DNA of 64,000 nucleotides, from the NCBI RefSeq assembly GCF_000152745.1, contig NZ_CH672428.1, positions 2,996,725 through 3,060,724 on the forward strand, in the 5' to 3' direction. The translations under genes and the position numbers were made by a program. Position 1 is the first letter of the stretch. Every line of letters begins with the position of its first letter. The stretch is from Oceanicaulis sp. HTCC2633 (lineage in GTDB: Bacteria > Pseudomonadota > Alphaproteobacteria > Caulobacterales > Maricaulaceae). Under the pieces are notes generated by a model. The model saw only the letters and a program-made list of their open reading frames with translations, was not told where the DNA came from and ran no database searches. Shown here one piece after another: positions 1-64,000 of this stretch.

Positions 1-1
1 A

Positions 2-595
2 GGCCTTCTGTGGGTGGGCTGGTTCGGCTTCAATGGCGGCTCGGCGCTGGGCGCCAATGCGCTGGCGGCCCATGCAGCCCTGGTCACCCAGATCGCGGCG
101 GCGGCCGCGGCCCTGACCTGGGCGGTCCTGGAATGGGTCATGCGCGGCAAGCCGTCCGTGCTGGGCGCGGCGTCCGGCGCCATTGCAGGCCTTGTGGGCA
201 TCACGCCCGCGGCCGGCTTTGTCGAGCCCTACGCCGCCTTCCTGATCGGTGTTCTGACGACGCTGGCCGCTTATTGGGGCGTCACGAGCCTGAAGAAGCT
301 CGGCAAGTATGATGACAGCCTCGACGCCTTCGGTCTTCACGGCGTCGGCGGTCTGGCCGGCGCGATCCTGACGGGCGTCTTCGCCAGCTCCGCCATCGGG
401 GGCACGCCCGGCGCCGTGGAAGGCAATGTCATGCTGGTCTTCACCCAGACCTGGGGCGCGCTGGCGGCTGCGGCCTGGTGCGGCATCGCCACCTTCGCCA
501 TCCTGTGGCTGATGGAACGCGTGATGAAGTTGCGGGTTGAAGAAGAGGACGAGGTCACCGGCCTTGATGTGGCGCTGCACGGGGAAAGCGCCTGA
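2..595 (+). CDS. amtB: Ammonium transporter (Amt), C-terminal part
   Basis: This is the carboxy-terminal ~197 residues of an Amt/Mep/Rh ammonium channel, an inner-membrane trimer that conducts ammonia; the 5' end lies outside the window. Several hydrophobic helices are visible, and the segment FGLHGVGGLAG carries the second pore histidine of the family. The cytosolic tail ends in GLDVALHGESA, which resembles the Amt tail that docks the PII protein GlnK. In many alphaproteobacteria glnK lies just upstream, but that cannot be checked here. A strong terminator follows the stop codon. The identification is secure; the exact paralogue (amtB or another amt) is not. Confidence 0.93.
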   Translation, partial: GLLWVGWFGFNGGSALGANALAAHAALVTQIAAAAAALTWAVLEWVMRGKPSVLGAASGAIAGLVGITPAAGFVEPYAAFLIGVLTTLAAYWGVTSLKKLGKYDDSLDAFGLHGVGGLAGAILTGVFASSAIGGTPGAVEGNVMLVFTQTWGALAAAAWCGIATFAILWLMERVMKLRVEEEDEVTGLDVALHGESA

Positions 596-660
596 CACAG
601 AGTTTCGCCCGGCGGCGGCGCAAGGCGCGACCGGGCGACACATTTTCCTCCCTGACTGGT

Positions 661-696
661 CCCGCTTCGGCTTTCGCCAAAGCGGGATCTTTTTTG
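661..696 (+). terminator. Rho-independent terminator after amt
   Basis: A hairpin with arms CCCGCTT (661-667) and AAGCGGG (680-686) is followed by a T run at about 690-695. It lies 66 bases past the amt stop codon and directly abuts the end of the convergent M42 peptidase gene. The T run is on the plus strand only, so it mainly serves amt. Confidence 0.85.
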
Positions 697-1776
697 TCAG
701 ATCGCCAGGAGGGTGCGGACAAAGGCGGTCAGCGCCTTCACCGAGGTCGTCTCTTCGTTGGAATGGTAGTTATAGGTCGGCAATTGCAGAGTGGCGCCGG
801 CATACTGGCCCTGACTGTCTGCGGTAATGCGGCCCAGCTCGGTCAGGCCCATGGATTTGAGTGGCAGTTCGCGGCGCGCCCGGGCGTCGTTTTCACGCGC
901 GATGAAGCTGTCCTTGAAGATCATCGGTGCGCCGGCCCGGCTGGCGGCGGTTTCAAGCCGGTTCACCATGGCGTCATGAAAGCTCGACGTGGCGTCGCGG
1001 CGTCGCAGGATGACCGCGCCCGCCATGCAGGCGGCGGCGTCATCAAAGGGCGAGGTGTCGCAGACCACGAGCTCATTGGTGGGCTTGAGGCCGCCCGCCT
1101 GCGCCCAGCTCAGGAAATGGCCCGCAGAACGGCCGATCTCTTCCTCGGCGGTGACGATGATCGTGCCCTTGAGACCGAACTCCGCGGCGATGCGCAAGGC
1201 GGCGAGGGAGACCGGGTTGTCGAGCTGGCCGGAGACATGGCCGGACTTGTTGCGCGTCACATCCCGCGCAAAGGCGACCGGCGTCCCGCCCGGAAGCGGC
1301 GGCAGGTCCTCGATCTCGACCACGAGACGGTTCTGATCATCAATCCGCGCGCTAGTGATGTTGCCATAGGCCAGACGGCCGCCCGTCTTGCGGTCATAGG
1401 CGAAGACATCCTCGCCTTCATAGCGCTTGGAGACGGTGGCGGCGAAAGCCTCGGTATGGGTCGCGCCATCAGCATACTTGGTGTTCTTGACCGCCTGGGC
1501 GGCGTAGACCGCAGCGCCATCCTCGGCGATCACCGCGCCGTGACGGTCGGCGTGCGCGAGATAGACCGGCCCCGGTTCGCTCAGGCGGATGACGCAGAGA
1601 TTCTGCGGACGCTCGACGCTGCAGCCCAGCGCCGTGAAATCACGTGCGAGATGATCGAGAAACGGGGTCTCGTGCCCGACCACTGAAGGGAAGTCGAGAT
1701 ACTCGTTGGTCTTCGCCAACACGCGGGCGAAAAGCGTGCTATCGGCGGGCTGGTTCACCTCACAGACGCTCCACAA
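697..1776 (-). CDS. M42-like metallopeptidase
   Basis: Predicted zinc aminopeptidase-type protein of 359 residues, resembling family M42 (and related M20/M28 fold enzymes). The expected metal and catalytic residues appear in order: H75 and D77 in AHADRHG, D186 in GQLDNPVS, the Glu pair E211/E212 in TAEEEIG, D240 in VVCDTSP, and a late histidine in NYHSNEET. The substrate cannot be read from the sequence. The start overlaps the end of the upstream ketoacyl-synthase gene by 17 bases on the same strand, which suggests translational coupling. A shorter start is possible because the first residues are not conserved-looking. Confidence 0.8.
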   Translation of the reverse strand: MWSVCEVNQPADSTLFARVLAKTNEYLDFPSVVGHETPFLDHLARDFTALGCSVERPQNLCVIRLSEPGPVYLAHADRHGAVIAEDGAAVYAAQAVKNTKYADGATHTEAFAATVSKRYEGEDVFAYDRKTGGRLAYGNITSARIDDQNRLVVEIEDLPPLPGGTPVAFARDVTRNKSGHVSGQLDNPVSLAALRIAAEFGLKGTIIVTAEEEIGRSAGHFLSWAQAGGLKPTNELVVCDTSPFDDAAACMAGAVILRRRDATSSFHDAMVNRLETAASRAGAPMIFKDSFIARENDARARRELPLKSMGLTELGRITADSQGQYAGATLQLPTYNYHSNEETTSVKALTAFVRTLLAI

Positions 1777-2905
1777 ACACGGTGCCGGCGGAATACCCGG
1801 CGCCGAACGAACAGATCACGCCTTTCTGGCCCGCGGTGAAATCATCGGAATGCTTGTGGAAGGCGATGATCGAGCCCGCCGAAGAGGTGTTGGCGTATTC
1901 ATCCAGAATGGTCGGCGCGTCCTCGCCGCCGGCTTCGCGGCCGAACACCTTCTTGGCGATCATCAGGTTCATGTTGATATTCGCCTGGTGCAGCCAGACG
2001 CGACGCATGTCGTCGGCCTCGAGGCCCAGCTCGCCCATATGGGTGCGGATCATGTCCGACACCATCGGCACGACTTCCTTGAACACCTTGCGGCCTTCCT
2101 GGACGAAGAGCTTGTCATCCTTGGGCGCCAGCAGGTTTTCCTGTCCGGCCTCGCCTGTCGGGCGCTCGGTGCGGTTCAGGAAGCCGAAATTGTTGCGGAT
2201 ATTGTTGGAGAACTTGGTCTTGAGCTTGGTGCCGATGATGCGCCAGCCGCCTTCTCCGAGATCTTCGCGCTCCAGCAGGATCGCCGTGGCCACATCGCCG
2301 AAGATGAAATGGCTGTCGCGGTCGCACCAGTTCAGGTGCGCCGAGCAGATTTCCGGGTTCACCACCAGAATGGCGCGGGCATGGCCGGCGGCGATCTGGT
2401 CGGCGGCGGTCTGAATTCCAAAGGTGGCGGACGAACAGGCGACATTCATGTCAAAGCCGAACCCGTCCTCGATGCCGAGCGCGTCCTGGATCTCGACCGC
2501 GACCGCCGGATAGCCGCGCTGCAGGTTGGAGGCGGCGACGATCACCCCGTCCACATCGGCTGCGGTCTTGCCGGCGCGTTCCAGCGCGTTGTGACAGGCT
2601 TTCACGCCGATTTCGGCGAGGATGGAGATGTCGGTATTGTCTCGCGCCGGGATGAAGGGCTTCATGCGCTTGGTGTCGAGCACGCCTTCCTTGTCGATGA
2701 CAAAGCGCGACTTGATGCCGGAGGCCTTCTCGACGAATTCGGCCGAGGACGGAGACAGAGGGGCAAGCTCGCCCGCCTCGATGGCGGCCGCATGCTCCTG
2801 ATTGTACTGGGCGACGTAGGCGTTGAAACTTTCCACCAGCTCTTCATTGGAAATGGAGTTGGCTGGCGTCCACAAGCCAGTGGAACGAATAACGGCCGCG
2901 GTCAT
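1760..2905 (-). CDS. Beta-ketoacyl-ACP synthase III-like (thiolase fold)
   Basis: Thiolase-superfamily condensing enzyme of 381 residues, similar to FabH. The catalytic triad can be placed: C157 in NVACSSATFG, H306 in LHQANI and N339 in ANTSSAGS, followed by the C-terminal SFGAGYSAG loop. It is longer than classical FabH (about 320 residues), matching an extended KAS III-like class seen in proteobacteria. It could start fatty-acid synthesis or make a specialised beta-keto product; nothing in the neighbourhood decides this. It lies between tag and the M42 peptidase in a minus-strand run. Confidence 0.85.
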   Translation of the reverse strand: MTAAVIRSTGLWTPANSISNEELVESFNAYVAQYNQEHAAAIEAGELAPLSPSSAEFVEKASGIKSRFVIDKEGVLDTKRMKPFIPARDNTDISILAEIGVKACHNALERAGKTAADVDGVIVAASNLQRGYPAVAVEIQDALGIEDGFGFDMNVACSSATFGIQTAADQIAAGHARAILVVNPEICSAHLNWCDRDSHFIFGDVATAILLEREDLGEGGWRIIGTKLKTKFSNNIRNNFGFLNRTERPTGEAGQENLLAPKDDKLFVQEGRKVFKEVVPMVSDMIRTHMGELGLEADDMRRVWLHQANINMNLMIAKKVFGREAGGEDAPTILDEYANTSSAGSIIAFHKHSDDFTAGQKGVICSFGAGYSAGTVFVERL

Positions 2906-2996
2906 GAAAGGCTCCGACGCAAGATTCTAGCATTTGAAGGAGCGCAACTTAGCCGCACCTGCGCCGCAGCGCCAACCGCTTCCACGCAGCGAAAGG

Positions 2997-3563
2997 CTAT
3001 TTTGTAACCTCGGTGTGACGATGACAGCCGACAAGATGGTCATTCACCATGCCCACCGCCTGCATGAAGGCGTAGACAATAACCGGTCCGCAAAACTTAA
3101 AGCCCCGTTTCTTAAGGTCTTTGGCGATCTTTTGGCTGAGCTCGGTCTGGGCGGGCACATCGGACATGGCGACAAACCGGTTCACCCTCGGCGCGCCGTC
3201 CATATAGCCCCATAGATAGTCCGAGAAGTCCTCGCCCCGCTCGGCCATGTCCAGATAGACCTGCGCATTGCCGATGGCGGCGCTGATCTTGGACCGCGAC
3301 CGGATAATGCCGGGATTGGCCAGCAGACGCTCCATGTCCGCTTCGTCATAGCGGGCGATGCGTTCCGGATCGAAGCCATGGAAGGCCTCACGCAGCGTAT
3401 CGCGCTTGCGCAATATGGTGATCCAGGCGAGCCCGGCCTGGAAGCCGTCAAGGATCAGCTTTTCCCACAGAGCCCGGGAGTCCCATTCGGGCACGCCCCA
3501 TTCGGTGTCGTGATAGGCGACATAGAGCGGGTCATCCCCGCACCAGGGGCAGCGCTCGGTCAT
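2997..3563 (-). CDS. tag: DNA-3-methyladenine glycosylase I
   Basis: Base-excision repair glycosylase of 188 residues that removes 3-methyladenine from DNA. The protein opens with MTERCPWCGDDPLYVAYHD, close to the E. coli Tag start; C5 and H18, with the C-terminal HLVGCHRH segment, form the family's structural zinc site. The helix GFQAGLAWITILRKR corresponds to the conserved active-site region. I chose the ATG at 3563 because AAGGAG sits seven bases upstream; a longer reading from 3635 adds a non-conserved leader overlapping ygfZ. It follows ygfZ on the same strand. Confidence 0.95.
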   Translation of the reverse strand: MTERCPWCGDDPLYVAYHDTEWGVPEWDSRALWEKLILDGFQAGLAWITILRKRDTLREAFHGFDPERIARYDEADMERLLANPGIIRSRSKISAAIGNAQVYLDMAERGEDFSDYLWGYMDGAPRVNRFVAMSDVPAQTELSQKIAKDLKKRGFKFCGPVIVYAFMQAVGMVNDHLVGCHRHTEVTK

Positions 3564-3631
3564 GTCGGTCTCCTTTTGTTCCGGTTCTAGCCGCGTGCGG
3601 CCCGGACTGGCAAGATCAAAAGGCGAGGGGG

Positions 3632-4459
3632 TCAAAGCCGGTCGAGATCGTCAAGCAGCGTGACCGGGGCGCCGTTCACTTTCAGGGTGTCGCCGGCCTG
3701 CAGCCCGTCCTTCAAACGATCGATCCGCAAGCGGGCGAGGGCATGGTCGCCCGAAACGCTGCTGACGGGGCCAAGCACAGTCTCGCCGACCTTCACTTCA
3801 TCCTGCGTCTTCAGTCCATCACCCTGAAGCCGCACACTGCGCTTGCGGACCCCGCCCTTGCGATGCATGCGGCTCGCGACTTCCTGGCCGACAAAGCAGC
3901 CCTTCTTGTAGTTGATGCCTGACAGAAGGTCGTGGTTCACATCAGTCGAGAAAACCTCTGCAGGACCATAATCGCTGCCCAATTCCGGCGCGCCGGCCTG
4001 AATGCGGGCGCGCTCATACAAGTCGCGATCACTGTCGGGACCGCCGGCGGGCGCGACGCCGCGCCAGCCAATCGCGGCGTTGCGCGGATCGGGCGCCGCG
4101 CTCAGCGCCACCATGCGCAATTCCTCCGCCGGTTCACCCGCCGCCGCGATCACGCTGAGATCCTCGCGCCGCTCGATCGTCGCGTCCGCGCGCATCCGAT
4201 AGAGGGTGAAGCGCTTGAGCAGGGCGTCCGCCTCGCTGGCGGGAACGTCAAACAGCAGCCCGCCCTCGCCATCATCAAGGATGAAGAGATCGGCCAGCAC
4301 CTTGCCCTGCGGCGTCAGCAGCGCGGAGAACATCGCCGCGCCCGGTTTGACGCCTTCAGGTCCCTGGGTCAGGACGCGCTGGAGGAAGCCGCGCGCTTCG
4401 GCGCCGGTTATGGCGATGACGGCGCGGTCGGGCAGGGTGGTGAGATAGGGTTCGGTCAT
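3632..4459 (-). CDS. ygfZ: YgfZ/GcvT-like folate-binding protein
   Basis: A 275-residue member of the YgfZ (COG0354, IBA57-related) family, which uses tetrahydrofolate and helps maintain iron-sulfur enzymes and tRNA modification. The diagnostic signature KGCFVGQEVASRMHRKG is present, with the conserved Cys and GQE. The N-terminal FLQRVLTQ and LLTPQGKVLADLFI segments also fit the family. The ATG at 4459 is preferred over a start at 4528, because the extra 23 residues look non-conserved. It heads a minus-strand run with tag, the KAS III-like gene and the M42 gene; it is divergent from the GT9 gene. Confidence 0.9.
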   Translation of the reverse strand: MTEPYLTTLPDRAVIAITGAEARGFLQRVLTQGPEGVKPGAAMFSALLTPQGKVLADLFILDDGEGGLLFDVPASEADALLKRFTLYRMRADATIERREDLSVIAAAGEPAEELRMVALSAAPDPRNAAIGWRGVAPAGGPDSDRDLYERARIQAGAPELGSDYGPAEVFSTDVNHDLLSGINYKKGCFVGQEVASRMHRKGGVRKRSVRLQGDGLKTQDEVKVGETVLGPVSSVSGDHALARLRIDRLKDGLQAGDTLKVNGAPVTLLDDLDRL

Positions 4460-4550
4460 GTCCGCTAGATGGGGGTGAAGCGGTCCGGCGATCAAGAGGG
4501 CGCGCTTCAGACTGGCGCCCGGCCTCATGTCAGGCTAAGTGCGTCCCCCC

Positions 4551-5513
4551 ATGACATGCATCCTCTTCATCACCGCCACCCGCATCGGCGACGCCATCAT
4601 GAATATGGGCGTGCTCGATCATCTGATCACCGCCCATCCCGATGCGCGCATCACGGTGGGCTGCGGCCCGCTGGCGGCGCCGCTCTTTCGCGCCATTCCC
4701 GAGGTGGAGCGGGTGATCGTGATGAAGAAGCAGAAGGGCGGCGGACACTGGCTCAAGCTCTGGCGTGAAAGCGTGGGTCATCGCTGGGACATGGTCGTGG
4801 ACCTGCGCGGCTCGCTGACAAGCTGGTTTCTCTGGGCGGGGCAGCGCTTCGTCAAGCGCCCCAATCCCAGGGCCGGCGTCCGCCATCGGGTCGAGGAAGC
4901 GGCTGAAGTCTTGCGACTGGGCGCAGCGCCCGGCACGCGATTGTGGATCGATGCCGCTGGCGAAGCCCGCGCCGATGCCGAATTGCCCCAAGGCCAGACT
5001 GTGCTCGCCCTGTCGCCCGCCGCCTCCGCCGTCTTCAAGGAATGGGCGCCGGAGCGCTTTTCCGAACTGGCCTTGCGCCTGACCGCCGAGGACGGGCTGC
5101 TGCCCGGCGCCGCCATCGCGATCTTCGGCGGTCCCGGCGATGAAGCGCGGGCGCAGGCCGTAAAGGCCGGGCTGGAAGCGCGCACCGTGATCGACCTCAC
5201 TGGCCAGCTTGATCTGGTCGAGGCGGCCGCCTGTCTCAAACGTGCGGCGCTGTTTGTCGGCAATGACAGCGGCTTGATGCATATGGCGGCGGCGGCCGGA
5301 ACGCCGACGCTGGGGCTCTTCGGCCCGACCGATGAGCGGCTTTATGCGCCTTGGGGGGAGAAGGCCCGCATCGTGCGCGCGGGCGACAGGTTTGACGAGC
5401 GCGAGCGCCGCGCCCTGGCCGACACCTCGCGCGAATCCCTAATGGGCGCCTTGCAGGTGGATGCGGTGGAGCGCGCCGCCGCCGAACTCATGGCGGAGAG
5501 CGCGAAGGCCTGA
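4551..5513 (+). CDS. Glycosyltransferase family 9 (heptosyltransferase-like)
   Basis: A 320-residue GT-B fold enzyme related to ADP-heptose:LPS heptosyltransferases, expected at the cytoplasmic face of the inner membrane in lipopolysaccharide core or other glycan assembly. Family marks are the N-terminal FITATRIGDAIMNMGVLD, the central LSPAASAVFKEWAPERF and the donor-site FVGNDSGLMHMAAAAGTP. A GTG start at 4539 would add four residues; the ATG at 4551 is preferred because MTCILFITATRIGDA is the usual beginning. No other LPS genes are adjacent, so the acceptor sugar is unknown. Confidence 0.88.
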   Translation: MTCILFITATRIGDAIMNMGVLDHLITAHPDARITVGCGPLAAPLFRAIPEVERVIVMKKQKGGGHWLKLWRESVGHRWDMVVDLRGSLTSWFLWAGQRFVKRPNPRAGVRHRVEEAAEVLRLGAAPGTRLWIDAAGEARADAELPQGQTVLALSPAASAVFKEWAPERFSELALRLTAEDGLLPGAAIAIFGGPGDEARAQAVKAGLEARTVIDLTGQLDLVEAAACLKRAALFVGNDSGLMHMAAAAGTPTLGLFGPTDERLYAPWGEKARIVRAGDRFDERERRALADTSRESLMGALQVDAVERAAAELMAESAKA

Positions 5514-5515
5514 CC

Positions 5516-5908
5516 TTATTGCAGATACGTCCGGCGCAGCTGTTCGCTCAGCGCTTCGCCTTCGATGGCGAGGGTCTGGCGCACCATCTCCTCTTCGGCG
5601 CCGCAGCGCGGGGAGCGGCGCTCCTGGATCCGGAAACCTTCATTGAAGCGGTCCACGAGACGCTGGCGATATCCGCCGCGGGTCGGGGCTTCGTGATCGA
5701 GCAGTTCAACCATCGCGTCGCGCCAGGCCTGGGACTGCCGACCCTTGCAGGCGAAATCGAGATAATGCATCTCGCCCATGACCCGGGCGAGGGATTCCAC
5801 CGGGTAGGGGTCTTGATACTCAGGCGGACGAACAAGCTTTTGCGCTTCGCCGAGCGGGGCGAAGGCGAGCATCAGCCCGAAGGCCAGGATCAGGGGTCTC
5901 ATACGCAT
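5516..5908 (-). CDS. Small exported protein, TIGR02301-like
   Basis: A 130-residue protein with an N-terminal signal peptide (MRMRPLILAFGLMLAFAPLGEAQ, cleavage probably after GEA). It appears to match the alphaproteobacterial family TIGR02301: the mature part has two well-separated cysteines (in DFACKGRQSQ and SPRCGAEE) that could form a disulfide, and the segment MGEMHYLDFAC. The function is unknown. It is convergent with the GT9 gene, the two stop codons being only two bases apart. Confidence 0.75.
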   Translation of the reverse strand: MRMRPLILAFGLMLAFAPLGEAQKLVRPPEYQDPYPVESLARVMGEMHYLDFACKGRQSQAWRDAMVELLDHEAPTRGGYRQRLVDRFNEGFRIQERRSPRCGAEEEMVRQTLAIEGEALSEQLRRTYLQ

Positions 5909-5955
5909 GCCCTGTTCCTGTACGTCGAACAGGGCGAATTCAAGGCTTTTGACCT

Positions 5956-7920
5956 TTAGGCCGCCCTGACGGTGCTCAGGAAGCGTTCGACCTCCAGCCG
6001 GAGGTTCTCGGAATTGGACTTCAGCACGCCGGCCGCCGTGTTCACTTCGTCCGATACCGTCGAGGTGGTCTGGACCGACCCCTGAATGCCGGTGATGTCG
6101 CTGGTCACCGATCGCGCGCCTTCCGCCGCTTGCTGGGCGTTGGCCGAGATCTCGCCGGTCGCGGCGCTTTGCTCCTCGACAGCCGAGGCCAGGGCCTGGG
6201 TCGTGCGGTCGATTTCCTGGACCTGGCCAATGATGTCACGCGTGGCCGAGATGGCGTCATTGGAGGTTGAGCCGATCTCGCTGAGGCGCTCAGCGATCTG
6301 TTCGGTCAGTTTCTGGGTCTGTGTGGCGAGCTGCTTGACCTCGCTGGCCACGACCGCAAAGCCCTTGCCGGCCTCGCCGGCGCGCGCGGCCTCGATGGTG
6401 GCGTTCAGCGCCAGAAGATTGGTCTGGTCGGCCACCGCATTGATCGCCTGCACGATCTCGTCCACGCCGGCGACCGCGGTGTTAAGCCGGTCGAGTTGCT
6501 GGCTGCTGATCTCGGCGCGGGCGTTGGAGGCCTGAACCGCGCTGGCGGAGGTGGCGACCTGGCCTGCAATCTCCCGGATCGAGGCGGTCAGCTCCTCTGC
6601 TGCGGATGCGACGGCCTCCACATTCCCCGAAGCCTGTTCGGCGGCGGCGGCCACGGACGCCGCGCGCGCATTGGTGCTGTCCACATTGGTGTTCAGGGTG
6701 TGCGAGCGGGACTGCATTTCACTCGCCGCATCAGAGAGGGCGCGGATGACGGATCCGACCTGGGTTTCGAACTGGTCCGCAAGCTCCATCATGGCGGCCT
6801 TGCGTTCCTTGGCCGCGCGGGCTTCGGCCTGCGCCTGTTCGGCCTGCAATCGATCAACCTCCAGCGCCTGGTCGCGGAACACCACCAGCGCACGCGCCAT
6901 GTCGCCGATCTCGTCGCGTCGGTCTGCGCCTGCGACGTCGACGGACTTGTCGCCCCCTGCCAGATCGGTCATCGCCTGGGTGATCTTGCGGATCATGCCG
7001 GAAAGGTTGCCGGAGACGAACAGACCCATGGCGATGGATAGCACCAGGATGAGACCGGATGCGATCAGCACCATCATCTCCGTCTGACGGACTTCAGAGG
7101 CTGCACGCGGGCCCAGCTCGTTCTGGTGATTGACGCTCTCAAGGCGCGCCTCTTCGGCGACCTCTTCCATGACGGGGCCGATCCGGTCGAGTTCTGAGAG
7201 GGAAGCGTTGCGGGCGAAAATGGCGTCAGCAGCAGCGCCAAACGCCGTTTCGAACGCAGTCAGGTCCTCAAGGATGGAGGCGGTCTGCTCCCGGCGGTCC
7301 GGGGATTCCAGTTGCTGGAACAGGCCATCCAGTTCGGATCGGGCGATCTCGAACTCGGACACGGCCCGGTCAGAGTCGCTGGCGGCGTTGGTGCGCAGGA
7401 AGCGCTCGGCATAATATCGACCCAGCATCAGATGCTCCTGGGCGACGCCGGCCCGGTAGGCCGCTTCCACATCACCCTCCTGATAGGCCGAACGCATGAC
7501 CTGGCTGAGTTGCATGCGGATCTGGGGGCCTAGCGCCGTCTGGATGGCGTAATGCCCGTCCCGGACCTGTTGATGTCCGAAAGCCTCCTGGAAAGACGCG
7601 CGATACGCGTCTGCATATTCGTGCTCTTCCGCCATGCCCTGCAGATCGGCGTCGTGAATGAAAATCTCGATCTGCTCGTCAAAGCGCCGGGCATGCTCGG
7701 GGCTCTGGGTGGTGCGCCAGATGAAGGCGGAGCGCCGGGCGGCCTCCAGGCGGAGTTTCATGTCATTGTAGATCAGACTCGCCTGGGCGGTCTGTCGGTA
7801 GTCGGTGAAAATCTGACCCAGGGTGCGGGCCCCAAGGGAGCCGAAGGCGCCTACGACAAGAACCAGCACCGCGACGCCAGCAAAGGCCGCCAGCAATTTG
7901 TGCTTCAAAGTCAGTTTCAT
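5956..7920 (-). CDS. Methyl-accepting chemotaxis protein
   Basis: A 654-residue chemoreceptor. One transmembrane helix lies near residues 8-28; a ~250-residue helical periplasmic sensor domain follows, then a second membrane helix ([20 protein letters not shown]), a HAMP linker (residues ~305-355) and the cytoplasmic signalling domain. The strictly conserved hairpin tip reads [20 protein letters not shown]. The ATG at 7920 is preferred over the GTG at 7932 because GAGGGCG lies just upstream. It is an orphan receptor: no che genes are nearby. The ligand is unknown; the helical sensor domain resembles four-helix-bundle types. Confidence 0.95.
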
Positions 7921-8024
7921 GATCGCCCTCACGGCTCGCGCAGGTATAGGAATATACGCGATACTCGGGGCGTGCGGCTTAACAGACCGTCAAACACCAT
8001 CGCATTGGATTGTGCCTAAGACCT

Positions 8025-8426
8025 TTATCCTATGCGTGTTTGAGCGCTTTGTCGGAGCGCGGTCCGGGTGTCGTCCCAGGCGACCAGTCTCAGGGCGTCC
8101 TCAAGCGAGAAGAAGGCGGCTTCCAGCGCGTCATCACCGGCTTCCGGCTCGCCGCCGAGCCAGTGCGCCGAGAAATCCGCCATCACGTAATGGCCATGCT
8201 CGGTAATGGATTCGAACACATCGATCAGGGTGTCGACCTGTGCGCGGATTCCGGTCTCCTCAAGGACTTCCCGCAGCCCGGCCTGATGCAGGGTTTCACC
8301 GAACTCCACCTTGCCGCCGGGAATGGACCAGCAGCCCTGGAAGGGCGGGTTGGCGCGGCGGATCAGGAGAACCTCGTCCTCACGCCAGACGACAAGGCCG
8401 ACGCTGATGCGGGGCAGATCCTTCAT
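8025..8426 (-). CDS. NUDIX hydrolase
   Basis: A 133-residue NUDIX pyrophosphohydrolase. The Nudix box runs from residue 38 to 60 with all key positions filled: G38, E44, R52-E53, E56-E57 and G59 in the GX5EX7REUXEEXGU pattern. The N-terminal part VGLVVWREDEVLLIRRAN and IPGGKVEFGE resemble the ADP-ribose pyrophosphatase/MutT-like small Nudix proteins; the substrate (oxidised nucleotide or ADP-sugar) cannot be told. The start has GAGAGG upstream. It is divergent from the SRAP gene, with only 37 bases between the two start codons. Confidence 0.92.
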   Translation of the reverse strand: MKDLPRISVGLVVWREDEVLLIRRANPPFQGCWSIPGGKVEFGETLHQAGLREVLEETGIRAQVDTLIDVFESITEHGHYVMADFSAHWLGGEPEAGDDALEAAFFSLEDALRLVAWDDTRTALRQSAQTRIG

Positions 8427-8463
8427 GCTTGACCTCTCACGGTTCCGGGGTGAGGAAACGGGG

Positions 8464-9123
8464 ATGTGCGGTCGTTATGTCATGAGTTTGAGCCTCGTCC
8501 AGCTCGAAGCCCTGTTCGGCAAGCTGGATCGTTTGAATTTTCCACCCAGCTGGAACGCTGCGCCCACGCAGGCCCTGCCGATCATCCGTCTGGGACGGCA
8601 GCAGGACTTCCGCCTCACCCAGGTGCGCTGGGGGCTCGTGCCGCACTGGTCGAAAACCGGCCCGGACGGCGCCAAACCTCTGATCAACGCCCGGTCGGAA
8701 ACCGCCGCCGACAAGCCCAGCTTCCGGCAGGCGCTCGAGCGGCGCCGCGCGCTGATCCCGGCGGACGGGTTCTATGAATGGTCCAGGGACGAGTCCGGCG
8801 CCAAGCAGCCCTGGTACATCACTCGCACGGACGGACAGCCCATGGTCATGGCCGGGATCTGGGAGCGCTGGGGCGAGGGCGCGGACCGCATCGACAGCTT
8901 CGCCATTCTGACGACCGCGGCGAGCAATGACATCGCTCATATCCATCACCGCTGCCCGGTATTCATCCCCGAAGGCCGGTTTGCGGACTGGCTGAACCCC
9001 GAAACGGATCCGCGGCCCTTCCTGACGGCGCCGCCGGACGGATCGCTTGGCCTGCGCAAGGCGTCAAGGCGCGTGAATGGCGTGCGTGAGGACGATCCGG
9101 GGCTGATCGAGGGGGAAGCGTAG
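8464..9123 (+). CDS. SRAP-domain protein (YedK/HMCES family)
   Basis: A 219-residue SOS-response-associated peptidase family protein, which forms a covalent thiazolidine link to abasic sites in single-stranded DNA and protects them. It begins MCGRYVMS, so the catalytic Cys2 is exposed after removal of Met, which fixes the start at 8464. Other hallmarks are WGLVPHWSK, NARSETAADKPSF, RRALIPADGFYEW and the histidine-containing HIHHRCPVFI. A good Shine-Dalgarno (GTGAGGAA) precedes it. An open frame continues upstream to 8311 but that leader lies inside the Nudix gene. Confidence 0.95.
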   Translation: MCGRYVMSLSLVQLEALFGKLDRLNFPPSWNAAPTQALPIIRLGRQQDFRLTQVRWGLVPHWSKTGPDGAKPLINARSETAADKPSFRQALERRRALIPADGFYEWSRDESGAKQPWYITRTDGQPMVMAGIWERWGEGADRIDSFAILTTAASNDIAHIHHRCPVFIPEGRFADWLNPETDPRPFLTAPPDGSLGLRKASRRVNGVREDDPGLIEGEA

Positions 9124-9181
9124 ACGTTTCCGGGCGCCGGTCGGAGCCGCGAAACCGGTCTGCAGGATTGCCCGACAGGTT

Positions 9182-10222
9182 CTAGCGGCGCTGGCTGAGG
9201 AACTCGGCGTGCAGATCCACACTCGATTCCTTGCCGACCTTCTCTGAACAGCTGTTCAGCCAGGCCCTGGCGGTCTCTCGTCCCCGATCACGCAGCTCGG
9301 TCAGGAAACTCCAGCTCGTCTCATACTTGCTGGAGGCGGGGTATTGCGAGATCGCGTCATCAGCCCGGATCGAGTGCACGCGCATATTGCGCAGCTGGGC
9401 CTTGCGCGGATCCTTCAGAAGGTCATCGCGGATCAGGCGCTGGACGAAGGCGACAGCGCGCAATTCGGCCAGCAGGCTGGCGTTGAAGGTGATCTCGTTG
9501 ACCCGGTTGAGGATGTCCTCAGCGGATTTGGGCGTGCCCGGGCGCTCCATCGGATTGATGTGCACGATCAGAAGGTCGTGCGGCGCATCCGCATAGAAGA
9601 GTGGCCAGAGCGCCGGATTGCCGGTGAAGCCGCCATCCCAGAACGGCGAGCCGTCGATCTCCACAGCCTGATGGATGAAGGGCAGGGTGGCCGACGCGCG
9701 CACGGCGTCGCGCGTGACCTCGTCGCCGGAGAACACCTTGCTGCGCCCGGTGGTCACGCAGGTGGCGGCGATGAAGAGCTGGATTTCCGCGCAGTCATGG
9801 ATCGCGTCGAAATCGATCTGCTTGTCGAGGATGTCGAGCAGGGGATCATAGCCGAACGGATTGGTGTCATAGGGGCTGGTCAGCCGGGTCAGGGCGTCAA
9901 ACCAGGGCGCGAGGCGCGACCATCCCGGCGCGCGCAGGAACCCTCCGCCTGCGCGGGAGACGGCGCGCCAGAACTCATCGAGCGCTTGCCGCGCCCCTTC
10001 ATCGCCGCCGCGCACGCGCCCCATGACGAGGGCGCAGGCATTCATGGCGCCGGCGCTGGTGGCGCTGATGGCCTTGGGCGCGATGCGACCGTCTTCGAGA
10101 AGGGCGTCCAGAACGCCCCAGGTGAAGGCGCCATGGGCGCCGCCGCCCTGAAGGGCGAGAGAGACCGGGCGGGGCGCGTTCGACCGTTTGCGGGTCGACG
10201 AGGAGGAAGCCGACCCGGTCAT
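9182..10222 (-). CDS. Patatin-like phospholipase
   Basis: A 346-residue patatin-family acyl hydrolase. The oxyanion-hole loop LQGGGAHGAF, the nucleophile-elbow serine S56 in ISATSAGAMN and the catalytic aspartate D196 in FWDGGF form the Ser-Asp dyad. The elbow reads A-T-S-A-G, so the first glycine of the usual GxSxG is alanine. The C-terminal ~140 residues after the dyad match the extension often found in proteobacterial patatins (I recall it as DUF3734). It starts two bases after the stop of the 3-hydroxybutyrate dehydrogenase gene and is almost certainly cotranscribed. No signal peptide is visible. Confidence 0.9.
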   Translation of the reverse strand: MTGSASSSSTRKRSNAPRPVSLALQGGGAHGAFTWGVLDALLEDGRIAPKAISATSAGAMNACALVMGRVRGGDEGARQALDEFWRAVSRAGGGFLRAPGWSRLAPWFDALTRLTSPYDTNPFGYDPLLDILDKQIDFDAIHDCAEIQLFIAATCVTTGRSKVFSGDEVTRDAVRASATLPFIHQAVEIDGSPFWDGGFTGNPALWPLFYADAPHDLLIVHINPMERPGTPKSAEDILNRVNEITFNASLLAELRAVAFVQRLIRDDLLKDPRKAQLRNMRVHSIRADDAISQYPASSKYETSWSFLTELRDRGRETARAWLNSCSEKVGKESSVDLHAEFLSQRR

Positions 10223-10224
10223 CG

Positions 10225-11025
10225 CTATTTCGCGGTCCAGCCGCCATCAATGGTGATGGCGTTGCCGTTCACATTCGCGCCGTCATCACTGACGAGATAG
10301 AGAAGGGCCCCGGTCAGTTCGTCATAGGTGACGAACTTCTTGGTGGGCTGGGCGGATAGCATCACGTCGCGCACCACCTCTTCCTCGGAAATGCCGCGCG
10401 CCTTCGCGGTGTCGGCGATCTGGTTCTCCACGAGCGGCGTCTTCACATAGCCCGGATTGATGCAGTTCACCGTGATGCCGTCTTCGGCGGTTTCCAGCGC
10501 GACGGTCTTGGTCAGCCCCATCAGCCCGTGCTTGGCCGAGACATAGGCCGCCTTGAACGGGCTGGCGCGCAGGGCGTGCGCGGAAGCGATGTTGACGATG
10601 CGGCCCCGGCCCTGTTTGCGCATGATCGGCACGGCGTGCTTGGTGGTGTGGAAAGCGCTGGTCAAGTTGATGCCGATGATGGCGTCCCATTTCTCGGTCG
10701 GGAATTCATCCACGGGCGCCACATGCTGGATGCCGGCGCAATTGACCAGAATGTCGAGACGCCCCAGCTCCTTCGCCGTGAAGGCGATCAGATCCTCGAT
10801 CTCATCCGGCTTGAGCATGTTGGCGCCGTGATACAGCACCTTCACGCCATAGGAGTCGGCGAGACGCTGGCGCTCTGTCTCGATCGCATCCGCATCGCCC
10901 AGACCATTCAGAACGATGTCAGCGCCGTTCGCGGCCAGACCCTCGGCCATATGCAGGCCGATGCCGGATGAAGAGCCGGTAATGACGGCGGCATGGCCGG
11001 ACAGGTCCACACGGATCGAGCTCAT
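10225..11025 (-). CDS. bdhA: 3-hydroxybutyrate dehydrogenase
   Basis: A 266-residue short-chain dehydrogenase that interconverts 3-hydroxybutyrate and acetoacetate with NAD, used in ketone-body or polyhydroxybutyrate breakdown. The cofactor loop TGSSSGIG lies near residues 16-23 and the catalytic residues are S148, Y161 and K165 (YVSAKHG). The phrases NCAGIQHVAPVDEFP and NPGYVKTPLVENQI are characteristic of this enzyme rather than a generic SDR. The ATG at 11025 with GGAG upstream is chosen over a TTG at 11043. It is followed at two bases by the patatin gene. Confidence 0.92.
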   Translation of the reverse strand: MSSIRVDLSGHAAVITGSSSGIGLHMAEGLAANGADIVLNGLGDADAIETERQRLADSYGVKVLYHGANMLKPDEIEDLIAFTAKELGRLDILVNCAGIQHVAPVDEFPTEKWDAIIGINLTSAFHTTKHAVPIMRKQGRGRIVNIASAHALRASPFKAAYVSAKHGLMGLTKTVALETAEDGITVNCINPGYVKTPLVENQIADTAKARGISEEEVVRDVMLSAQPTKKFVTYDELTGALLYLVSDDGANVNGNAITIDGGWTAK

Positions 11026-11131
11026 GAACAGGTCTCCAGACAAGGGGATTGCAGAGCTTCAACAGGTGATGAATTTCGCAGCCGCGTCAAGTCCGGAACG
11101 CGCCTGACATGCGCTTTGGCAGGGGCTCGGG

Positions 11132-11911
11132 CTAGCTTTTCTTCGGCGGCTGGGGCCGGGTGAAGAGCAGGGTGTCCGCCGTCGACCCCTCAGGGTCGAA
11201 GCGATACCCCTCTTCATTGAACTCCGACAGGCGCTCGGGGTCCTCGATGCGATTCTCGATGATCCAGCGCGCCATCATGCCGCGGGCCTTCTTGGCGAAC
11301 ACCATCAGGGCGCGCAGCTGGCCGTCCTTCTCTTCCTTGAAGTCGACGCTGATCACGGGAACGCCCAGCGATTTGAGCTTCGCCGCCTTGGCATACTCGT
11401 TGGACGCCAGATTGACGACGGCCTTGGACGGATGACCTTGGAGATCGGCTTCAAGCTGGCTGGCGATATCCGCGCCCCAGAAATCATAGAGATTGCCGCC
11501 CTTGGGCGTTTTCAGCTTCGTGCCCATCTCCAGCCGGTAGGGCTGGATCGTATCGAGCGGCCGCAGCACGCCATAAAGCCCCGACAGGATGCGCAGGCGC
11601 TGTTGCGCCCATTGCAGGTCTTCAGAGCTGAGGGTCGGCGCATCGAGGCCGGAATAGACCTCGCCATTGAACGCCATCGCCGCCGGGCGGCCCTCGGTGC
11701 TGTCCGGATCAAACGCCTTGAAGCGTTCACGGTTGAGCTCGGCCAGATCATCGCTGAGATGCATCAGGGACTTGATCTTGGAGGCTGAGAGTTTCGCCGT
11801 GGTCTTTGACAGCTCCTTGGTCCGCTCGATCAGGGCCGGACGGGTCGCGGTCGGGGCGTGACCGCGTTCTGAAAAGTCGAGCTTCTTGGCGGGCGAAAGC
11901 AGAATCAGCAT
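11132..11911 (-). CDS. yaaA: Peroxide stress protein YaaA
   Basis: A 259-residue member of the YaaA/DUF328 family, which lowers free intracellular iron during hydrogen-peroxide stress and has a DNA-binding fold. The start MLILLSPAKKLDF is the family hallmark and fixes the start at 11911, with GGAG about seven bases upstream. Further conserved stretches are YSGLDAPTL, LRILSGLYGVLRPLD and NLASNEYAKAA. It stands between the hydroxybutyrate genes and the FAD-linked dehydrogenase without clear operon linkage. Confidence 0.93.
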   Translation of the reverse strand: MLILLSPAKKLDFSERGHAPTATRPALIERTKELSKTTAKLSASKIKSLMHLSDDLAELNRERFKAFDPDSTEGRPAAMAFNGEVYSGLDAPTLSSEDLQWAQQRLRILSGLYGVLRPLDTIQPYRLEMGTKLKTPKGGNLYDFWGADIASQLEADLQGHPSKAVVNLASNEYAKAAKLKSLGVPVISVDFKEEKDGQLRALMVFAKKARGMMARWIIENRIEDPERLSEFNEEGYRFDPEGSTADTLLFTRPQPPKKS

Positions 11912-11993
11912 GGGCGTCTCCGTCATCAATGAGGCAGAGATAGGGGCGAGCCCCCTGCGGCGCCAATGAATTTAACCGGTCAGACTCATAGGC

Positions 11994-13394
11994 TCAGTCT
12001 ATACCCAGCATCACCCGGGGATTCATGATGGCGTTGGGGTCAAGGGTTTGTTTGATGGCGCGCATGACGGCCACCTCGACGGGCTTGCGCAGGGCCAGCT
12101 CTTCACGCTTGAGGACGCCCACGCCGTGTTCGGCGCTGATCGAGCCGCCATGCTTGTCCACAAGGTCATAAATCGCTTCTGTGACCGGGGCGCAGGCGGC
12201 GACGAAGTCATCGCCTGATCCGGGCGTCTTGCGCGCGACGTTGAAGTGCACATTGCCGTCGCCCACATGGCCGAAGGCTATGATAAGGGCTTCGGGCATC
12301 ATGGCTTCGGCCTTGGCGGCGGCTTCCTCCATGAAGGCGGGCATGCGCGAGACCGGAACGGAGACATCGTGCTTGGCGGCCTTGCCATGGGCCTTTTCCG
12401 CTTCGGGAATGCCCTCGCGCAGCGCCCAGAATTCCGCCATCTGCGCTTCGGTCTGCGCCAGCGCCGCGTCCGAGACGAGGCCCTTTTCGAACGCGGTTTC
12501 GAGCGCGCTTTCCATCAGCGACTGGGCGCGATCGGTTTCCGGGCTCACAAGCTCGATCAGCACGGTCCAAGCGGGGTCCGAGTCCAAAGGATGGCGCGCG
12601 CCGGGCAGGTGATGCACGGCGAGATCAAGCCCGATCTTCGGCATCAGCTCGAAGGCCGCGACCGAGCCTGTGGCGTCCTTCATATGCCCTAAAAGCTCCA
12701 CCGCCTGAGCCGGGCTCTCAACCGCCGCGATGGCGACCGCGGTCGAGGCGGGACGGGCGAAGAGTTTCAGCGTGGCGGCGGTGACCACGCCCAGCGTGCC
12801 TTCCGCCCCGATGAAGAGCTGTTTGAGGTCGTAGCCCGTATTGTCCTTGCGCAGCCCCGACAGGTCCGACAGGACGCGGCCATCGGGCAGGACGGCTTCG
12901 AGGCCCAGTACGAGCTCGCGCATCATGCCGTAGCGCAGCACATGCACGCCGCCGGCGTTCGTGGAGATCAATCCGCCGATCATCGCGGAGCCCTGGGCGC
13001 CCAGCGACAGGGGAAAGAGCTTGCCGCGGGCCTTCGCGGCCTCCTGCACGCTTTCCAGAATGGCGCCCGCCTCGCAGGTAAGGGAGTCATTGGCCGCATC
13101 GATGGTGCGGATCTGGTTCATGCGCTTGAGCGACAGCACCACCTCGCCCTGCGGGGTCGATCCGCCCACAAGTCCCGTATTGCCGCTTTGCGGGATCACC
13201 TTCACGCCGCCTGCATTGCAGAGCGACAGGATGCGGCTCACTTCCTCGGTGGTCGAGGGTTTGAGAAGGAGCGGCGAGGCGCCCTGATAGCGTCCGCGCC
13301 AGTCGCGCGCATGCGGGGCGAGCTCGTCAGGGTCCTCGCTCCACGCTTTGGGATCGAGGACGGACTTGAGGCGGGTGAGGGTGTTCGTGCTCAT
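11994..13394 (-). CDS. FAD-linked D-2-hydroxyacid dehydrogenase
   Basis: A 466-residue flavoprotein of the vanillyl-alcohol-oxidase fold, with an FAD_binding_4 domain (residues ~40-180, PQSGNTGLVGGSTP and GAQGSAMIGGLISTNAGG) and a C-terminal FAD-oxidase domain ending FGHVGDGNVHFN ... EHGVGVLKRE. These metal- and substrate-site motifs fit D-2-hydroxyglutarate or D-lactate dehydrogenases; D-2-hydroxyglutarate is the more likely substrate because it balances SerA side activity, but this is an inference. The ATG at 13394 (MSTNTLTRLK) is preferred over an upstream in-frame start at 13430. Confidence 0.87.
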   Translation of the reverse strand: MSTNTLTRLKSVLDPKAWSEDPDELAPHARDWRGRYQGASPLLLKPSTTEEVSRILSLCNAGGVKVIPQSGNTGLVGGSTPQGEVVLSLKRMNQIRTIDAANDSLTCEAGAILESVQEAAKARGKLFPLSLGAQGSAMIGGLISTNAGGVHVLRYGMMRELVLGLEAVLPDGRVLSDLSGLRKDNTGYDLKQLFIGAEGTLGVVTAATLKLFARPASTAVAIAAVESPAQAVELLGHMKDATGSVAAFELMPKIGLDLAVHHLPGARHPLDSDPAWTVLIELVSPETDRAQSLMESALETAFEKGLVSDAALAQTEAQMAEFWALREGIPEAEKAHGKAAKHDVSVPVSRMPAFMEEAAAKAEAMMPEALIIAFGHVGDGNVHFNVARKTPGSGDDFVAACAPVTEAIYDLVDKHGGSISAEHGVGVLKREELALRKPVEVAVMRAIKQTLDPNAIMNPRVMLGID

Positions 13395-13453
13395 GGCGGC
13401 AGTGTGCAACCGCCGCATCGGGGAGAACAAGACCCGATCCGCGCTGTTTGAGA

Positions 13454-13777
13454 CTAATCCGCGGCTTTTTCCAGCACCGCTTCAAAGCGCATGGACGGCG
13501 CGGCGTCGGCGCGGCCCTGGAAGACGTAGGAATCGCCTTCGCGTTTGCCGGTCAGGGTAAGGGCGAACTTGTCGAATTCGCCGAAGACCGACAGTCGGGA
13601 CGGGTCATGATTGGTCACGACCATCTTCACCTGAAGATCATTATCCGGACCGGACACGGAGCCGACATAGTACATGCCGGAATCTCCACCCATGACCTTC
13701 TGGTCCTGGATCATGATCACGCCCTTGGCGTCATCCAGCGGGGTGCGGAAGGAGGCGATGTAGAGACCGTTGTTCAT
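13454..13777 (-). CDS. GrlR-like small protein
   Basis: A 107-residue protein beginning MNNGLYIASFRTPLDDAKG, followed by GGDSGMYYVGSV, which resembles the beta-barrel family of GrlR, known in enteropathogenic E. coli as a negative regulator of type III secretion. No secretion genes are near, so here it is more likely a general lipocalin-like small protein of unknown role. The start at 13777 fits the family; an open frame reaches back to 13846 into the end of the Sua5 gene. I recognise the family with moderate confidence only. Confidence 0.65.
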   Translation of the reverse strand: MNNGLYIASFRTPLDDAKGVIMIQDQKVMGGDSGMYYVGSVSGPDNDLQVKMVVTNHDPSRLSVFGEFDKFALTLTGKREGDSYVFQGRADAAPSMRFEAVLEKAAD

Positions 13778-13826
13778 GGCGAGCGTTCTATCATCCAGAA
13801 TCTGAATGCAACCTTGAGCAGTTGTT

Positions 13827-14810
13827 CTAACGCTCTGCAGCCGCACGTCTGAGGCGGTCGTTTATCGCTTCGCCCAGTCCGGTTTCCGGAATGGGGGCGA
13901 CAGCGATGCGGTCACTGGCTGAATCCAGCCAACGTAGAGCAGTAAACAGATTCGTGGCGGCCTCGACTAGGTCACCCTTCGGGGAAAGATTAAAAAATAC
14001 AATATCGTCGCTTTCAGGTTGCGCGCCAAACCCCAAATAGGACTCGCCCGCTAGCGGGGCGGTTGCGTTCAGGCGCACACTCGCGTTGGGCGCGTAGTGG
14101 CTGGTCAGCTGTCCCGGTGCGGTCGGAGCAGCCTGATTCGCCGCTCCGGCCCGGCCCAGTGCGCCACACACCGTTTCGAGCTGTTCACGCGCCACGCCGC
14201 CCGGGCGCAGGAGGGTGGGGCGTCCGGGCTCCAGGAGCGAGACGATGGTGCTCTCCACACCGACCGGGCAGGCGCCGCCATCCAGGATCAGATGGATGCG
14301 CCCGTTCAGGCTGTCTTTGACATGCTGCGCCGTGGTGGGGCTGATCGTGCCGGATGCATTGGCGCTGGGCGCCGCCAGCGGCGCATCAAGGCGGCTAACC
14401 AGCGCGCGCAGCGCCTCTGACCGGGGCAATCGCACCGCCAGGCTGTCGAGGCCCGCCGCCGCCAGATCGCTGACCGGAGAGGGCGCGCGTTTGGAAGCGA
14501 CAAGCGTCAGCGGACCGGGCCAGAAGGCGTCAGCCAGCTGCTCGCCCGTCTCATCGAGATCTATCAGCGCCCGGGCGCGCTCGACAGTGTCCACATGACA
14601 GATCAGCGGATTGAAGCTGGGGCGGCCCTTGGCCTCATACACGCCCGCCACCGCGTCAGCGTTTGTCGCATCACAGGCCAGGCCATAGACCGTCTCGGTG
14701 GGAAGCGCGACGCACCCGCCCGCTTTGAGAAGACGCGCGGCCTCCTCAAGCGCGGCGGGATCGGTCGCACTGAGGATCGGCGTATCGGAAGGCGGGATCG
14801 GGCGGTTCAT
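13827..14810 (-). CDS. tsaC: Threonylcarbamoyl-AMP synthase (Sua5 type)
   Basis: A 327-residue enzyme making threonylcarbamoyl-AMP for the universal t6A modification at position 37 of ANN-decoding tRNAs. The YrdC domain (about residues 15-205) shows ALPTETVYGLACDA, YEAKGRPSFNPLI, APSANASGTISPT and VESTIVSLLEPGRPTLLRPG. The remaining ~100 residues, beginning around PTAPGQLTSHYAP, form the Sua5 C-terminal domain, so this is the long Sua5 form rather than the short TsaC. The dehydrogenase and GrlR-like genes lie downstream on the same strand. Confidence 0.95.
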   Translation of the reverse strand: MNRPIPPSDTPILSATDPAALEEAARLLKAGGCVALPTETVYGLACDATNADAVAGVYEAKGRPSFNPLICHVDTVERARALIDLDETGEQLADAFWPGPLTLVASKRAPSPVSDLAAAGLDSLAVRLPRSEALRALVSRLDAPLAAPSANASGTISPTTAQHVKDSLNGRIHLILDGGACPVGVESTIVSLLEPGRPTLLRPGGVAREQLETVCGALGRAGAANQAAPTAPGQLTSHYAPNASVRLNATAPLAGESYLGFGAQPESDDIVFFNLSPKGDLVEAATNLFTALRWLDSASDRIAVAPIPETGLGEAINDRLRRAAAER

Positions 14811-14847
14811 CCTGGTTAGGTAGCTGCGGCCCGTCCGGGGCGCAATC

Positions 14848-15402
14848 TTACTCCTGTGCCGCGTCCGCCTCGATATGAAGTTGCAAGGTCACTTCCTCCC
14901 CGGCGCCGTCCCAGTCATTGGCGCCCACGCCGAAGCTGCGACTCATCACGGTCATCTCGCCGTTCGCCACCGCCCGGTCGCCCGTGATCTCGAGGGTGAA
15001 GGTGAGAACCGCGGGGTTTTCCTCCCCCTTGATCGTCAGGGCGCCGTCCGCGCGGTAGGTCTCGCCCTCCCGGGTGATGGAAGAGGAGTCAAACACCGCT
15101 TCGGGAAAACCCGACACATTCAGGCCCGCTCGGCCGCGCAGGGTCTCGCGGTAATCTGAATTGCCGATGATGGCGGAGCCGGTCTGGACGACGGCGTGGA
15201 TCCGGGCGGCGTCAAGATTGTCCGGATTCAGGGTGATCTCGGCGCTAAAATCCTCGAACCCGCCCTCAACCGTGCTGCCGAACGCCTGAGTTTCAAAGCG
15301 GATCTGGCTGGCGTCCTCATCCAGCACCCAGTCCTGTGCGAGGGCCGGGGCGCCAAGCGCCAGAGCGGCCGCGAGCGGGGCGATCAGGGAAAATCTGCGC
15401 AT
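14848..15402 (-). CDS. YceI family periplasmic protein
   Basis: A 184-residue exported protein with a signal peptide ending at ALA (MRRFSLIAPLAAALALGAPA then LAQ). The mature part is a YceI-type lipocalin-like barrel that in relatives binds isoprenoid quinone-like lipids; typical segments are WVLDEDASQIRFETQAFG, GRAGLNVSGFPEAVFDS and DGALTIKG. The start at 15402 has a near-perfect Shine-Dalgarno AAGGAGGT six bases upstream. It is the last gene of a YceI / cytochrome b561 / YceI run on the minus strand. Confidence 0.9.
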   Translation of the reverse strand: MRRFSLIAPLAAALALGAPALAQDWVLDEDASQIRFETQAFGSTVEGGFEDFSAEITLNPDNLDAARIHAVVQTGSAIIGNSDYRETLRGRAGLNVSGFPEAVFDSSSITREGETYRADGALTIKGEENPAVLTFTLEITGDRAVANGEMTVMSRSFGVGANDWDGAGEEVTLQLHIEADAAQE

Positions 15403-15519
15403 GGGGACCTCCTTTGCGAAGCGGGCTGGATCGCCGCGTTGTCCGCCAGAGAGATACGATGGCGGTGCGGGCAAACAAGCCGCGCTTCGTGAAAGGGGGT
15501 GCTTCCGGATCGGAAAGGA

Positions 15520-16125
15520 TCAGTCCGTCGTGTTCTGGGGCGGCACGTTCAGGCCCGGAACCATCCGGTTCAGAACGCCGTCCCGATCCAGGAAATGGTG
15601 CTTGAGCGCCGCGCCTGCATGCAGGACCAGCAGGACGATGATCACCCAGGCGCCCGCGCTGTGCGCGCTTTCAAGCGCCTCGTGCAGGAATTCGCTCTCC
15701 GGCACCGGCAGGCCCGGCAGGTTGAAACCCTCCACATTGAACAGGCGCGTGGGCAGGGAGCTGTGGGACACCATGGCCCAGCCGATCAGCGGCATGCCGA
15801 TCATCACGACATAGAAGCCGATATGCGCCGCGCGCGCGCCGAGCGCCTCCCAGGATTTCATGGTCGAGGGCAGGGCCGGTACCGGATGGGTGAAACGCCA
15901 GCCCAAGCGCGCCAGCGACAACAGCAGGACCAGAATGCCGATCGTCTTGTGCCAGTTGTAGACGGCGCGAGTGAAATCAAAACTGATCTCGCCGGCGCGG
16001 GCGGCCTCGCCCAGATCCTCCATCCACCAGCCCACAGCGATCAGGCTCACCAGAAGGATGGCGATCAGCCAGTGCAGGATGATGGCGACCGTGGTGTAAC
16101 GTGAGGACTCAGGGGCGGCAGTCAT
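15520..16125 (-). CDS. Cytochrome b561
   Basis: A 201-residue membrane protein of the bacterial cytochrome b561 family (YodB/CybB-like). Four transmembrane helices are visible (residues ~13-32, ~55-75, ~95-120, ~150-175), with the family histidines HWLIAI near residue 18, NWHKTIG in helix 2, and H-containing ends of helices 3 and 4 that would ligate two hemes b. It probably moves electrons between the quinone pool and a periplasmic acceptor. It begins three bases after the stop of the upstream YceI lipoprotein gene, and AGGAGT precedes its ATG, so the two are coupled. Confidence 0.92.
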   Translation of the reverse strand: MTAAPESSRYTTVAIILHWLIAILLVSLIAVGWWMEDLGEAARAGEISFDFTRAVYNWHKTIGILVLLLSLARLGWRFTHPVPALPSTMKSWEALGARAAHIGFYVVMIGMPLIGWAMVSHSSLPTRLFNVEGFNLPGLPVPESEFLHEALESAHSAGAWVIIVLLVLHAGAALKHHFLDRDGVLNRMVPGLNVPPQNTTD

Positions 16126-16128
16126 GAC

Positions 16129-16740
16129 TTACTCCTGTCGGGCGCGGAGGAATTCCGCCTCGATGTGTATGCGTACTGTATCGCCTATCAGATTTCCGGG
16201 AAGACGTCCGACGCCGAATTGGGTGCGGTCAATTGTCGTCTCCGCGTGAAATCCCAGGGCCTGCCGGCCTTCGAGGGGGTTGAACACGCCGCCATAGAAC
16301 CGGGTTTCCAGAATGACCGGAGCCGTGACGCCCTTGAGCTGAAGCTGGCCGTGCACCCGGCCGGTGTCCTCGCCGGTCACCTCGATCCGGTCGGAGGTGA
16401 AGACGATCTCGGGGTGGGCGTCACAGTCAAACCAGCCGCCGCCGCACAGGGTCTGATCAAAGTCCGGATCGCCCGTGGAAACGGAATCGGCCTGGATGAT
16501 TGCGGTCAGCTGCGCTGCTTCGGGGTTTGACGGGTCAAAGTCGAGACGAGCGTCAATCTCCTCGAACCGTCCCGTATACCAGGACAGCCCCATATGCCGG
16601 ACCTGCCAATGCGTGCTGGCATGCGCCGGGTCGAGCGCCCACTGGCCGGAAGGCAGGCGGGCGGGGTCGCGCGTGGGAGCGGAGACGCAGGCGGCGAGAC
16701 TGAGAGTGATGAGAACGGATGGAAGCAATCGCAGCATCAT
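16129..16740 (-). CDS. YceI family lipoprotein
   Basis: A 203-residue YceI-fold protein with a lipoprotein signal: the stretch LSLAACVSAP contains a lipobox with C18 as the acylated residue. The mature barrel carries WALDPAHASTHWQVRHMG, the internal C-G-G-G-W-F-D-C pair and GVTAPVILETRF. Membrane anchoring distinguishes it from the soluble-looking YceI protein two genes downstream. Two Met codons open the frame (16740 and 16737). It heads the b561 operon and is divergent from the acyl-CoA dehydrogenase gene. Confidence 0.88.
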   Translation of the reverse strand: MMLRLLPSVLITLSLAACVSAPTRDPARLPSGQWALDPAHASTHWQVRHMGLSWYTGRFEEIDARLDFDPSNPEAAQLTAIIQADSVSTGDPDFDQTLCGGGWFDCDAHPEIVFTSDRIEVTGEDTGRVHGQLQLKGVTAPVILETRFYGGVFNPLEGRQALGFHAETTIDRTQFGVGRLPGNLIGDTVRIHIEAEFLRARQE

Positions 16741-16886
16741 AGAACGACTCTTTCGGCTTCAGCTTTCACATGGTGTACGTCGCCATGCGACATGCGGTCC
16801 TGTCCAAAAGCCTGAAGTCCGACTCCCGCTTTGCAGCAAACGCGCTATGTTCGGACCAAATGTAACGCTGGAAGGGAAACCTCACC

Positions 16887-18671
16887 ATGAGCTACCGCGC
16901 CCCGGTTCGCGATATCCGTTTCGCCCTGGAAGAAGTTGCCGCGCTCGACAGCGTCAACGCCACAGGCGCCTTTCCGGAATTCTCCTCGGACCTGACGCCC
17001 GCCATTCTGGATGAGGCCGCCAAGCTCGCCAATGACGTTCTGGCCCCGATCAACCGCACCGGCGACCAGCAGGGCTGCACGCTCAAGGACGGTGTCGTGA
17101 CCACGCCGGACGGCTTCAAGGAAGCCTACGCCCAGTTCGTTGAAGGCGGCTGGCAGGGTCTGCAATTCCCCACCGATATGGGCGGGATGGGCCTGCCCAA
17201 GGCGCTGGGCTGCGCGCTGATGGAGATGCTGCAATCGTCCAACATGGCGTTCGGCCTGGGCCCGATGCTGTCCTTTGGCGCGATTGAATCCCTCATCGCC
17301 GTCGGCTCTGAGGAACAGCGCGCGCTCTATCTGGGCAAGATCCTCTCGGGCGAATGGTCGGCGACCATGAACCTGACCGAGCCGGGCGCCGGGTCGGATG
17401 TGGGTGCGCTGCGCACAAAGGCGGAACCCAATGGCGACGGTTCCTGGGCGATTTCGGGTCAGAAGATCTACATCACCTGGGGCGAGCATGACTGCGCCGA
17501 GAACATCATCCATCTGGTGTTGGCGCGCACGCCGGACGGGGCTGCGGGCACCAAGGGCATTTCGCTGTTCATCGTGCCGAAATTCATCCCCGACGCGGAC
17601 GGAAATCCGGGCGAGCGCAATGCGCTGCAGGCCATCGGGCTGGAACACAAGATGGGCATTCACGGCTCGCCCACCTGCACGATGGAATATGACGGCGCCA
17701 AGGGCTGGCTTCTGGGCGACGAGTTCAAGGGCATGGCCGCCATGTTCATCATGATGAACTCCGCGCGCCTGAATGTGGGCGTGCAGGGGGTCGGCATCGC
17801 CGAGCGCGCCTATCAGCAGGCGCTGGCCTATGCCAAGGACCGCAAGCAGGGCCGCGCCATCAACATGGACGATCACGGCCCGCACGCCATCATCCACCAC
17901 CCCGATGTGCGTCGCACCCTGGCGGTGATGAAGGCGAAGATCGAGGCCGGTCGCGCCATCTGCTATCACGCCGCCGTCGAAGCCGATCTGGGTGAGCACC
18001 ATGACGACGCCGACGAGAAGGCCTGGTCCAAGCGCCGTGAGGATCTGATGATCCCGATCGCCAAGGCCTGGTGCACCGATATGGGCGTGGACGTGGCCTC
18101 CATGGGCGTTCAGGTGCATGGCGGCATGGGCTTCATCGAGGAGACCGGCGCCGCCCAGCATCTGCGCGATGCCCGGATCGCTCCGATCTATGAAGGCACC
18201 AACGGCATTCAGGCCATCGACCTTGTGGGCCGCAAACTGGCGCGCGATGCCGGGACGGCCGTGGGCGAGCTGATCGAGGATGTGCGTCAGACCATCGAGG
18301 ACTGCATCACCAGCTCGAACCCCGAGCTTCCGGTGCTGGCCGAGGCGCTGAAACCCGCCTGCGATGCGCTGGAAGAAGCGACGGCCTTCATGCTCAAGGC
18401 GTCTGACGCGGACCGGCTTGCCGGCGCCACGGCCTATCTCAAGCTTGCGGGCGATGTGACGGGCGGCTGGCTGCTGTGCGTGGGCGCCGTGGCGGCCCAG
18501 CGCAAGATCAAGGAAGCCGATGGCGATGAAAGCTACGCGCAGGCGCGCATCTCCATCGCCAACATCTTCGCCCAGAGCGTGCTCACCGGGGCCCAGGGCC
18601 TGCTGGGTGAGATCCAGATCGGTTACGACCCGATCTTCGCGCCGGGCGAAACGGTCTTGGAAAGCGCCTGA
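16887..18671 (+). CDS. Acyl-CoA dehydrogenase (long, DmdC/AcdA-like)
   Basis: A 594-residue FAD-dependent acyl-CoA dehydrogenase of the long class with an extra N-terminal domain (about residues 1-40, AcylCoA_DH_N type) and a C-terminal extension. FAD/substrate motifs TMNLTEPGAGSDVGALRTKA and GGMGFIEETGAAQ are present, and the catalytic base is E436 in APIYEGTNGIQAIDL. Relatives act on medium/long acyl-CoA or on methylmercaptopropionyl-CoA (DmdC), a relevant substrate in marine bacteria; I cannot decide between them. It ends eight bases before the convergent guanidinium exporter gene. Confidence 0.9.
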   Translation: MSYRAPVRDIRFALEEVAALDSVNATGAFPEFSSDLTPAILDEAAKLANDVLAPINRTGDQQGCTLKDGVVTTPDGFKEAYAQFVEGGWQGLQFPTDMGGMGLPKALGCALMEMLQSSNMAFGLGPMLSFGAIESLIAVGSEEQRALYLGKILSGEWSATMNLTEPGAGSDVGALRTKAEPNGDGSWAISGQKIYITWGEHDCAENIIHLVLARTPDGAAGTKGISLFIVPKFIPDADGNPGERNALQAIGLEHKMGIHGSPTCTMEYDGAKGWLLGDEFKGMAAMFIMMNSARLNVGVQGVGIAERAYQQALAYAKDRKQGRAINMDDHGPHAIIHHPDVRRTLAVMKAKIEAGRAICYHAAVEADLGEHHDDADEKAWSKRREDLMIPIAKAWCTDMGVDVASMGVQVHGGMGFIEETGAAQHLRDARIAPIYEGTNGIQAIDLVGRKLARDAGTAVGELIEDVRQTIEDCITSSNPELPVLAEALKPACDALEEATAFMLKASDADRLAGATAYLKLAGDVTGGWLLCVGAVAAQRKIKEADGDESYAQARISIANIFAQSVLTGAQGLLGEIQIGYDPIFAPGETVLESA

Positions 18672-18679
18672 TCCTGAAC

Positions 18680-19006
18680 TTAGGGGGCGTTGCCGGTCGT
18701 CAGCTTGAGGCCGACAATGCCCGTCAGGATCAGCACGACGCTGAGCACGCGCCCGAGCGTCAGGGCGTCGCCAAAGGCGATGACCCCGACAATGAACGCG
18801 CCCATGGCTCCGATACCGGTCCAGATGGCGTAGCCCGTGCCCAGCGGAAGGCTGCGCAGGGCCAGGGTCAGAAGCGCAAAACTCGCCAACATGCTCACCA
18901 GCATGATCAGGGTCGGAACTGGGCGGCTTAATCCGTCGGACTGCTTCATCATGCTCGCCCAGAGCACTTCAAGTAGTCCGGCTCCCAGTAAATAAATCCA
19001 GGCCAT
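18680..19006 (-). CDS. gdx: SMR family guanidinium exporter (Gdx/SugE)
   Basis: A 108-residue small multidrug-resistance protein with four transmembrane helices. E13 in GLLEVLWASMMK is the coupling glutamate and W16 follows it, as in the Gdx/SugE branch; LPLGTGYAIWTGIGAMGAF is also characteristic of this branch rather than EmrE. Gdx exports guanidinium in exchange for protons. Its leader contains a guanidine-II riboswitch, which independently supports the substrate. A single gene of this type can form the antiparallel dimer on its own. The start at 19006 has GAAAGG eight bases upstream. Confidence 0.92.
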   Translation of the reverse strand: MAWIYLLGAGLLEVLWASMMKQSDGLSRPVPTLIMLVSMLASFALLTLALRSLPLGTGYAIWTGIGAMGAFIVGVIAFGDALTLGRVLSVVLILTGIVGLKLTTGNAP

Positions 19007-19009
19007 GGT

Positions 19010-19071
19010 CGAAACCTTTCAGGTTTCGGGCCGTCCCGAATGCTGATCCCGAGTGCGGGGAGGTCGTCCTC
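19010..19071 (-). promoter_or_regulatory. Guanidine-II (mini-ykkC) riboswitch with SD-sequestering hairpin
   Basis: On the minus strand two hairpins with ACGR loops stand in tandem: GAGG-ACGA-CCTC (19071 to 19060) and TTCGGG-ACGG-CCCGAA (19040 to 19025), separated by 19 bases. This pair of ACGR loops is the defining feature of guanidine-II riboswitches. Immediately after, CGAAACC (19028-19022) can pair with GGTTTCG (19016-19010), a perfect 7-bp stem that buries the Shine-Dalgarno GAAAGG (19020-19015). It shares four bases (19025-19028) with the second ligand hairpin, so the two cannot form together. Guanidine binding would therefore open the gene for translation. The hairpins are seen; the switching mechanism is inferred. 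Confidence 0.88.
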
Positions 19072-19117
19072 TCAGGCGGAGATGGCGCTTGATGCGTCCT
19101 GCGTCAAGCCGGTCCGG

Positions 19118-19507
19118 CTAGATCCAGAACCCGGTCGGGTCAGGGTGCGGGCGGCCGTCCACAAGACGGATCAGCCCCACCGCTGACCGGATGGCGAGCC
19201 AGATGGTCGCCAGCAGCAGGATCAGCCCGCCGATCAGGAAGATCCAGGTCAGCGCGCCGACCACCACCATCGCCAGCCAGTACCAGAAGGTGCGTATCTG
19301 GAACTGAAAATGGTTCTTCACCAGCGGATCGGCGTTGTCCTTGCGCACATAGGCGAGGATGGCCGCAATCAGAACGGTGACGCCATTGCTGATGCCAACC
19401 AGCAGCAAGGCATAGTTGATGACGGCCAGGACGCGGTCGCTATTCTGGTCGCGCGCGCTGTCGGGTGCGTCATCGGGGTTCGGGGGAGAGGTGTCTGTAG
19501 GGGCCAT
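19118..19507 (-). CDS. DUF4870-like small membrane protein
   Basis: A 129-residue protein with a polar, Pro/Asp-rich N-terminus (~25 residues) and three predicted membrane helices. The pattern DRVLAVINYALLLVG ... NADPLVKNHFQFQIRTFWYW resembles DUF4870/Tic20-like membrane proteins, in which the basic-aromatic 'KNHFQFQ' segment between helices is conserved. The function is unknown. The ATG at 19507 is supported by GGAG about ten bases upstream. It lies immediately upstream of the riboswitch region on the same strand but the riboswitch hairpins begin only after its stop codon. Confidence 0.7.
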   Translation of the reverse strand: MAPTDTSPPNPDDAPDSARDQNSDRVLAVINYALLLVGISNGVTVLIAAILAYVRKDNADPLVKNHFQFQIRTFWYWLAMVVVGALTWIFLIGGLILLLATIWLAIRSAVGLIRLVDGRPHPDPTGFWI

Positions 19508-19723
19508 GCCGGATCTCCGCAATTTGCCGCTGCGCCTTCTGTGACCTTTATAACTCAGCCGTCACGGCTTGGTTGCGTCAAGTGAAGACCCTGTCAGCTG
19601 TCATCTTGTCAGGCGCCAATAAGCATTGTGAACTGGGGCTTGCGAGTTAATCTTTAACTTTCTCCGTGTGATTGTGGCGCGATCAATGTGCTGGGTTAAC
19701 AGGTTTGTTTAAAAGGGCTTTCC

Positions 19724-20077
19724 ATGAGCAACACCCCTGAACATCCCGCGACGCGCGCCCCTGTTCTCGTCACCATGGCCGATGATATTCCCGGTCGTGA
19801 GGTCGAGGCTGTCATCGGCATTGCGCGCGGCAGCGTGGTTCGCGCGCGTTTTTTTGGACGTGATTTTGTGGCTGGATTGCGCAATCTGGTCGGGGGCGAA
19901 GTCAGCGAGTACACCAAGCTGATGGCCGAGGCGCGGGAACAGGCGCTGGGCCGTCTTGTCAGTCATGCAGAAGCCATGGGCGCAGACGCGGTGGTCACCT
20001 TCCGCTTCTCCACCGCGGCGGTCATGGAAGGCACGGCTGAAGTGCTCGCCTATGGAACGGCGGTAAAACTGAAATGA
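19724..20077 (+). CDS. YbjQ/UPF0145 family protein
   Basis: A 117-residue protein of the YbjQ (UPF0145, 'putative heavy-metal binding') family, which forms pentameric barrels of unknown function. Typical segments are VEAVIGIARGSVVRAR, FVAGLRNLVGGEVSEYTKLM and EAMGADAVVTFRFSTA. The stop codon overlaps the start of lepB by four bases (ATGA), so the pair is translationally coupled; a link to protein secretion or membrane quality control is possible but unproven. Confidence 0.88.
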   Translation: MSNTPEHPATRAPVLVTMADDIPGREVEAVIGIARGSVVRARFFGRDFVAGLRNLVGGEVSEYTKLMAEAREQALGRLVSHAEAMGADAVVTFRFSTAAVMEGTAEVLAYGTAVKLK

Positions 20078-20829
20078 ATGAGCAAGTACGCCGTTTCGGC
20101 GGCAAGGCGATGTCGGAAGTGGGGGAAACGATCCGCTTCCTGGCCGGGGTGGTGGCGGTCTGGTTCGTGCTGGTCACGTTCGTGTTCGCCGCCTTCCACA
20201 TCCCTTCAGAAAGCATGCAGCCCGCCATCCAGGTGGGTGATCGCGTTCTGGTGTCGAAATTTGCGTACGGCTATTCACGGCATTCCCTGCCGCTTGGGCT
20301 CGGCTACCGCTTGCCTGACAGCTGGTCGGGGCGGCTGTTCGGCTCCACGCCCAAGCGCGGCGATGTGGTCGTGGTGCGTGATCCCGCCCAGGGCATCAAC
20401 CTGATCAAGCGCGTCATCGGCCTGCCCGGCGACCGCATCGAGATGCGCGAGGGACGGCTCTACATCAATGACGAGCTGGTGCCGCGCGATCCTGAAGGCG
20501 TGGTGCGCTATCGCGACCGTGAGGGCGCCCAGGTCGAGGCCGCCGTCTATCTCGAGACCCTGCCGGGCGGGAATGTGCACGAGATCTATGAGCGGTCCGA
20601 CAATGCGCTTCTGGACAATGTGGGGCCGTTCAACGTGCCCGAGAACCATCTCTTCCTGATGGGCGATAATCGCGACGCCTCGCTCGACAGCCGCGCCTCG
20701 CGCGGGATCGGCTATGTCCATCGCGATCTGGTGGTCGGCAAGGCCTGGACCGTCCTGTTCACCTTCGCCTCCTGTCGCCGTGAGGAAGGCATGACCTGTC
20801 CGGGCTGGCGCGTCTGGCGGCCGATCTAG
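20074..20829 (+). CDS. lepB: Signal peptidase I
   Basis: A 251-residue inner-membrane serine protease that removes signal peptides from exported proteins. One membrane helix near residues 24-42 precedes the catalytic region: the nucleophile S47 in IPSESMQP and the general base K112 in LIKRVIGLPGD. Boxes MGDNRDASLDSR and GYVHRDLVVGKA complete the family set. It overlaps ybjQ by four bases. Alphaproteobacteria often carry a lepB in the rnc-era-recO region, so this may be an additional copy; the rest of the genome would be needed to tell. Confidence 0.93.
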   Translation: MNEQVRRFGGKAMSEVGETIRFLAGVVAVWFVLVTFVFAAFHIPSESMQPAIQVGDRVLVSKFAYGYSRHSLPLGLGYRLPDSWSGRLFGSTPKRGDVVVVRDPAQGINLIKRVIGLPGDRIEMREGRLYINDELVPRDPEGVVRYRDREGAQVEAAVYLETLPGGNVHEIYERSDNALLDNVGPFNVPENHLFLMGDNRDASLDSRASRGIGYVHRDLVVGKAWTVLFTFASCRREEGMTCPGWRVWRPI

Positions 20830-20904
20830 TCCTTCAGCCTCGGGGCTGTATTTCCGGATATAACAGTGTTATCCTCTCGCTTCATTCAGGAGCGGGAGGA
20901 AAGC

Positions 20905-21777
20905 ATGTCCTTGAAGGGAAAGACTCTTTTCATTACGGGCGCAAGCCGCGGCATTGGTCTGGCCATTGCCGAGCGCTGTGCGCAGGATGGCGCGAATATC
21001 GTCATCGCGGCGAAGACCGATCAACCGCACCCCAAGCTCGAAGGCACGATTCATACCGCCGCTGAAGCCATTGAAAAGGCGGGCGGTAAGGCCTTGCCGC
21101 TGGTGTGCGACATTCGCGACGAAGCCAGTGTGGACGCCGCCATCGCCAAGACGGTGGAGACCTTTGGCGGAATCGATATCGTCGTGAACAATGCATCGGC
21201 GATCTTCCCGATGCCCACCAAGGACACGCCGATCAAGCGCTGGGACCTGATGCATCAGGTGAATGCGCGCGGCACCTTCCTCGTCACCCAGAAAGCGCTG
21301 CCCTATCTCGAGAAAGCCGAGAACCCGCACATTCTGGCGCTGTCCCCGCCGCTCGACATGCGCGAGAAATGGTTCGCGCCGCACGTGGCCTACACCTCGG
21401 CCAAATACGGCATGAGCCTGTGCATTCTGGGCTGGGCGGGCGAGTTCAAGGGCAAGATCGCCGCGAACGCCATCTGGCCGCGCACCGCCGTCGCCACCGC
21501 CGCCATCGCCAATGTGCTGGCGGGTGAGGATGCGTTCAAAAACTGCCGCAAGCCCGACATCCTGGCCGAGACCGCCTATCGCGTGCTCACCAAGCCGGCG
21601 GCGGAGTTCACCGGCAATTTCCTGATTGATGACAGCTTCCTGGTGAGCGAGGGCGTCACCGATCTCGATCAGTTCAGCGTCACCCCGGGTGAAGAGCTTC
21701 TGCCGGACTTCTTCGTGCCTGAAGAACCGGCGGCGCCCGAGGGCGTCAAGATCATGGATGTTCAGCTGGGCCATTAG
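20905..21777 (+). CDS. SDR family oxidoreductase (HSDL2-like)
   Basis: A 290-residue short-chain dehydrogenase similar to the N-terminal domain of hydroxysteroid dehydrogenase-like protein 2. The Rossmann loop TGASRGIG, NNAS, and the catalytic Y-x-x-x-K in YTSAKYGMSL are intact; LSPPLDM and NAIWPRTAVATAAI are characteristic of the HSDL2 subgroup. The substrate is unknown, with lipid or fatty-acid metabolism the usual suggestion. The start at 20905 has GGGAGGA just upstream. A GC hairpin follows the stop codon. Confidence 0.87.
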   Translation: MSLKGKTLFITGASRGIGLAIAERCAQDGANIVIAAKTDQPHPKLEGTIHTAAEAIEKAGGKALPLVCDIRDEASVDAAIAKTVETFGGIDIVVNNASAIFPMPTKDTPIKRWDLMHQVNARGTFLVTQKALPYLEKAENPHILALSPPLDMREKWFAPHVAYTSAKYGMSLCILGWAGEFKGKIAANAIWPRTAVATAAIANVLAGEDAFKNCRKPDILAETAYRVLTKPAAEFTGNFLIDDSFLVSEGVTDLDQFSVTPGEELLPDFFVPEEPAAPEGVKIMDVQLGH

Positions 21778-21786
21778 ATCAAGGAT

Positions 21787-21815
21787 TTGGCCGCGCGTCT
21801 CAGGGGCGCGGCCAA
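21787..21815 (+). terminator. GC-rich hairpin after SDR gene
   Basis: TTGGCCGCGC (21787-21796) pairs perfectly with GCGCGGCCAA (21806-21815) over a nine-base loop, nine bases after the SDR stop codon. A weak T run (TTTTT at ~21831) lies 15 bases on, so it may act as an intrinsic terminator or only as an RNA-stabilising hairpin. Confidence 0.5.
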
Positions 21816-21947
21816 CAATCCGCTTGCATTTTTCCCCAATGGAGCATCATAGGCGCTGGAGCGTCGCACTCTGCGTCGGTCCTGCCTGTCAGGCCGCGCT
21901 GTATCCTTGATCCGCGTCGACGCGCGGAGCCCAGGGCGTTCTGACCC

Positions 21948-22376
21948 ATGTTGCTCATCGACACCTATGTCGGACCGAGTGCGATCGAGGGCGTCGGCGT
22001 GTTCGCCGCCGAACCGATCCGCGCCGGCCAGATGATCTATCGTTTCGCGCCGGAGTTTGACCGGCTGATCGCGCTCGCCGAGCTGGACTCCCTGCCCGAG
22101 TCCATTCGTCGCTTTGTCGACCGCTACACCTATCCCTATCCGGGCAAACCCGACGTTCTGGTGCTCGATGCGGACAATGGCCGCCATATGAACCACTCGC
22201 TGACCCCGAACACGGATTTTCGCGATTCCGTTTATGGCTACGCCATCGCCGACATTGCCCCGGGCGAGGAGATCACCTGCAATTATTCCGAGTTCGAACC
22301 CGGCTTTGAAATGATGCCCTCGCTCGTGGCGGCGCATGCCCGGGCGAACGGCAGCGATCCGTCCCATGCCGGTTAG
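21948..22376 (+). CDS. SET-domain protein
   Basis: A 142-residue protein that is essentially a lone SET domain, the fold of protein-lysine methyltransferases. Visible motifs are GVGVFAAEPIRAGQMIYRF at the start, the SAM/lysine-site MNHSLTPNTDF, and GEEITCNYSEFEPGFE with the post-NHS tyrosine. Bacterial single-domain SET proteins are usually of unknown target. It has no convincing Shine-Dalgarno and stands alone between the SDR gene and a 318-base gene-free stretch. Confidence 0.85.
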   Translation: MLLIDTYVGPSAIEGVGVFAAEPIRAGQMIYRFAPEFDRLIALAELDSLPESIRRFVDRYTYPYPGKPDVLVLDADNGRHMNHSLTPNTDFRDSVYGYAIADIAPGEEITCNYSEFEPGFEMMPSLVAAHARANGSDPSHAG

Positions 22377-22694
22377 GGTGTCGGGAGCGTCCTGACAGCC
22401 CGCGACGAATCGCACGCGCGGATCTCATCGGTCGAAAGCGGCTGCGGCGGAACCTGTGCCTGTCGCAGTCTGGGTTCCGTTATCCTCTCTTCAGGCGGAC
22501 AAGCCCTCAGGGGCCTCATCGCACACGGCCGCGTCATCCTTGCTTGTGCCGCGCGGGGAGGGCGGGTACCAAGACGTCACGCTTGACTCATGGGGGCCGC
22601 GGCTCTCACGACGGGGGGCGTGGGACTGCAGTCGGTCTGTCCGGGCGAGGGGCGGCTGTCAGCACGTGTTCAATGAGATCGCTCAAGACCGTTC
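22377..22694. other. Gene-free stretch (318 bp)
   Basis: No reading frame here looks coding on either strand. The sequence is GC-rich with short self-complementary pieces (for example GACTGCAGTC near 22624-22640) but no long stem and no recognised RNA family. It presumably carries the promoter of the histidine phosphatase gene. I see nothing else in it. Confidence 0.4.
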
Positions 22695-23282
22695 ATGACC
22701 AAAGCCGACAGCCAGACCGGGCCGGGCCCCATCATCATCGCACGCCATGGCGAGCCCGACGCGGATCGGCGCGCGGTCATGGACTGGCGCGGCTATGTGG
22801 ACTGGTGGGCGGCGTATGATCGGGCCGGGTTGAAACCGGGACAGGTCTCTCCGCCGAGCCTGGTCGAGCAGGCGGAATTCGCGGACACGCTGTTCTCCTC
22901 CACGCTGCCGCGCGCCATGGAAACAGCGCGCGCCACCGTGGGCGACCGCCCCATCGAGCATGACAGCCTGTTTGTCGAGGCGCCTTTGCCGCCGCCCTCT
23001 CTGCCCTGGAAAATGCAGGCGCGGACCTGGGGCGTGTTCGCACGCTGTTCATGGTGGCTTGGCTTTTCCCGGGATGGCGAGAGCCGCGCCCAGGCCGAGG
23101 TGCGCGCAGCGGCCGCGGCGGAAAAGCTGGTGAATGCGGCCCAGACGGGCGGCGTCGCCCTGTTCGCCCATGGCTGGTTCAACCGCATGCTGCGCCCTGA
23201 ACTCAAGCGTCAGGGCTGGACCTGCGTGCGCGATGGCGGGGACGGATACTGGTCTTGGCGCCGCTATGAGCTGAAGCGCTAG
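22695..23282 (+). CDS. Histidine phosphatase family protein
   Basis: A 195-residue protein of the phosphoglycerate-mutase-like histidine phosphatase superfamily. The catalytic RHG motif is in IIIARHGEPDADR near residue 18 and the second catalytic histidine in VALFAHGWFNRML near residue 160; STLPRAMETA supplies the phosphate-site arginine. The protein is shorter than phosphoglycerate mutase, so it is more likely a small-molecule or protein phosphatase; the substrate is unknown. The isoprenoid operon follows 75 bases downstream on the same strand. Confidence 0.85.
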   Translation: MTKADSQTGPGPIIIARHGEPDADRRAVMDWRGYVDWWAAYDRAGLKPGQVSPPSLVEQAEFADTLFSSTLPRAMETARATVGDRPIEHDSLFVEAPLPPPSLPWKMQARTWGVFARCSWWLGFSRDGESRAQAEVRAAAAAEKLVNAAQTGGVALFAHGWFNRMLRPELKRQGWTCVRDGGDGYWSWRRYELKR

Positions 23283-23357
23283 CGCACAGGCGGCTTGATC
23301 CTCGGCGATCTTTCGCGATTGTGGGGCTCATGTATTCCTGATCAGAAGGCTGTAGCG

Positions 23358-23606
23358 ATGACTGACGCCCCCTCCGCTGAAATCGCCCAGATGAGCTTTG
23401 AGACCGCGCTGAAAGAGCTCGAGACCATTGTCGCTCAGCTTGAGCGCGGCGAGGTGGAGCTCGAAAAGTCCATCGCCATGTATGAGCGCGGCGCGGCCCT
23501 GAAGGCCCATTGCGAGGCGCGCCTGCGCGAAGCCCAGCTCAAGGTCGACAAGATTGTCGAGCAGGCTGATGGCGCCCTCAGCGCTGAACCGGCGGACCTG
23601 GGCTAG
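23358..23606 (+). CDS. xseB: Exodeoxyribonuclease VII small subunit
   Basis: An 82-residue helical protein that binds the XseA large subunit of exonuclease VII, a single-strand-specific nuclease. The family core SFETALKELETIVAQLERGE followed by ELEKSIAMYERGAALKAHCEARLREAQ is nearly complete. The ATG at 23358 gives the usual length; a longer frame from 23295 is not conserved. It opens the operon xseB-csaA-ispA-dxs, an arrangement (xseB-ispA-dxs) common across proteobacteria. The xseA partner is not in the window. Confidence 0.95.
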   Translation: MTDAPSAEIAQMSFETALKELETIVAQLERGEVELEKSIAMYERGAALKAHCEARLREAQLKVDKIVEQADGALSAEPADLG

Positions 23607-23610
23607 GCGA

Positions 23611-23967
23611 ATGACCTCCGAACCGGTCCAGCCTGACATCGCGCCCGAGGACTTCTTCAAGACCGATATCCGGCTTGGAACCATTGTGCGCGCCGAGCCT
23701 TTCCCCGAAGCTCGAAAACCTGCGATCAAGCTGTGGGTCGATTTCGGCCCCGAGATTGGCGAGAAGAAAAGCTCCGCCCAGATCACCGTGCATTATGAGC
23801 CGGAGACGCTGATCGGCCGCCGCGTGCTGGCGGTGGTGAACTTCCCGCCGCGTCAGATCGGTCCGGTGCGGTCCGAAGTGCTGGTGCTGGGCGTGACCGA
23901 TACGGACGGCTCGATCCTCTTGCTCAACGCCGATGGGGATGCGCCGAACGGGGCGCGGGTGTCATGA
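23611..23967 (+). CDS. csaA: CsaA-type tRNA-binding domain protein
   Basis: A 118-residue protein consisting of one tRNA-binding (EMAP/Arc1p-like OB-fold) domain, as in CsaA, described as an export-related chaperone and tRNA binder. Family segments are DFFKTDIRLGTIVRAE, KPAIKLWVDFGPEIG and VVNFPPRQIGPVRSEVLVLG. It starts four bases after xseB and its stop overlaps the ispA start by four bases (ATGA). Its insertion between xseB and ispA departs from the more usual xseB-ispA order. Confidence 0.93.
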   Translation: MTSEPVQPDIAPEDFFKTDIRLGTIVRAEPFPEARKPAIKLWVDFGPEIGEKKSSAQITVHYEPETLIGRRVLAVVNFPPRQIGPVRSEVLVLGVTDTDGSILLLNADGDAPNGARVS

Positions 23968-24854
23968 GCGCGTTCGACACCCATCTCACCGAGACCGCAG
24001 ACCGGGTCACGGTGGCGCTGGATGCGCTGCTGGCGCGTCCAGATGGTCCGGAAGCGCGGGTCATCTCCGCCATGCGCTACGCCGCGCTCGGTCCGGGCAA
24101 GCGTTTGCGGCCCTTCCTGCTCATCGAGGCGGGGTTCCTGGTGGGCGCGGATGAACGCGCCCTGTTGCGCGCCGCCTGCGCGGTGGAGTGCGTGCACGCC
24201 TATTCGCTGGTTCATGACGATCTGCCGTGCATGGATGATGATGATCTGCGCCGCGGTCGTCCGACCGTCCACAAGGAATACGACGAGGCGACCGCGGTTC
24301 TGGCGGGCGATGCCTTGCAGAGCCAGGCCTTCGAGCTGCTGGCGGATCCTGAAACCCACTCCAATCCCGCGGTTCGCGCCGAGCTGGTGCTGCGTCTCTC
24401 GAAAGCGTCCGGACCGCGCGGCATGGTGGGCGGCCAGATGATCGACATGGCCGTCGAGGCGGGCGAGCTGAGCGATATCGGCATCATCACCCGCTGTCAG
24501 CGCATGAAGACCGGCGCCCTGATCAGCTTCTGCGCCGAGGCGGGCGGGGTGATCGCCAATGCTGACCGCGCTCAGCGCATTGCGCTGGAAGGTTTCGCAC
24601 ATGACCTTGGTCTGTGTTACCAGATCGTCGATGACCTTCTGGACGCGGAAGGCGATGAAAGCCTGACGGGCAAACGCACCGGCAAGGACGCCGGTCAAGG
24701 AAAAGCCAATTTCGTCTCGATACTCGGGGTGAAGGACGCCCGCGACCGGGCCGCAAGGCTGGCCGATCAGGCGAAAGCCCATCTTGACGTGTTCGGCAAG
24801 GACGCCGACATGCTGCGTCAACTGATGGATTTTGTTTTGGCCCGGCAGTCCTGA
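23964..24854 (+). CDS. ispA: Farnesyl diphosphate synthase
   Basis: A 296-residue trans-prenyl diphosphate synthase adding isopentenyl diphosphate to make geranyl/farnesyl diphosphate. The first aspartate-rich motif is LVHDDLPCMDDDDLRRGRP, with two extra residues between its aspartates as in bacterial (type II) FPP synthases; the second is YQIVDDLLDAEGD. The region GGQMIDMAVE is also typical. It sits directly before dxs, which feeds the same pathway, and overlaps csaA by four bases. Confidence 0.94.
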   Translation: MSAFDTHLTETADRVTVALDALLARPDGPEARVISAMRYAALGPGKRLRPFLLIEAGFLVGADERALLRAACAVECVHAYSLVHDDLPCMDDDDLRRGRPTVHKEYDEATAVLAGDALQSQAFELLADPETHSNPAVRAELVLRLSKASGPRGMVGGQMIDMAVEAGELSDIGIITRCQRMKTGALISFCAEAGGVIANADRAQRIALEGFAHDLGLCYQIVDDLLDAEGDESLTGKRTGKDAGQGKANFVSILGVKDARDRAARLADQAKAHLDVFGKDADMLRQLMDFVLARQS

Positions 24855-24890
24855 CGCCTAGATTAGAACAAGACAACAAGGACACGGCGC

Positions 24891-26798
24891 ATGCCCGATA
24901 CCCCGCATCTTGATCAGATCAGCTCGCCGCAGGATCTGAAGAACCGCGACCTTTCCTTCCTGAAAGCCGTAGCGGAGGAGTTGCGGGCGGAAACCATCGA
25001 CGCCGTCTCGGTGACGGGCGGGCATCTGGGCGCGGGCCTGGGCGTGGTCGAGATGACGGTCGCCCTGCACCATGTGTTCGATACGCCCAGCGATATCCTG
25101 ATCTGGGATGTGGGCCACCAATGCTATCCGCACAAGATCCTGACCGGGCGCCGCGATCGCATCCGCACCCTGCGCCAGGGCGGCGGCCTGTCCGGCTTCA
25201 CCAAGCGTTCTGAAAGCGACTACGACCCGTTCGGCGCCGCGCACGCCTCGACCTCGATCTCGGCTGGTCTGGGCTTTGCCGTGGGCCGCGACCTCAAGCA
25301 CGAAGAGGGCCGCAAGGTCGTCGCGGTCATCGGCGACGGCTCCATGTCCGCAGGCATGGCCTATGAGGCCATGAACAATGCCGGGGACATGAAGAAAGAT
25401 CTCATTGTCATCCTCAATGACAATGACATGTCCATCGCCCCGCCCGTGGGCGCGATGAGCCATTACTTCGCTCGTCAGGTCAGCTCGAAAAGCTATAACT
25501 CCATCCGCAAGCTCGGGCGCGGCGTCGCCGAGGCGCTGGGCGTGAAGGAGCACGCGCGCCGGGCCGAGGAATATCTGCGCGGCATGGCCATGGGCGGCAC
25601 CCTGTTCGAGGAAATGGGCTTCCGCTATGTGGGCCCGATCGACGGCCATGACATGGACCAGCTCGTCGCCGTGCTGCGTAATGTGCGTGATGCCGGCGAG
25701 GGGCCGATCCTGATCCACGCCGTGACGCAAAAAGGCAAGGGCTATGCCCCCGCCGAAGCGGCGGACGACAAGTATCACGGCGTCGCCAAGTTCAACGTCG
25801 TCACGGGCGAGCAGCAGAAATCCAAACCGGCGGCGCCGAGCTATACCGGCGTCTTCGCCAATGCGCTGATCCAGCTCGCTGAAACCGACGAGAAGATCTG
25901 CGCTGTCACCGCCGCCATGCCGGGCGGGACGGGCGTGGACAAATTCGCCGCCGCCTATCCCGACCGCGCCTTTGATGTCGGCATCGCCGAACAGCATGCG
26001 GTGACCTTCGCCGCGGGCCTCGCCGCGGAGGGCCTCAAACCCTATGCGGCGATCTATTCCACCTTCCTGCAGCGCGGCTATGACCAGGTGGTCCACGATG
26101 TGGCGATCCAGTCCCTGCCGGTGCGCTTCGCCATCGATCGGGCGGGTCTTGTGGGCGCGGATGGCGCCACCCATGCCGGCGCGTTCGATGTGGGCTATAT
26201 GGGCGCCCTGCCGGGGATGGTGCTGATGGCCGCCGCCGACGAGGCGGAGCTCGCGCGCATGGTCGCCACGGCCAACGAGATCGACGACCGTCCGAGCGCT
26301 TTCCGCTATCCGCGCGGCGAGGGGCTGGGCGTTGAAATCCCCAAAGAGCTGATCCCGCTCGAGATCGGCAAGGGCCGCATCGTGCGCGAAGGGTCCGGCG
26401 TCGCGATCCTGTCCTTCGGCGCGCGCCTTGGAGAAGTGCTGAAAAGCGCGGACGAGCTGGCGGCCTATGGCCTGAACCCGACCGTGGCGGACGCCCGCTT
26501 CGCCAAACCGCTCGATCATGATCTCATCCGCACGCTGGTGCGTGAGCATGAAGTGCTGATCACCATTGAAGAGGGCGCAGTGGGCGGCTTTGGCGCCTTC
26601 GTTTTGCACTTCCTGGCCGAAGACGGCGCGCTCGATGCGGGCGTGAAGATCCGCACCATGACCCTGCCGGACATCTTCCAGGATCAGGACAGCCCCTACG
26701 GCATGTATGAGACCGCGGGTCTGAACGCCAAGCACATCACCGCCAAGGTGCTGGATGCGCTTGGTCGGCAGGCGGACGCGGCGGCGGCGCTGGCCTAA
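24891..26798 (+). CDS. dxs: 1-deoxy-D-xylulose-5-phosphate synthase
   Basis: A 635-residue thiamine-diphosphate enzyme condensing pyruvate and glyceraldehyde 3-phosphate, the first step of the MEP isoprenoid pathway. The TPP/Mg motif begins [20 protein letters not shown]; further hallmarks are the N-terminal [33 protein letters not shown] and [16 protein letters not shown]. Length is normal. It ends the xseB operon and its stop codon overlaps that of the convergent S41 peptidase gene by four bases (CTAA), leaving no room for a terminator. Confidence 0.97.
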
Positions 26799-28180
26799 CC
26801 CGCCTCGATCATCGCGACGACGCGCTCGATGGCGGCCTTGTGGCCGGCGACGGGTGCGTCCTCGGGATAGATGTCGAAGGCGAGCACGGGCGGGATGCCC
26901 CGGCCTTCAAAGACATGGCCCTCGCTGTCTTCAAACACCTCGTTGGACAATTCCAGATACCAGCCATTGGGCAGGGGCTTCGCCAGCGGGGTCGAGAAGG
27001 CGCCGCGCGTGGTTCCACCCACCAGAATGACGTTCGGCCGTTGGCGCAGCATCAGGGTGGTGATCTCGCCGCCAGACACCGTCACATCACTGGTCATGAC
27101 ATAGACCGGACCCGTATAGCGCACGCCGTCATAAGGGGTGATGACATAGTCCTGATCCGCCTCGGGCGCGCCCGGCACGCTGACTCGATATCCCAGAAAC
27201 GTCTCATCGGTGAAGCGCGCCGCGATGGCGCGGGTGACGGCGTCATAACCGCCGCGATTGTTGGACAGGTCCAGAATGATGGCCTGATCATCCGCAAAGC
27301 GGGTGAGGGCGTCATCCAGCATGTCGGACAGCGCCGCGAGCTCCGCCTGAGACCACTCGATCGTGCCGGGCGTGTGCTCATGGGTGAAGCCGCCCATGGT
27401 GAAGATCTGGATATAGCCGATGGGCGCGCTGTTATCAGGCGTGATCTCGCCCACGATCACCCGGTCCGCCAGCAGCTCTGCGCCGGGGTCGAGCACGTCA
27501 TTGAACAGCTGATCGACAAGGCCATTGAGCCAGGCGCCTTCGCCCATGCCCTCCCGGATCATCGGCAGGGTGGTCCCCAGCCCGGCCTGGGCCCGGCGGG
27601 GTTCGCCGTTCACCAGCCCCACCATCTTGGTGTGGGAATCGCCCAGCGGCTCCAGAAGGCCCGCCAGGACATCCCAGAGCGCGGCCTGGCCCATGCCGTC
27701 ATGCACTTGCGGACGTGCGCGAGCCACAAGGGCGTCCCAGTTCACCCCGCGGGCCTGAAAGAAGCTGTAATGGGAGGCCATCACGCTGGTGAAAACGTCG
27801 AAGACAGCGGTTTCAGAGCTCAGATCTTCGGACCCGCAGGCTTGCGGCAGGGCGTCGAGCCGCTCGAAATGGGCCGAGGCGTCGCCGGGCAGATAGTTCA
27901 GGCGGATGGACTGGCCGTTGCGGGACGGCCGGAACAGGCGGTACTCCACCTGACCCATCATCGGCGTGCTCTCATCGGGGGCAGGGCTGGCGTAGCAGCC
28001 GGCTTGCGTATCCTGCCATCGGGTGACGCCGCGCTCGTCGATCTCGAGGATCCAGCCCTTTTCCCGGCTGTACCAGACGCCCTGGGCGCGCGGGTCGAGC
28101 GCGCCGTTCTCGTCAAAGATGGGATGGGCGGACGTCGCCCCCTGGAAAAGCGCGAACAGGAGCGTGAGGAGAAGCAGCAT
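26795..28180 (-). CDS. S41 family peptidase, exported
   Basis: A 461-residue protein with a signal peptide ([18 protein letters not shown]) and a C-terminal S41 (tail-specific protease) domain. Two family motifs are clear: [14 protein letters not shown] and [14 protein letters not shown], the latter in the position of the catalytic serine; no PDZ domain is obvious. It is probably periplasmic or surface-exposed. The ATG at 28180 is chosen because it opens the signal peptide; a GTG at 28210 would place extra residues in front. A perfect dyad at 28196-28215, matching one before the upstream tetR gene, overlaps the likely promoter. Confidence 0.83.
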
Positions 28181-28195
28181 TGGCGAACCCGAAAA

Positions 28196-28215
28196 AATGA
28201 CCGTGGTCACCTTTT
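28196..28215 (-). promoter_or_regulatory. Predicted TetR operator before the S41 peptidase
   Basis: On the minus strand the site reads AAAAGGTGACCACGGTCATT. Its core GTGAC-CACG-GTCA is an inverted repeat with a four-base spacer. It is 16 bases upstream of the S41 start codon and matches the site upstream of tetR at 16 of 20 positions or better, which suggests the same regulator binds both. Confidence 0.65.
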
Positions 28216-28243
28216 GGGTTTGCGCGATGGGAAAGTCAAGCGC

Positions 28244-28831
28244 TCAGGCGGCGGCGAGGGCCAGGATCGTGAGGATGCGGTCATCCAGCGCCGCCTTCAG
28301 GTCAAAACTCTCACCGGTGTTGAGCCATTGGCGGATGACGCCTGTGACCGTGGAAATATAGAGTGCGGCGAGCGCATCCGGCTCGATATCCCGACGGATC
28401 TCGCCGCGATCCTGCGCTGTTTTGACCAGCGTAGCGGCCTGGGTCTGGACGCGAAGATCGGTGTCGCGCTCTGTGCGCTGGATATCGTCTGACTGGGGCG
28501 CGTAAGCGTGTTTGGCGCGCCAGAGAACAGGTTCGTTGCTGGCGAAGGTCACCGCATTCTGGGCCTGACTAAGGAAGGCGGACTTCAGCGTCTGGTCCGT
28601 GTTGGCGCGGGTCATGAAGTCCGCAGCCTGCATCGCAGCATCATACCAGTCCGCCAGAATATGCGCCTTGGTGGGAAAGTGGTTGAAGAAGGTGCCCTTG
28701 GCGACGCCTGCCGCCTTGCAGATGTCGGCGATCGAGGTCTGTTCATAGCCGCAGCTGCGAAACTGCTCGAGCGCAGCCTGATAGAGCGCTTCGCGCACCT
28801 GGGCTTTCTTGGCGTCACGTAATCCGGTCAT
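28244..28831 (-). CDS. TetR family transcriptional regulator
   Basis: A 195-residue TetR-type repressor. The N-terminal helix-turn-helix is easily read in EQTSIADICKAAGVAKGTFF followed by NHFPTKAHIL; the rest is the helical ligand-binding domain. The ATG at 28831 gives the normal length, whereas the open frame extends to 28945. Dyads at 28848-28867 (before its own start) and 28196-28215 (before the S41 gene just downstream) are nearly identical, indicating autoregulation and control of the peptidase. The effector is unknown. Confidence 0.9.
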   Translation of the reverse strand: MTGLRDAKKAQVREALYQAALEQFRSCGYEQTSIADICKAAGVAKGTFFNHFPTKAHILADWYDAAMQAADFMTRANTDQTLKSAFLSQAQNAVTFASNEPVLWRAKHAYAPQSDDIQRTERDTDLRVQTQAATLVKTAQDRGEIRRDIEPDALAALYISTVTGVIRQWLNTGESFDLKAALDDRILTILALAAA

Positions 28832-28847
28832 CGGATCAGGATGCCAG

Positions 28848-28867
28848 AAAAGGTGACTGCGGTCACT
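28848..28867 (-). promoter_or_regulatory. Predicted TetR operator before tetR
   Basis: The plus strand reads AAAAGGTGACTGCGGTCACT. The core GTGAC-TGCG-GTCAC is a perfect 5+5 inverted repeat. It lies 17 bases upstream of the tetR start codon, and within the 100-base gap shared with the divergent tlyA gene. The companion site at 28196-28215 shares the A4 flank, the GTGAC/GTCA arms and the CGG centre. Confidence 0.68.
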
Positions 28868-28931
28868 CAATCGGGGATTTGGTTTTTCAGCCGGGCATGG
28901 ATAAAAGCAGCCGCCTGAAGGCGAGGACGCG

Positions 28932-29669
28932 ATGCGCGCAGACAAATACCTTGTTGAGCACGGCTATTTTGACACCCGGGCCAGGGCGCAGGCCGCCATT
29001 GCGGCGGGCAAGGTGTCCGTGAACGATGTCATCCTCGTGAAACCCTCCCAGACCATCCCGGAAGGCGCGGAGATCCTCGCCGAGGCGGCCCACCCGTATG
29101 TCAGTCGGGCGGCCCTGAAACTCGTGAAGGGGCTGGACGCTTTCGGTGTCGATCCGGCGGGCAAGCGGTGTCTGGATATCGGATCGAGCACTGGCGGCTT
29201 CACAGAGGTGCTGCTGGAGCGGGGCGCCGCCCGAGTTGTTGCTGTGGATGTGGGACGCGATCAGCTCGCCCCGGCCCTCAGAGCGCATCCGCAGGTGCTG
29301 AGCCTTGAAGGGACGGACGCACGCAATCTGACCCGCGAACTGATCGAGGATGCTGCGCCGGGGCTTCTGGTCTGCGACGCCAGCTTCATCAGCCTCGAGA
29401 AGGTGCTCGCCCGCCCGCTCGAGCTCCTGGGTGAGGGCGGTGAGATGATCGTGCTCTTCAAGCCCCAGTTCGAGGTCGGCCCGAAATTCGTGGGCAAGGG
29501 CGGACTGGTGAAGGATGAAGCGGCGGTGGAGCTGGCCAAGGAAAACGCCCGCGCGTTTTTCGCGCGGGCGTCAGTTCCGGTTCTCGGGGAAACCGGCAGC
29601 CCTATTCGCGGGGGGGACGGAAACCGCGAATATCTGTTCTACGGACGCAAGGCGTCAGCGGATCAGTAG
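28932..29669 (+). CDS. tlyA: TlyA family rRNA 2'-O-methyltransferase
   Basis: A 245-residue protein with an N-terminal S4 RNA-binding domain (MRADKYLVEHGYFDTRARAQ) and an FtsJ-like Rossmann methyltransferase domain, SAM motif LDIGSSTGGFTEVLLERGA and VVAVDVGRDQL. TlyA enzymes 2'-O-methylate cytidines in 16S and/or 23S rRNA and set capreomycin susceptibility; the older name 'haemolysin A' is historic. It is commonly found near dxs, as here. The end overlaps the convergent glycine/tyrosine-rich protein gene by seven bases. Confidence 0.93.
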   Translation: MRADKYLVEHGYFDTRARAQAAIAAGKVSVNDVILVKPSQTIPEGAEILAEAAHPYVSRAALKLVKGLDAFGVDPAGKRCLDIGSSTGGFTEVLLERGAARVVAVDVGRDQLAPALRAHPQVLSLEGTDARNLTRELIEDAAPGLLVCDASFISLEKVLARPLELLGEGGEMIVLFKPQFEVGPKFVGKGGLVKDEAAVELAKENARAFFARASVPVLGETGSPIRGGDGNREYLFYGRKASADQ

Positions 29670-30463
29670 GTGTTCGCCGGACGCCACACCCCGTCCGCGC
29701 CCTGACACATCCAGGTCACCGCGCCATTGCCCGATTGCATGTTGCGGCAGGCGTTCGCGCGGGGCGCGCTGGCGCTGGCGGTATAGCTGCGGCTCTCATA
29801 GCCGGTTTGCGATTGCGGCTGATAGGGCTGGTTCTGATAGGGCTGGGCCGGCTCGTCATAGCCATAGCTCTCGCCGCCCAGAAGCTCGCCGGAGCTCGTG
29901 GACGGATAGGAATAGCCCTGCTGGCTGTATCCGTCGTCATAGCCCTGACCGGAATAGCCATAACCCGTGTCATAGCCGCTATTGCCGTAGCCGTTGCTGG
30001 AATAGCCATATCCCGAGTTGCGCAGATGCTCGCAGCCATTGGAGCGGCCCGCCACGGCGGCGCCGGCGAGGGCGCCCAGACCTGCGCCGGCCAGAACCGC
30101 GCCGTCATTGCCGTCTTCCTCATAACGGCCCCGGCCGCGGCGATCATACCGGTCGCCCCGACGGGACCCGCGTCCGTAATGGTCGCGATGACGGTCGCGG
30201 CCCCGGTAATGGCGCTCGCGATCCCGGTCCTGACGGTCGTCATGGATCTCGGCGCCCACCACGGCGCCCAGCACCCCGCCGATGACGGCGCCGGCGACCT
30301 GGCGGTTGCGCTGGGCGGCCATGCAGGATTCATAGGTCGGTGCGGACTGGACCTGTGACTGTGCGGAATAGGTGCGATAGCTCTGCGCCTGCGCGCCGGA
30401 AGCGGCGAGCGGCAGCAGCGCGGCGCCCGTGAGGGCGGAGATGGCGAAACGTGAGCGGATCAT
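29663..30463 (-). CDS. Exported glycine-zipper, Tyr/Gly/Ser-rich protein
   Basis: A 266-residue exported protein of unknown function. A signal peptide (MIRSRFAISALTGAALLPLA, cleavage near AQA) leads to a glycine-zipper helix pair (GAVIGGVLGAVVGAEI and AVLAGAGLGALAGAAVAG) flanking a highly charged Arg/Asp/His/Tyr stretch. A low-complexity region follows in which GY, YGYS and GYD recur every few residues, and two late cysteines (NACRNMQ, TWMCQGADG) close the protein. Glycine zippers often insert in the outer membrane. The start at 30463 has AAGGAGGG upstream. A paralogue-like partner precedes it on the same strand. Confidence 0.75.
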   Translation of the reverse strand: MIRSRFAISALTGAALLPLAASGAQAQSYRTYSAQSQVQSAPTYESCMAAQRNRQVAGAVIGGVLGAVVGAEIHDDRQDRDRERHYRGRDRHRDHYGRGSRRGDRYDRRGRGRYEEDGNDGAVLAGAGLGALAGAAVAGRSNGCEHLRNSGYGYSSNGYGNSGYDTGYGYSGQGYDDGYSQQGYSYPSTSSGELLGGESYGYDEPAQPYQNQPYQPQSQTGYESRSYTASASAPRANACRNMQSGNGAVTWMCQGADGVWRPANTY

Positions 30464-30594
30464 GGTCGGACCCTCCTTGCAGGGCGCGTTCGGGCGCCGG
30501 TGTTTCAATCTACGCAAACCCTAGGCCAGCGGCCATGAGCCGGAGATGAACAGTTTGGGGCGATTGCGTGGAGTTTGCCCCGCCCGGACAGAAA

Positions 30595-30659
30595 CGGGCC
30601 CGCCACGAAGACATGGCGGGCCCGCTCCTGTCCCCGGCGCCTGTCCCCACAGGCGCCGG
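30595..30659 (-). terminator. Two adjacent perfect 11-bp hairpins
   Basis: CGGGCCCGCCA (30595-30605) pairs with TGGCGGGCCCG (30614-30624), and CCGGCGCCTGT (30634-30644) pairs with ACAGGCGCCGG (30649-30659) over a CCCC loop. Both stems are perfect and nine bases apart. They lie in the 279-base gap between two minus-strand genes, downstream of the RDH-rich gene. No T run follows on the minus strand, so termination is possible but attenuating or RNA-protecting roles fit as well. Confidence 0.55.
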
Positions 30660-30742
30660 AAGGTTCCGGCGCGGATAGAGCGTCCGCCCGGAACAGCGGC
30701 TGACGCGAGAGAGAGCGTCAAGCCACGAAAGTTATAGCCAGA

Positions 30743-31822
30743 TTACTGGCGTCGCGCCACTTCCCAGCGGCCATAGGCGTCCTGGCACATGCGCACGCGG
30801 TCATAGGTGACCCGGCCATTGGGCAGGAAGATCTCAGCATCCCCCCAGCGGCACTGCCGGGGCCCCCAGCGGTGCCAGTCGCCTGCGCGCACCACGCCGC
30901 GCACGCCTGAATAGGGGTTGGCCCAGTAATAGGGTTGGTCGGTGATGAAGGCGGATTGAAGGCCATAGCGATACTGGCCGCGGTCGCAGTCATTGAGCGC
31001 GGCGCCCAGGCCTGCGCCCACCAGCCCGCCGGCGAGCCAGGCGCCGCCATCGCCCTCACCGACCGCCCCGCCCAGCAGGGCCCCGATCAGCGCGCCCGCG
31101 ATCACCGCATCGCCGTCCGAGCGACAGAACTGGTCGGTATAATAGAAGTTGTGGCTGTTATAGCGGCGATAGCTGTCGTGATAGCGCCAGCTGCGGCCAT
31201 AGGAGGGGCGACGGTCCACATGATAGTGGATCACCCGGCGCGGCGGCGGGGCATAGCGACGATGGCCCCGGCGGTCGTCATGACCCCAGCGACGTTGGTC
31301 GCGACGGTCATAATGGTCCCGGCGGTCATTGCGGTTCCAGCCGTGATCACGACGCTGGTCCCTGCGGTCATAATCGCGGCGGTCGTGGTCGCGCCGGTTC
31401 TCCCAATGCCGGTCCCGGCGCTGCTCGTGACCGCGCCCGTCCCGACGGCCGTCATGATCGCGGCCGCGATGATCTCCGCGCTGACCGCCTCGATCATGGT
31501 CCCGGCGCTGGTCACGAGTGCGGTCGCCTCGATCCTGATCACGACGACGCTCGCGTTGTCGCTCGCCGCGTTCGCCCCGGCGGTCTCCGCGGGCCTCGTC
31601 GCGCTGGCCCCGCCGTCCATTCCGGGCGTCCTGCCCGTCTTCGCGGCGGTTCAGACGGTTCTCCCGTCGCGCCTCGCGGCGCGCTTCACGGCGCTCCTGG
31701 CGTTCTTGCTGAACGGTTTCGATCACGGCCTCCGCCGCATAGGCGGACGGCGCAAGCACGAGGCCCGGCGTCACGATCGCGGTCGACAGAAGGCATGAGG
31801 CGGCGAGGGTTTTCAGGCGCAT
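30743..31822 (-). CDS. Exported Arg/Asp/His-rich protein with glycine zipper
   Basis: A 359-residue exported protein of unknown function. A signal peptide (MRLKTLAASCLLSTAIVTPG, cleavage near AYA) is followed by about 170 residues made almost only of Arg, Asp, His, Gly and Gln, with recurring RRD, DRRD and YDRRDQ units. Then come a Tyr/His-rich part (HYHVDRRPSYGR), a glycine zipper (AVIAGALIGALLGGAVG and GGLVGAGLGAAL) and a C-terminal module with four scattered cysteines (FCRSDGD, NDCDRG, RQCRWGD, VRMCQDA). The composition suggests polyanion or metal binding in the envelope (RcnB-like proteins share the RDH bias), but this is speculation. Confidence 0.75.
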   Translation of the reverse strand: MRLKTLAASCLLSTAIVTPGLVLAPSAYAAEAVIETVQQERQERREARREARRENRLNRREDGQDARNGRRGQRDEARGDRRGERGERQRERRRDQDRGDRTRDQRRDHDRGGQRGDHRGRDHDGRRDGRGHEQRRDRHWENRRDHDRRDYDRRDQRRDHGWNRNDRRDHYDRRDQRRWGHDDRRGHRRYAPPPRRVIHYHVDRRPSYGRSWRYHDSYRRYNSHNFYYTDQFCRSDGDAVIAGALIGALLGGAVGEGDGGAWLAGGLVGAGLGAALNDCDRGQYRYGLQSAFITDQPYYWANPYSGVRGVVRAGDWHRWGPRQCRWGDAEIFLPNGRVTYDRVRMCQDAYGRWEVARRQ

Positions 31823-31986
31823 GGCATGGCCCTTTCCTGTGCTGCGGCGGGGTTCGGCCTTAATGTAAACAAACCCTAAAACCCCGAAGCTGAGCCGGAC
31901 ATGAACACGATTGTCAGAAATGGGGCGAGGACCGGACTTGCTCTGGGCGCTTGACCGCAAAGCTCTCGCCCTGCATCAGCATGCGC

Positions 31987-33258
31987 ATGAACAGACGTCG
32001 CAAAGCCGCCCCCAAACCCGTCCATGTGGAAACCCTGATCGCCGACAGCCTCGGCGCACGGGGGGACGCCGTCATGGCAGGTCCCGTCTTCACGCCCGGA
32101 TTGCTGCCGGGAGAGGGCGCGAAGGTGGAGGTGCAGGGCCAGCGGGGACGTGTGCTCGAACGCGTCAGCACCAGCCCGGACCGGGTCGAGCCGTTCTGCC
32201 CGGTGGCGGAGCGCTGCGGCGGCTGCTCGCTGCAGCACTTTGAAGAGAGCGCCTACAGGCTGTGGAAACGCCATCTCGTGGTGGATGCGCTCGAGAAAGC
32301 CGGCGTGCACGCCGAGGTGCGCATGCTGGTGGACGCCCATGGCGAGGGCCGGCGCCGCATGACGCTGCACGCCCAACGCTTTGGCGCCAAGCTGGTGGTG
32401 GGCTTTGCCGAACGGGCTGGCGACAAGATTGTCGACATCACCGATTGCCCGGTCTCGACGCCCGGCCTGCGCGCCTCCGTGCCGGGCCTGCGCAAGCTGG
32501 CTGAAGTCGCGACGCCTAAGAAGGGCCGGATCGACATTCATGTGCTCGATTGCGAGCCGGGCCTCGATGTCTCCATCCAGGGCGTCAAGGAGATCAGCCT
32601 GGCCTTGCGCGAAGCCGGAGCCGAGCTCGCGGGCAAGTACAATTGGACCCGCGTCACCATTGGCGGCGATCCGCTGATCGAGTTCGAGGCCCCGGTCGTC
32701 AAGTTCGGCGATACGAAAGTCACCCCCGCGCCCGGCGGCTTCCTGCAAGCCACCGCCGAGGGCGAAGCGATCCTCGCCGGTTTCGTGGACGAGGCGGTCA
32801 AAAGCCTTGAGGGCAAGGGCCCGTTCAAGGCGGCGGATCTGTTTGCCGGGGCGGGCGCCTTCGCCCTGCGTCTGGCGCGCACCATGCCCGTGCTGGCCGT
32901 GGAAGGGGAAAGCGGGCTGCTGCACGCTTTGCAACGCGCCGCCCAACGCACGCCCGGGCTCAAGCCTGTGGATGCACGGGTGCGCGATCTGGCGCTCGAA
33001 CCCATCACCCCCAAGGAGCTAGAAGGCTATTCGCTGGTGGTCATCGACCCGCCGCGGGCGGGCGCGAAAGCGCAGGCCGAGCGCCTGTCTGACAGCATGG
33101 TCCCGGTGATCGTCTCGATCTCCTGCAATCCCGCCACCTTCGCCCGCGACGCCGCGATTCTCATTGAGGGCGGCTACAGGATGGGCCCCGTCACCCCGGT
33201 CGATCAGTTCAAATGGACCGGCCATGTGGAGTCGGTTGCGGTGTTTCGGCGGCGGTAG
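31987..33258 (+). CDS. RNA 5-methyluridine methyltransferase (TrmA/RlmD family)
   Basis: A 423-residue SAM-dependent RNA uridine C5 methyltransferase. The N-terminal TRAM-like region (ETLIADSLGARGDAVMAGPV) precedes the iron-sulfur segment CPVAERCGGCSLQHF and the methyltransferase domain with DLFAGAGAFALRLAR, IDPPRAGAKAQAE and the catalytic-cysteine motif SCNPATFARDAAIL. The target (23S rRNA U1939/U747 or tRNA U54) cannot be told. ATG codons at 31981 and 31987 are both possible starts. It is divergent from the RDH-rich gene and is followed by a large palindrome array. Confidence 0.9.
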   Translation: MNRRRKAAPKPVHVETLIADSLGARGDAVMAGPVFTPGLLPGEGAKVEVQGQRGRVLERVSTSPDRVEPFCPVAERCGGCSLQHFEESAYRLWKRHLVVDALEKAGVHAEVRMLVDAHGEGRRRMTLHAQRFGAKLVVGFAERAGDKIVDITDCPVSTPGLRASVPGLRKLAEVATPKKGRIDIHVLDCEPGLDVSIQGVKEISLALREAGAELAGKYNWTRVTIGGDPLIEFEAPVVKFGDTKVTPAPGGFLQATAEGEAILAGFVDEAVKSLEGKGPFKAADLFAGAGAFALRLARTMPVLAVEGESGLLHALQRAAQRTPGLKPVDARVRDLALEPITPKELEGYSLVVIDPPRAGAKAQAERLSDSMVPVIVSISCNPATFARDAAILIEGGYRMGPVTPVDQFKWTGHVESVAVFRRR

Positions 33259-33280
33259 GGCGGCAAGACAGAGCTGAATT

Positions 33281-33373
33281 CCCGGGCGAGCGCAGCGCAG
33301 ACCCGGGACCTCTCTCCGCGCAAAGCGTCCGATTCTGCACGAGGCCCCGGCTCTGCGCTGCGCTTGGCCGGGG
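33281..33373. repeat. Long imperfect inverted repeat (palindrome element 1)
   Basis: The arm at 33281-33312 (beginning CCCGGGCGAGCGCAGCGCAG) is the reverse complement, with a few mismatches, of the arm at 33341-33373 (ending CTGCGCTGCGCTTGGCCGGG). The arms are about 31 bases with a 28-base loop, and each also carries its own short CCCGGG-type stem. It is the first of three large palindromes in the gap before aroC. Confidence 0.8.
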
Positions 33374-33388
33374 TTTCATTCATCTTTT

Positions 33389-33482
33389 CCTGTCATTCGC
33401 CGGTTTATCCGGCGAACCCATGCCGTGACCTGTGATAGGGCCGACCGGCATGGATCCCCCGCATGAAGCGGGGGATGACAGG
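33389..33482. repeat. Cloverleaf-like palindromic element (element 2)
   Basis: An outer stem CCTGTCAT (33389-33396) / ATGACAGG (33475-33482) encloses three inner stems: TCGCCGG (33397-33403) / CCGGCGA (33409-33415), CCATGCCG (33418-33425) / CGGCATGG (33446-33453), and ATCCCCCGC (33454-33462) / GCGGGGGAT (33468-33476). All stems are perfect. The whole could extrude as a four-way folded structure in DNA or RNA. It resembles the GC-rich intergenic repeats scattered in alphaproteobacterial genomes. Confidence 0.75.
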
Positions 33483-33494
33483 CAATAGAAACTT

Positions 33495-33579
33495 CCTCTT
33501 TCCCGGCGAAGGCCGGGGCCCAGAGCCGGACCCGAAGCGTTTGATGATCTCTGGATCCCGGCCTTCGCCGGGAAAGAGG
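33495..33579. repeat. 31-bp inverted repeat (palindrome element 3)
   Basis: The arm 33495-33525 (beginning CCTCTTTCCCGGCGAAGGCC) is the reverse complement of 33549-33579 with two mismatches, around a 23-base loop. The first 23 base pairs are perfect and contain the inner palindrome CCCGGCGAAGGCCGGG. It lies 25 bases downstream of the aroC stop (on aroC's strand), so in that transcript it would form a very stable 3' hairpin and may end or protect the aroC message. Confidence 0.82.
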
Positions 33580-33604
33580 GGGTATATAGAGGGTGTTGTA
33601 AGTC

Positions 33605-34693
33605 CTACCCGTACGCCGCCGCGCGGAGCTTGTGATCGGCGAGCACGAGGGCGGCCATGGCTTCGGCGACGGGGACGCCGCGTATGCCGACGCAGGGATC
33701 GTGGCGGCCCTTGGTGACCACTTCGGTTTCCTGAAGGTCCTTGGTCAGCGTCTGGCGCGGAATGCGGATCGAGGAGGTGGGCTTGATCGCGACGCGGACG
33801 ACCAGGTCCTGACCGGTCGAAATGCCGCCCAGCACGCCGCCGTTGTTGTTGGACAGGAACTCAGGTTGGCCATCCGGGCCCAGGCGCATCTGGTCGGCGG
33901 CGTCTTCGCCGCGCATGGCGGCGGCTTCAAGCCCCGCGCCGATCTCGACGGCCTTGGCGGCGTTGATCGACATCATGGCGCTCGCCAAGTCCGCATCGAG
34001 CTTGCCATAGACCGGCGCGCCCCAGCCTGCAGGCACGTTCGAGCACACGACTTCGATGAGGGCGCCGACCGAGCTGCCGTCCTTGCGGATGCGGTCCATA
34101 TCGGTTTCCCAGAGCTTCGCGGTCTCGGCATCCGGGCAGAAGAAGTCGTTCTCGCGCACCTGATCCCAGTCCCAGCGGGACCGGTCGATCCTGCGTTCGC
34201 CAATCTGCACAAGCGCGGCGCGGATCTGGATGTCTTCGCCCAGCACCTTGCGCGCGACCGCGCCCGCGGCGACGCGAGCGGCGGTTTCACGCGCGGAGGA
34301 GCGCCCGCCGCCGCGATAATCGCGCACGCCATACTTGGCGTCATAGGTGAAATCGGCGTGGCCGGGCCGCCATTTATCGCGAATGTCGGAATAGTCCTTG
34401 GAGCGCTGGTCGGTGTTCTCGATCATCAGCGAGATCGGTGCCCCGGTGGTGACCTGACCCCCCGTCCGCTCATCCTCGAACACGCCGGAGAGGATCTTCA
34501 CCTCATCGGCCTCCCGGCGCTGGGTGACATGGCGCGACGTGCCCGGCTTTCTGAGATCGAGCCAGGGCTGGATATCGTCTTCGGTCAGCCTGATCCCCGC
34601 CGGGCAGCCGTCAATGACGCAGCCGAGCGCGGGGCCGTGGCTTTCGCCCCAGGTCGTGAAGCGGAACAGATGACCGAAGGAATTATGGGACAT
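33605..34693 (-). CDS. aroC: Chorismate synthase
   Basis: A 362-residue enzyme forming chorismate from 5-enolpyruvylshikimate-3-phosphate with reduced FMN, the last common step to aromatic amino acids. The three PROSITE-like signatures are clear: [36 protein letters not shown] and [19 protein letters not shown], plus [17 protein letters not shown]. Length and start ([20 protein letters not shown]) are standard. The J-domain protein gene lies upstream on the same strand. Confidence 0.98.
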
Positions 34694-34755
34694 GATGCAG
34701 ACGCCAGGCAGACTTCGTTACAGGCGCGGCACTCTAGAGAGGCTTTGCGCAGCCG

Positions 34756-35346
34756 TCACGCCGCGTTGCTGCCCCCGCGAACCCATTTGGCGAAGCGGGC
34801 GGCGGGCGAGGCTTTCACAAAGCGCTCGCAGAAGGCCTTCAAAAGGTTCGTATGCGCGTCCGCGTCTTCCTCGGCTTCGCTGACCTTGGTGTCCTCGAAC
34901 TTCTTCTTCATCGCCGCCAGACGCTTGAGCTCGGCCTCGCCCTGCTGGTTGAGGTCGGCGTCCACCATGACGTCCTGAACCTTGATATGCACGCGCCAGA
35001 GCGGGTCGCCGATGGGCACGACGACCGTGCCGTTCTTCACCGCCACCGGAATGCGGATCATCGCTTCACGGTCATGGATCTTGATGGTGCGGATGCCGCC
35101 CTTGCGCGCCTCTTCAGGCGTAATGGTGATGTCATGCCGGCGCGGCGCGAACCGGCGCAGCACTTCATAGGCCTTCAGCATGCGCTGAAGCCTGGCCACA
35201 GTCTTGGCGTCGCCATCCTTGGCGGTGTCGGGGTGAACCTCCTTGATCACGTTGCGAAAGCGATCACGGACGACGGAGAAATCCTCGTCGCCCTCAAGGC
35301 CGAACACCTTGTACGCTTTGACTATCGCTTCGTGCGGCTCACTCAT
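34756..35346 (-). CDS. J-domain (DnaJ-like) protein
   Basis: A 196-residue co-chaperone-like protein. The N-terminal J domain (residues ~8-65) is compact and retains the Hsp70-activating HPD motif in VIKEVHPDTAKDGD. Instead of a Gly/Phe linker and zinc finger, a single DnaJ C-terminal-type beta domain follows (ITITPEEARKGGIRTIKI ... VVPIGDPLWRVHIKV), then a helical tail. It is therefore a short class of J-protein. It is divergent from pdxH across 98 bases, an arrangement I recall from other alphaproteobacteria. Confidence 0.87.
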   Translation of the reverse strand: MSEPHEAIVKAYKVFGLEGDEDFSVVRDRFRNVIKEVHPDTAKDGDAKTVARLQRMLKAYEVLRRFAPRRHDITITPEEARKGGIRTIKIHDREAMIRIPVAVKNGTVVVPIGDPLWRVHIKVQDVMVDADLNQQGEAELKRLAAMKKKFEDTKVSEAEEDADAHTNLLKAFCERFVKASPAARFAKWVRGGSNAA

Positions 35347-35444
35347 ACTGTACAGAATAAACGGCTTTTATTGTCGAATCGTTGATCTCTATCGAGGCGT
35401 GACTAATTCAGGGTCAGCCCGCGATCGGGCCTGAGGAGCGTGCC

Positions 35445-36113
35445 ATGAGCGACAAGTCCGTCATCCCGCCCAGCCCCAGCCAGCATGACTATGAACAGTC
35501 CGAGGCGAATCCGCCCGAAGACATCTTCGCGCGAGAGGACCCGTTCGCCCTGTTCGAGCACTGGCTCGAGGATGCGAAGGCGAAAGAGCCCAACGACCCC
35601 AATGCGGTCGCGCTGGCCACCGCGGATGAGGCGGGGTGTCCCGATGTGCGCATGGTGCTCCTGAAGGGCTTTGATGCGCGCGGCTTTGTCTTCTACACCA
35701 ACACCGACAGCGCCAAGGGATTGCAGCTCGAGGCCAATCCCAATGCGGCCATGTGCTTTCACTGGAAGAGCCTGCGCCGCCAGATCCGGATTCGCGGCCC
35801 GATCAGCCAGGTCAGCGCGGAAGAGGCGGACGCCTATTTCAAGTCCCGCGCACGCGACAGCCGGATCGGCGCCTGGGCGTCCAAGCAGTCCCATGAACTG
35901 GAAAGCCGGTTCGCGCTGGAGAAGCGCGTCGCTCAGTACGCGGCGAAGTTCAATATCGGCGACATTCCCCGCCCGGAGAACTGGACCGGATACCGGCTCG
36001 ATCCGCAACGGATCGAATTCTGGCGCGATCGCGCCTTCCGCCTGCACGACCGGATGGTGTTCGAACGGACACAATCGCGTGAAACATGGTCGGTAAGCCG
36101 GCTCTATCCTTAA
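35445..36113 (+). CDS. pdxH: Pyridoxamine 5'-phosphate oxidase
   Basis: A 222-residue FMN enzyme oxidising pyridoxine or pyridoxamine 5'-phosphate to pyridoxal 5'-phosphate. The family segments are complete: [55 protein letters not shown] and the C-terminal signature around [17 protein letters not shown]. The protein ends WSVSRLYP, the normal C-terminus. A Shine-Dalgarno (TGAGGAG) precedes the ATG. Confidence 0.97.
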
Positions 36114-36175
36114 AACGGGGCGGGTGTCGGACTAGACTGCCATCACATCCATTCAGTGACGCTCGGGGCTTTGTC

Positions 36176-36997
36176 ATGATTTCGGTTTTTCGCGCCATTC
36201 GGCATCTCGTGGTCGGTGTGACCGCGGCGCTCGCCATTTTCACACCGCTCTGGTTTGCGGCTGCAGGGCTGGGCACCCGCTTTGACTTCTGGAGCTATCG
36301 CTTCGGTCTGGGCGTGATGACGTTTGAATGGGGACCGCGCTTCCTGTTCGCCGCTCTGGGGGCGGGCGCTCTCAGCCTCGTGCTGCTGATCGTCTTCCGC
36401 TTCGTCTTCGGCAAGGCGAATGCGCCGGGCGCAGGCGGCTGGGTCGCGGCGGTGCTGGCCATCGCGGTTGGCGCAGGCGGGCTGGGCTACGCTGCGTCGG
36501 TGCGCGAATACGCGTCCACGATTCCGCCCATTCATGACATCACCACCGACACCCAGAACCCGCCGCAATTCTCCGCGGCCCTGATCGACCGGCGGGGCCC
36601 GGACGCCAATTCGATCGATTACGCCAGCAAGATCGATCCGCGCTCCGAACGCCCGCTGCCCGAAGTGCAGGCCGAGGCCTATCCGCAGATCCAACCCATG
36701 ACCTTCGCGGTCGAACCCGAGCTGGTTTACGAGGCGGCGCTGAACACGGCGCGTGATCTGGGATGGAAGATCGGCACGGATTCGCCCGAAGCGGGCCTGT
36801 TCGAAGCGACCGACACCACCTTCTGGTTCGGCTTCAAGGATGATGTCGTGGTGCGCGTGACCGCGCTCGAAGACGGCGGCAGCCGGGTCGACGCCCGCTC
36901 GGTCAGCCGGGTCGGCGTGTCCGATCTGGGCGCGAACGCCGCGCGTCTGGAACAGTTCGAAACGCGCCTGCGCAGCTCGCTGGGCGAGGGCGCCTAG
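36176..36997 (+). CDS. DUF1499 membrane protein
   Basis: A 273-residue protein with three N-terminal membrane helices (residues ~10-30, ~45-75, ~85-105) and a C-terminal soluble DUF1499 domain, recognised by PIHDITTDTQNPPQF near residue 120 and DTTFWFGFKDDVVVRVTALEDGGSRVDARSVSRVG-type end (the key part DGGSRVDARSVSRVG). The function of DUF1499 is unknown. The ATG at 36176 opens the first membrane helix; an open frame continues to 36086 inside pdxH. The convergent MBL-fold gene begins its stop ten bases on. Confidence 0.87.
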   Translation: MISVFRAIRHLVVGVTAALAIFTPLWFAAAGLGTRFDFWSYRFGLGVMTFEWGPRFLFAALGAGALSLVLLIVFRFVFGKANAPGAGGWVAAVLAIAVGAGGLGYAASVREYASTIPPIHDITTDTQNPPQFSAALIDRRGPDANSIDYASKIDPRSERPLPEVQAEAYPQIQPMTFAVEPELVYEAALNTARDLGWKIGTDSPEAGLFEATDTTFWFGFKDDVVVRVTALEDGGSRVDARSVSRVGVSDLGANAARLEQFETRLRSSLGEGA

Positions 36998-37006
36998 GCG
37001 AACCGA

Positions 37007-37906
37007 TCAGGCGAGGGCGTAGCGGGTGTCCAGCCCCGGCGCGCCCTCGCAGACCGCCTTGCCCTGCTCCACCAGATGGATCATGTGCGCCAGCACCGAA
37101 TGGGCCGCGGCCGGGTGCAGGCGCTTGTCCACATCGGCGTACATCACCGAGACCATCGCCTTGATGGTGGTCTGGCCGTTCTCGAGCTGTTTGAGCACCT
37201 GGGCCTCGCGGTTTTCACGGTGCGCGATATAGGCGTCCAGAAAGGGCTTCGTGTCGGTGATCTGGGGGCCGTGGGTGGGCCAGATCGTGTCGAAATCCAT
37301 CAGCCGGATGCGCCGCAGCTGAGCCATGTAATCACTCATGGACCCATCGGGCGGGCTGACGACAGACGTGGACCAGCCCATCACATGATCGCCCGAGAAC
37401 AGGGCGTTCTCCTCTTTCAGCGCATAGCACAGATGATTGGAGGTGTGCCCCGGGGTGTGGAGCGCCGTCAGCGTCCAGTCCGGACCGGTGAAGACGTCGC
37501 CATCCTCGATCTGCACATCCGGGCGGAAGCCCAGATCATCGCCCGCCTCCATGCGCACCTCGCCGCCTTCCGGTTCGGTGACCTTCGGCATGCGGCCATG
37601 GACCTTGCAGCCATGCTTTTGCGCCAGCGTGTGGGCGAGGGGGGAATGGTCGAGATGATGGTGGGTGACGAAGACATGGCTGACCCGCTCGCCCTTCAGG
37701 GCGGCGTCCAGCGCGGCCTCGTGTTCAGGCATGGCCGGACCGGGATCCAGAACGGCGACCTCGCCGGTCCCGATGATGAACACGCCGGTGCCGGTGAAGG
37801 TGAAACTGCCCGGATTGGGGGCGATGACCCGGCGGATGCGCGGGCTCATCCGGTTACAGCGCCCGTATTCGAAATCAAAGTCTCGCACGAAGGGGATGGC
37901 GCTCAT
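37007..37906 (-). CDS. MBL-fold metallohydrolase (LACTB2-like)
   Basis: A 299-residue metallo-beta-lactamase-fold protein. The metal motif THHHLDHSPLAH (HxHxDH) near residue 82, HTPGHTSNHLCY, the aspartate/histidine in LFSGDHVMGW and the late histidine in TIWPTHGPQI are all present, and the C-terminal helical part resembles LACTB2/RNase-type MBL hydrolases. The substrate may be RNA or a small ester. It directly follows the ATP-grasp-like gene (one base between them) and should be cotranscribed with it. Confidence 0.88.
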   Translation of the reverse strand: MSAIPFVRDFDFEYGRCNRMSPRIRRVIAPNPGSFTFTGTGVFIIGTGEVAVLDPGPAMPEHEAALDAALKGERVSHVFVTHHHLDHSPLAHTLAQKHGCKVHGRMPKVTEPEGGEVRMEAGDDLGFRPDVQIEDGDVFTGPDWTLTALHTPGHTSNHLCYALKEENALFSGDHVMGWSTSVVSPPDGSMSDYMAQLRRIRLMDFDTIWPTHGPQITDTKPFLDAYIAHRENREAQVLKQLENGQTTIKAMVSVMYADVDKRLHPAAAHSVLAHMIHLVEQGKAVCEGAPGLDTRYALA

Positions 37907-37907
37907 A

Positions 37908-38837
37908 TCAGGTCTCCACAGAGGTCAGGCGGGCGTCCACATGGGCGCGCAAGGCGTGCGCCAGCGTGCGGGTCGCCTTGAGTTTGTCCGCCATCGGCAG
38001 GGCGATGGGCGGGCCCATATCGGTCTTGTTCACATCCACGATCCACAGATCAGAGGTCTTGCGGTCGCGCAGGACGTCTATGCCGCCCCAGTCCAGGCGC
38101 ATCCCGGCGCAGAAGCGGCGGATCAGGTCGCGTTCCTCGGGCGTAAAGACGGCGTCAGGATCCAGCAGGCGCACTTCGCTGTTGTGATTGGCGAAACGGT
38201 CTTCCAGGGGACGCCGCTTGAGAAACACGACCGGAACCTCGCCGCCCACCGAGGGGCAACGCAAATCCTCGACGCAGCCGTCTTCCGCGACATTGTCGAT
38301 CAGGCGTTGATAGGCGAGACCGGGTTCGGGCGCGACCGGCCCGGTCAGCACGCGCCCGTCATGGGCGCCGTTGGTTTCGGACTTCACCGCCATCGGTCCG
38401 GCCCAGCGTGCGGGGTCCACGGCCAGGGCGCGTCCGCTGACGGCTTCAAAAACGGCGGCGACCCGGGATTTGGAGGTGTCCAGGCAGTGCGCGTTCAGAT
38501 GCGGGCGCGCAGAGGGGGCGGCTTCGGGGACACAGGTCACATCCTCGAAGCTGAAGACCAGATCCGCCGCCTCGGGCGAGGCCGCCATCTGCAGGCCGGC
38601 CAGCTGCACGACCGGCCAGATCAGATACCAGGGGCGCGGCCGGTCCGGGGTGAACCACACTCGCGGCCCGTCTGACGGCACGGAGCGTCGCGCCAGTTCG
38701 ATGCGGGCATGATAGCCGAGCCAGGCCACGCATTCAGAAACGATCCCGCCATCTATCGGGATGCGGGCGCCGGTCTTTCTGACCTGCACCACATGTCCGT
38801 CCAGATGAAAGTCGCGCCACCAGGCGGTCGTCGTCAT
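37908..38837 (-). CDS. ATP-grasp-like protein of unknown function
   Basis: A 309-residue protein that I do not recognise as a named enzyme. Its second half reads like an ATP-grasp fold: a nucleotide lysine region (MAVKSETNGAHDGRVLTGP), a CVEDLRCPSVGGEVPVVFLK strand pair and the metal-binding end LDWGGIDVLRDRKTSDLWIV followed by DVNKTDMGPP, where D and N would hold Mg-ATP. The first ~100 residues have no recognised domain. The product would be an amide or thioester ligase of unknown substrate. The ATG at 38837 is supported by GAGAGGGG upstream. It is coupled to the MBL-fold gene. Confidence 0.65.
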   Translation of the reverse strand: MTTTAWWRDFHLDGHVVQVRKTGARIPIDGGIVSECVAWLGYHARIELARRSVPSDGPRVWFTPDRPRPWYLIWPVVQLAGLQMAASPEAADLVFSFEDVTCVPEAAPSARPHLNAHCLDTSKSRVAAVFEAVSGRALAVDPARWAGPMAVKSETNGAHDGRVLTGPVAPEPGLAYQRLIDNVAEDGCVEDLRCPSVGGEVPVVFLKRRPLEDRFANHNSEVRLLDPDAVFTPEERDLIRRFCAGMRLDWGGIDVLRDRKTSDLWIVDVNKTDMGPPIALPMADKLKATRTLAHALRAHVDARLTSVET

Positions 38838-38971
38838 AGAGCTGCCCCTCTCGATTCCGGTTACACGATACCGCGCCACCGGAGGGGCGCAATTCACGCC
38901 TGATCACACCGGCGCGCTTTTTGCGTCACGCTTTCGTGTCCGCCCTTGAGACGCCGCCGAGGACCGCCGCC

Positions 38972-39172
38972 ATGACACGCCTGAACGCCGCCAGCGTTTT
39001 CGTCAGCCGCCGCATGCGCCTTCTGGTGATGGCGGCGGTGGTGATCGGGTGTCTCAAACTGGGACTCGAGCCGCCTGCGACCGGGCCGGTTCAGTCAGGA
39101 CCGGTTCATGCGGGAGCGGATATCGTGCGTGATTCAAACGCTGAACGCGCTCAAAGTCCGGACAAAAACTGA
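38972..39172 (+). CDS. Small predicted membrane protein
   Basis: A 66-residue product with a basic N-terminus (SRRMRLL), one hydrophobic helix (LLVMAAVVIGCLKLGLE) and a short polar tail. GAGGA lies about 11 bases before the ATG. No family is recognised and the conservation is unknown. It stands alone between the ATP-grasp-like gene and the opp permeases. It could be a real single-pass protein or a chance frame. Confidence 0.42.
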   Translation: MTRLNAASVFVSRRMRLLVMAAVVIGCLKLGLEPPATGPVQSGPVHAGADIVRDSNAERAQSPDKN

Positions 39173-39306
39173 CCCGGCATAGACTATGTGTTCACAGAGA
39201 AGTTGTTGAAAAACAATTCTAAATGTTGCTGACTGCGGGTCGTCCTTGATCCGATAGAGTGTAACGCCCACAAAGCGGTCTTCATCCAGATGTCAAAAAG
39301 CGCCCC

Positions 39307-40239
39307 ATGATCGGTTACATCGCCCGCCGTATTCTCGTTGCGATCCCCACCCTGCTGGTGATCATCACGCTGGCGTTCTTCATGATGCGCTTTGCGCCCG
39401 GCGGGCCGTTCGATCTTGAGCGTCCCATGCCGGAACAGACGCGTCAGAACCTGCTGGCGAGCTATGGAATGGACCAGCCGGTCGCCAAGCAATATCTCGA
39501 TTATCTGGTCGATCTGGCGCAGTTCGATCTGGGCCCGTCGCTGAAATTCCGCGACAAGACCGTCGCCCAGATCATCTCCGAAGGCTTTCCGGTTTCCGCC
39601 ACCGTGGGGCTTCTGTCCATGGCGCTGGCGGTGATTGTGGGCACCGCGCTCGGATCCATAGCCGCGCTCAGGCAAAACACGGCTGCAGATTACGGGGTGG
39701 TCGGCTTCGCCACAGTGGGCATCGTTATCCCGCCCTTTGTGGTGGGACCCATTCTGGCGCTGGTCATCGGCATCTATCTGGGCTGGCTGCCCTCGGGCGG
39801 TCTCGATCCAAGGCATGGCATGACGCTGGAGCGCCTGATCCTGCCGGTGGTGACCCTGGCCCTGCCGCAGATCGCCATCATCTCGCGCCTGATGCGGGCG
39901 AGCATGATCGAGGTGATCCGCTCCAACTTCATCCGCACCGCGCGCGCCAAGGGTCTGAGCCCGTTCGCCGTGATCACACGTCACGCCCTGCGCGCCGCGA
40001 TCCTGCCGCTGGTGAGCTATCTGGGTCCGGCGACCGCTGCGCTGCTGACCGGCTCCATCGTCATCGAACAGGTCTTCTCCCTGCCGGGCGTCGGGCGACA
40101 GTTCGTCTTCGCCGCGCTGCAGCGCGACTATACCGTGGTGATGGGGGTCGTGATCCTCTACGCCAGCCTGATCATCCTTCTCAATCTGATTGCGGACCTG
40201 CTGTATGCGGTGCTCAATCCCAAAGTGAAGTTCGACTGA
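39307..40239 (+). CDS. oppB: Oligopeptide ABC transporter permease OppB-like
   Basis: A 310-residue inner-membrane permease of the Opp/Dpp type. The N-terminus MIGYIARRILVAIPTLLVI is characteristic of OppB/DppB, six membrane helices are visible, and the cytoplasmic coupling loop is EVIRSNFIRTARAKGLSPF (EAA motif). The substrate class, oligopeptides rather than nickel or glutathione, is inferred from the nearby OppA-like protein. Its TGA stop shares one base with the oppC start. No ATPase subunits (OppD/OppF) are in this window. Confidence 0.92.
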   Translation: MIGYIARRILVAIPTLLVIITLAFFMMRFAPGGPFDLERPMPEQTRQNLLASYGMDQPVAKQYLDYLVDLAQFDLGPSLKFRDKTVAQIISEGFPVSATVGLLSMALAVIVGTALGSIAALRQNTAADYGVVGFATVGIVIPPFVVGPILALVIGIYLGWLPSGGLDPRHGMTLERLILPVVTLALPQIAIISRLMRASMIEVIRSNFIRTARAKGLSPFAVITRHALRAAILPLVSYLGPATAALLTGSIVIEQVFSLPGVGRQFVFAALQRDYTVVMGVVILYASLIILLNLIADLLYAVLNPKVKFD

Positions 40240-41144
40240 TGGTTCTGACCTCCACGCCGCAAGAAAAAGCCGAGCTGATGGAACAGAGCGCCGTCAAGGG
40301 CCGCTCGCTCTGGGATGACGCGCGCACGCGCCTGCTGCGCAACAAGGCGGCGGTGGCCAGCCTGATCCTGCTGGGCGTTCTCGTCCTTCTGGCGCTGGTC
40401 GGCCCGCTGATTTGGGTGCACGACAGCACCTTCATCTATCGCGACAAGGTGCAGATCGCCCCGACCCTGACGGACCTGCACATCTTCGGCACGGACGCCC
40501 AGGGGCGCGACCTGTTCGCCCGCGTGCTCGTGGGCTTGCGCATGTCCCTGATGGTGGGCGTGGTGGCGACCTTCGTATCGCTGCTGATCGGGGTGACCTG
40601 GGGCGCGATCGCCGGCTTTGTCGGGGGCAAGCTCGACCAGCTGATGATGCGCGTGGTCGACATTCTGTATTCGCTGCCCTTCATCTTCTTCGTCATCATC
40701 CTGATGGTGGTGTTCGGGCGGAACATCATCCTCATCTTCGTCGCCATCGGGGCGGTGGAATGGCTGACCATGGCGCGGATCGTGCGCGGTCAGACCATTG
40801 CGCTCAAGAGCATGGAATTCGTCGAGGCGGCCCATGCCGCCGGCGTGTCCCAGGGCGCCATCATCCGCCGCCATATCGTGCCCAACGTGCTGGGACCGGT
40901 GGTGGTCTATGTGACGCTGACCATTCCGGTGGTGATCCTGGCGGAAAGCTTCCTGAGCTTCCTGGGCCTTGGCGTGCAGGAGCCGCTGACCTCGCTGGGC
41001 AATCTGATCTCGAACGGCGCGCGCGATATGGAAATCGCGCCCTGGACGCTGATCTTCCCCGCCCTGACCATGATGCTGACGCTGTTCTGCTTCAACTTCA
41101 TCGGCGACGGTCTGCGCGACGCCATCGATCCCAAGGATCGATAG
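40239..41144 (+). CDS. oppC: Oligopeptide ABC transporter permease OppC-like
   Basis: A 301-residue permease partner of OppB. A cytoplasmic N-terminal stretch (~35 residues, SLWDDARTRLLRNKAAVASL) precedes the first helix; the periplasmic part contains HIFGTDAQGRDLFARVLVG, a signature of OppC/DppC, and the coupling loop reads ARIVRGQTIALKSMEFVEAA. A bidirectional terminator follows 27 bases after the stop. The gene overlaps oppB by one base. Confidence 0.92.
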   Translation: MVLTSTPQEKAELMEQSAVKGRSLWDDARTRLLRNKAAVASLILLGVLVLLALVGPLIWVHDSTFIYRDKVQIAPTLTDLHIFGTDAQGRDLFARVLVGLRMSLMVGVVATFVSLLIGVTWGAIAGFVGGKLDQLMMRVVDILYSLPFIFFVIILMVVFGRNIILIFVAIGAVEWLTMARIVRGQTIALKSMEFVEAAHAAGVSQGAIIRRHIVPNVLGPVVVYVTLTIPVVILAESFLSFLGLGVQEPLTSLGNLISNGARDMEIAPWTLIFPALTMMLTLFCFNFIGDGLRDAIDPKDR

Positions 41145-41171
41145 ACCGCCCGGACAGACCCGGACATGCAA

Positions 41172-41200
41172 AAGCGGCGCTGGATCAGCGCCGCTTTTTT
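41172..41200. terminator. Bidirectional intrinsic terminator
   Basis: AGCGGCGCTG (41173-41182) pairs with CAGCGCCGCT (41186-41195) around GAT; a T run follows at 41195-41200, and an A run (41170-41173) precedes it, giving a short T run on the other strand. It closes oppBC on the plus strand and the convergent exported-protein gene on the minus strand. Confidence 0.87.
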
Positions 41201-41216
41201 CTTGCGCCCCGTCCGG

Positions 41217-41831
41217 CTAGCGGATGCGTTCGGCGCGGAACCGGCGGCGGGTATTGCTGCTCAGGCTCATGAAATGGGCGCCCATCAGCCCGCTTTCGAT
41301 CTCGGCGGTCAGACCATTGCGCACATCGCGGTCGGAAATCGTCGGCAGGCGGGTGGAATCGGTCTGGGCCCAGACCTGGCCGTTGGCGAGCGTGACGCGC
41401 AGCTTGCCGCGCACCCGCTCCACCGTCTCGACCGGCAGGCCGGTCAGGGCTTCCAGAGACCCTTCCGCGTTATAGGTGGCGATGCTGCCATCCTCGAAGG
41501 TCTCGCTGTCCGCCGCGGCGACCCGTTCGGCGTCCGACCCGCGCAGGAAAGCGCCCAGGCGCCCCATGCTGGGCAGGTTCAGACCAAAGCCCTCGCGCTC
41601 CACCTGCCGCAGCGCCTGGCGCTCGACCACCACCACCCGGCCGGCCTCGGTCGCCTGCGCCAGCGCGTCGAGCTGTTCGTCCTGACAGGCGAGCCGGGCC
41701 GCGTCATCGCCGATCGCGCGGCAGGCGAGCAGGCTGTTGAGGGTGTCGGAATCGGTGCGAACATCCTGCGCCAGGGCCGGAAAACCTGCGCCCAGCAGGA
41801 CAAAAGCGGCGGCCAGCGGTCTCAGATGCAT
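41217..41831 (-). CDS. Exported protein of unknown function
   Basis: A 204-residue protein with a signal peptide (MHLRPLAAAFVLLGAGFPAL, cleavage near ALA-Q). The mature N-terminus contains a two-cysteine motif LLACRAIGDDAARLACQDEQ, a pattern I associate with several small alphaproteobacterial periplasmic proteins that resemble type VI secretion TagF/VasI-like or DUF-type lipocalins; the later RGKLRVTLANGQVWAQTDS segment looks like a short beta domain. The function is unknown. The ATG at 41831 is chosen for the signal peptide. Confidence 0.7.
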   Translation of the reverse strand: MHLRPLAAAFVLLGAGFPALAQDVRTDSDTLNSLLACRAIGDDAARLACQDEQLDALAQATEAGRVVVVERQALRQVEREGFGLNLPSMGRLGAFLRGSDAERVAAADSETFEDGSIATYNAEGSLEALTGLPVETVERVRGKLRVTLANGQVWAQTDSTRLPTISDRDVRNGLTAEIESGLMGAHFMSLSSNTRRRFRAERIR

Positions 41832-41945
41832 GTCTCGTGTCCGATTTTCACTTGAATTCTCACCCATTTCCCTAGGAAATTAAGAAGGCGTCAACCATAG
41901 CGCTTACATCACCCGGTGAATTGACTGGGCAAGGCAGCTAGGTTC

Positions 41946-41970
41946 AGCATCATCTCGACGCGATGATGCT
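41946..41970. promoter_or_regulatory. Perfect 9-bp dyad upstream of oppA
   Basis: AGCATCATC (41946-41954) and GATGATGCT (41962-41970) are perfect inverted repeats around TCGACGC. The site is 60 bases upstream of the oppA start and 17 bases downstream of a TTGACT (41921-41926) that could be a -35 box, so it would overlap the -10/start region: an operator or a leader hairpin. Confidence 0.5.
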
Positions 41971-42029
41971 ATGGAACGCGGTCAATTGCACGCAGAAGCG
42001 AAAACAGATCTCTGGGGAGCCTGATCATA

Positions 42030-43649
42030 ATGACCATCACTCGTAAGCTGAGCCTACTTCTGGCGGCAGGCGCATCCGCGCTCGCTCTCACCGCATGCGG
42101 AGGAGGCGGCGACAATGCTGACAGTGATCTGGTCGTGCTGCACCGGGGCAATGTGGCCGAACCGCTGACGCTCGACCCGCACAAGGCGTCGGGCACCTGG
42201 GAAAACAATATCATCGGCGACATGTTCATCGGCCTGTTTACCGAGAACGCCGCCGCCGAGCCGGTTCCGGGCATGGCGACCGACTGGGACGTCACCGAGG
42301 ACGGGTTGAGCTGGACCTTCACCCTGCGCGACGCGGTGTGGAGCGATGGCGAGCCGGTCACGGCGTCTGACTTCGAATACGCCTTCCGCCGCATTCTCGA
42401 CCCGGCGACCCTCGCGAACTACGCCTCGCTTCTGTACCCGATCCGCAATGCGCGTCTGGTCAATTCCGGCGAACTGCCGCCTGAAGAGCTGGGCGTCACC
42501 GCCATTGACGACCACACCCTGCGCATCGACCTGGAATTTCCGGCGCCCTATCTGCCGGGCCTTCTGACCCACTACACCACCTTCCCCGTGCCCCAGCACG
42601 TGGTGGAGCAGTATGGCGACGCCTGGGTCCAGCCGCAGAACATCGTCACCAATGGTCCCTACAAGCTGGTGAACTGGCGCGCGAACGACTTCGTGTATGT
42701 CGAGCGCAACCCGCTGTTCTGGGACAACGCCAATGTCTGCGTGGACGAGGTGTTCTACTATCCGACCGTGGACAATCCCGCCGCCGAGCGCCGCGTGCGC
42801 AATGGCGAGCTGGACCTGAACACCGAGTTCGCCGGCCAGAATCTCGAATTCCTGCAGCGTGAAATCCCGGACTATGTCCGCGTGCACCCCTATCTCGGCA
42901 TCGTCTATTTTGCGTTCAACACCACCGAGCCGCCCTTCGACGATCCGCGCGTGCGCAATGCGCTGTCAATGGCGGTCGATCGCGACTTCATCGCCACCGA
43001 CATCCTGCGCGCCGGCCAGATTCCGGCCTATTCCTTCGTGCCGCCGGGCGTGAACGGCTATCCGGGCGATGCGCGGGTGACCTGGGAGGAGATCCCGGTG
43101 GAAGAACGCCGCGAGATGGCGCGCGAGCTGCTGACCGAAGCGGGGTACGGCCCGAACAATCCGCTGCGCTTTGAATATTCCCACCGCACGACGGGCGACA
43201 ATCCGCGCGTGGCGCCGGTGGTCCAGCAGGACTGGTCGCTGATCGCCGATTGGGTGCAGCCTGAAATCGTCGGCATCGAGACCCAGATCCACTACGCCAA
43301 TCTGCGAGCCGGGGACTACACCCTGGGCGATGGCGGCTGGATCGGCGATTACAATGACGCCTACAACTTCCTGTTCCTGGGCGAGACGGATTCGGTGCCG
43401 ATGAACTATGCGCGCTGGTCCAACCCCGAATATGACGCGCTGGTCGAGCAGGCCAACCGGACGCTGGACGCCGAGGAACGCGGCGACCTGCTGTCGGACG
43501 CCGAGCAGATCCTGCTCGACGAGAGCCCGTACATGCCGATCGTCTATTACGTGAACAAGGCGCTGGTGAACCCGAATGTCACGGGGTGGGAAGACAATCT
43601 GACCCACATTCACCGCACCCGTTATCTGTGCAAGGCTGACGCAGGCTAG
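42030..43649 (+). CDS. oppA: Peptide ABC transporter substrate-binding lipoprotein
   Basis: A 539-residue periplasmic binding protein of the SBP_bac_5 family (OppA/MppA-like), anchored as a lipoprotein through the lipobox LTAC (C22 or so in ALTACGGGGDN). Family features are LTLDPHKASGTWENNIIGDM, DGLSWTFTLRDAVWSDGEPV, NPLFWDNANVC and AFNTTEPPFDDPRVRNALSM. It likely delivers oligopeptides to OppBC, whose operon lies 0.9 kb upstream, but an opposite-strand gene separates them, so it has its own promoter. Confidence 0.93.
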   Translation: MTITRKLSLLLAAGASALALTACGGGGDNADSDLVVLHRGNVAEPLTLDPHKASGTWENNIIGDMFIGLFTENAAAEPVPGMATDWDVTEDGLSWTFTLRDAVWSDGEPVTASDFEYAFRRILDPATLANYASLLYPIRNARLVNSGELPPEELGVTAIDDHTLRIDLEFPAPYLPGLLTHYTTFPVPQHVVEQYGDAWVQPQNIVTNGPYKLVNWRANDFVYVERNPLFWDNANVCVDEVFYYPTVDNPAAERRVRNGELDLNTEFAGQNLEFLQREIPDYVRVHPYLGIVYFAFNTTEPPFDDPRVRNALSMAVDRDFIATDILRAGQIPAYSFVPPGVNGYPGDARVTWEEIPVEERREMARELLTEAGYGPNNPLRFEYSHRTTGDNPRVAPVVQQDWSLIADWVQPEIVGIETQIHYANLRAGDYTLGDGGWIGDYNDAYNFLFLGETDSVPMNYARWSNPEYDALVEQANRTLDAEERGDLLSDAEQILLDESPYMPIVYYVNKALVNPNVTGWEDNLTHIHRTRYLCKADAG

Positions 43650-43672
43650 ACCGCGTCAGGGCTGGGGGGCGT

Positions 43673-45067
43673 GTGAGCGACAATTTTGACCCTTCGGCGC
43701 AAGTCGTCGCCGACCACGCCATCGCCATGGGAGTTGCGGCCGGCCGCGGATCCGCGCGTCGCCGCCCCTCCCGCCCGGCCGTCCTGCGCGCGGACACTCC
43801 CGAGGGGGTGTGCGCCAATTGCGAGACCAGGCTGGAAGGCCCGGTCTGCCATATGTGCGGCCAGGTCGACGATGAATACCACCGTCCGGTCCGCGGCCTG
43901 TTCTCGGAAATCATCGAAGGGCTCTTCGCTCTGGACGGTCGCGTCGCCCGGACGATCCCGGCCTTGCTGCTGTTTCCGGGTCGCGTGACGCGGTCCTTCC
44001 TGAAGGGCCGGCGCATGCGCTACATGCCGCCCTTCCGGGTCTACATCATCGCCTCGCTGATCTTCTTCCTGCTCGTCCCGCTGAATTCGGGCTTCGATCA
44101 GGCGGCCAGCGACATGCGCGAAGGCTGGAACAACGCCGAGACCGGGCAGGAAGCGGCCGCCCGTGGCATGAATGAAGCGCGCGCCGCGATCGACGATCAG
44201 GTGGCGGCGGGCACAATGTCTGAAGAAGACGCCGAGCGTGCGCTGGCCACCTTCAACACGCTGGGCATGATGGGTGTGCGGCTCGGGGAAGAGGGGGAAG
44301 GCGCCGAGATCACCCATCTGACGCCCTATGGCCCCAAAATCCCCGGCGGGGCCGAGCGGCTCGACCCCCTTGAGAAGACGGCTGAAGCCGGATTCGCGCC
44401 TCCCGTCCCCGATCCGCTCGCCCTCAGCTTCGAGGACAAGCTCGCCCTGACGGAAAACCCGCCTCCCGAGGCGGGAGACATTGTCGTGACAGGGGCAGAG
44501 CCCATGACGGGCGAGGGGGGCGATGAGGGCAGCGGTCCGCTCGACCTGTCAGTGAACGGAGAGCGGATCGAACGCTTCTTCGCGCCGGAGGATTTCGGCG
44601 AGCCGGCGCCGCAGACGGTCTGGCCCCTGGAATTGCGCCGGTATCTGGGACAGCGCTTCGCCCATGTGGCCAACGATCCGGGAGACTGGCTGGAATCCGC
44701 GGTCGACTGGGTGCCGCGGGTCATGTTCGTGATGGTGCCGGTCTATGCGCTGCTGCTGGGCCTGGTCTATGCTTGGCGGCGCGGCTTCTATCTCTATGAT
44801 CACATGATCGTATCGCTGCATTTTCATGCCGCGTTGTTCCTGTCCATGGCGATCCTGAGCAAGGCGAGTCTGCTGATCGGCGCGGGTTGGGCCACCTTCG
44901 CGATGATCTGCTATTCCAACGCCTATCTCTACAAGCTGCATCGCGTGGTCTATGAGCGCGGCCGCTTCCAGTCCGTCGTGCGCACGATCGTCCTGACCAT
45001 GATGTACGGCTTCGTGCTCATGCTGGGCCTGTTCGCCGTCTTCCTGCTGGGCGCGATCCTGGGCTAG
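43673..45067 (+). CDS. DUF3667 membrane protein
   Basis: A 464-residue protein. A Cys4 zinc-ribbon-like motif near residues 47-64 (CANCETRLEGPVCHMCGQ) is followed by PVRGLFSEIIEGLFALDGRV and a first membrane helix (YIIASLIFFLLVP), which together define DUF3667. The long acidic middle (~residues 150-320) has no recognised fold, and four membrane helices close the protein. The function is unknown. It begins with GTG shortly after oppA, and its stop codon overlaps that of the convergent sppA gene by four bases (CTAG). Confidence 0.85.
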   Translation: MSDNFDPSAQVVADHAIAMGVAAGRGSARRRPSRPAVLRADTPEGVCANCETRLEGPVCHMCGQVDDEYHRPVRGLFSEIIEGLFALDGRVARTIPALLLFPGRVTRSFLKGRRMRYMPPFRVYIIASLIFFLLVPLNSGFDQAASDMREGWNNAETGQEAAARGMNEARAAIDDQVAAGTMSEEDAERALATFNTLGMMGVRLGEEGEGAEITHLTPYGPKIPGGAERLDPLEKTAEAGFAPPVPDPLALSFEDKLALTENPPPEAGDIVVTGAEPMTGEGGDEGSGPLDLSVNGERIERFFAPEDFGEPAPQTVWPLELRRYLGQRFAHVANDPGDWLESAVDWVPRVMFVMVPVYALLLGLVYAWRRGFYLYDHMIVSLHFHAALFLSMAILSKASLLIGAGWATFAMICYSNAYLYKLHRVVYERGRFQSVVRTIVLTMMYGFVLMLGLFAVFLLGAILG

Positions 45068-46860
45068 CGGGGCGCCTCCTGCGGCGCGGTCAGGCTGGCT
45101 TCTTCAGCCTCCAGGCGAGACTGGGCGCGCAACAGCGCCTGAGCTTGCGGGCTCCGGATCAGCCGGTTCAGCGCGGCGGCGCTTTCCACCCCCTCGACGC
45201 TGACGCCCAGAAGGGCCTGCAGGGCCTCCAGCCCGTCGGGCCGGGCCGGGTATCGCTTCAGGCGCACCGGCTGGTTTGCGCTCAGACCGGCCAGCTCCTG
45301 GGCGCTTGCGAGCGCAGCGTCGAACCCGCCAATCTCGTCGACCAGGCCCAGCTCCAGCGCCTGACGACCGGTCCAGACCCGGCCCCGGGCAAGGGTCTGG
45401 ATGCGCGCCAGCGGCAGGTCCCGCCCTTCAGCCGCCCTGCGGGTGAAGTCCTCATAGACATCCTCGGCCAGCGCGCGATAGCCGGCCTCCTGGGCTTCGC
45501 TCCAGGGCTGGGAGACGGACTGGGCGAGGGCGTATTCGCCGCCCACATGCAGCGGCTCGAGATTGAGGCCGACCCGGCCCAGCGCTTCGTCAATCACGAA
45601 CTTGCCGCCAAACATGCCGATCGACCCGGTCAGGGTGGAGGCGTTGGCGATGATCCGGTCAGCGGGCGCGGCGATGTAATACCCGCCCGACGCCGCCATC
45701 GCGCCCATCGAGGCGATCACGGGCGTGCCGGACTGGCGGGCGCGCATGACGGCGTCCCAGATCTGGTCAGAGGCGATGGGTGAGCCGCCGGGCGAATCGA
45801 TCCGCAGGATGATGGCGGCCACGTCCGGGGCCCGGGCGGCGGCGTCGAGGGCGTCCGCGAGAGTGTCCCCGCCCACGCTGACAGCGCCGAACCCGGCCTC
45901 GGACGCGCCGGTGACAATGTCGCCCTGGGCTTCGATGAGGGCGATGACCGGCGCCTGCGGCGCGGCGGGCGGGGTCATCTGGCGGTGATAGACTGCAATC
46001 TCGACGAGGGAGGATCCGGACCCGGCCCGGTCGAGCACGCTCTGGCGGGCCTCGGCGGCATGTCCAAGCCGGTCGATCAGACCCAGATCCAGCGCCTCTT
46101 CCGCGGAATAGGGGCCCGCCTCGAGGCGGCTGCGCAGGGTTTCAACCTCCAGACCGCGCGCCGGGGCGATGGTTTCAAGCGCGACCTCATAGATCGAGCC
46201 CAGCCAGCTCAGCGTGGCTTCGCGATGGGCGTCGGTATACCCGTCCCGGGTCAGCGTATCGGCGGCGTTCTTGTATTCATGCAGCTGGATCATCTGTGGC
46301 TCCACGCCGAACTGCTCGAAAAGGCCGCCCAGAAACAGGGTTTCGACCGCCAGGCCGACCGCCGTGAAGCTGGCGGTGTCCTGCATCCAGATCTCGTCGG
46401 CCCCGCCCACGGCCAGATAGGGCAGGACAGAGCCGCCCTCGAACCCCTGGGCATGCGCGATCACCGGCTTGCCGGCGTCCGACAGCGCCGCCAGAAGGGC
46501 GCTGATCTCCTCCGCCTGGGCGGCGGGCAGGCTCAGCGTGTTGGCGCGCACGAAGACGGCGGACACGCGCGAATCCGTCCGGGCGTGCTCCAGCGCCCGG
46601 GACAGCTCCACCATGGAAAGCGGTTCAGCGAAGGCGAAGGGAGATGCGGAGGGCTGGTCGAGCCGCGGCGTCCTGAGATCAATAGTCAGGACCATATTGC
46701 GGCCCGGCGAGGTCAGGGCGGCGTCGCCGGCGTCTTCAAGCGCGGCGCCGATCAGTCCGCCGATCAGGAAAATCAGGAAAGTGATGCAGATCAGCGCGCC
46801 GGCGATCACGCCGACAATGGACCCGAAGACTGTAAGCCAGAACTGTTTCATGCCCGCCAT
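45064..46860 (-). CDS. sppA: Signal peptide peptidase SppA (67K type)
   Basis: A 598-residue inner-membrane serine protease that degrades cleaved signal peptides. One N-terminal membrane helix (residues ~10-35) anchors two tandem S49 domains, as in the long E. coli form. The catalytic lysine is in the first domain (LHEYKNAADTLTRDGYTD) and the nucleophilic serine in the second (ASMGAMAASGGYYIAAPAD). The start at 46860 (MAGMKQF) has an alternative Met at 46851. Confidence 0.94.
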   Translation of the reverse strand: MAGMKQFWLTVFGSIVGVIAGALICITFLIFLIGGLIGAALEDAGDAALTSPGRNMVLTIDLRTPRLDQPSASPFAFAEPLSMVELSRALEHARTDSRVSAVFVRANTLSLPAAQAEEISALLAALSDAGKPVIAHAQGFEGGSVLPYLAVGGADEIWMQDTASFTAVGLAVETLFLGGLFEQFGVEPQMIQLHEYKNAADTLTRDGYTDAHREATLSWLGSIYEVALETIAPARGLEVETLRSRLEAGPYSAEEALDLGLIDRLGHAAEARQSVLDRAGSGSSLVEIAVYHRQMTPPAAPQAPVIALIEAQGDIVTGASEAGFGAVSVGGDTLADALDAAARAPDVAAIILRIDSPGGSPIASDQIWDAVMRARQSGTPVIASMGAMAASGGYYIAAPADRIIANASTLTGSIGMFGGKFVIDEALGRVGLNLEPLHVGGEYALAQSVSQPWSEAQEAGYRALAEDVYEDFTRRAAEGRDLPLARIQTLARGRVWTGRQALELGLVDEIGGFDAALASAQELAGLSANQPVRLKRYPARPDGLEALQALLGVSVEGVESAAALNRLIRSPQAQALLRAQSRLEAEEASLTAPQEAPR

Positions 46861-47000
46861 GCAGGCCTGACCTGCATGCCCCCCCCTTAGAACCTTGCCT
46901 GAACCTTAACGAAGCGTGAGTCGCGGGTCGACAGGGGCGGCGCCGGGGCGGGGCGGTTGCCGGGCCAGTGTGGCCCGCAGGCGACTCAGACGGTCAGGAC

Positions 47001-47032
47001 AAACAAAAACGCGCCTTCCGAAGGAGGGCGCG
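47001..47032 (-). terminator. Terminator downstream of tRNA-Pro
   Basis: On the minus strand a 10-bp stem formed by 47032-47023 and 47019-47010, around a three-base loop, is followed by TTTTT (47009-47005). It is 30 bases past the 3' end of tRNA-Pro and correctly oriented for it. Confidence 0.87.
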
Positions 47033-47061
47033 CATGTCCTGTAAACAGGGCGGGAAATAGA

Positions 47062-47138
47062 TGGTCGGAGTAGCAGGATTTGAACCTGCGACCCCTGCCT
47101 CCCGAAGACAGTGCTCTACCAGGCTGAGCTATACTCCG
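47062..47138 (-). tRNA. tRNA-Pro (anticodon CGG)
   Basis: The minus strand folds into a complete 77-base cloverleaf starting CGGAGTATAGCTCAGCCTGG. The anticodon loop is TTCGGGA, giving anticodon CGG for codon CCG. The T arm is GCAGGTTCAAATCCTGC and the CCA end is encoded. A terminator lies downstream and a well-spaced promoter upstream. Confidence 0.97.
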
Positions 47139-47151
47139 AACCGAGGCCGGG

Positions 47152-47181
47152 CTTATAGACCGAAGCCCCGGAAAAAGGCAA
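47152..47181 (-). promoter_or_regulatory. Promoter of tRNA-Pro
   Basis: On the minus strand TTGCCT (47181-47176) and TATAAG (47157-47152) are separated by 18 bases, and the -10 box ends 13 bases before the tRNA 5' end. This is a good vegetative sigma-factor type promoter. Confidence 0.6.
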
Positions 47182-47229
47182 TGATATCTTCGCAGCTGGA
47201 ATGCAGCTGATGAAAGTGCAGCAGAGCCG

Positions 47230-47257
47230 TTGCATCCTGCCGCGGGCCGGGATAAAT
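47230..47257 (+). promoter_or_regulatory. Possible promoter of tRNA-Gln
   Basis: TTGCAT (47230-47235) and ATAAAT (47252-47257) are separated by 16 bases, 31 bases before the tRNA 5' end. It is the best promoter-like pair in the short gap between the two tRNA genes. Confidence 0.45.
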
Positions 47258-47288
47258 ACCGCGGCCCGTGACCAAGCGGTCACCCGGT

Positions 47289-47363
<75 letters not shown>

Positions 47364-47930
47364 ACCTTTTTCCTTGCTCCGTATGAGAATATTACGCCGC
47401 GTCGCGGTCGGATTCGCGTTGCCATTGGGCCACGCGAGGGCTCGGAACGTCACTCTTTCAGGCAATTGCAGTTAATGTCGCGGGCGATTTTCAAGCGCGC
47501 TCGAAACCGCGCCCGGAATTTGCGGGTGCGTCAAATCGCCTTTGATTCACAGGCGATTTCTGACGATCCGGTAATATGGAACATCGTCGTAAAACCATGA
47601 TGGACCCTCGCTAGAAGCTTAAGCGGCGCCCGTTGGGGACAGGGGGCTTCGTGTTTGAGCGGTTGATTGGCGAACTCAGCCGGTGCTAGCGTTCAACCAA
47701 ACTATTGAGACGGCGGACCACGCCGCGTTATCTGATGAGGGCGACGTCCCATGACGTCGGTCTCGTTTACTGTTTATTGGTCCCTGAGGTTCAGGGATCA
47801 TCGCGCGGTGCGCCGCGGTATTTGTGTTTTGGGGGGCCGATGCCGTCGCGGAGACGATCGGCGCACCGATTAAGCGAGGGAAACGGAGCGCGCAGTCATT
47901 GTGATCGCGCCGGCTACTGTGAGGCAAAAT
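47364..47930. other. Gene-free stretch with structured leader of the TonB operon
   Basis: No convincing coding sequence lies in these 567 bases. The first half is less GC-rich with no recognised feature. The second half contains closely spaced hairpins: CGACGTC/GACGTCG (47742-47759), TCCCTGA/TCAGGGA (47781-47797) and two mutually exclusive stems, GCCGAT (47836-47841)/ATCGGC (47857-47862) or ATCGG (47857-47861)/CCGAT (47866-47870). These would be in the 5' untranslated region of the TonB operon if transcription starts near 47.7 kb. No known riboswitch class is recognised. Confidence 0.45.
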
Positions 47931-48698
47931 ATGTCCATGACGTTCAAAGGAATCCGCACGACGCTTGCGGCGAGCGCCGCCGCGCTCGTTGTTGCGGGCG
48001 CTGCGCATGCGCAGCTCGACCGAGCGCTTGAAGTGGCGCGTCAGTCCACTCAGGACGGCGCTCGCGCTCAGGAGCAGATCAACACGCTGGCGGACGCCGC
48101 CGACAACGCGGAACGCGAATATCTTGCGGTTCGTGAGCAGATCGAATCCCAGCGCGTGTTCATCGCGCAGCAGAACGTGTTCCTGCGCTCGCAGGAAAAC
48201 GAGCTCGCCGGTCTGCAAAGCCAGCTCGAGCGCGTGGGCAACATCGAGGTCGACCTGGCCCCGATGATGCTCCAGATGTTCAACGAGCTGGAAGACTTCA
48301 TCGCGTCGGACCTGCCGTTCCGTCTCGACCAGCGCACCCAGCGTCTGGACAACATTCGCGAAGTTCTGGGCGAGGCCAACGTGTCTCCGGCCGAGAAGTA
48401 TCGCCTGCTGCTGAACGCTTTCGAGATTGAATCCGCCTATGGCCGTTCACTGAACGCCTATTCGGAAGAAGTGCTCGTCGACGGCGTGCCGCAGGAAGCC
48501 AACATCCTGCAGATCGGCCGTGTGGCCATGATCCGTCAGGTTGGCGACGATCTCGCCATCATGACCCACGACAACCAGACCTGGCGTCCGGTTCCGTCCT
48601 CCATGGCGTCCAACGTTCAGCGCGCCTTCCGGATCGCGAACGAAGTGACCACCCCGGAAGTCTTCGAGGCCCCGCTGCCGGGCCCGACGGCGCAATAG
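47931..48698 (+). CDS. DUF3450 family periplasmic coiled-coil protein
   Basis: A 255-residue exported protein with a signal peptide (ASAAALVVAGAAHAQ) and a long coiled coil (residues ~25-110, rich in Q/E/L heptads such as QSQLERVGNIEVDL). It ends in a compact domain with LLLNAFEIESAYGRSLNAY. This is the DUF3450 pattern; in Vibrio TonB2 clusters the corresponding gene stands first, before ttpC. It probably interacts with the channel proteins across the periplasm; the detailed role is unknown. The ATG at 47931 has GAGG upstream; 47937 is an alternative. Confidence 0.87.
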   Translation: MSMTFKGIRTTLAASAAALVVAGAAHAQLDRALEVARQSTQDGARAQEQINTLADAADNAEREYLAVREQIESQRVFIAQQNVFLRSQENELAGLQSQLERVGNIEVDLAPMMLQMFNELEDFIASDLPFRLDQRTQRLDNIREVLGEANVSPAEKYRLLLNAFEIESAYGRSLNAYSEEVLVDGVPQEANILQIGRVAMIRQVGDDLAIMTHDNQTWRPVPSSMASNVQRAFRIANEVTTPEVFEAPLPGPTAQ

Positions 48699-48720
48699 TT
48701 TGAGACGGGAGATCCTTACG

Positions 48721-50118
48721 ATGAAACGCATTCTTACCTCGATTGCGGCCGTCTCGCTGATCGCCGGTGCGGCGTCGGCTCCGGCCTTCGCACAAGCCGA
48801 CCGCGAACCGGTCTCTTCCATTTCCCAACTGCTCGAGCGCGTCCGTGAAGACAGCCGCGACGCGCAGGCGGAGAACCAGCGTCGCCTGCAGGAGTTCCGC
48901 TCCGAGCGCGACCGTCAGGCCGCCCTGCTTAGCCAGGCCCGCAACGAACTGGCGTCCCTCGAGGCCCAGTCCGCGCGTCTGCAGGAGCAGTTCGACGCCA
49001 ACGACCAGCAGATCGCCGAGCTCGACGCTCAGCTGCGTGAAGCCCAGGGCGCCTTCGGCGAACTGTTCGGCGCCGCCCGTCAGGCGGCCGGCGAATTCGG
49101 CTCCACCATCGAAGCGTCCCTGGTGTCCGCTCAGTATCCGGGCCGCGCCGAGCCGCTGCAGGATCTGGCGCAGAGCCGCACCCTGCCGGAACGCTACGAG
49201 CTGGACTCCATCTGGCAGACCGTTCTCAACGAGATGCGCGGCCAGGCTGAAGTCACCACCTTCAACACCCGCGTGCTGGGCCTGAACGAAGGTCAGCCGG
49301 TGGCCGTGACCCGCGTGGGTCCGTTCATCGCCATGGCTGATGACGGCGGCCCGGTCTACGTGCAGTGGACCTCCGACGAGAACAACGCTGCGGCGGGTTA
49401 TCGTCTGGCCAACCTGGAGCGTCAGCCCCCGGCCCGTCTGCTGAGCGCGGCGTCCAACCTGATCAATGCCGAGCCGGGCGAAATCGTCTCCGGTCCGGTC
49501 GACCCGTCCCGTGGCGCGCTGCTGCGCATCTATCGTGACGTGCCGAGCCTGTCCGAGCGCTTCGAGCAAGGCGGCATCGTCGCCAAGATCATCGCCGTCC
49601 TGCTGATCTTCTCCGCCGTGTTCGGTCTGTTCCGTCTGGTGAGCCTGCTGCTGACCAACTCGGCGATCAACGCCCAGAAGCGTCGTTCGACCGCGTCGAA
49701 CTCCAACCCGCTGGGCCGCATCATGCTGGCGTATGAAGAGGTCAAGGACCGTCCGACCGAAACCATCGAGCTGAAGATCGACGAAGCCATCCTTCGCGAG
49801 ACTCCGAAGCTCGAATTCGGCCTGAACTTCATCAAGCTGGCGGCCGCCGTGGCTCCGCTGCTCGGCCTGCTCGGCACCGTGACCGGCATGATCCGGACCT
49901 TCACCCAGATCACCCTCTTCGGCACCGGCGATCCCCGCATCATGGCGGGCGGCATCTCCGAGGCCCTGGTGACCACGGTGTCCGGTCTGATCGCGGCGAT
50001 CCCGCTCCTGTTCATCCACTCGTTCGCCGCCAGCTTCGCTCGTGGCGCACAGCAGACCCTGGAAGAACAAGCTGCTGGCATCATCGCCCGTCACGCCGAA
50101 GAGAAATCCGCAGGTTAA
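48721..50118 (+). CDS. ttpC: TtpC-type MotA/TolQ/ExbB proton channel protein
   Basis: A 465-residue ExbB-superfamily protein much longer than ExbB. A cleavable signal (MKRILTSIAAVSLIAGAASA) and ~250 periplasmic residues with a strong coiled coil come first. Three membrane helices in the last 180 residues follow, including GGIVAKIIAVLLIFSAVFGL and the conserved KLAAAVAPLLGLLGTVTGMI. This architecture equals TtpC of the Vibrio TonB2 system, which is needed together with ExbB2/ExbD2 for iron-siderophore uptake. It sits second in the operon, 22 bases after the DUF3450 gene. Confidence 0.9.
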   Translation: MKRILTSIAAVSLIAGAASAPAFAQADREPVSSISQLLERVREDSRDAQAENQRRLQEFRSERDRQAALLSQARNELASLEAQSARLQEQFDANDQQIAELDAQLREAQGAFGELFGAARQAAGEFGSTIEASLVSAQYPGRAEPLQDLAQSRTLPERYELDSIWQTVLNEMRGQAEVTTFNTRVLGLNEGQPVAVTRVGPFIAMADDGGPVYVQWTSDENNAAAGYRLANLERQPPARLLSAASNLINAEPGEIVSGPVDPSRGALLRIYRDVPSLSERFEQGGIVAKIIAVLLIFSAVFGLFRLVSLLLTNSAINAQKRRSTASNSNPLGRIMLAYEEVKDRPTETIELKIDEAILRETPKLEFGLNFIKLAAAVAPLLGLLGTVTGMIRTFTQITLFGTGDPRIMAGGISEALVTTVSGLIAAIPLLFIHSFAASFARGAQQTLEEQAAGIIARHAEEKSAG

Positions 50119-50130
50119 GGAAACAGACCT

Positions 50131-50652
50131 ATGGATATTTCAGGCGCCCTCACAGGTCTCCAGGAGTTCCTGGAACGCGGTGGTCCGATCCTGACCTGGA
50201 TCATGGCCCTGACCTTCGTGATGTGGGCGTTTATCCTGGAACGTCTGGCGTATTTCGGTTTCGCTCATAAGGGCGCAGCCGATCGGGCAAGACAGGAATG
50301 GGGCGCGCGCAGCGATCACCATTCCTGGCACGCCCACGCCATCCGGGATCAGCTCATTAGCGAAGTTAAGGCCAAGGCCGACCAGAATGTGGAACTGATC
50401 AAGACGCTTGTCGCGGTCGCTCCCCTCTTTGGTCTGCTGGGCACAGTGACCGGGATGGTCTCGGTGTTCGACGTCATGTCGATCTCCGGCTCATCCGATG
50501 CTCGCGCCATGTCGGCAGGGGTGGCTCGCGCCACCATCCCGACCATGGCGGGCATGGTCGCTTCCTTGTCCGGACTGCTTTTCTCCAACCAGATCGAGCG
50601 CATGGCCAAACAGAAGGTCCATGAACTCGCAGACGAGCTGGAGGTGGACTAG
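50131..50652 (+). CDS. exbB: ExbB-type proton channel protein
   Basis: A 173-residue ExbB2-like inner-membrane protein with three helices: one near residues 17-38 (PILTWIMALTFVMWAFILE) and two in the conserved TolQ/ExbB domain (IKTLVAVAPLFGLLGTVTGM, ARATIPTMAGMVASLSGLL). It forms the pentameric proton channel that with ExbD energises TonB. It lies 12 bases after ttpC, three bases before exbD. Confidence 0.93.
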   Translation: MDISGALTGLQEFLERGGPILTWIMALTFVMWAFILERLAYFGFAHKGAADRARQEWGARSDHHSWHAHAIRDQLISEVKAKADQNVELIKTLVAVAPLFGLLGTVTGMVSVFDVMSISGSSDARAMSAGVARATIPTMAGMVASLSGLLFSNQIERMAKQKVHELADELEVD

Positions 50653-50655
50653 GCC

Positions 50656-51066
50656 ATGCGTAGACGTTCAAAACGCGGAAACGATCAGGCCGACATCGAC
50701 ATGACGCCGATGTTGGACATCGTCTTCATCCTACTCATCTTCTTCATCGTCACCGCCACATTCCTGCAGGAGCAGGGCGTCGACATGCGCCCGCCGCCTC
50801 CTTCGGATACGCCGCCTTCTGAAAGCAATCCTGTGATCCTGGTCCAGGTGAACGACCGCAATCAGGTCTTCGTCAACCAGGAACCCACCAGTGAATTGCG
50901 GGTTCTGGCGGCTGTGTCCCGGATTCGGGCTGAACAGCCTGACTCCGCAGTGCTGATCGAAGTCGCTGACGAAGCTCGTCACGGCACGATCGTGCTGATC
51001 TGGGATGAGATGAAGGCGAACAGCATTCCCGTTTCAATCACTCGCGCCGAAGGCGGCGAGGGATAA
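50656..51066 (+). CDS. exbD: ExbD family protein (first copy)
   Basis: A 136-residue biopolymer-transport protein with one membrane helix and a periplasmic domain. The helix DMTPMLDIVFILLIFFIVTA contains the essential proton-carrying aspartate (D in MLD). The periplasmic part is Pro-rich (MRPPPPSDTPPSESNP) and then folds as usual. It is one of two adjacent exbD genes that differ clearly in their periplasmic halves, so they are not a recent duplication. Confidence 0.93.
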   Translation: MRRRSKRGNDQADIDMTPMLDIVFILLIFFIVTATFLQEQGVDMRPPPPSDTPPSESNPVILVQVNDRNQVFVNQEPTSELRVLAAVSRIRAEQPDSAVLIEVADEARHGTIVLIWDEMKANSIPVSITRAEGGEG

Positions 51067-51089
51067 CGGATCGGGAGAGGAGACAAGCT

Positions 51090-51494
51090 ATGGCTCGCCG
51101 ACAAAGCCGCGTGCTGGGAGATGATGAAGAGGTCCAGCTGGACATGACGCCGATGCTCGACGTCGTGTTCATCCTGCTCATCTTCTTCATCGTGACAGCC
51201 GTGTTCGTTAAAGAGCCGGGGATCGAAGTCGAACGTCCTGAAACCCAACTTCAGGAACGCGAGAAGCCGACCCTGCTCGTGGCCGTATCGGCCAATGACG
51301 AAATCTACGTGGATGGGGACGTTTACGAGCTCGCGCAGCTTCGTAACGTGTTCGAACAGCTCCGGGAGGAGAACCCCCGCGCCGAAGCCATGATCCAGGG
51401 TGATCTTGGCGCGCCGGCCGGTACGGTTCTCGATATCCAGGAACTGCTCATGGACATGGATATCCCCGTCAAAATCTCAACCGAGGAAGGATAG
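51090..51494 (+). CDS. exbD: ExbD family protein (second copy)
   Basis: A 134-residue second ExbD with the same membrane segment (DMTPMLDVVFILLIFFIVTA) and the same critical aspartate, but a different periplasmic domain (EPGIEVERPETQLQEREKPT). Two ExbD proteins could form the heterodimer that sits in the ExbB pore, since the active stoichiometry is ExbB5-ExbD2. It starts 23 bases after the first copy. Confidence 0.93.
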   Translation: MARRQSRVLGDDEEVQLDMTPMLDVVFILLIFFIVTAVFVKEPGIEVERPETQLQEREKPTLLVAVSANDEIYVDGDVYELAQLRNVFEQLREENPRAEAMIQGDLGAPAGTVLDIQELLMDMDIPVKISTEEG

Positions 51495-51503
51495 GAGGAC
51501 GCG

Positions 51504-52121
51504 ATGGCTAGCTTAATCCGTCTTCTCGTCGGCGTGCCGATCGCCGCCGTGATCACCTTCCTGCTCTTCATGCTGATGCAGCGTCTGATCCTGACCGAAG
51601 AGGTCCAGATCGAAGAGGCTGGTGACGAGCTGCGCATCTCCATTTCCGAGGAAGTGGAAGATCTGCAGGTCCGTCAGCGCGAAGTGACGATGGATGACGT
51701 GAACGACGTCGAACCTCCGCCCCCGCCGCCTCAGATCGAGCGTCAGGTGGCCGAGGCTCCGTCCGAGGACATGAACACCATCGCCGGTGAAATCCCGGAA
51801 TTCGACGCTCCGGACCTGGGCAGCGGCGACGTCAGCTTTGACGTGTCCGACCGTGACGCCCAGCCGATGGTCCGCATTCCGCCGCAATACCCGCCCCGGG
51901 CGGCCGAGCGCGGCACGGAAGGGTACTGCCTGATGCAGTTCGACGTGACCCCGGACGGGACGCCGACGAACATCATCGCGCTGGATTGCTCCAGCTCGCT
52001 GTTCGAACGCTCCTCCGTACGGGCCGTGGAACGCTGGCGGTACGAGCCGAAGATCCAGAACGGCAATGCTGTGTGGCGTCGCGGCGTGCAGACGCGCCTC
52101 GACTACCAGCTGGCTGACTAA
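51504..52121 (+). CDS. tonB: TonB family energy transducer
   Basis: A 205-residue TonB2-like protein. A membrane helix (GVPIAAVITFLLFMLMQRLI, residues ~8-27) is followed by a Pro/Glu-rich spacer (DVEPPPPPPQIERQ) and the C-terminal domain with RIPPQYPPRAAERGTEGYCL, which contacts TonB-box peptides of outer-membrane receptors, ending in VERWRYEPKIQNG. The short spacer is typical of TonB2. It begins nine bases after the second exbD. Confidence 0.93.
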   Translation: MASLIRLLVGVPIAAVITFLLFMLMQRLILTEEVQIEEAGDELRISISEEVEDLQVRQREVTMDDVNDVEPPPPPPQIERQVAEAPSEDMNTIAGEIPEFDAPDLGSGDVSFDVSDRDAQPMVRIPPQYPPRAAERGTEGYCLMQFDVTPDGTPTNIIALDCSSSLFERSSVRAVERWRYEPKIQNGNAVWRRGVQTRLDYQLAD

Positions 52122-52180
52122 GCAGTGCGGCGCACCAAACTCCTCAGCGAGGGCGGTGCGCCGACACCGGGAGAGAGACA

Positions 52181-53713
52181 ATGACTCTGAACGAGACTTT
52201 CAACCCCGCCAGCTTGGTCCGGTCACTGGGCGTCGTCGCCATAGCCGGCCTTCTGGCCTTTGCGATCGCTGCGCCTTCCGAGGCGCAACGCCGTCGTAAC
52301 AATGACGATGAAGAACAGGTTGAAGGCCGGGTGCTGACGGCTGCTGTGGGCGAGCAGGTGCTTGCCGCGCAGGAGTGTCAGGACGCGGACGACAATGCCT
52401 GTGTTCTTCGCATCATGAACGAGCTCGCGGCGCGGGACGGACTCAGCCCGTATGAACGGTTTGTGGTTCTCCAGCTCCGGGCTCGGGCATACTTTCAGGA
52501 TGACCGCCTGGACCTGGCGATCCGTGACTTCGAGGCGGCGCTGAACACCGGCGCCACCACCACGGATGAAACCATTTCCATCCGGACGGCTCTGGGCCAG
52601 CTCTATCTGGTGCAGGAACAGACCGACCAGGCGATCCGTCAGTTCGAACTGGCCATCCAGGCCGGCGCGGAACTGACCCCGAGCTTCGCCAAGACGGTGG
52701 CTCAGGCGTATCTGCAGGCCGAGCGTCTGCGGGACGGGGTTCGCTATGCGGAAATCTTCTACAACAACACCCCGGACAAGACGGAGCAGGACTTCAACCT
52801 GATGTTCTACTTCTACCGGCAACTCGATCGCACCAGCGATCAGCTGCGGGTCATCCGGGAATACCTCTCCGCCTATCCGGGCGCCCGTCAGGGCTGGCAG
52901 AACCTGGTTGCGCTCTACGCGCAGCAGGATGACGCGACCAATGCGTTTGAAGCCAACAAGCTCATGTATCTGAACGGCCTGTTCCGGGAAGAGAACGAGC
53001 TGATCCGCCTGGTGCAGTACTACAGCTATTTCGAGAACCCGTATCGCGGCGCCTCCATTCTGGAGCGTGAGATGAATGCGGGCCGGATCGAGTCCAATCA
53101 GCGCAATCTCGAACTCCTGGCCAATATGTGGCGTCAGGCGTCCGAGTTTGAGCGGGCCATTCCGGTGCTCGAGCGTCTGTCCCAACTGCAGGGCAATGGC
53201 GAAACCGCACTGCGTCTGGCTGAGGCGAACTTCTCGCTGAACAATTTCGCAGCGGCGGAATCCGCCTTCGAGACGGCCATCGATCGCGGCGGTCTCAGCG
53301 ATACCGGCAAGGCCTGGGAGCTTCTGGGCACCGCCCGGTTCCGTCAGGGCAACCGCCAGGGGGCGCTGGCCGCCTTCCGTGAAGGCGCGCGCTATCCCAG
53401 CACCCGGTCCAGCTCCAATGGCTGGATCCGCTGGATCACCGCCCAGATCGAAGGTGAAGAGCGTCGCCGGGTCCAGCAGGAGCAGATCGTCATCGACGAA
53501 TGCCGCCTGACCCTGGATGCGGAACGTCGCCAGATCGTCCTGACCGGTTCTGTGGATGATGAAGGCCGCGTGCGGTTTGAATCGATCCCGGAACGCTGCG
53601 AGCCGTACTACAATGTCTACGGCGAACAGATCCGTGAAGCGGGCATGACTGACGAGGAAGCGGCTGCGGCCCAGGCCCAGCGTGAAGCTGACGCCGCGGC
53701 GGCTGAAGGCTAA
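52181..53713 (+). CDS. TPR-repeat periplasmic protein
   Basis: A 510-residue exported protein with a signal peptide-like helix (LVRSLGVVAIAGLLAFAIAA) and successive tetratricopeptide-like repeats (for instance GQLYLVQEQTDQAIRQFELA and LLANMWRQASEFERAIPVLE). A C-terminal module ends in an Ala/Glu-rich tail. In Vibrio TonB2 loci a TPR protein also ends the cluster. It probably organises the Ton complex or a receptor, but its function is not established. It ends the operon with a strong terminator behind it. Confidence 0.85.
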   Translation: MTLNETFNPASLVRSLGVVAIAGLLAFAIAAPSEAQRRRNNDDEEQVEGRVLTAAVGEQVLAAQECQDADDNACVLRIMNELAARDGLSPYERFVVLQLRARAYFQDDRLDLAIRDFEAALNTGATTTDETISIRTALGQLYLVQEQTDQAIRQFELAIQAGAELTPSFAKTVAQAYLQAERLRDGVRYAEIFYNNTPDKTEQDFNLMFYFYRQLDRTSDQLRVIREYLSAYPGARQGWQNLVALYAQQDDATNAFEANKLMYLNGLFREENELIRLVQYYSYFENPYRGASILEREMNAGRIESNQRNLELLANMWRQASEFERAIPVLERLSQLQGNGETALRLAEANFSLNNFAAAESAFETAIDRGGLSDTGKAWELLGTARFRQGNRQGALAAFREGARYPSTRSSSNGWIRWITAQIEGEERRRVQQEQIVIDECRLTLDAERRQIVLTGSVDDEGRVRFESIPERCEPYYNVYGEQIREAGMTDEEAAAAQAQREADAAAAEG

Positions 53714-53733
53714 TCGCTTCTGCAACCGACTGG

Positions 53734-53764
53734 AAAACCCCGGCGTACCGCGCCGGGGTTTTTC
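53734..53764 (+). terminator. Terminator of the TonB operon
   Basis: AAAACCCCGGCG (53734-53745) pairs with CGCCGGGGTTTT (53751-53762) around five loop bases, and the T run continues to 53763. It is 21 bases past the TPR gene stop. Confidence 0.92.
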
Positions 53765-53920
53765 TTTGCGTCAAACCGGACTCGCCTGAGACGATGGTCG
53801 AACGTCGCGTCACGCTTTGAGCGGGAAAAGGCCCGGTTTTCGCCGCATTCACATTACAGCCTCGCAAGGTTCGCGGGGAACAGAGCCTCAGGCCGCCCCG
53901 CATCATTCGGGGAGTTCGCC

Positions 53921-54583
53921 ATGACCGCCTTGCCTCTCACGTCCTCACCATCCCTGCCGTCCCGTCAGCAGGCCGTTTCGGCCGCTGCGCGATGGATCAC
54001 GGCCGCCAGTCTGGCGGTCATCATCACCTTCGCCCTGTTCGTGCTCATGAAGGTGCTGATCCATGTGGAGCTGATCCGATTGCCGGAACCGCCGGACCGC
54101 GAGACCTTCACGATTTCAGAGGTTGTGGTCCCGCTGCCCGTCACTCGAACCGAACGTCCGGTGCTGGAGGCGGTCGAGCCTCTGCCGGCCCCGCCCGTGA
54201 TCGAAAGAACCGCCGCTGAGCGTCCGGGAGAGGACGGGATGACCTATGCCTCCGCGCCGGTCATGGCGGAGCCTGTGATCGAGGCGGAGCTGGGAAGCGT
54301 GGCGCTGGCGCCGACGCCGCTCTCCATCCGCGTGCCGCCTGTCTATCCCGGACGTGAGCTCGAGCGCGGCGTCACGGGGCGATGCACCATTCGCTATGAC
54401 ATTCTGGCCTCTGGCGCGACCGTGAACCTTCAGGTCGTCGCGTGCGACAGCACCGGCTTCGCCCGGGCGAGCCTCGCCGCGGTCGAGCGCTGGCGTCATG
54501 AAACAGTCGGCGCCGCGGCGCCTGACCAGATCGTCAATCGCGGCGTGGAGACGACCCTGGTGTTCAATCTCGAAGAGGGGTGA
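53921..54583 (+). CDS. TonB family protein (second, stand-alone)
   Basis: A 220-residue TonB homologue. After ~25 polar residues comes a membrane helix (WITAASLAVIITFALFVLMK), a short Pro-rich linker (EAVEPLPAPPVIER) and a TonB C-terminal domain (RVPPVYPGRELERGVTGRCT ... AAVERWRHE). It shares its layout with the operonic TonB 1.8 kb upstream but diverges throughout. It is transcribed apart (terminator before it) and has no own exbB/exbD, so it may share the upstream channel and serve other receptors. Confidence 0.85.
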   Translation: MTALPLTSSPSLPSRQQAVSAAARWITAASLAVIITFALFVLMKVLIHVELIRLPEPPDRETFTISEVVVPLPVTRTERPVLEAVEPLPAPPVIERTAAERPGEDGMTYASAPVMAEPVIEAELGSVALAPTPLSIRVPPVYPGRELERGVTGRCTIRYDILASGATVNLQVVACDSTGFARASLAAVERWRHETVGAAAPDQIVNRGVETTLVFNLEEG

Positions 54584-54610
54584 CCCGCTTGTCACCCTCA
54601 CAGCCCTGAT

Positions 54611-54645
54611 AAAAAAAACGGCGCGGGAGAGGCTCCCGCGCCGTT
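54611..54645. terminator. Strong bidirectional terminator
   Basis: AACGGCGCGGGAG (54617-54629) pairs with CTCCCGCGCCGTT (54633-54645) around AGG. On the minus strand eight T residues follow (complement of 54611-54618), fitting the peptidase gene that ends at 54669; on the plus strand only TTT follows, after the stand-alone tonB. Confidence 0.9.
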
Positions 54646-54668
54646 TCCTGTCGTCGATGGGGCCGAGC

Positions 54669-56972
54669 CTAGTGCTCGCCGCCCTCATGGCTCTCAGAGC
54701 TTTCAGAGGCGGTCTCAGCCGCTTCTTCATCGGCCAGACCCACGGTCATCAGGGCGAAGGCGTATTCCTCGGCGGTTTCACGCAGGGCGTCGAACCGGCC
54801 CGACGCGCCGCCATGGCCTGCGCCCATATTGGTGCGCAGAAGCGTCAGCCCGTCATCGGTGCGGCGGGTGCGCAGACGCGCGGCCCATTTCGCCGGCTCC
54901 CAATAGGTTACGCGCGGGTCGGTCAGACCGGCGGTGGCCAGAACGTGCGGGTAATCCTGCGCGCTCACCTGATCATAGGGGCTGTAGGAGGCGATATAGT
55001 CATACGCCGCCTCATCGGTGATCGGGTTGCCCCATTCGGGCCATTCCGGCGGGGTCAGCGGCAGGGTGTCGTCGCTCATCGTGGTCAGGACGTCCACGAA
55101 GGGCACCGCGCCAATGGCCCCGGCGAACAGTTCGGGCGCCTGGTTGATGGTGGCGCCGACCAGCAGGCCGCCGGCGGAGCCGCCCATCGCCACCATCTGG
55201 CCTTCGGAGGTATAGCCTTCCTCGATCAGGGCGCGGCCGGAATCCACGAAGTCATTGAAGGTATTGATCTTGTGGTCGAGCTTGCCGTCCAGATACCATT
55301 GATAGCCCTTGGCCATGCCGCCGCGGATATGGGCGATGGCGTAGACCATGCCGCGATCCACCAGCGACAGGCGCGAGACCGAGAAGCTGGCCGGGATGGT
55401 GATGCCGTAGGAGCCATAGCCATAGAGCAGCAGCGGCGCGGTGCCGTCGATCGGGGTGTCGCGGTGATACAGGATCGTCACCGGCACGCTGGCGCCGTCA
55501 CGGGCGGTCGCCATGATGCGGCGCACGACATAGTCGTCCGCATTATGGCCGGAGGGCACTTCCTGTTCCTTGATCAGGGTGCGCTCGCGCGTGCCCATGT
55601 CATAGTCATAGGTCTGTTCCGGGGTGGACGGGCTCTCATAGGAGAAGCGCATCTGGTCGGTGGCGTATTCATAGCCGCCATCCATGCCCAGAGCGTAGGC
55701 CTCCTCGTCAAAGGCGATCTCGTGCTCCTCGCCCGAGCGCAGGTCGCGCACGACGATGCGGGGCAGGGCGTTGGCGCGTTCGGAGCGGACCAGCCAGTTC
55801 TCGAAACCCATCAGGCCGTTCACCAGAACGCCCGGACGGTGCTCGATCAGCGGGGTCCAGTTCTCGCGACGCGGATCCTCGAGCGGGGCTTCCATGATCT
55901 GGAAGTCCACGGCGTCATCAAGATTGGTGCGCACGAACAGGCGGCCGCCCGCTTCGGTCAGCGAGTACTCCACGCCCGGCTCGCGCTCGGCGACCAGGAT
56001 CGGCTCGGCGTTCGGGTCATTGGCGTCAAAGACGCGCATTTCGCTGGTGGTGTGGTCGTTGGCCGAGAGCACGATCCAGCGATCGCCATCGGTCTTGCCC
56101 ACGCCCAGGAAGTAACCGGGGTCGGTTTCCTCGTAGATCAGCTCGGCGTCATCGGAGTTGATGTTCTGGCGATAGACGCGGCGCGGCCGGTTGTTCTCGT
56201 CGCGCCAGACCCAGTAGATGGTCTCGCTGTCATTGCCCCAGACGATGGAGCCATAGCCCTCATCGGTCAGGGTGGCGATATCCTCGCCGGTCTCGAGATC
56301 GCGGATCTTCACGGCGTAGAATTCAGAGCCCGCCGTATCCACGGCATAGGCCAGATAGCGGTGGTTGGGAGAGTGCTGGACCGCGCCCAGGCCGAAATAG
56401 TCGATGCCTTCCGCTTCGGCGTCGCCATCAAAGATGATGACTTCCTCGCCCGCCATCTCGCCGTTCTCGCCGGTGGCGCGGCGCACGAAGACCGGATACT
56501 GGCCGCCTTCGCGATAGCGCGAGGAGTAATACCAGTCGCCGTCCCGGGAGGCGGGGGATTCATCGTCTTCCTTGATGCGGCCGCGGATCTCTTCATAGAT
56601 GCGGGTCTCAAGGCCGGAGAGCGGCTCCATCACCTCATTGTAATAGGCGTTTTCCGCCTCGAGATGCTCGCGGATATCCTGGCGCAGCACGGACGGATCG
56701 CGCATGACTTCCTGCCAGTTGGCGTCACGCAGCCAGCTGAATTCGTCGGTGCGGGTGCGTCCCAGCTGTTCGATCTCCTCCGGGCGCTGCTCGGGCGTGG
56801 GCGCCTCAAGGGTCTGCGCGCGGGCAATGAGATCCTGGGCGGAGGTGTCGGTCATCGTCTGTTCCGTAGTGGTGGCGGCGCTGTCAGAGGCCGGCTGACT
56901 GCACGCGGCGAGGGCGATAAGCGCCGCCCCGGCGAGCAAGGCGGCTTTCGAGCCGTATCGAGATAAGGTCAT
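54669..56972 (-). CDS. Oligopeptidase B-like S9 peptidase, lipoprotein
   Basis: A 767-residue prolyl-oligopeptidase-family protease. A lipoprotein signal (ALIALAACSQPASDS, lipidated C in LAAC) anchors it in the envelope; a beta-propeller (about residues 90-460) precedes the alpha/beta-hydrolase domain. The catalytic serine is in AMGGSAGGLLVGATINQAPE, with the acid region TDPRVTYWEPAKW and the histidine in MGAGHGGASGR. These are oligopeptidase B features (cleavage after basic residues). A lipoprotein form is less usual than the cytosolic enterobacterial enzyme. A strong terminator follows. Confidence 0.92.
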   Translation of the reverse strand: MTLSRYGSKAALLAGAALIALAACSQPASDSAATTTEQTMTDTSAQDLIARAQTLEAPTPEQRPEEIEQLGRTRTDEFSWLRDANWQEVMRDPSVLRQDIREHLEAENAYYNEVMEPLSGLETRIYEEIRGRIKEDDESPASRDGDWYYSSRYREGGQYPVFVRRATGENGEMAGEEVIIFDGDAEAEGIDYFGLGAVQHSPNHRYLAYAVDTAGSEFYAVKIRDLETGEDIATLTDEGYGSIVWGNDSETIYWVWRDENNRPRRVYRQNINSDDAELIYEETDPGYFLGVGKTDGDRWIVLSANDHTTSEMRVFDANDPNAEPILVAEREPGVEYSLTEAGGRLFVRTNLDDAVDFQIMEAPLEDPRRENWTPLIEHRPGVLVNGLMGFENWLVRSERANALPRIVVRDLRSGEEHEIAFDEEAYALGMDGGYEYATDQMRFSYESPSTPEQTYDYDMGTRERTLIKEQEVPSGHNADDYVVRRIMATARDGASVPVTILYHRDTPIDGTAPLLLYGYGSYGITIPASFSVSRLSLVDRGMVYAIAHIRGGMAKGYQWYLDGKLDHKINTFNDFVDSGRALIEEGYTSEGQMVAMGGSAGGLLVGATINQAPELFAGAIGAVPFVDVLTTMSDDTLPLTPPEWPEWGNPITDEAAYDYIASYSPYDQVSAQDYPHVLATAGLTDPRVTYWEPAKWAARLRTRRTDDGLTLLRTNMGAGHGGASGRFDALRETAEEYAFALMTVGLADEEAAETASESSESHEGGEH

Positions 56973-57089
56973 GATGAATATTCACCAGACGCAGCACTGC
57001 GTCTGACTCCCCAGAAAGATTGAGGATGCAGTGTTTCTCGCGGCTGCAGCGCTGTCCAGAGCCTCAGGCGGTTCTAACCAAAAAGAAAC

Positions 57090-58346
57090 TCAGGCGCTTC
57101 GGCGCAAGGTCAGTATCGGCGTCGTCAGCGACACGAAGATCAGCACCAGCAGCAAGCCGGTCATGGGGATCAGCGAAGACAGGCGCGGACCGATCTCATG
57201 GACCACATGGCCCATGACGAAGGCGCCCAGGGGCATGCCGCCGAACAGGCCGAGCTGATACACGCTCATCACCCGCGCGATCATGCGCGGCGGCGCGTTT
57301 TCCTGCACCACGGCGCGCGAGAGCGAGATGGCGACGCCGCCGCCCAGCCCCCAGCTGAAGACGAGCCCGAACAGGGCGTAAAGCGGCATGGGGAAGGCCA
57401 GCAGGCCCATGGTGATGACCGTCGCCATCTGGGCCAGCATCAGCGCGCGGCCCGGCCGCTCGACCTCTCCGGCGCGCGCCAGCAGCACATTGGCGATGAA
57501 GGCGCCGATCCAGAACGCCACCAGCAAGAGGGCGAGCATGCCATAGCCGCCGTCATAGACATCGCGCACCAGCACCGGGATGATGACGAAGAAGCCGCCG
57601 CCCACCACCAGAAGCCCGAGCGCCAGCATGATCAGGGTCATGGGCGCCAGGATGGGAGAGCGCAGCACTTCCAGCACGCCGGTTCTCAGGCTCGTCCACA
57701 GGCTTTCCCCGCCCGTGTTCTGGCGCGGCAGGCGCGGCATCAGCAGCGCGGCGGCGCCGCCGATCGCCAGTCCAGTGGCCTGGACGGCGAAGAGGGGCGC
57801 CGGGCCCAGACGACCGGCCAGCACCCCGGCGCCCATGCCCAGGATCTGGGCGGCGAACTGGACGAGGGAGGCGAGAATGACGGCCCGTTGCAGGGTGAAT
57901 CCGGGGCGGCCCAGGCGTTGGGCGACCCGTGTGACCGCGTTCACCGCGCTGTCGCGTGCGGGCATCACGAAGGCGCCCGCCACGCCGACCAGCAGGGCGT
58001 AGATAATCATCGCGCCATAGCTCAGCAGATTCCGGAACAGCATCAGCGACAGAACCGCCGCGCACAGACAGGCCAGCGCGTGAAAGCCGCCCATCACCCA
58101 GCGGCGGTCGAGCCGCTCGGCGACGACCCCCGCCAGCGGCAGCAGGAACAGCATGGGGGCGGTGAGGGCGGCCTGGGCGATTCCCAGCCGGTCCGGACTT
58201 TCATTCAGCGTGTAGTTGATCACGCCGGGAAACAGCGTGGTCTGCAGGCCGAAGCTGAAGAACCAGCCCGACACCGCGATCATGTAGACGGCGAATGGCG
58301 GCAAACGCCTGATGCGGCGCAATTTGCGTAGACGTTTCAGCGCCAC
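57090..58346 (-). CDS. MFS transporter
   Basis: A 418-residue major facilitator superfamily protein with 12 predicted helices. The loop between helices 2 and 3 reads GVVAERLDRRWVMGG (the family's G-x-x-x-D-R-x-x-R/W motif). The second half continues with PMTLIMLALGLLVVGGGFFV. It resembles the MFS_3 (enterobactin exporter EntS-like) group, so it may export a small molecule; this is an inference. I chose GTG at 58346 (VALKRLRKLRR) because the extended frame to 58517 looks non-coding; the start is uncertain. It is divergent from the DUF2336 gene. Confidence 0.83.
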   Translation of the reverse strand: MALKRLRKLRRIRRLPPFAVYMIAVSGWFFSFGLQTTLFPGVINYTLNESPDRLGIAQAALTAPMLFLLPLAGVVAERLDRRWVMGGFHALACLCAAVLSLMLFRNLLSYGAMIIYALLVGVAGAFVMPARDSAVNAVTRVAQRLGRPGFTLQRAVILASLVQFAAQILGMGAGVLAGRLGPAPLFAVQATGLAIGGAAALLMPRLPRQNTGGESLWTSLRTGVLEVLRSPILAPMTLIMLALGLLVVGGGFFVIIPVLVRDVYDGGYGMLALLLVAFWIGAFIANVLLARAGEVERPGRALMLAQMATVITMGLLAFPMPLYALFGLVFSWGLGGGVAISLSRAVVQENAPPRMIARVMSVYQLGLFGGMPLGAFVMGHVVHEIGPRLSSLIPMTGLLLVLIFVSLTTPILTLRRSA

Positions 58347-58528
58347 GATCCGTCCTGTCCCCTGCCGTCGGTCGAAGCCTGTTTGTGAATCGACACACTG
58401 AACTCTAGCAAGCCAAATACGGGCATAACAAGCTTGATAAGGACTTAAGCACTGAGCCGGGCGTCTCTTTCCGCACCGGCTTCCGTCTCGACGCTTCCTT
58501 AACGCCCTTGCGGGCACTCTGACGGCTC

Positions 58529-59644
58529 ATGCAGGAAATGAAGTCGACCATGGCCGAAGATCTCAGCCCCGCACCGCCTCGTCCCGCTCCTCCCAAGGCG
58601 CGCGACCTTCTGACCCGCAGGCTTGCGGACATTGTCTGCCTGCCGTCCAGCCAGATCGCCCCGCAGGAGCGGTGGATGGTGGCCGATGTGCTGGATGAAT
58701 TGCTGCGCGCGGCGGATGTGGACTTGCGCGCCAAGGTCGCCCGGCGACTGGCGCAGCAGCACGAGGCCCCGCGCGGCCTGTTGCGACGGCTCGCCCATGA
58801 CCGGTTTGAAGTGGCCGAACCCTTGCTGCGCCATTCCCAAGCCCTGTCAGACTTTGACATGATGGATATCGCCCAGTCCGGCACGCCCCGGCACAAGCTG
58901 GAGATCGCCCGGCGCGAACAGGTGTCCGAGACCGTCGCCGCCGCCCTGTGCTCCAGCGCGGATCTTGAAGTCATGACGGTCCTGCTGCGCAATCCCGGCG
59001 TCCGCTTCGCCAGCGCGACCATGGATGTGATCGTGCGCGTCGCTGCAGAGCATGAGAGCATTGCCCGCCTGCTGATCTCGCGGCCGGAAATGCGTCCGGC
59101 CCAGGCGCTGGCCCTGTTCTGGTCGGTCTCGCACGAATTGCGGCGGATGATTCTCGACCGCTTCGCGGCCTCCCGTCAGATCCTGCAGGACGCCGCCGAG
59201 GACGTCTTTCCGCTGGCCGCGCGGGAGGAGACGCCGGACGCCGCCGTGCGGGAGGCGCTGGCCTATATCGATCGTCGCCAGCGCGACCGCAAAGCGGCCG
59301 ACGTCACCCCCTTCGGTTCGCTGGAGGGGCTGGTGGAGCGCGCCGCGCAAATCGGGTTCACCGAGGAATTGCGCGCGGAGGCCGCGGTGCTGGCCAATGT
59401 GCAGCGCGATCTTCTCAACCGCATGATTGATGACTTCGGCGGCGAGCCGTTGGCGATTCTCGCCAAGGCCACCGGATTGTCGCGTCAGCACCTGACCAGC
59501 GTGATCGAAGGCTCGGGACGCATGGACGCCTTCAATCGCGCCGAACAGGCGGTGCTGGTCTTTGACACCATGAGCGTGGACAAGGCGCAAACCGTGCTGC
59601 GCTACTGGAACTGGGTCATCGCCCGCGCCGCCCGCGCGGGCTGA
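58529..59644 (+). CDS. DUF2336 protein
   Basis: A 371-residue, mostly helical soluble protein of the alphaproteobacterial DUF2336 family, which looks like HEAT-type repeats (for example LRAKVARRLAQQHEAPRGLL, LRRLAHDRFEVAEPLLRHSQ). The C-terminal half has RRMILDRFAASRQIL and a final LVFDTMSVDKAQTVLRYWNW. The function is unknown; Caulobacter relatives have been linked to cell-cycle or surface signalling only loosely. ATG codons at 58529, 58538 and 58550 are all possible starts. Confidence 0.83.
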   Translation: MQEMKSTMAEDLSPAPPRPAPPKARDLLTRRLADIVCLPSSQIAPQERWMVADVLDELLRAADVDLRAKVARRLAQQHEAPRGLLRRLAHDRFEVAEPLLRHSQALSDFDMMDIAQSGTPRHKLEIARREQVSETVAAALCSSADLEVMTVLLRNPGVRFASATMDVIVRVAAEHESIARLLISRPEMRPAQALALFWSVSHELRRMILDRFAASRQILQDAAEDVFPLAAREETPDAAVREALAYIDRRQRDRKAADVTPFGSLEGLVERAAQIGFTEELRAEAAVLANVQRDLLNRMIDDFGGEPLAILAKATGLSRQHLTSVIEGSGRMDAFNRAEQAVLVFDTMSVDKAQTVLRYWNWVIARAARAG

Positions 59645-59706
59645 AACAGCCTTCGCGCGCGCAACAAGTCTTGAACCTCCAGGTCTGTGCGTCTAGCTGT
59701 CGCACC

Positions 59707-60687
59707 ATGATGGAAGTTCTTTCTCTCGCGCTTGCGAACCTGACCTCGCCGGCCGTTCTGTTTTTCGCCCTGGGCGTTCTTGCCGGGGTGGTGCGGTCTG
59801 ATCTCAACATTCCCCAGGCGGTGGCCAAGGGGCTGGCGCTCTATCTGATGCTGGCCATCGGCTTCAAGGGCGGGGTGGAAGTCTCCAAGGCGGGGCTGAC
59901 CGCGGAGCTGCTGCTGGCGGCAGGCTCGGGCGTGCTGCTGAGCTTCTCCATGCCGCTGCTCGCCTATGCGCTCCTGCGCGCTTTCACCAAGCTGGACCGC
60001 ACCACGGCGGCGGCGAGCGCGGCGCACTACGGCTCGATCTCGGTCGTGACCTTCGTGGCGGGCTCGGAATTCCTGCAGCTTTCGGGCCTTGTCTACTCGG
60101 GCCATATGGTCGCCGTTCTGGCGCTGATGGAGACCCCGGCCATCCTGACCGGCCTGCTGCTGGCGGGCGCCTCGAGCAAGGGGCCGGATCCGTCCGCCCG
60201 CGGCGAGCTGATCCGCGAAGTGGCGCTGAACGGGTCCGTGGTCCTGATGATGGGCGCGTTCGTGATCGGCTGCATTACGGGCGAGCCGGGGATGGCCCGT
60301 CTGGAACCCTTCGTGGTCGATCTGTTCCAGGGCATCCTGTGCCTGTTCCTTCTGGACATGGGCCTTGTGGCGGCGCGGCGTCTGTCGGGCGCGCGCAAGC
60401 TTGGCGTGCCCGGCGCGCTGTTCGGCGTGATCATGCCGCCCATCGGCGCCACGGCGGCGCTCGGCCTGGCCCTGCTCGCCGGCATGGGCGCCGGAGATGC
60501 GGCGGCGCTGATGATCCTGGGCGCTTCGGCCAGTTACATCGCGGTGCCCGCGGCCATGCGCATCGCCCTGCCGGAGGCGGATCCGTCGGTCTATCTGACC
60601 CTGTCCCTGGCCATTACCTTCCCGTTCAACCTGGCGATCGGCATCCCGCTGTACACAGCGGTGGCCCGCGCCATCATTGGAGGCTGA
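59707..60687 (+). CDS. sbtA: Sodium-dependent bicarbonate transporter SbtA
   Basis: A 326-residue inner-membrane protein with about ten helices in two inverted repeats, matching the SbtA family (PF05982), the cyanobacterial Na+/HCO3- symporter. Signature parts are LYLMLAIGFKGGVEVSKAGL, SAAHYGSISVVTFVAG, GHMVAVLALMETPAILTGLL and GASASYIAVPAAMRIALPEA. ATG codons at 59707 and 59710 both fit. It is followed four bases later by sbtB. In a heterotroph it may feed carboxylases or restore bicarbonate at low CO2. Confidence 0.9.
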   Translation: MMEVLSLALANLTSPAVLFFALGVLAGVVRSDLNIPQAVAKGLALYLMLAIGFKGGVEVSKAGLTAELLLAAGSGVLLSFSMPLLAYALLRAFTKLDRTTAAASAAHYGSISVVTFVAGSEFLQLSGLVYSGHMVAVLALMETPAILTGLLLAGASSKGPDPSARGELIREVALNGSVVLMMGAFVIGCITGEPGMARLEPFVVDLFQGILCLFLLDMGLVAARRLSGARKLGVPGALFGVIMPPIGATAALGLALLAGMGAGDAAALMILGASASYIAVPAAMRIALPEADPSVYLTLSLAITFPFNLAIGIPLYTAVARAIIGG

Positions 60688-60690
60688 CCC

Positions 60691-60999
60691 ATGGCGCGCA
60701 CCGTTCGCAAGAAACTCATCGCCATTGTCGAGACGCCCCATCTCAAGCGGTTGATCGATCTGTTCCGCCAGTGCGGCGTGACCGGCTTCACCGTGCTTGA
60801 AGGACGCGAGGGCAGCGGCCTGGGCGGGGACTGGACCCGCGAGGACGTGCTGGACGCCACCGAAATGAAGGTGGTGCTCTCGGTGATGAAGCCGGAGACC
60901 GCCGAGAAGGTGTTCGAACTCGCAGAGCCCTTCTTCGCGCGCTATCCGGGCATCATCTACGCCCATGACGTCGAGGTCGTTCGCGGCGAACGCTTCTGA
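60691..60999 (+). CDS. sbtB: PII-like signalling protein SbtB
   Basis: A 102-residue PII-superfamily protein that would bind adenine nucleotides and control SbtA. The core VTGFTVLEGREGSGLGGDW and the C-terminal YPGIIYAHDVEVVRGERF match cyanobacterial SbtB closely, where the equivalent end reads YAGIIY...EVLYG. The flexible T-loop region (EGREGSGLGGDWTREDVLDA) is present but short, and the protein stops at GERF, so the C-terminal CGPxGC redox loop of many cyanobacterial SbtB proteins is absent. It starts three bases after sbtA. Confidence 0.88.
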   Translation: MARTVRKKLIAIVETPHLKRLIDLFRQCGVTGFTVLEGREGSGLGGDWTREDVLDATEMKVVLSVMKPETAEKVFELAEPFFARYPGIIYAHDVEVVRGERF

Positions 61000-61105
61000 A
61001 GAAACTCCAGCGTTAATGTCCGGTTTCACTGGAAAACGCTGTTCGGGGTGGTCTAGAACGCCCCAGCAACGCCGCCATATGTGCGGCGCAAAGGGAGGGT
61101 GATCG

Positions 61106-61627
61106 GTGGCCTCAAGGCTGTTCTACGGCGTCTTGCTCGCACTCGTTCTAGCCGTGCTCTGGCTGCTCTTGTCGGGGTATTGGTTCAAACCGCTTCTGGT
61201 GGGCTTCGGCGTGTTCGCCGTCATCGTCGCGCTCGTGGCGACGGCCCGGATGGGGCTTCTGGATGGTGAATCCGTCCCCTTCGCCCGCTTGCCGCAATAC
61301 CTCAAATACTGGGGCTGGCTGGGCGCCGAGATCTTCAAGGCCAATATCGCCGTGGTGCGCATCGCCATGGCGCCCGATCTCAACATCAAGCCGGTCATGA
61401 CGCGCGTCGCGGTCACCGCGAAATCCGACATGGCGCGCACCACCTACGCCAACTCCATCACCCTGACGCCGGGCACCGTGACGGTCGAGGTGGAGGAGAC
61501 GGGCTTTCTGGTGCACGCGCTGACCGAGGAATTCGCCGACCAGGACGCCTTCCGCGACATGGAGCGTCGCTCCATCGAGGCGGTCGAGGGCAAAAAAGCG
61601 CTCGAGAAGCCGCGGGGAGAGGCCTGA
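61106..61627 (+). CDS. mrpE: Na+/H+ antiporter subunit MrpE
   Basis: A 173-residue small subunit of the Mrp (Mnh) multi-subunit cation/proton antiporter. The first 70 residues hold two or three helices (LLALVLAVLWLLLSGYWFKP), then the soluble part with RVAVTAKSDMARTTYANSIT and LTPGTVTVEVEETGFLVHAL typical of MrpE. It begins with GTG, preceded by GGGAGGG. It is the first of seven overlapping or abutting mrp genes; MrpA is not among them in this window. Confidence 0.93.
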   Translation: MASRLFYGVLLALVLAVLWLLLSGYWFKPLLVGFGVFAVIVALVATARMGLLDGESVPFARLPQYLKYWGWLGAEIFKANIAVVRIAMAPDLNIKPVMTRVAVTAKSDMARTTYANSITLTPGTVTVEVEETGFLVHALTEEFADQDAFRDMERRSIEAVEGKKALEKPRGEA

Positions 61628-61629
61628 TC

Positions 61630-61953
61630 ATGATCACACCCATTCTCGATTTCGGCATCGCCATTGTCCTGGCCGTGTCCATGGTGCTGATGATCAGCCG
61701 CCTGTTCATCGGCCCGACGCTCTATGACCGCGTGCTCGCGGTGAACTCCTTCGGCACCAAGACGGTGCTGTTCCTGGCGGTGTTCTCGCTGATGGTGGGC
61801 CGGGGCGACGGCCTCGACATTGCGCTCCTGTATGCGCTGATCAACTTCATCGCCACCATCGCGATCCTGAAATTCTTCCGCTATCGCTCGCTGGATGTGG
61901 CCCTGTCGCAAATGGCCCTTCGCCGCGCCCTCGACGGGGAGGATGACGACTGA
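61630..61953 (+). CDS. mrpF: Na+/H+ antiporter subunit MrpF
   Basis: A 107-residue three-helix subunit. Family signature: RLFIGPTLYDRVLAVNSFGT, then FLAVFSLMVGRGDGLDIALL. It starts two bases after mrpE and its stop overlaps the mrpG start by one base. In Mrp complexes E, F and G form the part remote from the Complex I-like antenna. Confidence 0.95.
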   Translation: MITPILDFGIAIVLAVSMVLMISRLFIGPTLYDRVLAVNSFGTKTVLFLAVFSLMVGRGDGLDIALLYALINFIATIAILKFFRYRSLDVALSQMALRRALDGEDDD

Positions 61954-62315
61954 TGGATTACGGATTCTGGATAGACCTCGCTCTCGACATCGTCTCGGCG
62001 GGCTTTGTGATCACCGGCGCGGTGTTCGTGCTGGCGGGGGCGATCGGCGTCATTCGCCTGCCCGATTTCTACACGCGCATGCACGCCGCTGGCGTGACGG
62101 ACACGCTGGGCGCGGAAATGATCGTCATCGGCCTGATGATCCAGGGCGGGCTGTCCCTGATCACGGTGAAGCTGGCGCTGCTGGGCGTCTTCGTCTTCCT
62201 GACGAGCCCCACCGCCACCCACGCCGTGGCGAACGCCGCCTACAAGTCGGGCCTGAAGCCGCTTCTGACCCGCTATCGCCCTCATGCCGGTTCTGACGAT
62301 GGAGGGGCGGCATGA
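61953..62315 (+). CDS. mrpG: Na+/H+ antiporter subunit MrpG
   Basis: A 120-residue subunit with three helices. The signature GAIGVIRLPDFYTRMHAAGV followed by TDTLGAEMIVIGLMIQGG is complete. It overlaps mrpF by one base and the following DUF4040 gene by four bases, so the whole run is translationally coupled. Confidence 0.95.
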   Translation: MDYGFWIDLALDIVSAGFVITGAVFVLAGAIGVIRLPDFYTRMHAAGVTDTLGAEMIVIGLMIQGGLSLITVKLALLGVFVFLTSPTATHAVANAAYKSGLKPLLTRYRPHAGSDDGGAA

Positions 62316-62869
62316 GCGCGTCTGACATCACCCAGTATTTCGACTACATCTTCATGGCGATGCTGCTGTGCATCGGCATCGCGGTCATCCGCCTGCGCAA
62401 TCTCTTCGCCGTGGTGATGCTGACCGGCGCCTATTCGCTGATTTCCGCCGCCTGGTTCGTCTCGCTCGACGCCGTCGATGTGGGCTTCACCGAAGCGGCG
62501 GTGGGCGCGGGCATTTCCACGGTGCTGCTGCTGGGCGCGATGCTGCTGACCTCGCGTGAGGCCGACAAGACCTCGCTGACCCGTCACGCCGCGGCGGCGG
62601 TGGTGACCATCGCGGCGGGCGTGGCGCTTTTCTATGCGCTCGGCGACATGCCGATCTACGGCGACGCCGCCAGCGCCGCCAATACGGGCGTCGGCATGGA
62701 GTATGTCAACCTGACCGCCGAACAGATTCACATCCCCAACGTCGTCACCGCGGTGCTGGCCAGCTATCGGGGCTTTGACACCATGGGCGAGGTCTTCGTG
62801 GTCTTCGCCGCCGGTCTGGGCGTCGCCCTGCTGATCGGTCTGGGCGGCTCCAAGCGCAAGGAGGACTAG
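62312..62869 (+). CDS. DUF4040/MbhD-like Mrp subunit (MrpA C-terminal-type)
   Basis: A 185-residue membrane protein with about five helices. The stretch IGIAVIRLRNLFAVVMLTGA and FTEAAVGAGISTVLLLGAML correspond to the MbhD/DUF4040 domain, which in many Mrp systems is fused to the end of MrpA but is a separate gene here. The last helices (VVFAAGLGVALLIGL) resemble the MbhE-type module, also an MrpA-tail part. It connects mrpG and mrpB. Confidence 0.88.
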   Translation: MSASDITQYFDYIFMAMLLCIGIAVIRLRNLFAVVMLTGAYSLISAAWFVSLDAVDVGFTEAAVGAGISTVLLLGAMLLTSREADKTSLTRHAAAAVVTIAAGVALFYALGDMPIYGDAASAANTGVGMEYVNLTAEQIHIPNVVTAVLASYRGFDTMGEVFVVFAAGLGVALLIGLGGSKRKED

Positions 62870-62872
62870 GTC

Positions 62873-63319
62873 ATGATGTCCCCTCACGTCATCCTGCGGG
62901 TCGTGTCCAAGGTCCTGATCCCGCTCATCATCGTGTACGGGTTCTACGTGCACTTCCATGGCGAGTATTCGCCGGGCGGCGGCTTCCAGGCCGGCGTCGT
63001 GCTGGCCTCGGCCATCATCCTGTACGCGCTGATCTTCGGCCTGGACGAGGCCCGCAAGGTCTTCCCGCCCTATTGGGCGCGCGTGGGCATGGCGCTGGGC
63101 GGCTTCATCTACGCCAGCGTCGGCTTCGTCTCCCTGATGATGGGCGGCAAGTTCCTGGAATACGCCGTCCTGCATCCGGATGTCTCCCACGGGACCGGCC
63201 AGCATATCGGCATCATCGCCGTGGAGATCGGGGTTCTGACCACCGTGACCTGCGTGATGATCGCGATCTTCTACGCCTTCGCCGGCCGGACCCCTGAAAT
63301 TTCTGACGAGGACTGGTAG
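62873..63319 (+). CDS. mrpB: Na+/H+ antiporter subunit MrpB
   Basis: A 148-residue four-helix subunit. The family signature HFHGEYSPGGGFQAGVVLAS is complete, and GTGQHIGIIAVEIGVLTTV follows later. It starts three bases after the DUF4040 gene and ends three bases before mrpC. Confidence 0.94.
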   Translation: MMSPHVILRVVSKVLIPLIIVYGFYVHFHGEYSPGGGFQAGVVLASAIILYALIFGLDEARKVFPPYWARVGMALGGFIYASVGFVSLMMGGKFLEYAVLHPDVSHGTGQHIGIIAVEIGVLTTVTCVMIAIFYAFAGRTPEISDEDW

Positions 63320-63322
63320 GCC

Positions 63323-63727
63323 ATGGTTGAGGTGCTTGCAGAACGGTTCAACTACGCGGTCATCATCATTCTCATGATGGTCGGCCTTTATGCGGTGATC
63401 GCGACGGGCAATCTCGTCAAGCGACTGGTGGGCCTGTCTATTTTCCAGACCTCGGTCTTCCTGCTCTATATCAGCATGAGCAAGGTCTTCGGCGGCGCGC
63501 CGCCCATCTTCGATTACAAGGAGATGGCGTATGACAAGCTCGACCCGAACGCGATCTACTCCAACCCGCTGCCCCATGTGCTGATCCTGACCGCCATTGT
63601 GGTCGGCGTGGCGACCCTGTCTGTCGGGTTGGCGCTGGTGGTCCGCATCCGTGAAGCCTACGGCTCGATCGAAGACGATACGCTGGCCGAGGCCGATTAT
63701 TCCCTGGAACTGGAAAAGGGCGTTTAA
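63323..63727 (+). CDS. mrpC: Na+/H+ antiporter subunit MrpC
   Basis: A 134-residue NuoK-like three-helix subunit. The part GLYAVIATGNLVKRLVGLSI and LPHVLILTAIVVGVATLSVG match MrpC, with an insertion of about 30 residues (DYKEMAYDKLDPNAIYSNPL) in the second loop. It is followed three bases later by the mrpD start. Confidence 0.94.
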   Translation: MVEVLAERFNYAVIIILMMVGLYAVIATGNLVKRLVGLSIFQTSVFLLYISMSKVFGGAPPIFDYKEMAYDKLDPNAIYSNPLPHVLILTAIVVGVATLSVGLALVVRIREAYGSIEDDTLAEADYSLELEKGV

Positions 63728-63730
63728 GCC

Positions 63731-64000
63731 GTGACGGTTGGTCAATTCCTCCCGGCCGCGCTCGCGGCCCATGCCCCGGTCTTGCTGGTGGCGATCCCGC
63801 TCATCCTGTCGGCCCCGGCCGCAGCCCTGAAATCCGGCCGGACGGCTTGGGGGCTGGCGATGGCCGGCTCCGTGGCGGCGTTCCTGTTCGCGATTGAACT
63901 CTTCCTCGCCACACGCGGCGACGCGCCCGGCATCAGCTATGCGCTGGGCAATTGGGAGCCGCCGGTGGGCATCGAGTTCCGCGTGGACGGACTCAACGCC
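63731..64000 (+). CDS. mrpD: Proton-translocating subunit MrpD, N-terminal part
   Basis: The first 90 residues of a large NuoN/NuoM-like antiporter subunit, cut by the window edge. It opens with GTG (VTVGQFLPAALAAHAPVLLV), two helices follow, and the end ALGNWEPPVGIEFRVDGLNA is the conserved family segment before the third helix. The GTG start is three bases after mrpC. The rest of the operon, probably including the MrpA-like large subunit, must lie to the right. Confidence 0.9.
   Translation, partial: MTVGQFLPAALAAHAPVLLVAIPLILSAPAAALKSGRTAWGLAMAGSVAAFLFAIELFLATRGDAPGISYALGNWEPPVGIEFRVDGLNA

Follow-up and report, generated by a model that had tools for sequence, protein, structure and literature searches.

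A predicted guanidine-II riboswitch that may control translation of a Gdx-type exporter gene in Oceanicaulis through mutually exclusive hairpins

Introduction

In the guanidine-II leader of Gloeobacter violaceus, 6 bp separate the second aptamer hairpin (P2) from the ribosome site, and in the account of Huang, Wang and Lilley a stem loop overlapping both could form, which would exclude the folded riboswitch (2017, PMC5486947). For Escherichia coli gdx (sugE), the published descriptions locate the anti-Shine-Dalgarno (anti-SD) sequence in the linker between P1 and P2 and propose a translational ON switch (PMC9094411, PMC9300104). For the Pseudomonas aeruginosa member, guanidine-dependent translation initiation is reported on the basis of RelE cleavage, with a K1/2 of 2.2 mM (PMC9561414). 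A class-wide census of anti-SD position was not found in the open-licence papers searched.

Here we describe a guanidine-II leader from Oceanicaulis sp. HTCC2633, located within a 64,000-nucleotide stretch of contig NZ_CH672428.1 that is referred to below as the window. It resembles the G. violaceus leader in that a hairpin overlapping both P2 and the Shine-Dalgarno (SD) sequence excludes the folded riboswitch, and the same ON switch is predicted. This mechanism has already been proposed for G. violaceus and is not new, but the alternative stem loop is presented there as a possibility and without a comparative test, and our comparison is with its description rather than its sequence (PMC5486947). 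With the E. coli leader (L209 in our collection), the window shares two ACGR hairpins before a Gdx exporter and a proposed translational ON switch, whereas the E. coli anti-SD is assigned to the linker and that of the window is predicted to consist of the P2 3' arm plus spacer. The E. coli leader also has a longer P1 and a computed fold without a linker hairpin. The P. aeruginosa member, in which initiation depends on guanidine as is predicted for the window, differs in its OFF state, which is drawn as a P0 helix between the 5' and 3' flanks (PMC9561414).

Results

All riboswitch and gdx features described below are on the minus strand. The window contains a match to the Rfam covariance model RF01068 (Guanidine-II) at 19075-19026, which covers model positions 1-48 of 48 and scores 42.5 bits versus a gathering score of 32. 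It was the single RF01068 match found in a search of this genome, while guanidine-I and guanidine-III yielded 0 matches in the same genome. The original prediction had assigned the element to this class from two ACGR-loop hairpins, naming the lack of an above-threshold Rfam match as the outcome that would speak against it; the match is above threshold and both hairpins are as described, in sequence and in the fold. P1 (GAGG-ACGA-CCUC, 19060-19071; Rfam alignment and fold) has the loop ACGA at 19067-19064 and P2 (UUCGGG-ACGG-CCCGAA, 19025-19040) has the loop ACGG at 19034-19031. The Rfam alignment supports P2 as far as 19026, with the sixth pair taken from the sequence. Directly 3' of P1, the fold and the relatives also place a 4-bp linker hairpin, PL (CCCG-CACU-CGGG, 19048-19059), which the original prediction did not include. 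The AUG of a Gdx-type SMR gene (19006-19004) is found 19 nt downstream of the RF01068 match end, and 8 nt before this AUG is a probable SD, GAAAGG (19015-19020), which has complementarity to 16S rRNA. The 16S tail pattern GGATCACCTCCTTTC had 0 occurrences in this genome, perhaps being masked or different. In the fold, UCAG at 19046-19043 could additionally pair with CUGA at 19022-19019, a possible P2 extension (19019-19046) that would take the GA of the SD. A search of 18600-19600 found no sigma-70-like promoter. Judging from its sequence, the element is a well-formed guanidine-II riboswitch, with the toxic compound guanidine as its probable ligand.

The gene downstream (18680-19006; ORF, profiles and alignment) has an AUG start and encodes 108 aa. 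Its product matches PF00893 (SMR) in Pfam with 92.6 bits. The top match among solved structures is PDB 6wk5, which we take to be Gdx-Clo, with 106 bits over residues 1-104 of 108, whereas no EmrE chain scored above 54 bits. Aligning the product with five family members showed E13, W16, S42, Y59, and W62 to be invariant, and these are the residues named for Gdx-Clo (PMC9574504). According to the same source, S42 and the conserved Trp occur in EmrE as well, so these positions alone cannot separate SMR subtypes and the 106 versus 54 bits discriminates better. The Gdx-type SMR target of the original prediction thus agrees with the PF00893 match, the structure scores, and the five kept residues. 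The score of the product against the NCBIfam SugE equivalog NF008512, a model narrower than Gdx, is below the cut-off (109.4 versus 126 bits), and this is the best of the 21 SMR models listed. "Gdx-type" is therefore a name that we strongly infer, and the product would be a guanidinium exporter by type.

The riboswitch and gdx are flanked by convergent fadE-like and DUF4870 genes, with a stop codon facing them on either side. Alignment with six congeners revealed one uninterrupted extra stretch in the window of ~445 bp, at ~18672-19117, comprising gdx, the riboswitch, and ~40 nt upstream, and from this empty-site comparison we delimit an inserted cassette at 18672-19117, with ends good to a few bases. 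Searches of the 14 congeners gave no match to the riboswitch (E<=0.001) and none to the protein (E<=1e-15). A fadE orthologue was found in 13 congeners, with gdx at 0 of these 13 loci; the DUF4870 gene follows fadE within ~20 bp in 11 of them, i.e. the site is empty, and in the other 2 the interval holds different genes, esterase-like and ThuA-like (L218:3328-4410, L219:662-1477). Because two congeners carry other genes there, the fadE/DUF4870 site may be insertion-prone. The simplest reading of these alignments is that the cassette was gained in this lineage. Inside the insertion there is also an inverted repeat without a U-run, GCTTGA...TCAAGC (19087-19109), soon after the DUF4870 stop in the minus-strand sense.

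The predicted OFF hairpin, P3 (CGAAACCU-GAA-AGGUUUCG, 19010-19028), was identified from sequence and fold and by shuffle and swap tests. The original prediction described it as a perfect 7-bp hairpin that contains GAAAGG and overlaps the second ligand stem by four bases. The overlapping hairpin is real, but it has 8 bp and a 3-nt loop, or 7 bp with the last U-A pair open, and GAAAGG does lie within it, but with GAA as the loop and AGG alone paired in the stem. The four-base overlap is CGAA (19028-19025), which is common to P3 and the P2 3' arm, so P2 and P3 cannot coexist and the exclusion of ligand-bound and SD-hidden folds was correctly foreseen. P3 is beyond chance expectation. When the SD and P2 arm were fixed, the remaining spacer was shuffled, and Watson-Crick pairs were counted, a P2-overlapping helix of at least 7 pairs arose in 43 of 20000 shuffles and one of at least 8 pairs in 2 of 20000. 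When scored by energy, with wobble pairs allowed, loops of 3-14, and 200 shuffles, P3 reached -10.1 kcal/mol versus -3.9 +/- 3.0 in shuffles (p=0.025). Likewise, no differing P2 arm of other leaders, when swapped against the window's spacer, matched the strength of its own helix (mean -3.5, rank 0.0).

We then modeled the leader in 24 transcript contexts, i.e. combinations of transcript ends. P3 was favoured in the ligand-free computed fold in 22 of 24 contexts, and its occupancy in the free ensemble was 0.49-0.97 in 23 of 24 and 0.01 in the remaining one, which is the shortest. Enforcing P1 and P2 cost 0.25-4.4 kcal/mol relative to the free ensemble across the 24 contexts; the modeled P2 and P3 energies are near balance, as expected for a ligand-driven switch. 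Even when P1 and P2 are enforced, the SD remains partly paired in the nearest-neighbour model, its GA with the P2 extension and its GG mostly with other bases. A base-by-base check of two contexts with P1 and P2 forced paired G19020 and A19019 with the P2 extension (C19045, U19046), and G19016 and G19015 mostly with the CC right before the AUG or with coding bases. Mean openness of the six-base SD was 0.20-0.41 with P1 and P2 enforced versus 0.33-0.53 in the free ensemble, being lower in 23 of 24 contexts, whereas the AGG of the SD was somewhat more open with P1 and P2 in 16 contexts, equal in 1, and less open in 7. Opening of the SD-to-AUG region was eased by 0.6-3.3 kcal/mol with P1 and P2 formed (18 contexts). 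In the standard context, which is the transcript context applied to all leaders, this leader gained 0.8, no more than its shuffles did (0.8 +/- 1.3, p=0.30). Folding the E. coli K-12 leader in this way gave a gain of ~1.4 kcal/mol (6.4 versus 5.0), which does not discriminate between the models. A translational ON switch is most likely and the best reading of these computations, but it is less clear than first claimed: the fold with P2 formed pairs much of the SD, and the gain is that of shuffles. The description of the switch as "clear" is weakened in this way but not refuted, because the folding model leaves out the ligand, the loop-loop contact, and the ribosome.

To place the window among other leaders, RF01068 matches at E<=0.001 were collected from 6 of 137 family genomes (4 above cut-off), 67 of 398 order-sample genomes (58 above cut-off), and 39 of 385 class-sample genomes (35 above cut-off), all three scans having been run with stricter filters that lost some weak matches. 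Among named loci that encode a relative of the protein, the best 80 gave 29 RF01068 matches, which lie in 28 loci. The alphaproteobacterial host that had been proposed for the window is also supported. In total, 136 RF01068 places were entered, some below the gathering score, with two of the 29 matches from named loci, in L092 and L105, omitted as copies of L004 and L072. Of these, 7 were unparsed (no start codon found, stem mismatch, or locus cut short), 1 was a duplicate, and 7 were dropped, 6 because the spacer fell outside 10-40 nt and 1 because P1 was misplaced. The 121 leaders left were clustered at 80% identity into 79 non-redundant leaders, kinship below 80% being ignored in the statistics; judged by record title or search scope, 71 are alphaproteobacterial and 8 are others (L111, L127, L139, L143, L144, L145, L158, and L162). 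Two side observations emerged from the collected loci. In Brucella thiophenivorans (L099) there are two guanidine-II matches ~800 bp apart, 1621-1664 and 2441-2483, the second directly before a Gdx-type gene, and in the class set eight guanidine-II leaders (L169, L171, L172, L180, L187, L188, L190, and L195) precede ORFs of 269-281 aa, which are too long for SMR exporters. A promoter at the P1 edge was also considered, as TATAAT-like boxes are present there in 31 of 79 leaders versus 22.8 expected from shuffles, but this signal is weak and was left unused.

Across the 79 leaders, the mean SD-to-AUG gain with P1 and P2 was 2.72 kcal/mol versus 0.65 with shuffled spacers (Wilcoxon 2e-8); the gain exceeded 1 in 48 leaders and reached p<=0.05 in 25 (60 shuffles each). 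The original prediction had proposed looking for the overlapping hairpin in related species, and a helix overlapping the P2 3' arm was indeed present at p<=0.05 in 14 of 79 leaders and at p<=0.01 in 6, including L060 (UGGCCUC/GAGGCCA), L108 (CGGCCCU/AGGGCCG), L162 (CCGGCUUUUC/GGAGAGCCGG), and L177 (ACGACCCU/AGGGUCGU) as examples, while within the window's family the corresponding helices of L002 and L004 reach p=0.060 and 0.055. On the other side, a swap of P2 arms across all 79 leaders was not significant (Wilcoxon p=0.07), with 10 of 79 in the best tenth, and the wider claim of P2 as anti-SD stands on the shuffle tests. The predicted main partner of the SD-to-AUG region was the P2 3' half in 29 leaders, the spacer in 29, coding sequence in 8, the linker or P1 3' arm in 6, the 5' flank in 6, and the P2 5' arm in 1; any fold favours a partner that is close by. 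From the 29 and 29 of 79 it follows that in most leaders this role falls to the P2 3' half and the adjoining spacer together, and not to P2 by itself. In the window itself the main partner is the spacer (3.6 versus 3.5 expected pairs).

The leaders also differ in the region beside P1. A hairpin at the place of PL, with 3 or more Watson-Crick pairs and a start no further than 2 nt from P1, was found in 23 of 27 leaders with a short P1 (5 bp or fewer) versus 7 of 52 with a longer P1 (Fisher 4e-10), at a position that is unpaired in the Rfam consensus structure. When the 27 short-P1 leaders were aligned, the hairpin sequence proved nearly fixed (CCUC-CCC-N-GGG), with one clear UCC/GGA change (L086), and it is therefore supported by its association with a short P1 and not by covariation. 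Against shuffled linkers, it reached 0.05 in just 3 of these 27 leaders. One possible role of the hairpin is to tie up the anti-SD-like CCUCCCC in the ligand-bound fold.

Discussion

Taken together, we consider it quite probable that translation of a guanidinium exporter is controlled at this locus by a guanidine-II (mini-ykkC) riboswitch, which acts as an ON switch through P2/P3 exclusion. Without guanidine, the mRNA would tend to form P3, consuming the P2 3' arm and pairing the AGG of the ribosome site. With guanidine, the ACGR loops would bind two guanidinium ions, which together with the loop-loop contact would stabilise P1 and P2; with both held in place, P3 would be blocked, ribosome loading would become easier, and exporter synthesis would follow the presence of guanidine. 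What the analysis shows is the family match, the hairpins, their overlap and exclusion, and the gene type, while guanidine binding, the direction and size of the response, and the exact ribosome site are inferred. If P2 is the anti-SD, its loop and 3' arm re-pair with the ribosome-site region, and ligand and ribosome site would therefore compete for the same bases. It is also possible, and we suggest it tentatively, that in guanidine-II leaders of Alphaproteobacteria and the like the usual anti-SD is P2 plus the adjoining spacer rather than the linker or 5' flank, with the window as a clean case and with short-P1 leaders bearing an extra hairpin stacked on P1.

The same class of riboswitch could hide its SD mainly through a different partner, either the 5' flank as P0 or the P1 3' arm and linker, leaving P3 secondary. 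This would agree with published work that assigns the anti-SD either to the linker (PMC9094411, PMC9300104) or to a P0 helix (PMC9561414), and our own predictions name the linker or P1 3' arm as main partner in 6 of 79 leaders and the 5' flank in another 6. In the window, a context that includes the 5' flank does allow GCCU upstream of P1 to pair with AGGU under enforced P1 and P2, but the resulting helix has 4 bp and P3 has 8, while the linker CCUCCCC can pair with GAAAGG only as CCU:AGG. Since the P2 3' half and the adjoining spacer are each the predicted main partner in 29 of 79 leaders, we find such an arrangement unlikely here. Less likely again is a formerly functional riboswitch that switches poorly in this genome, with a site that stays shut through P3, the P2 extension, and pairing downstream, or with low and constant expression. 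Such decay would fit the mean SD openness, which is not raised in the P1 and P2 ensemble, the gain not above shuffles, and the presence of the cassette in this genome alone of the 15 from the genus. Against it, the loops and stems of both hairpins are intact, as are the named SMR residues and the near-balanced pair of P2 and P3, and ribosomes usually overcome weak SD pairing of 3-4 bp. Apart from the existence of a stable hairpin, nothing favors control of transcription with P3 or another hairpin as terminator. P3 stops 3 nt short of the AUG and is followed by ACCAUGG without a U-run, and a terminator scan of 18600-19600 returned 0 terminator-like sites; we rejected this reading as very improbable. 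Translational control through P2/P3 exclusion is thus the reading that we retain.

The window itself is an ordinary annotation and a well-formed example of its class. This study contributes the census of 79 leaders, the finding of a third hairpin among short-P1 leaders, and a clean insertion that comprises both riboswitch and gene, the last of which suggests that a riboswitch and its gene can move together as a unit of ~445 bp. Three different OFF states have been drawn for the guanidine-II class in the accounts cited here, and the comparison of 79 leaders leans toward one of them, which could be tested with a few paired changes.
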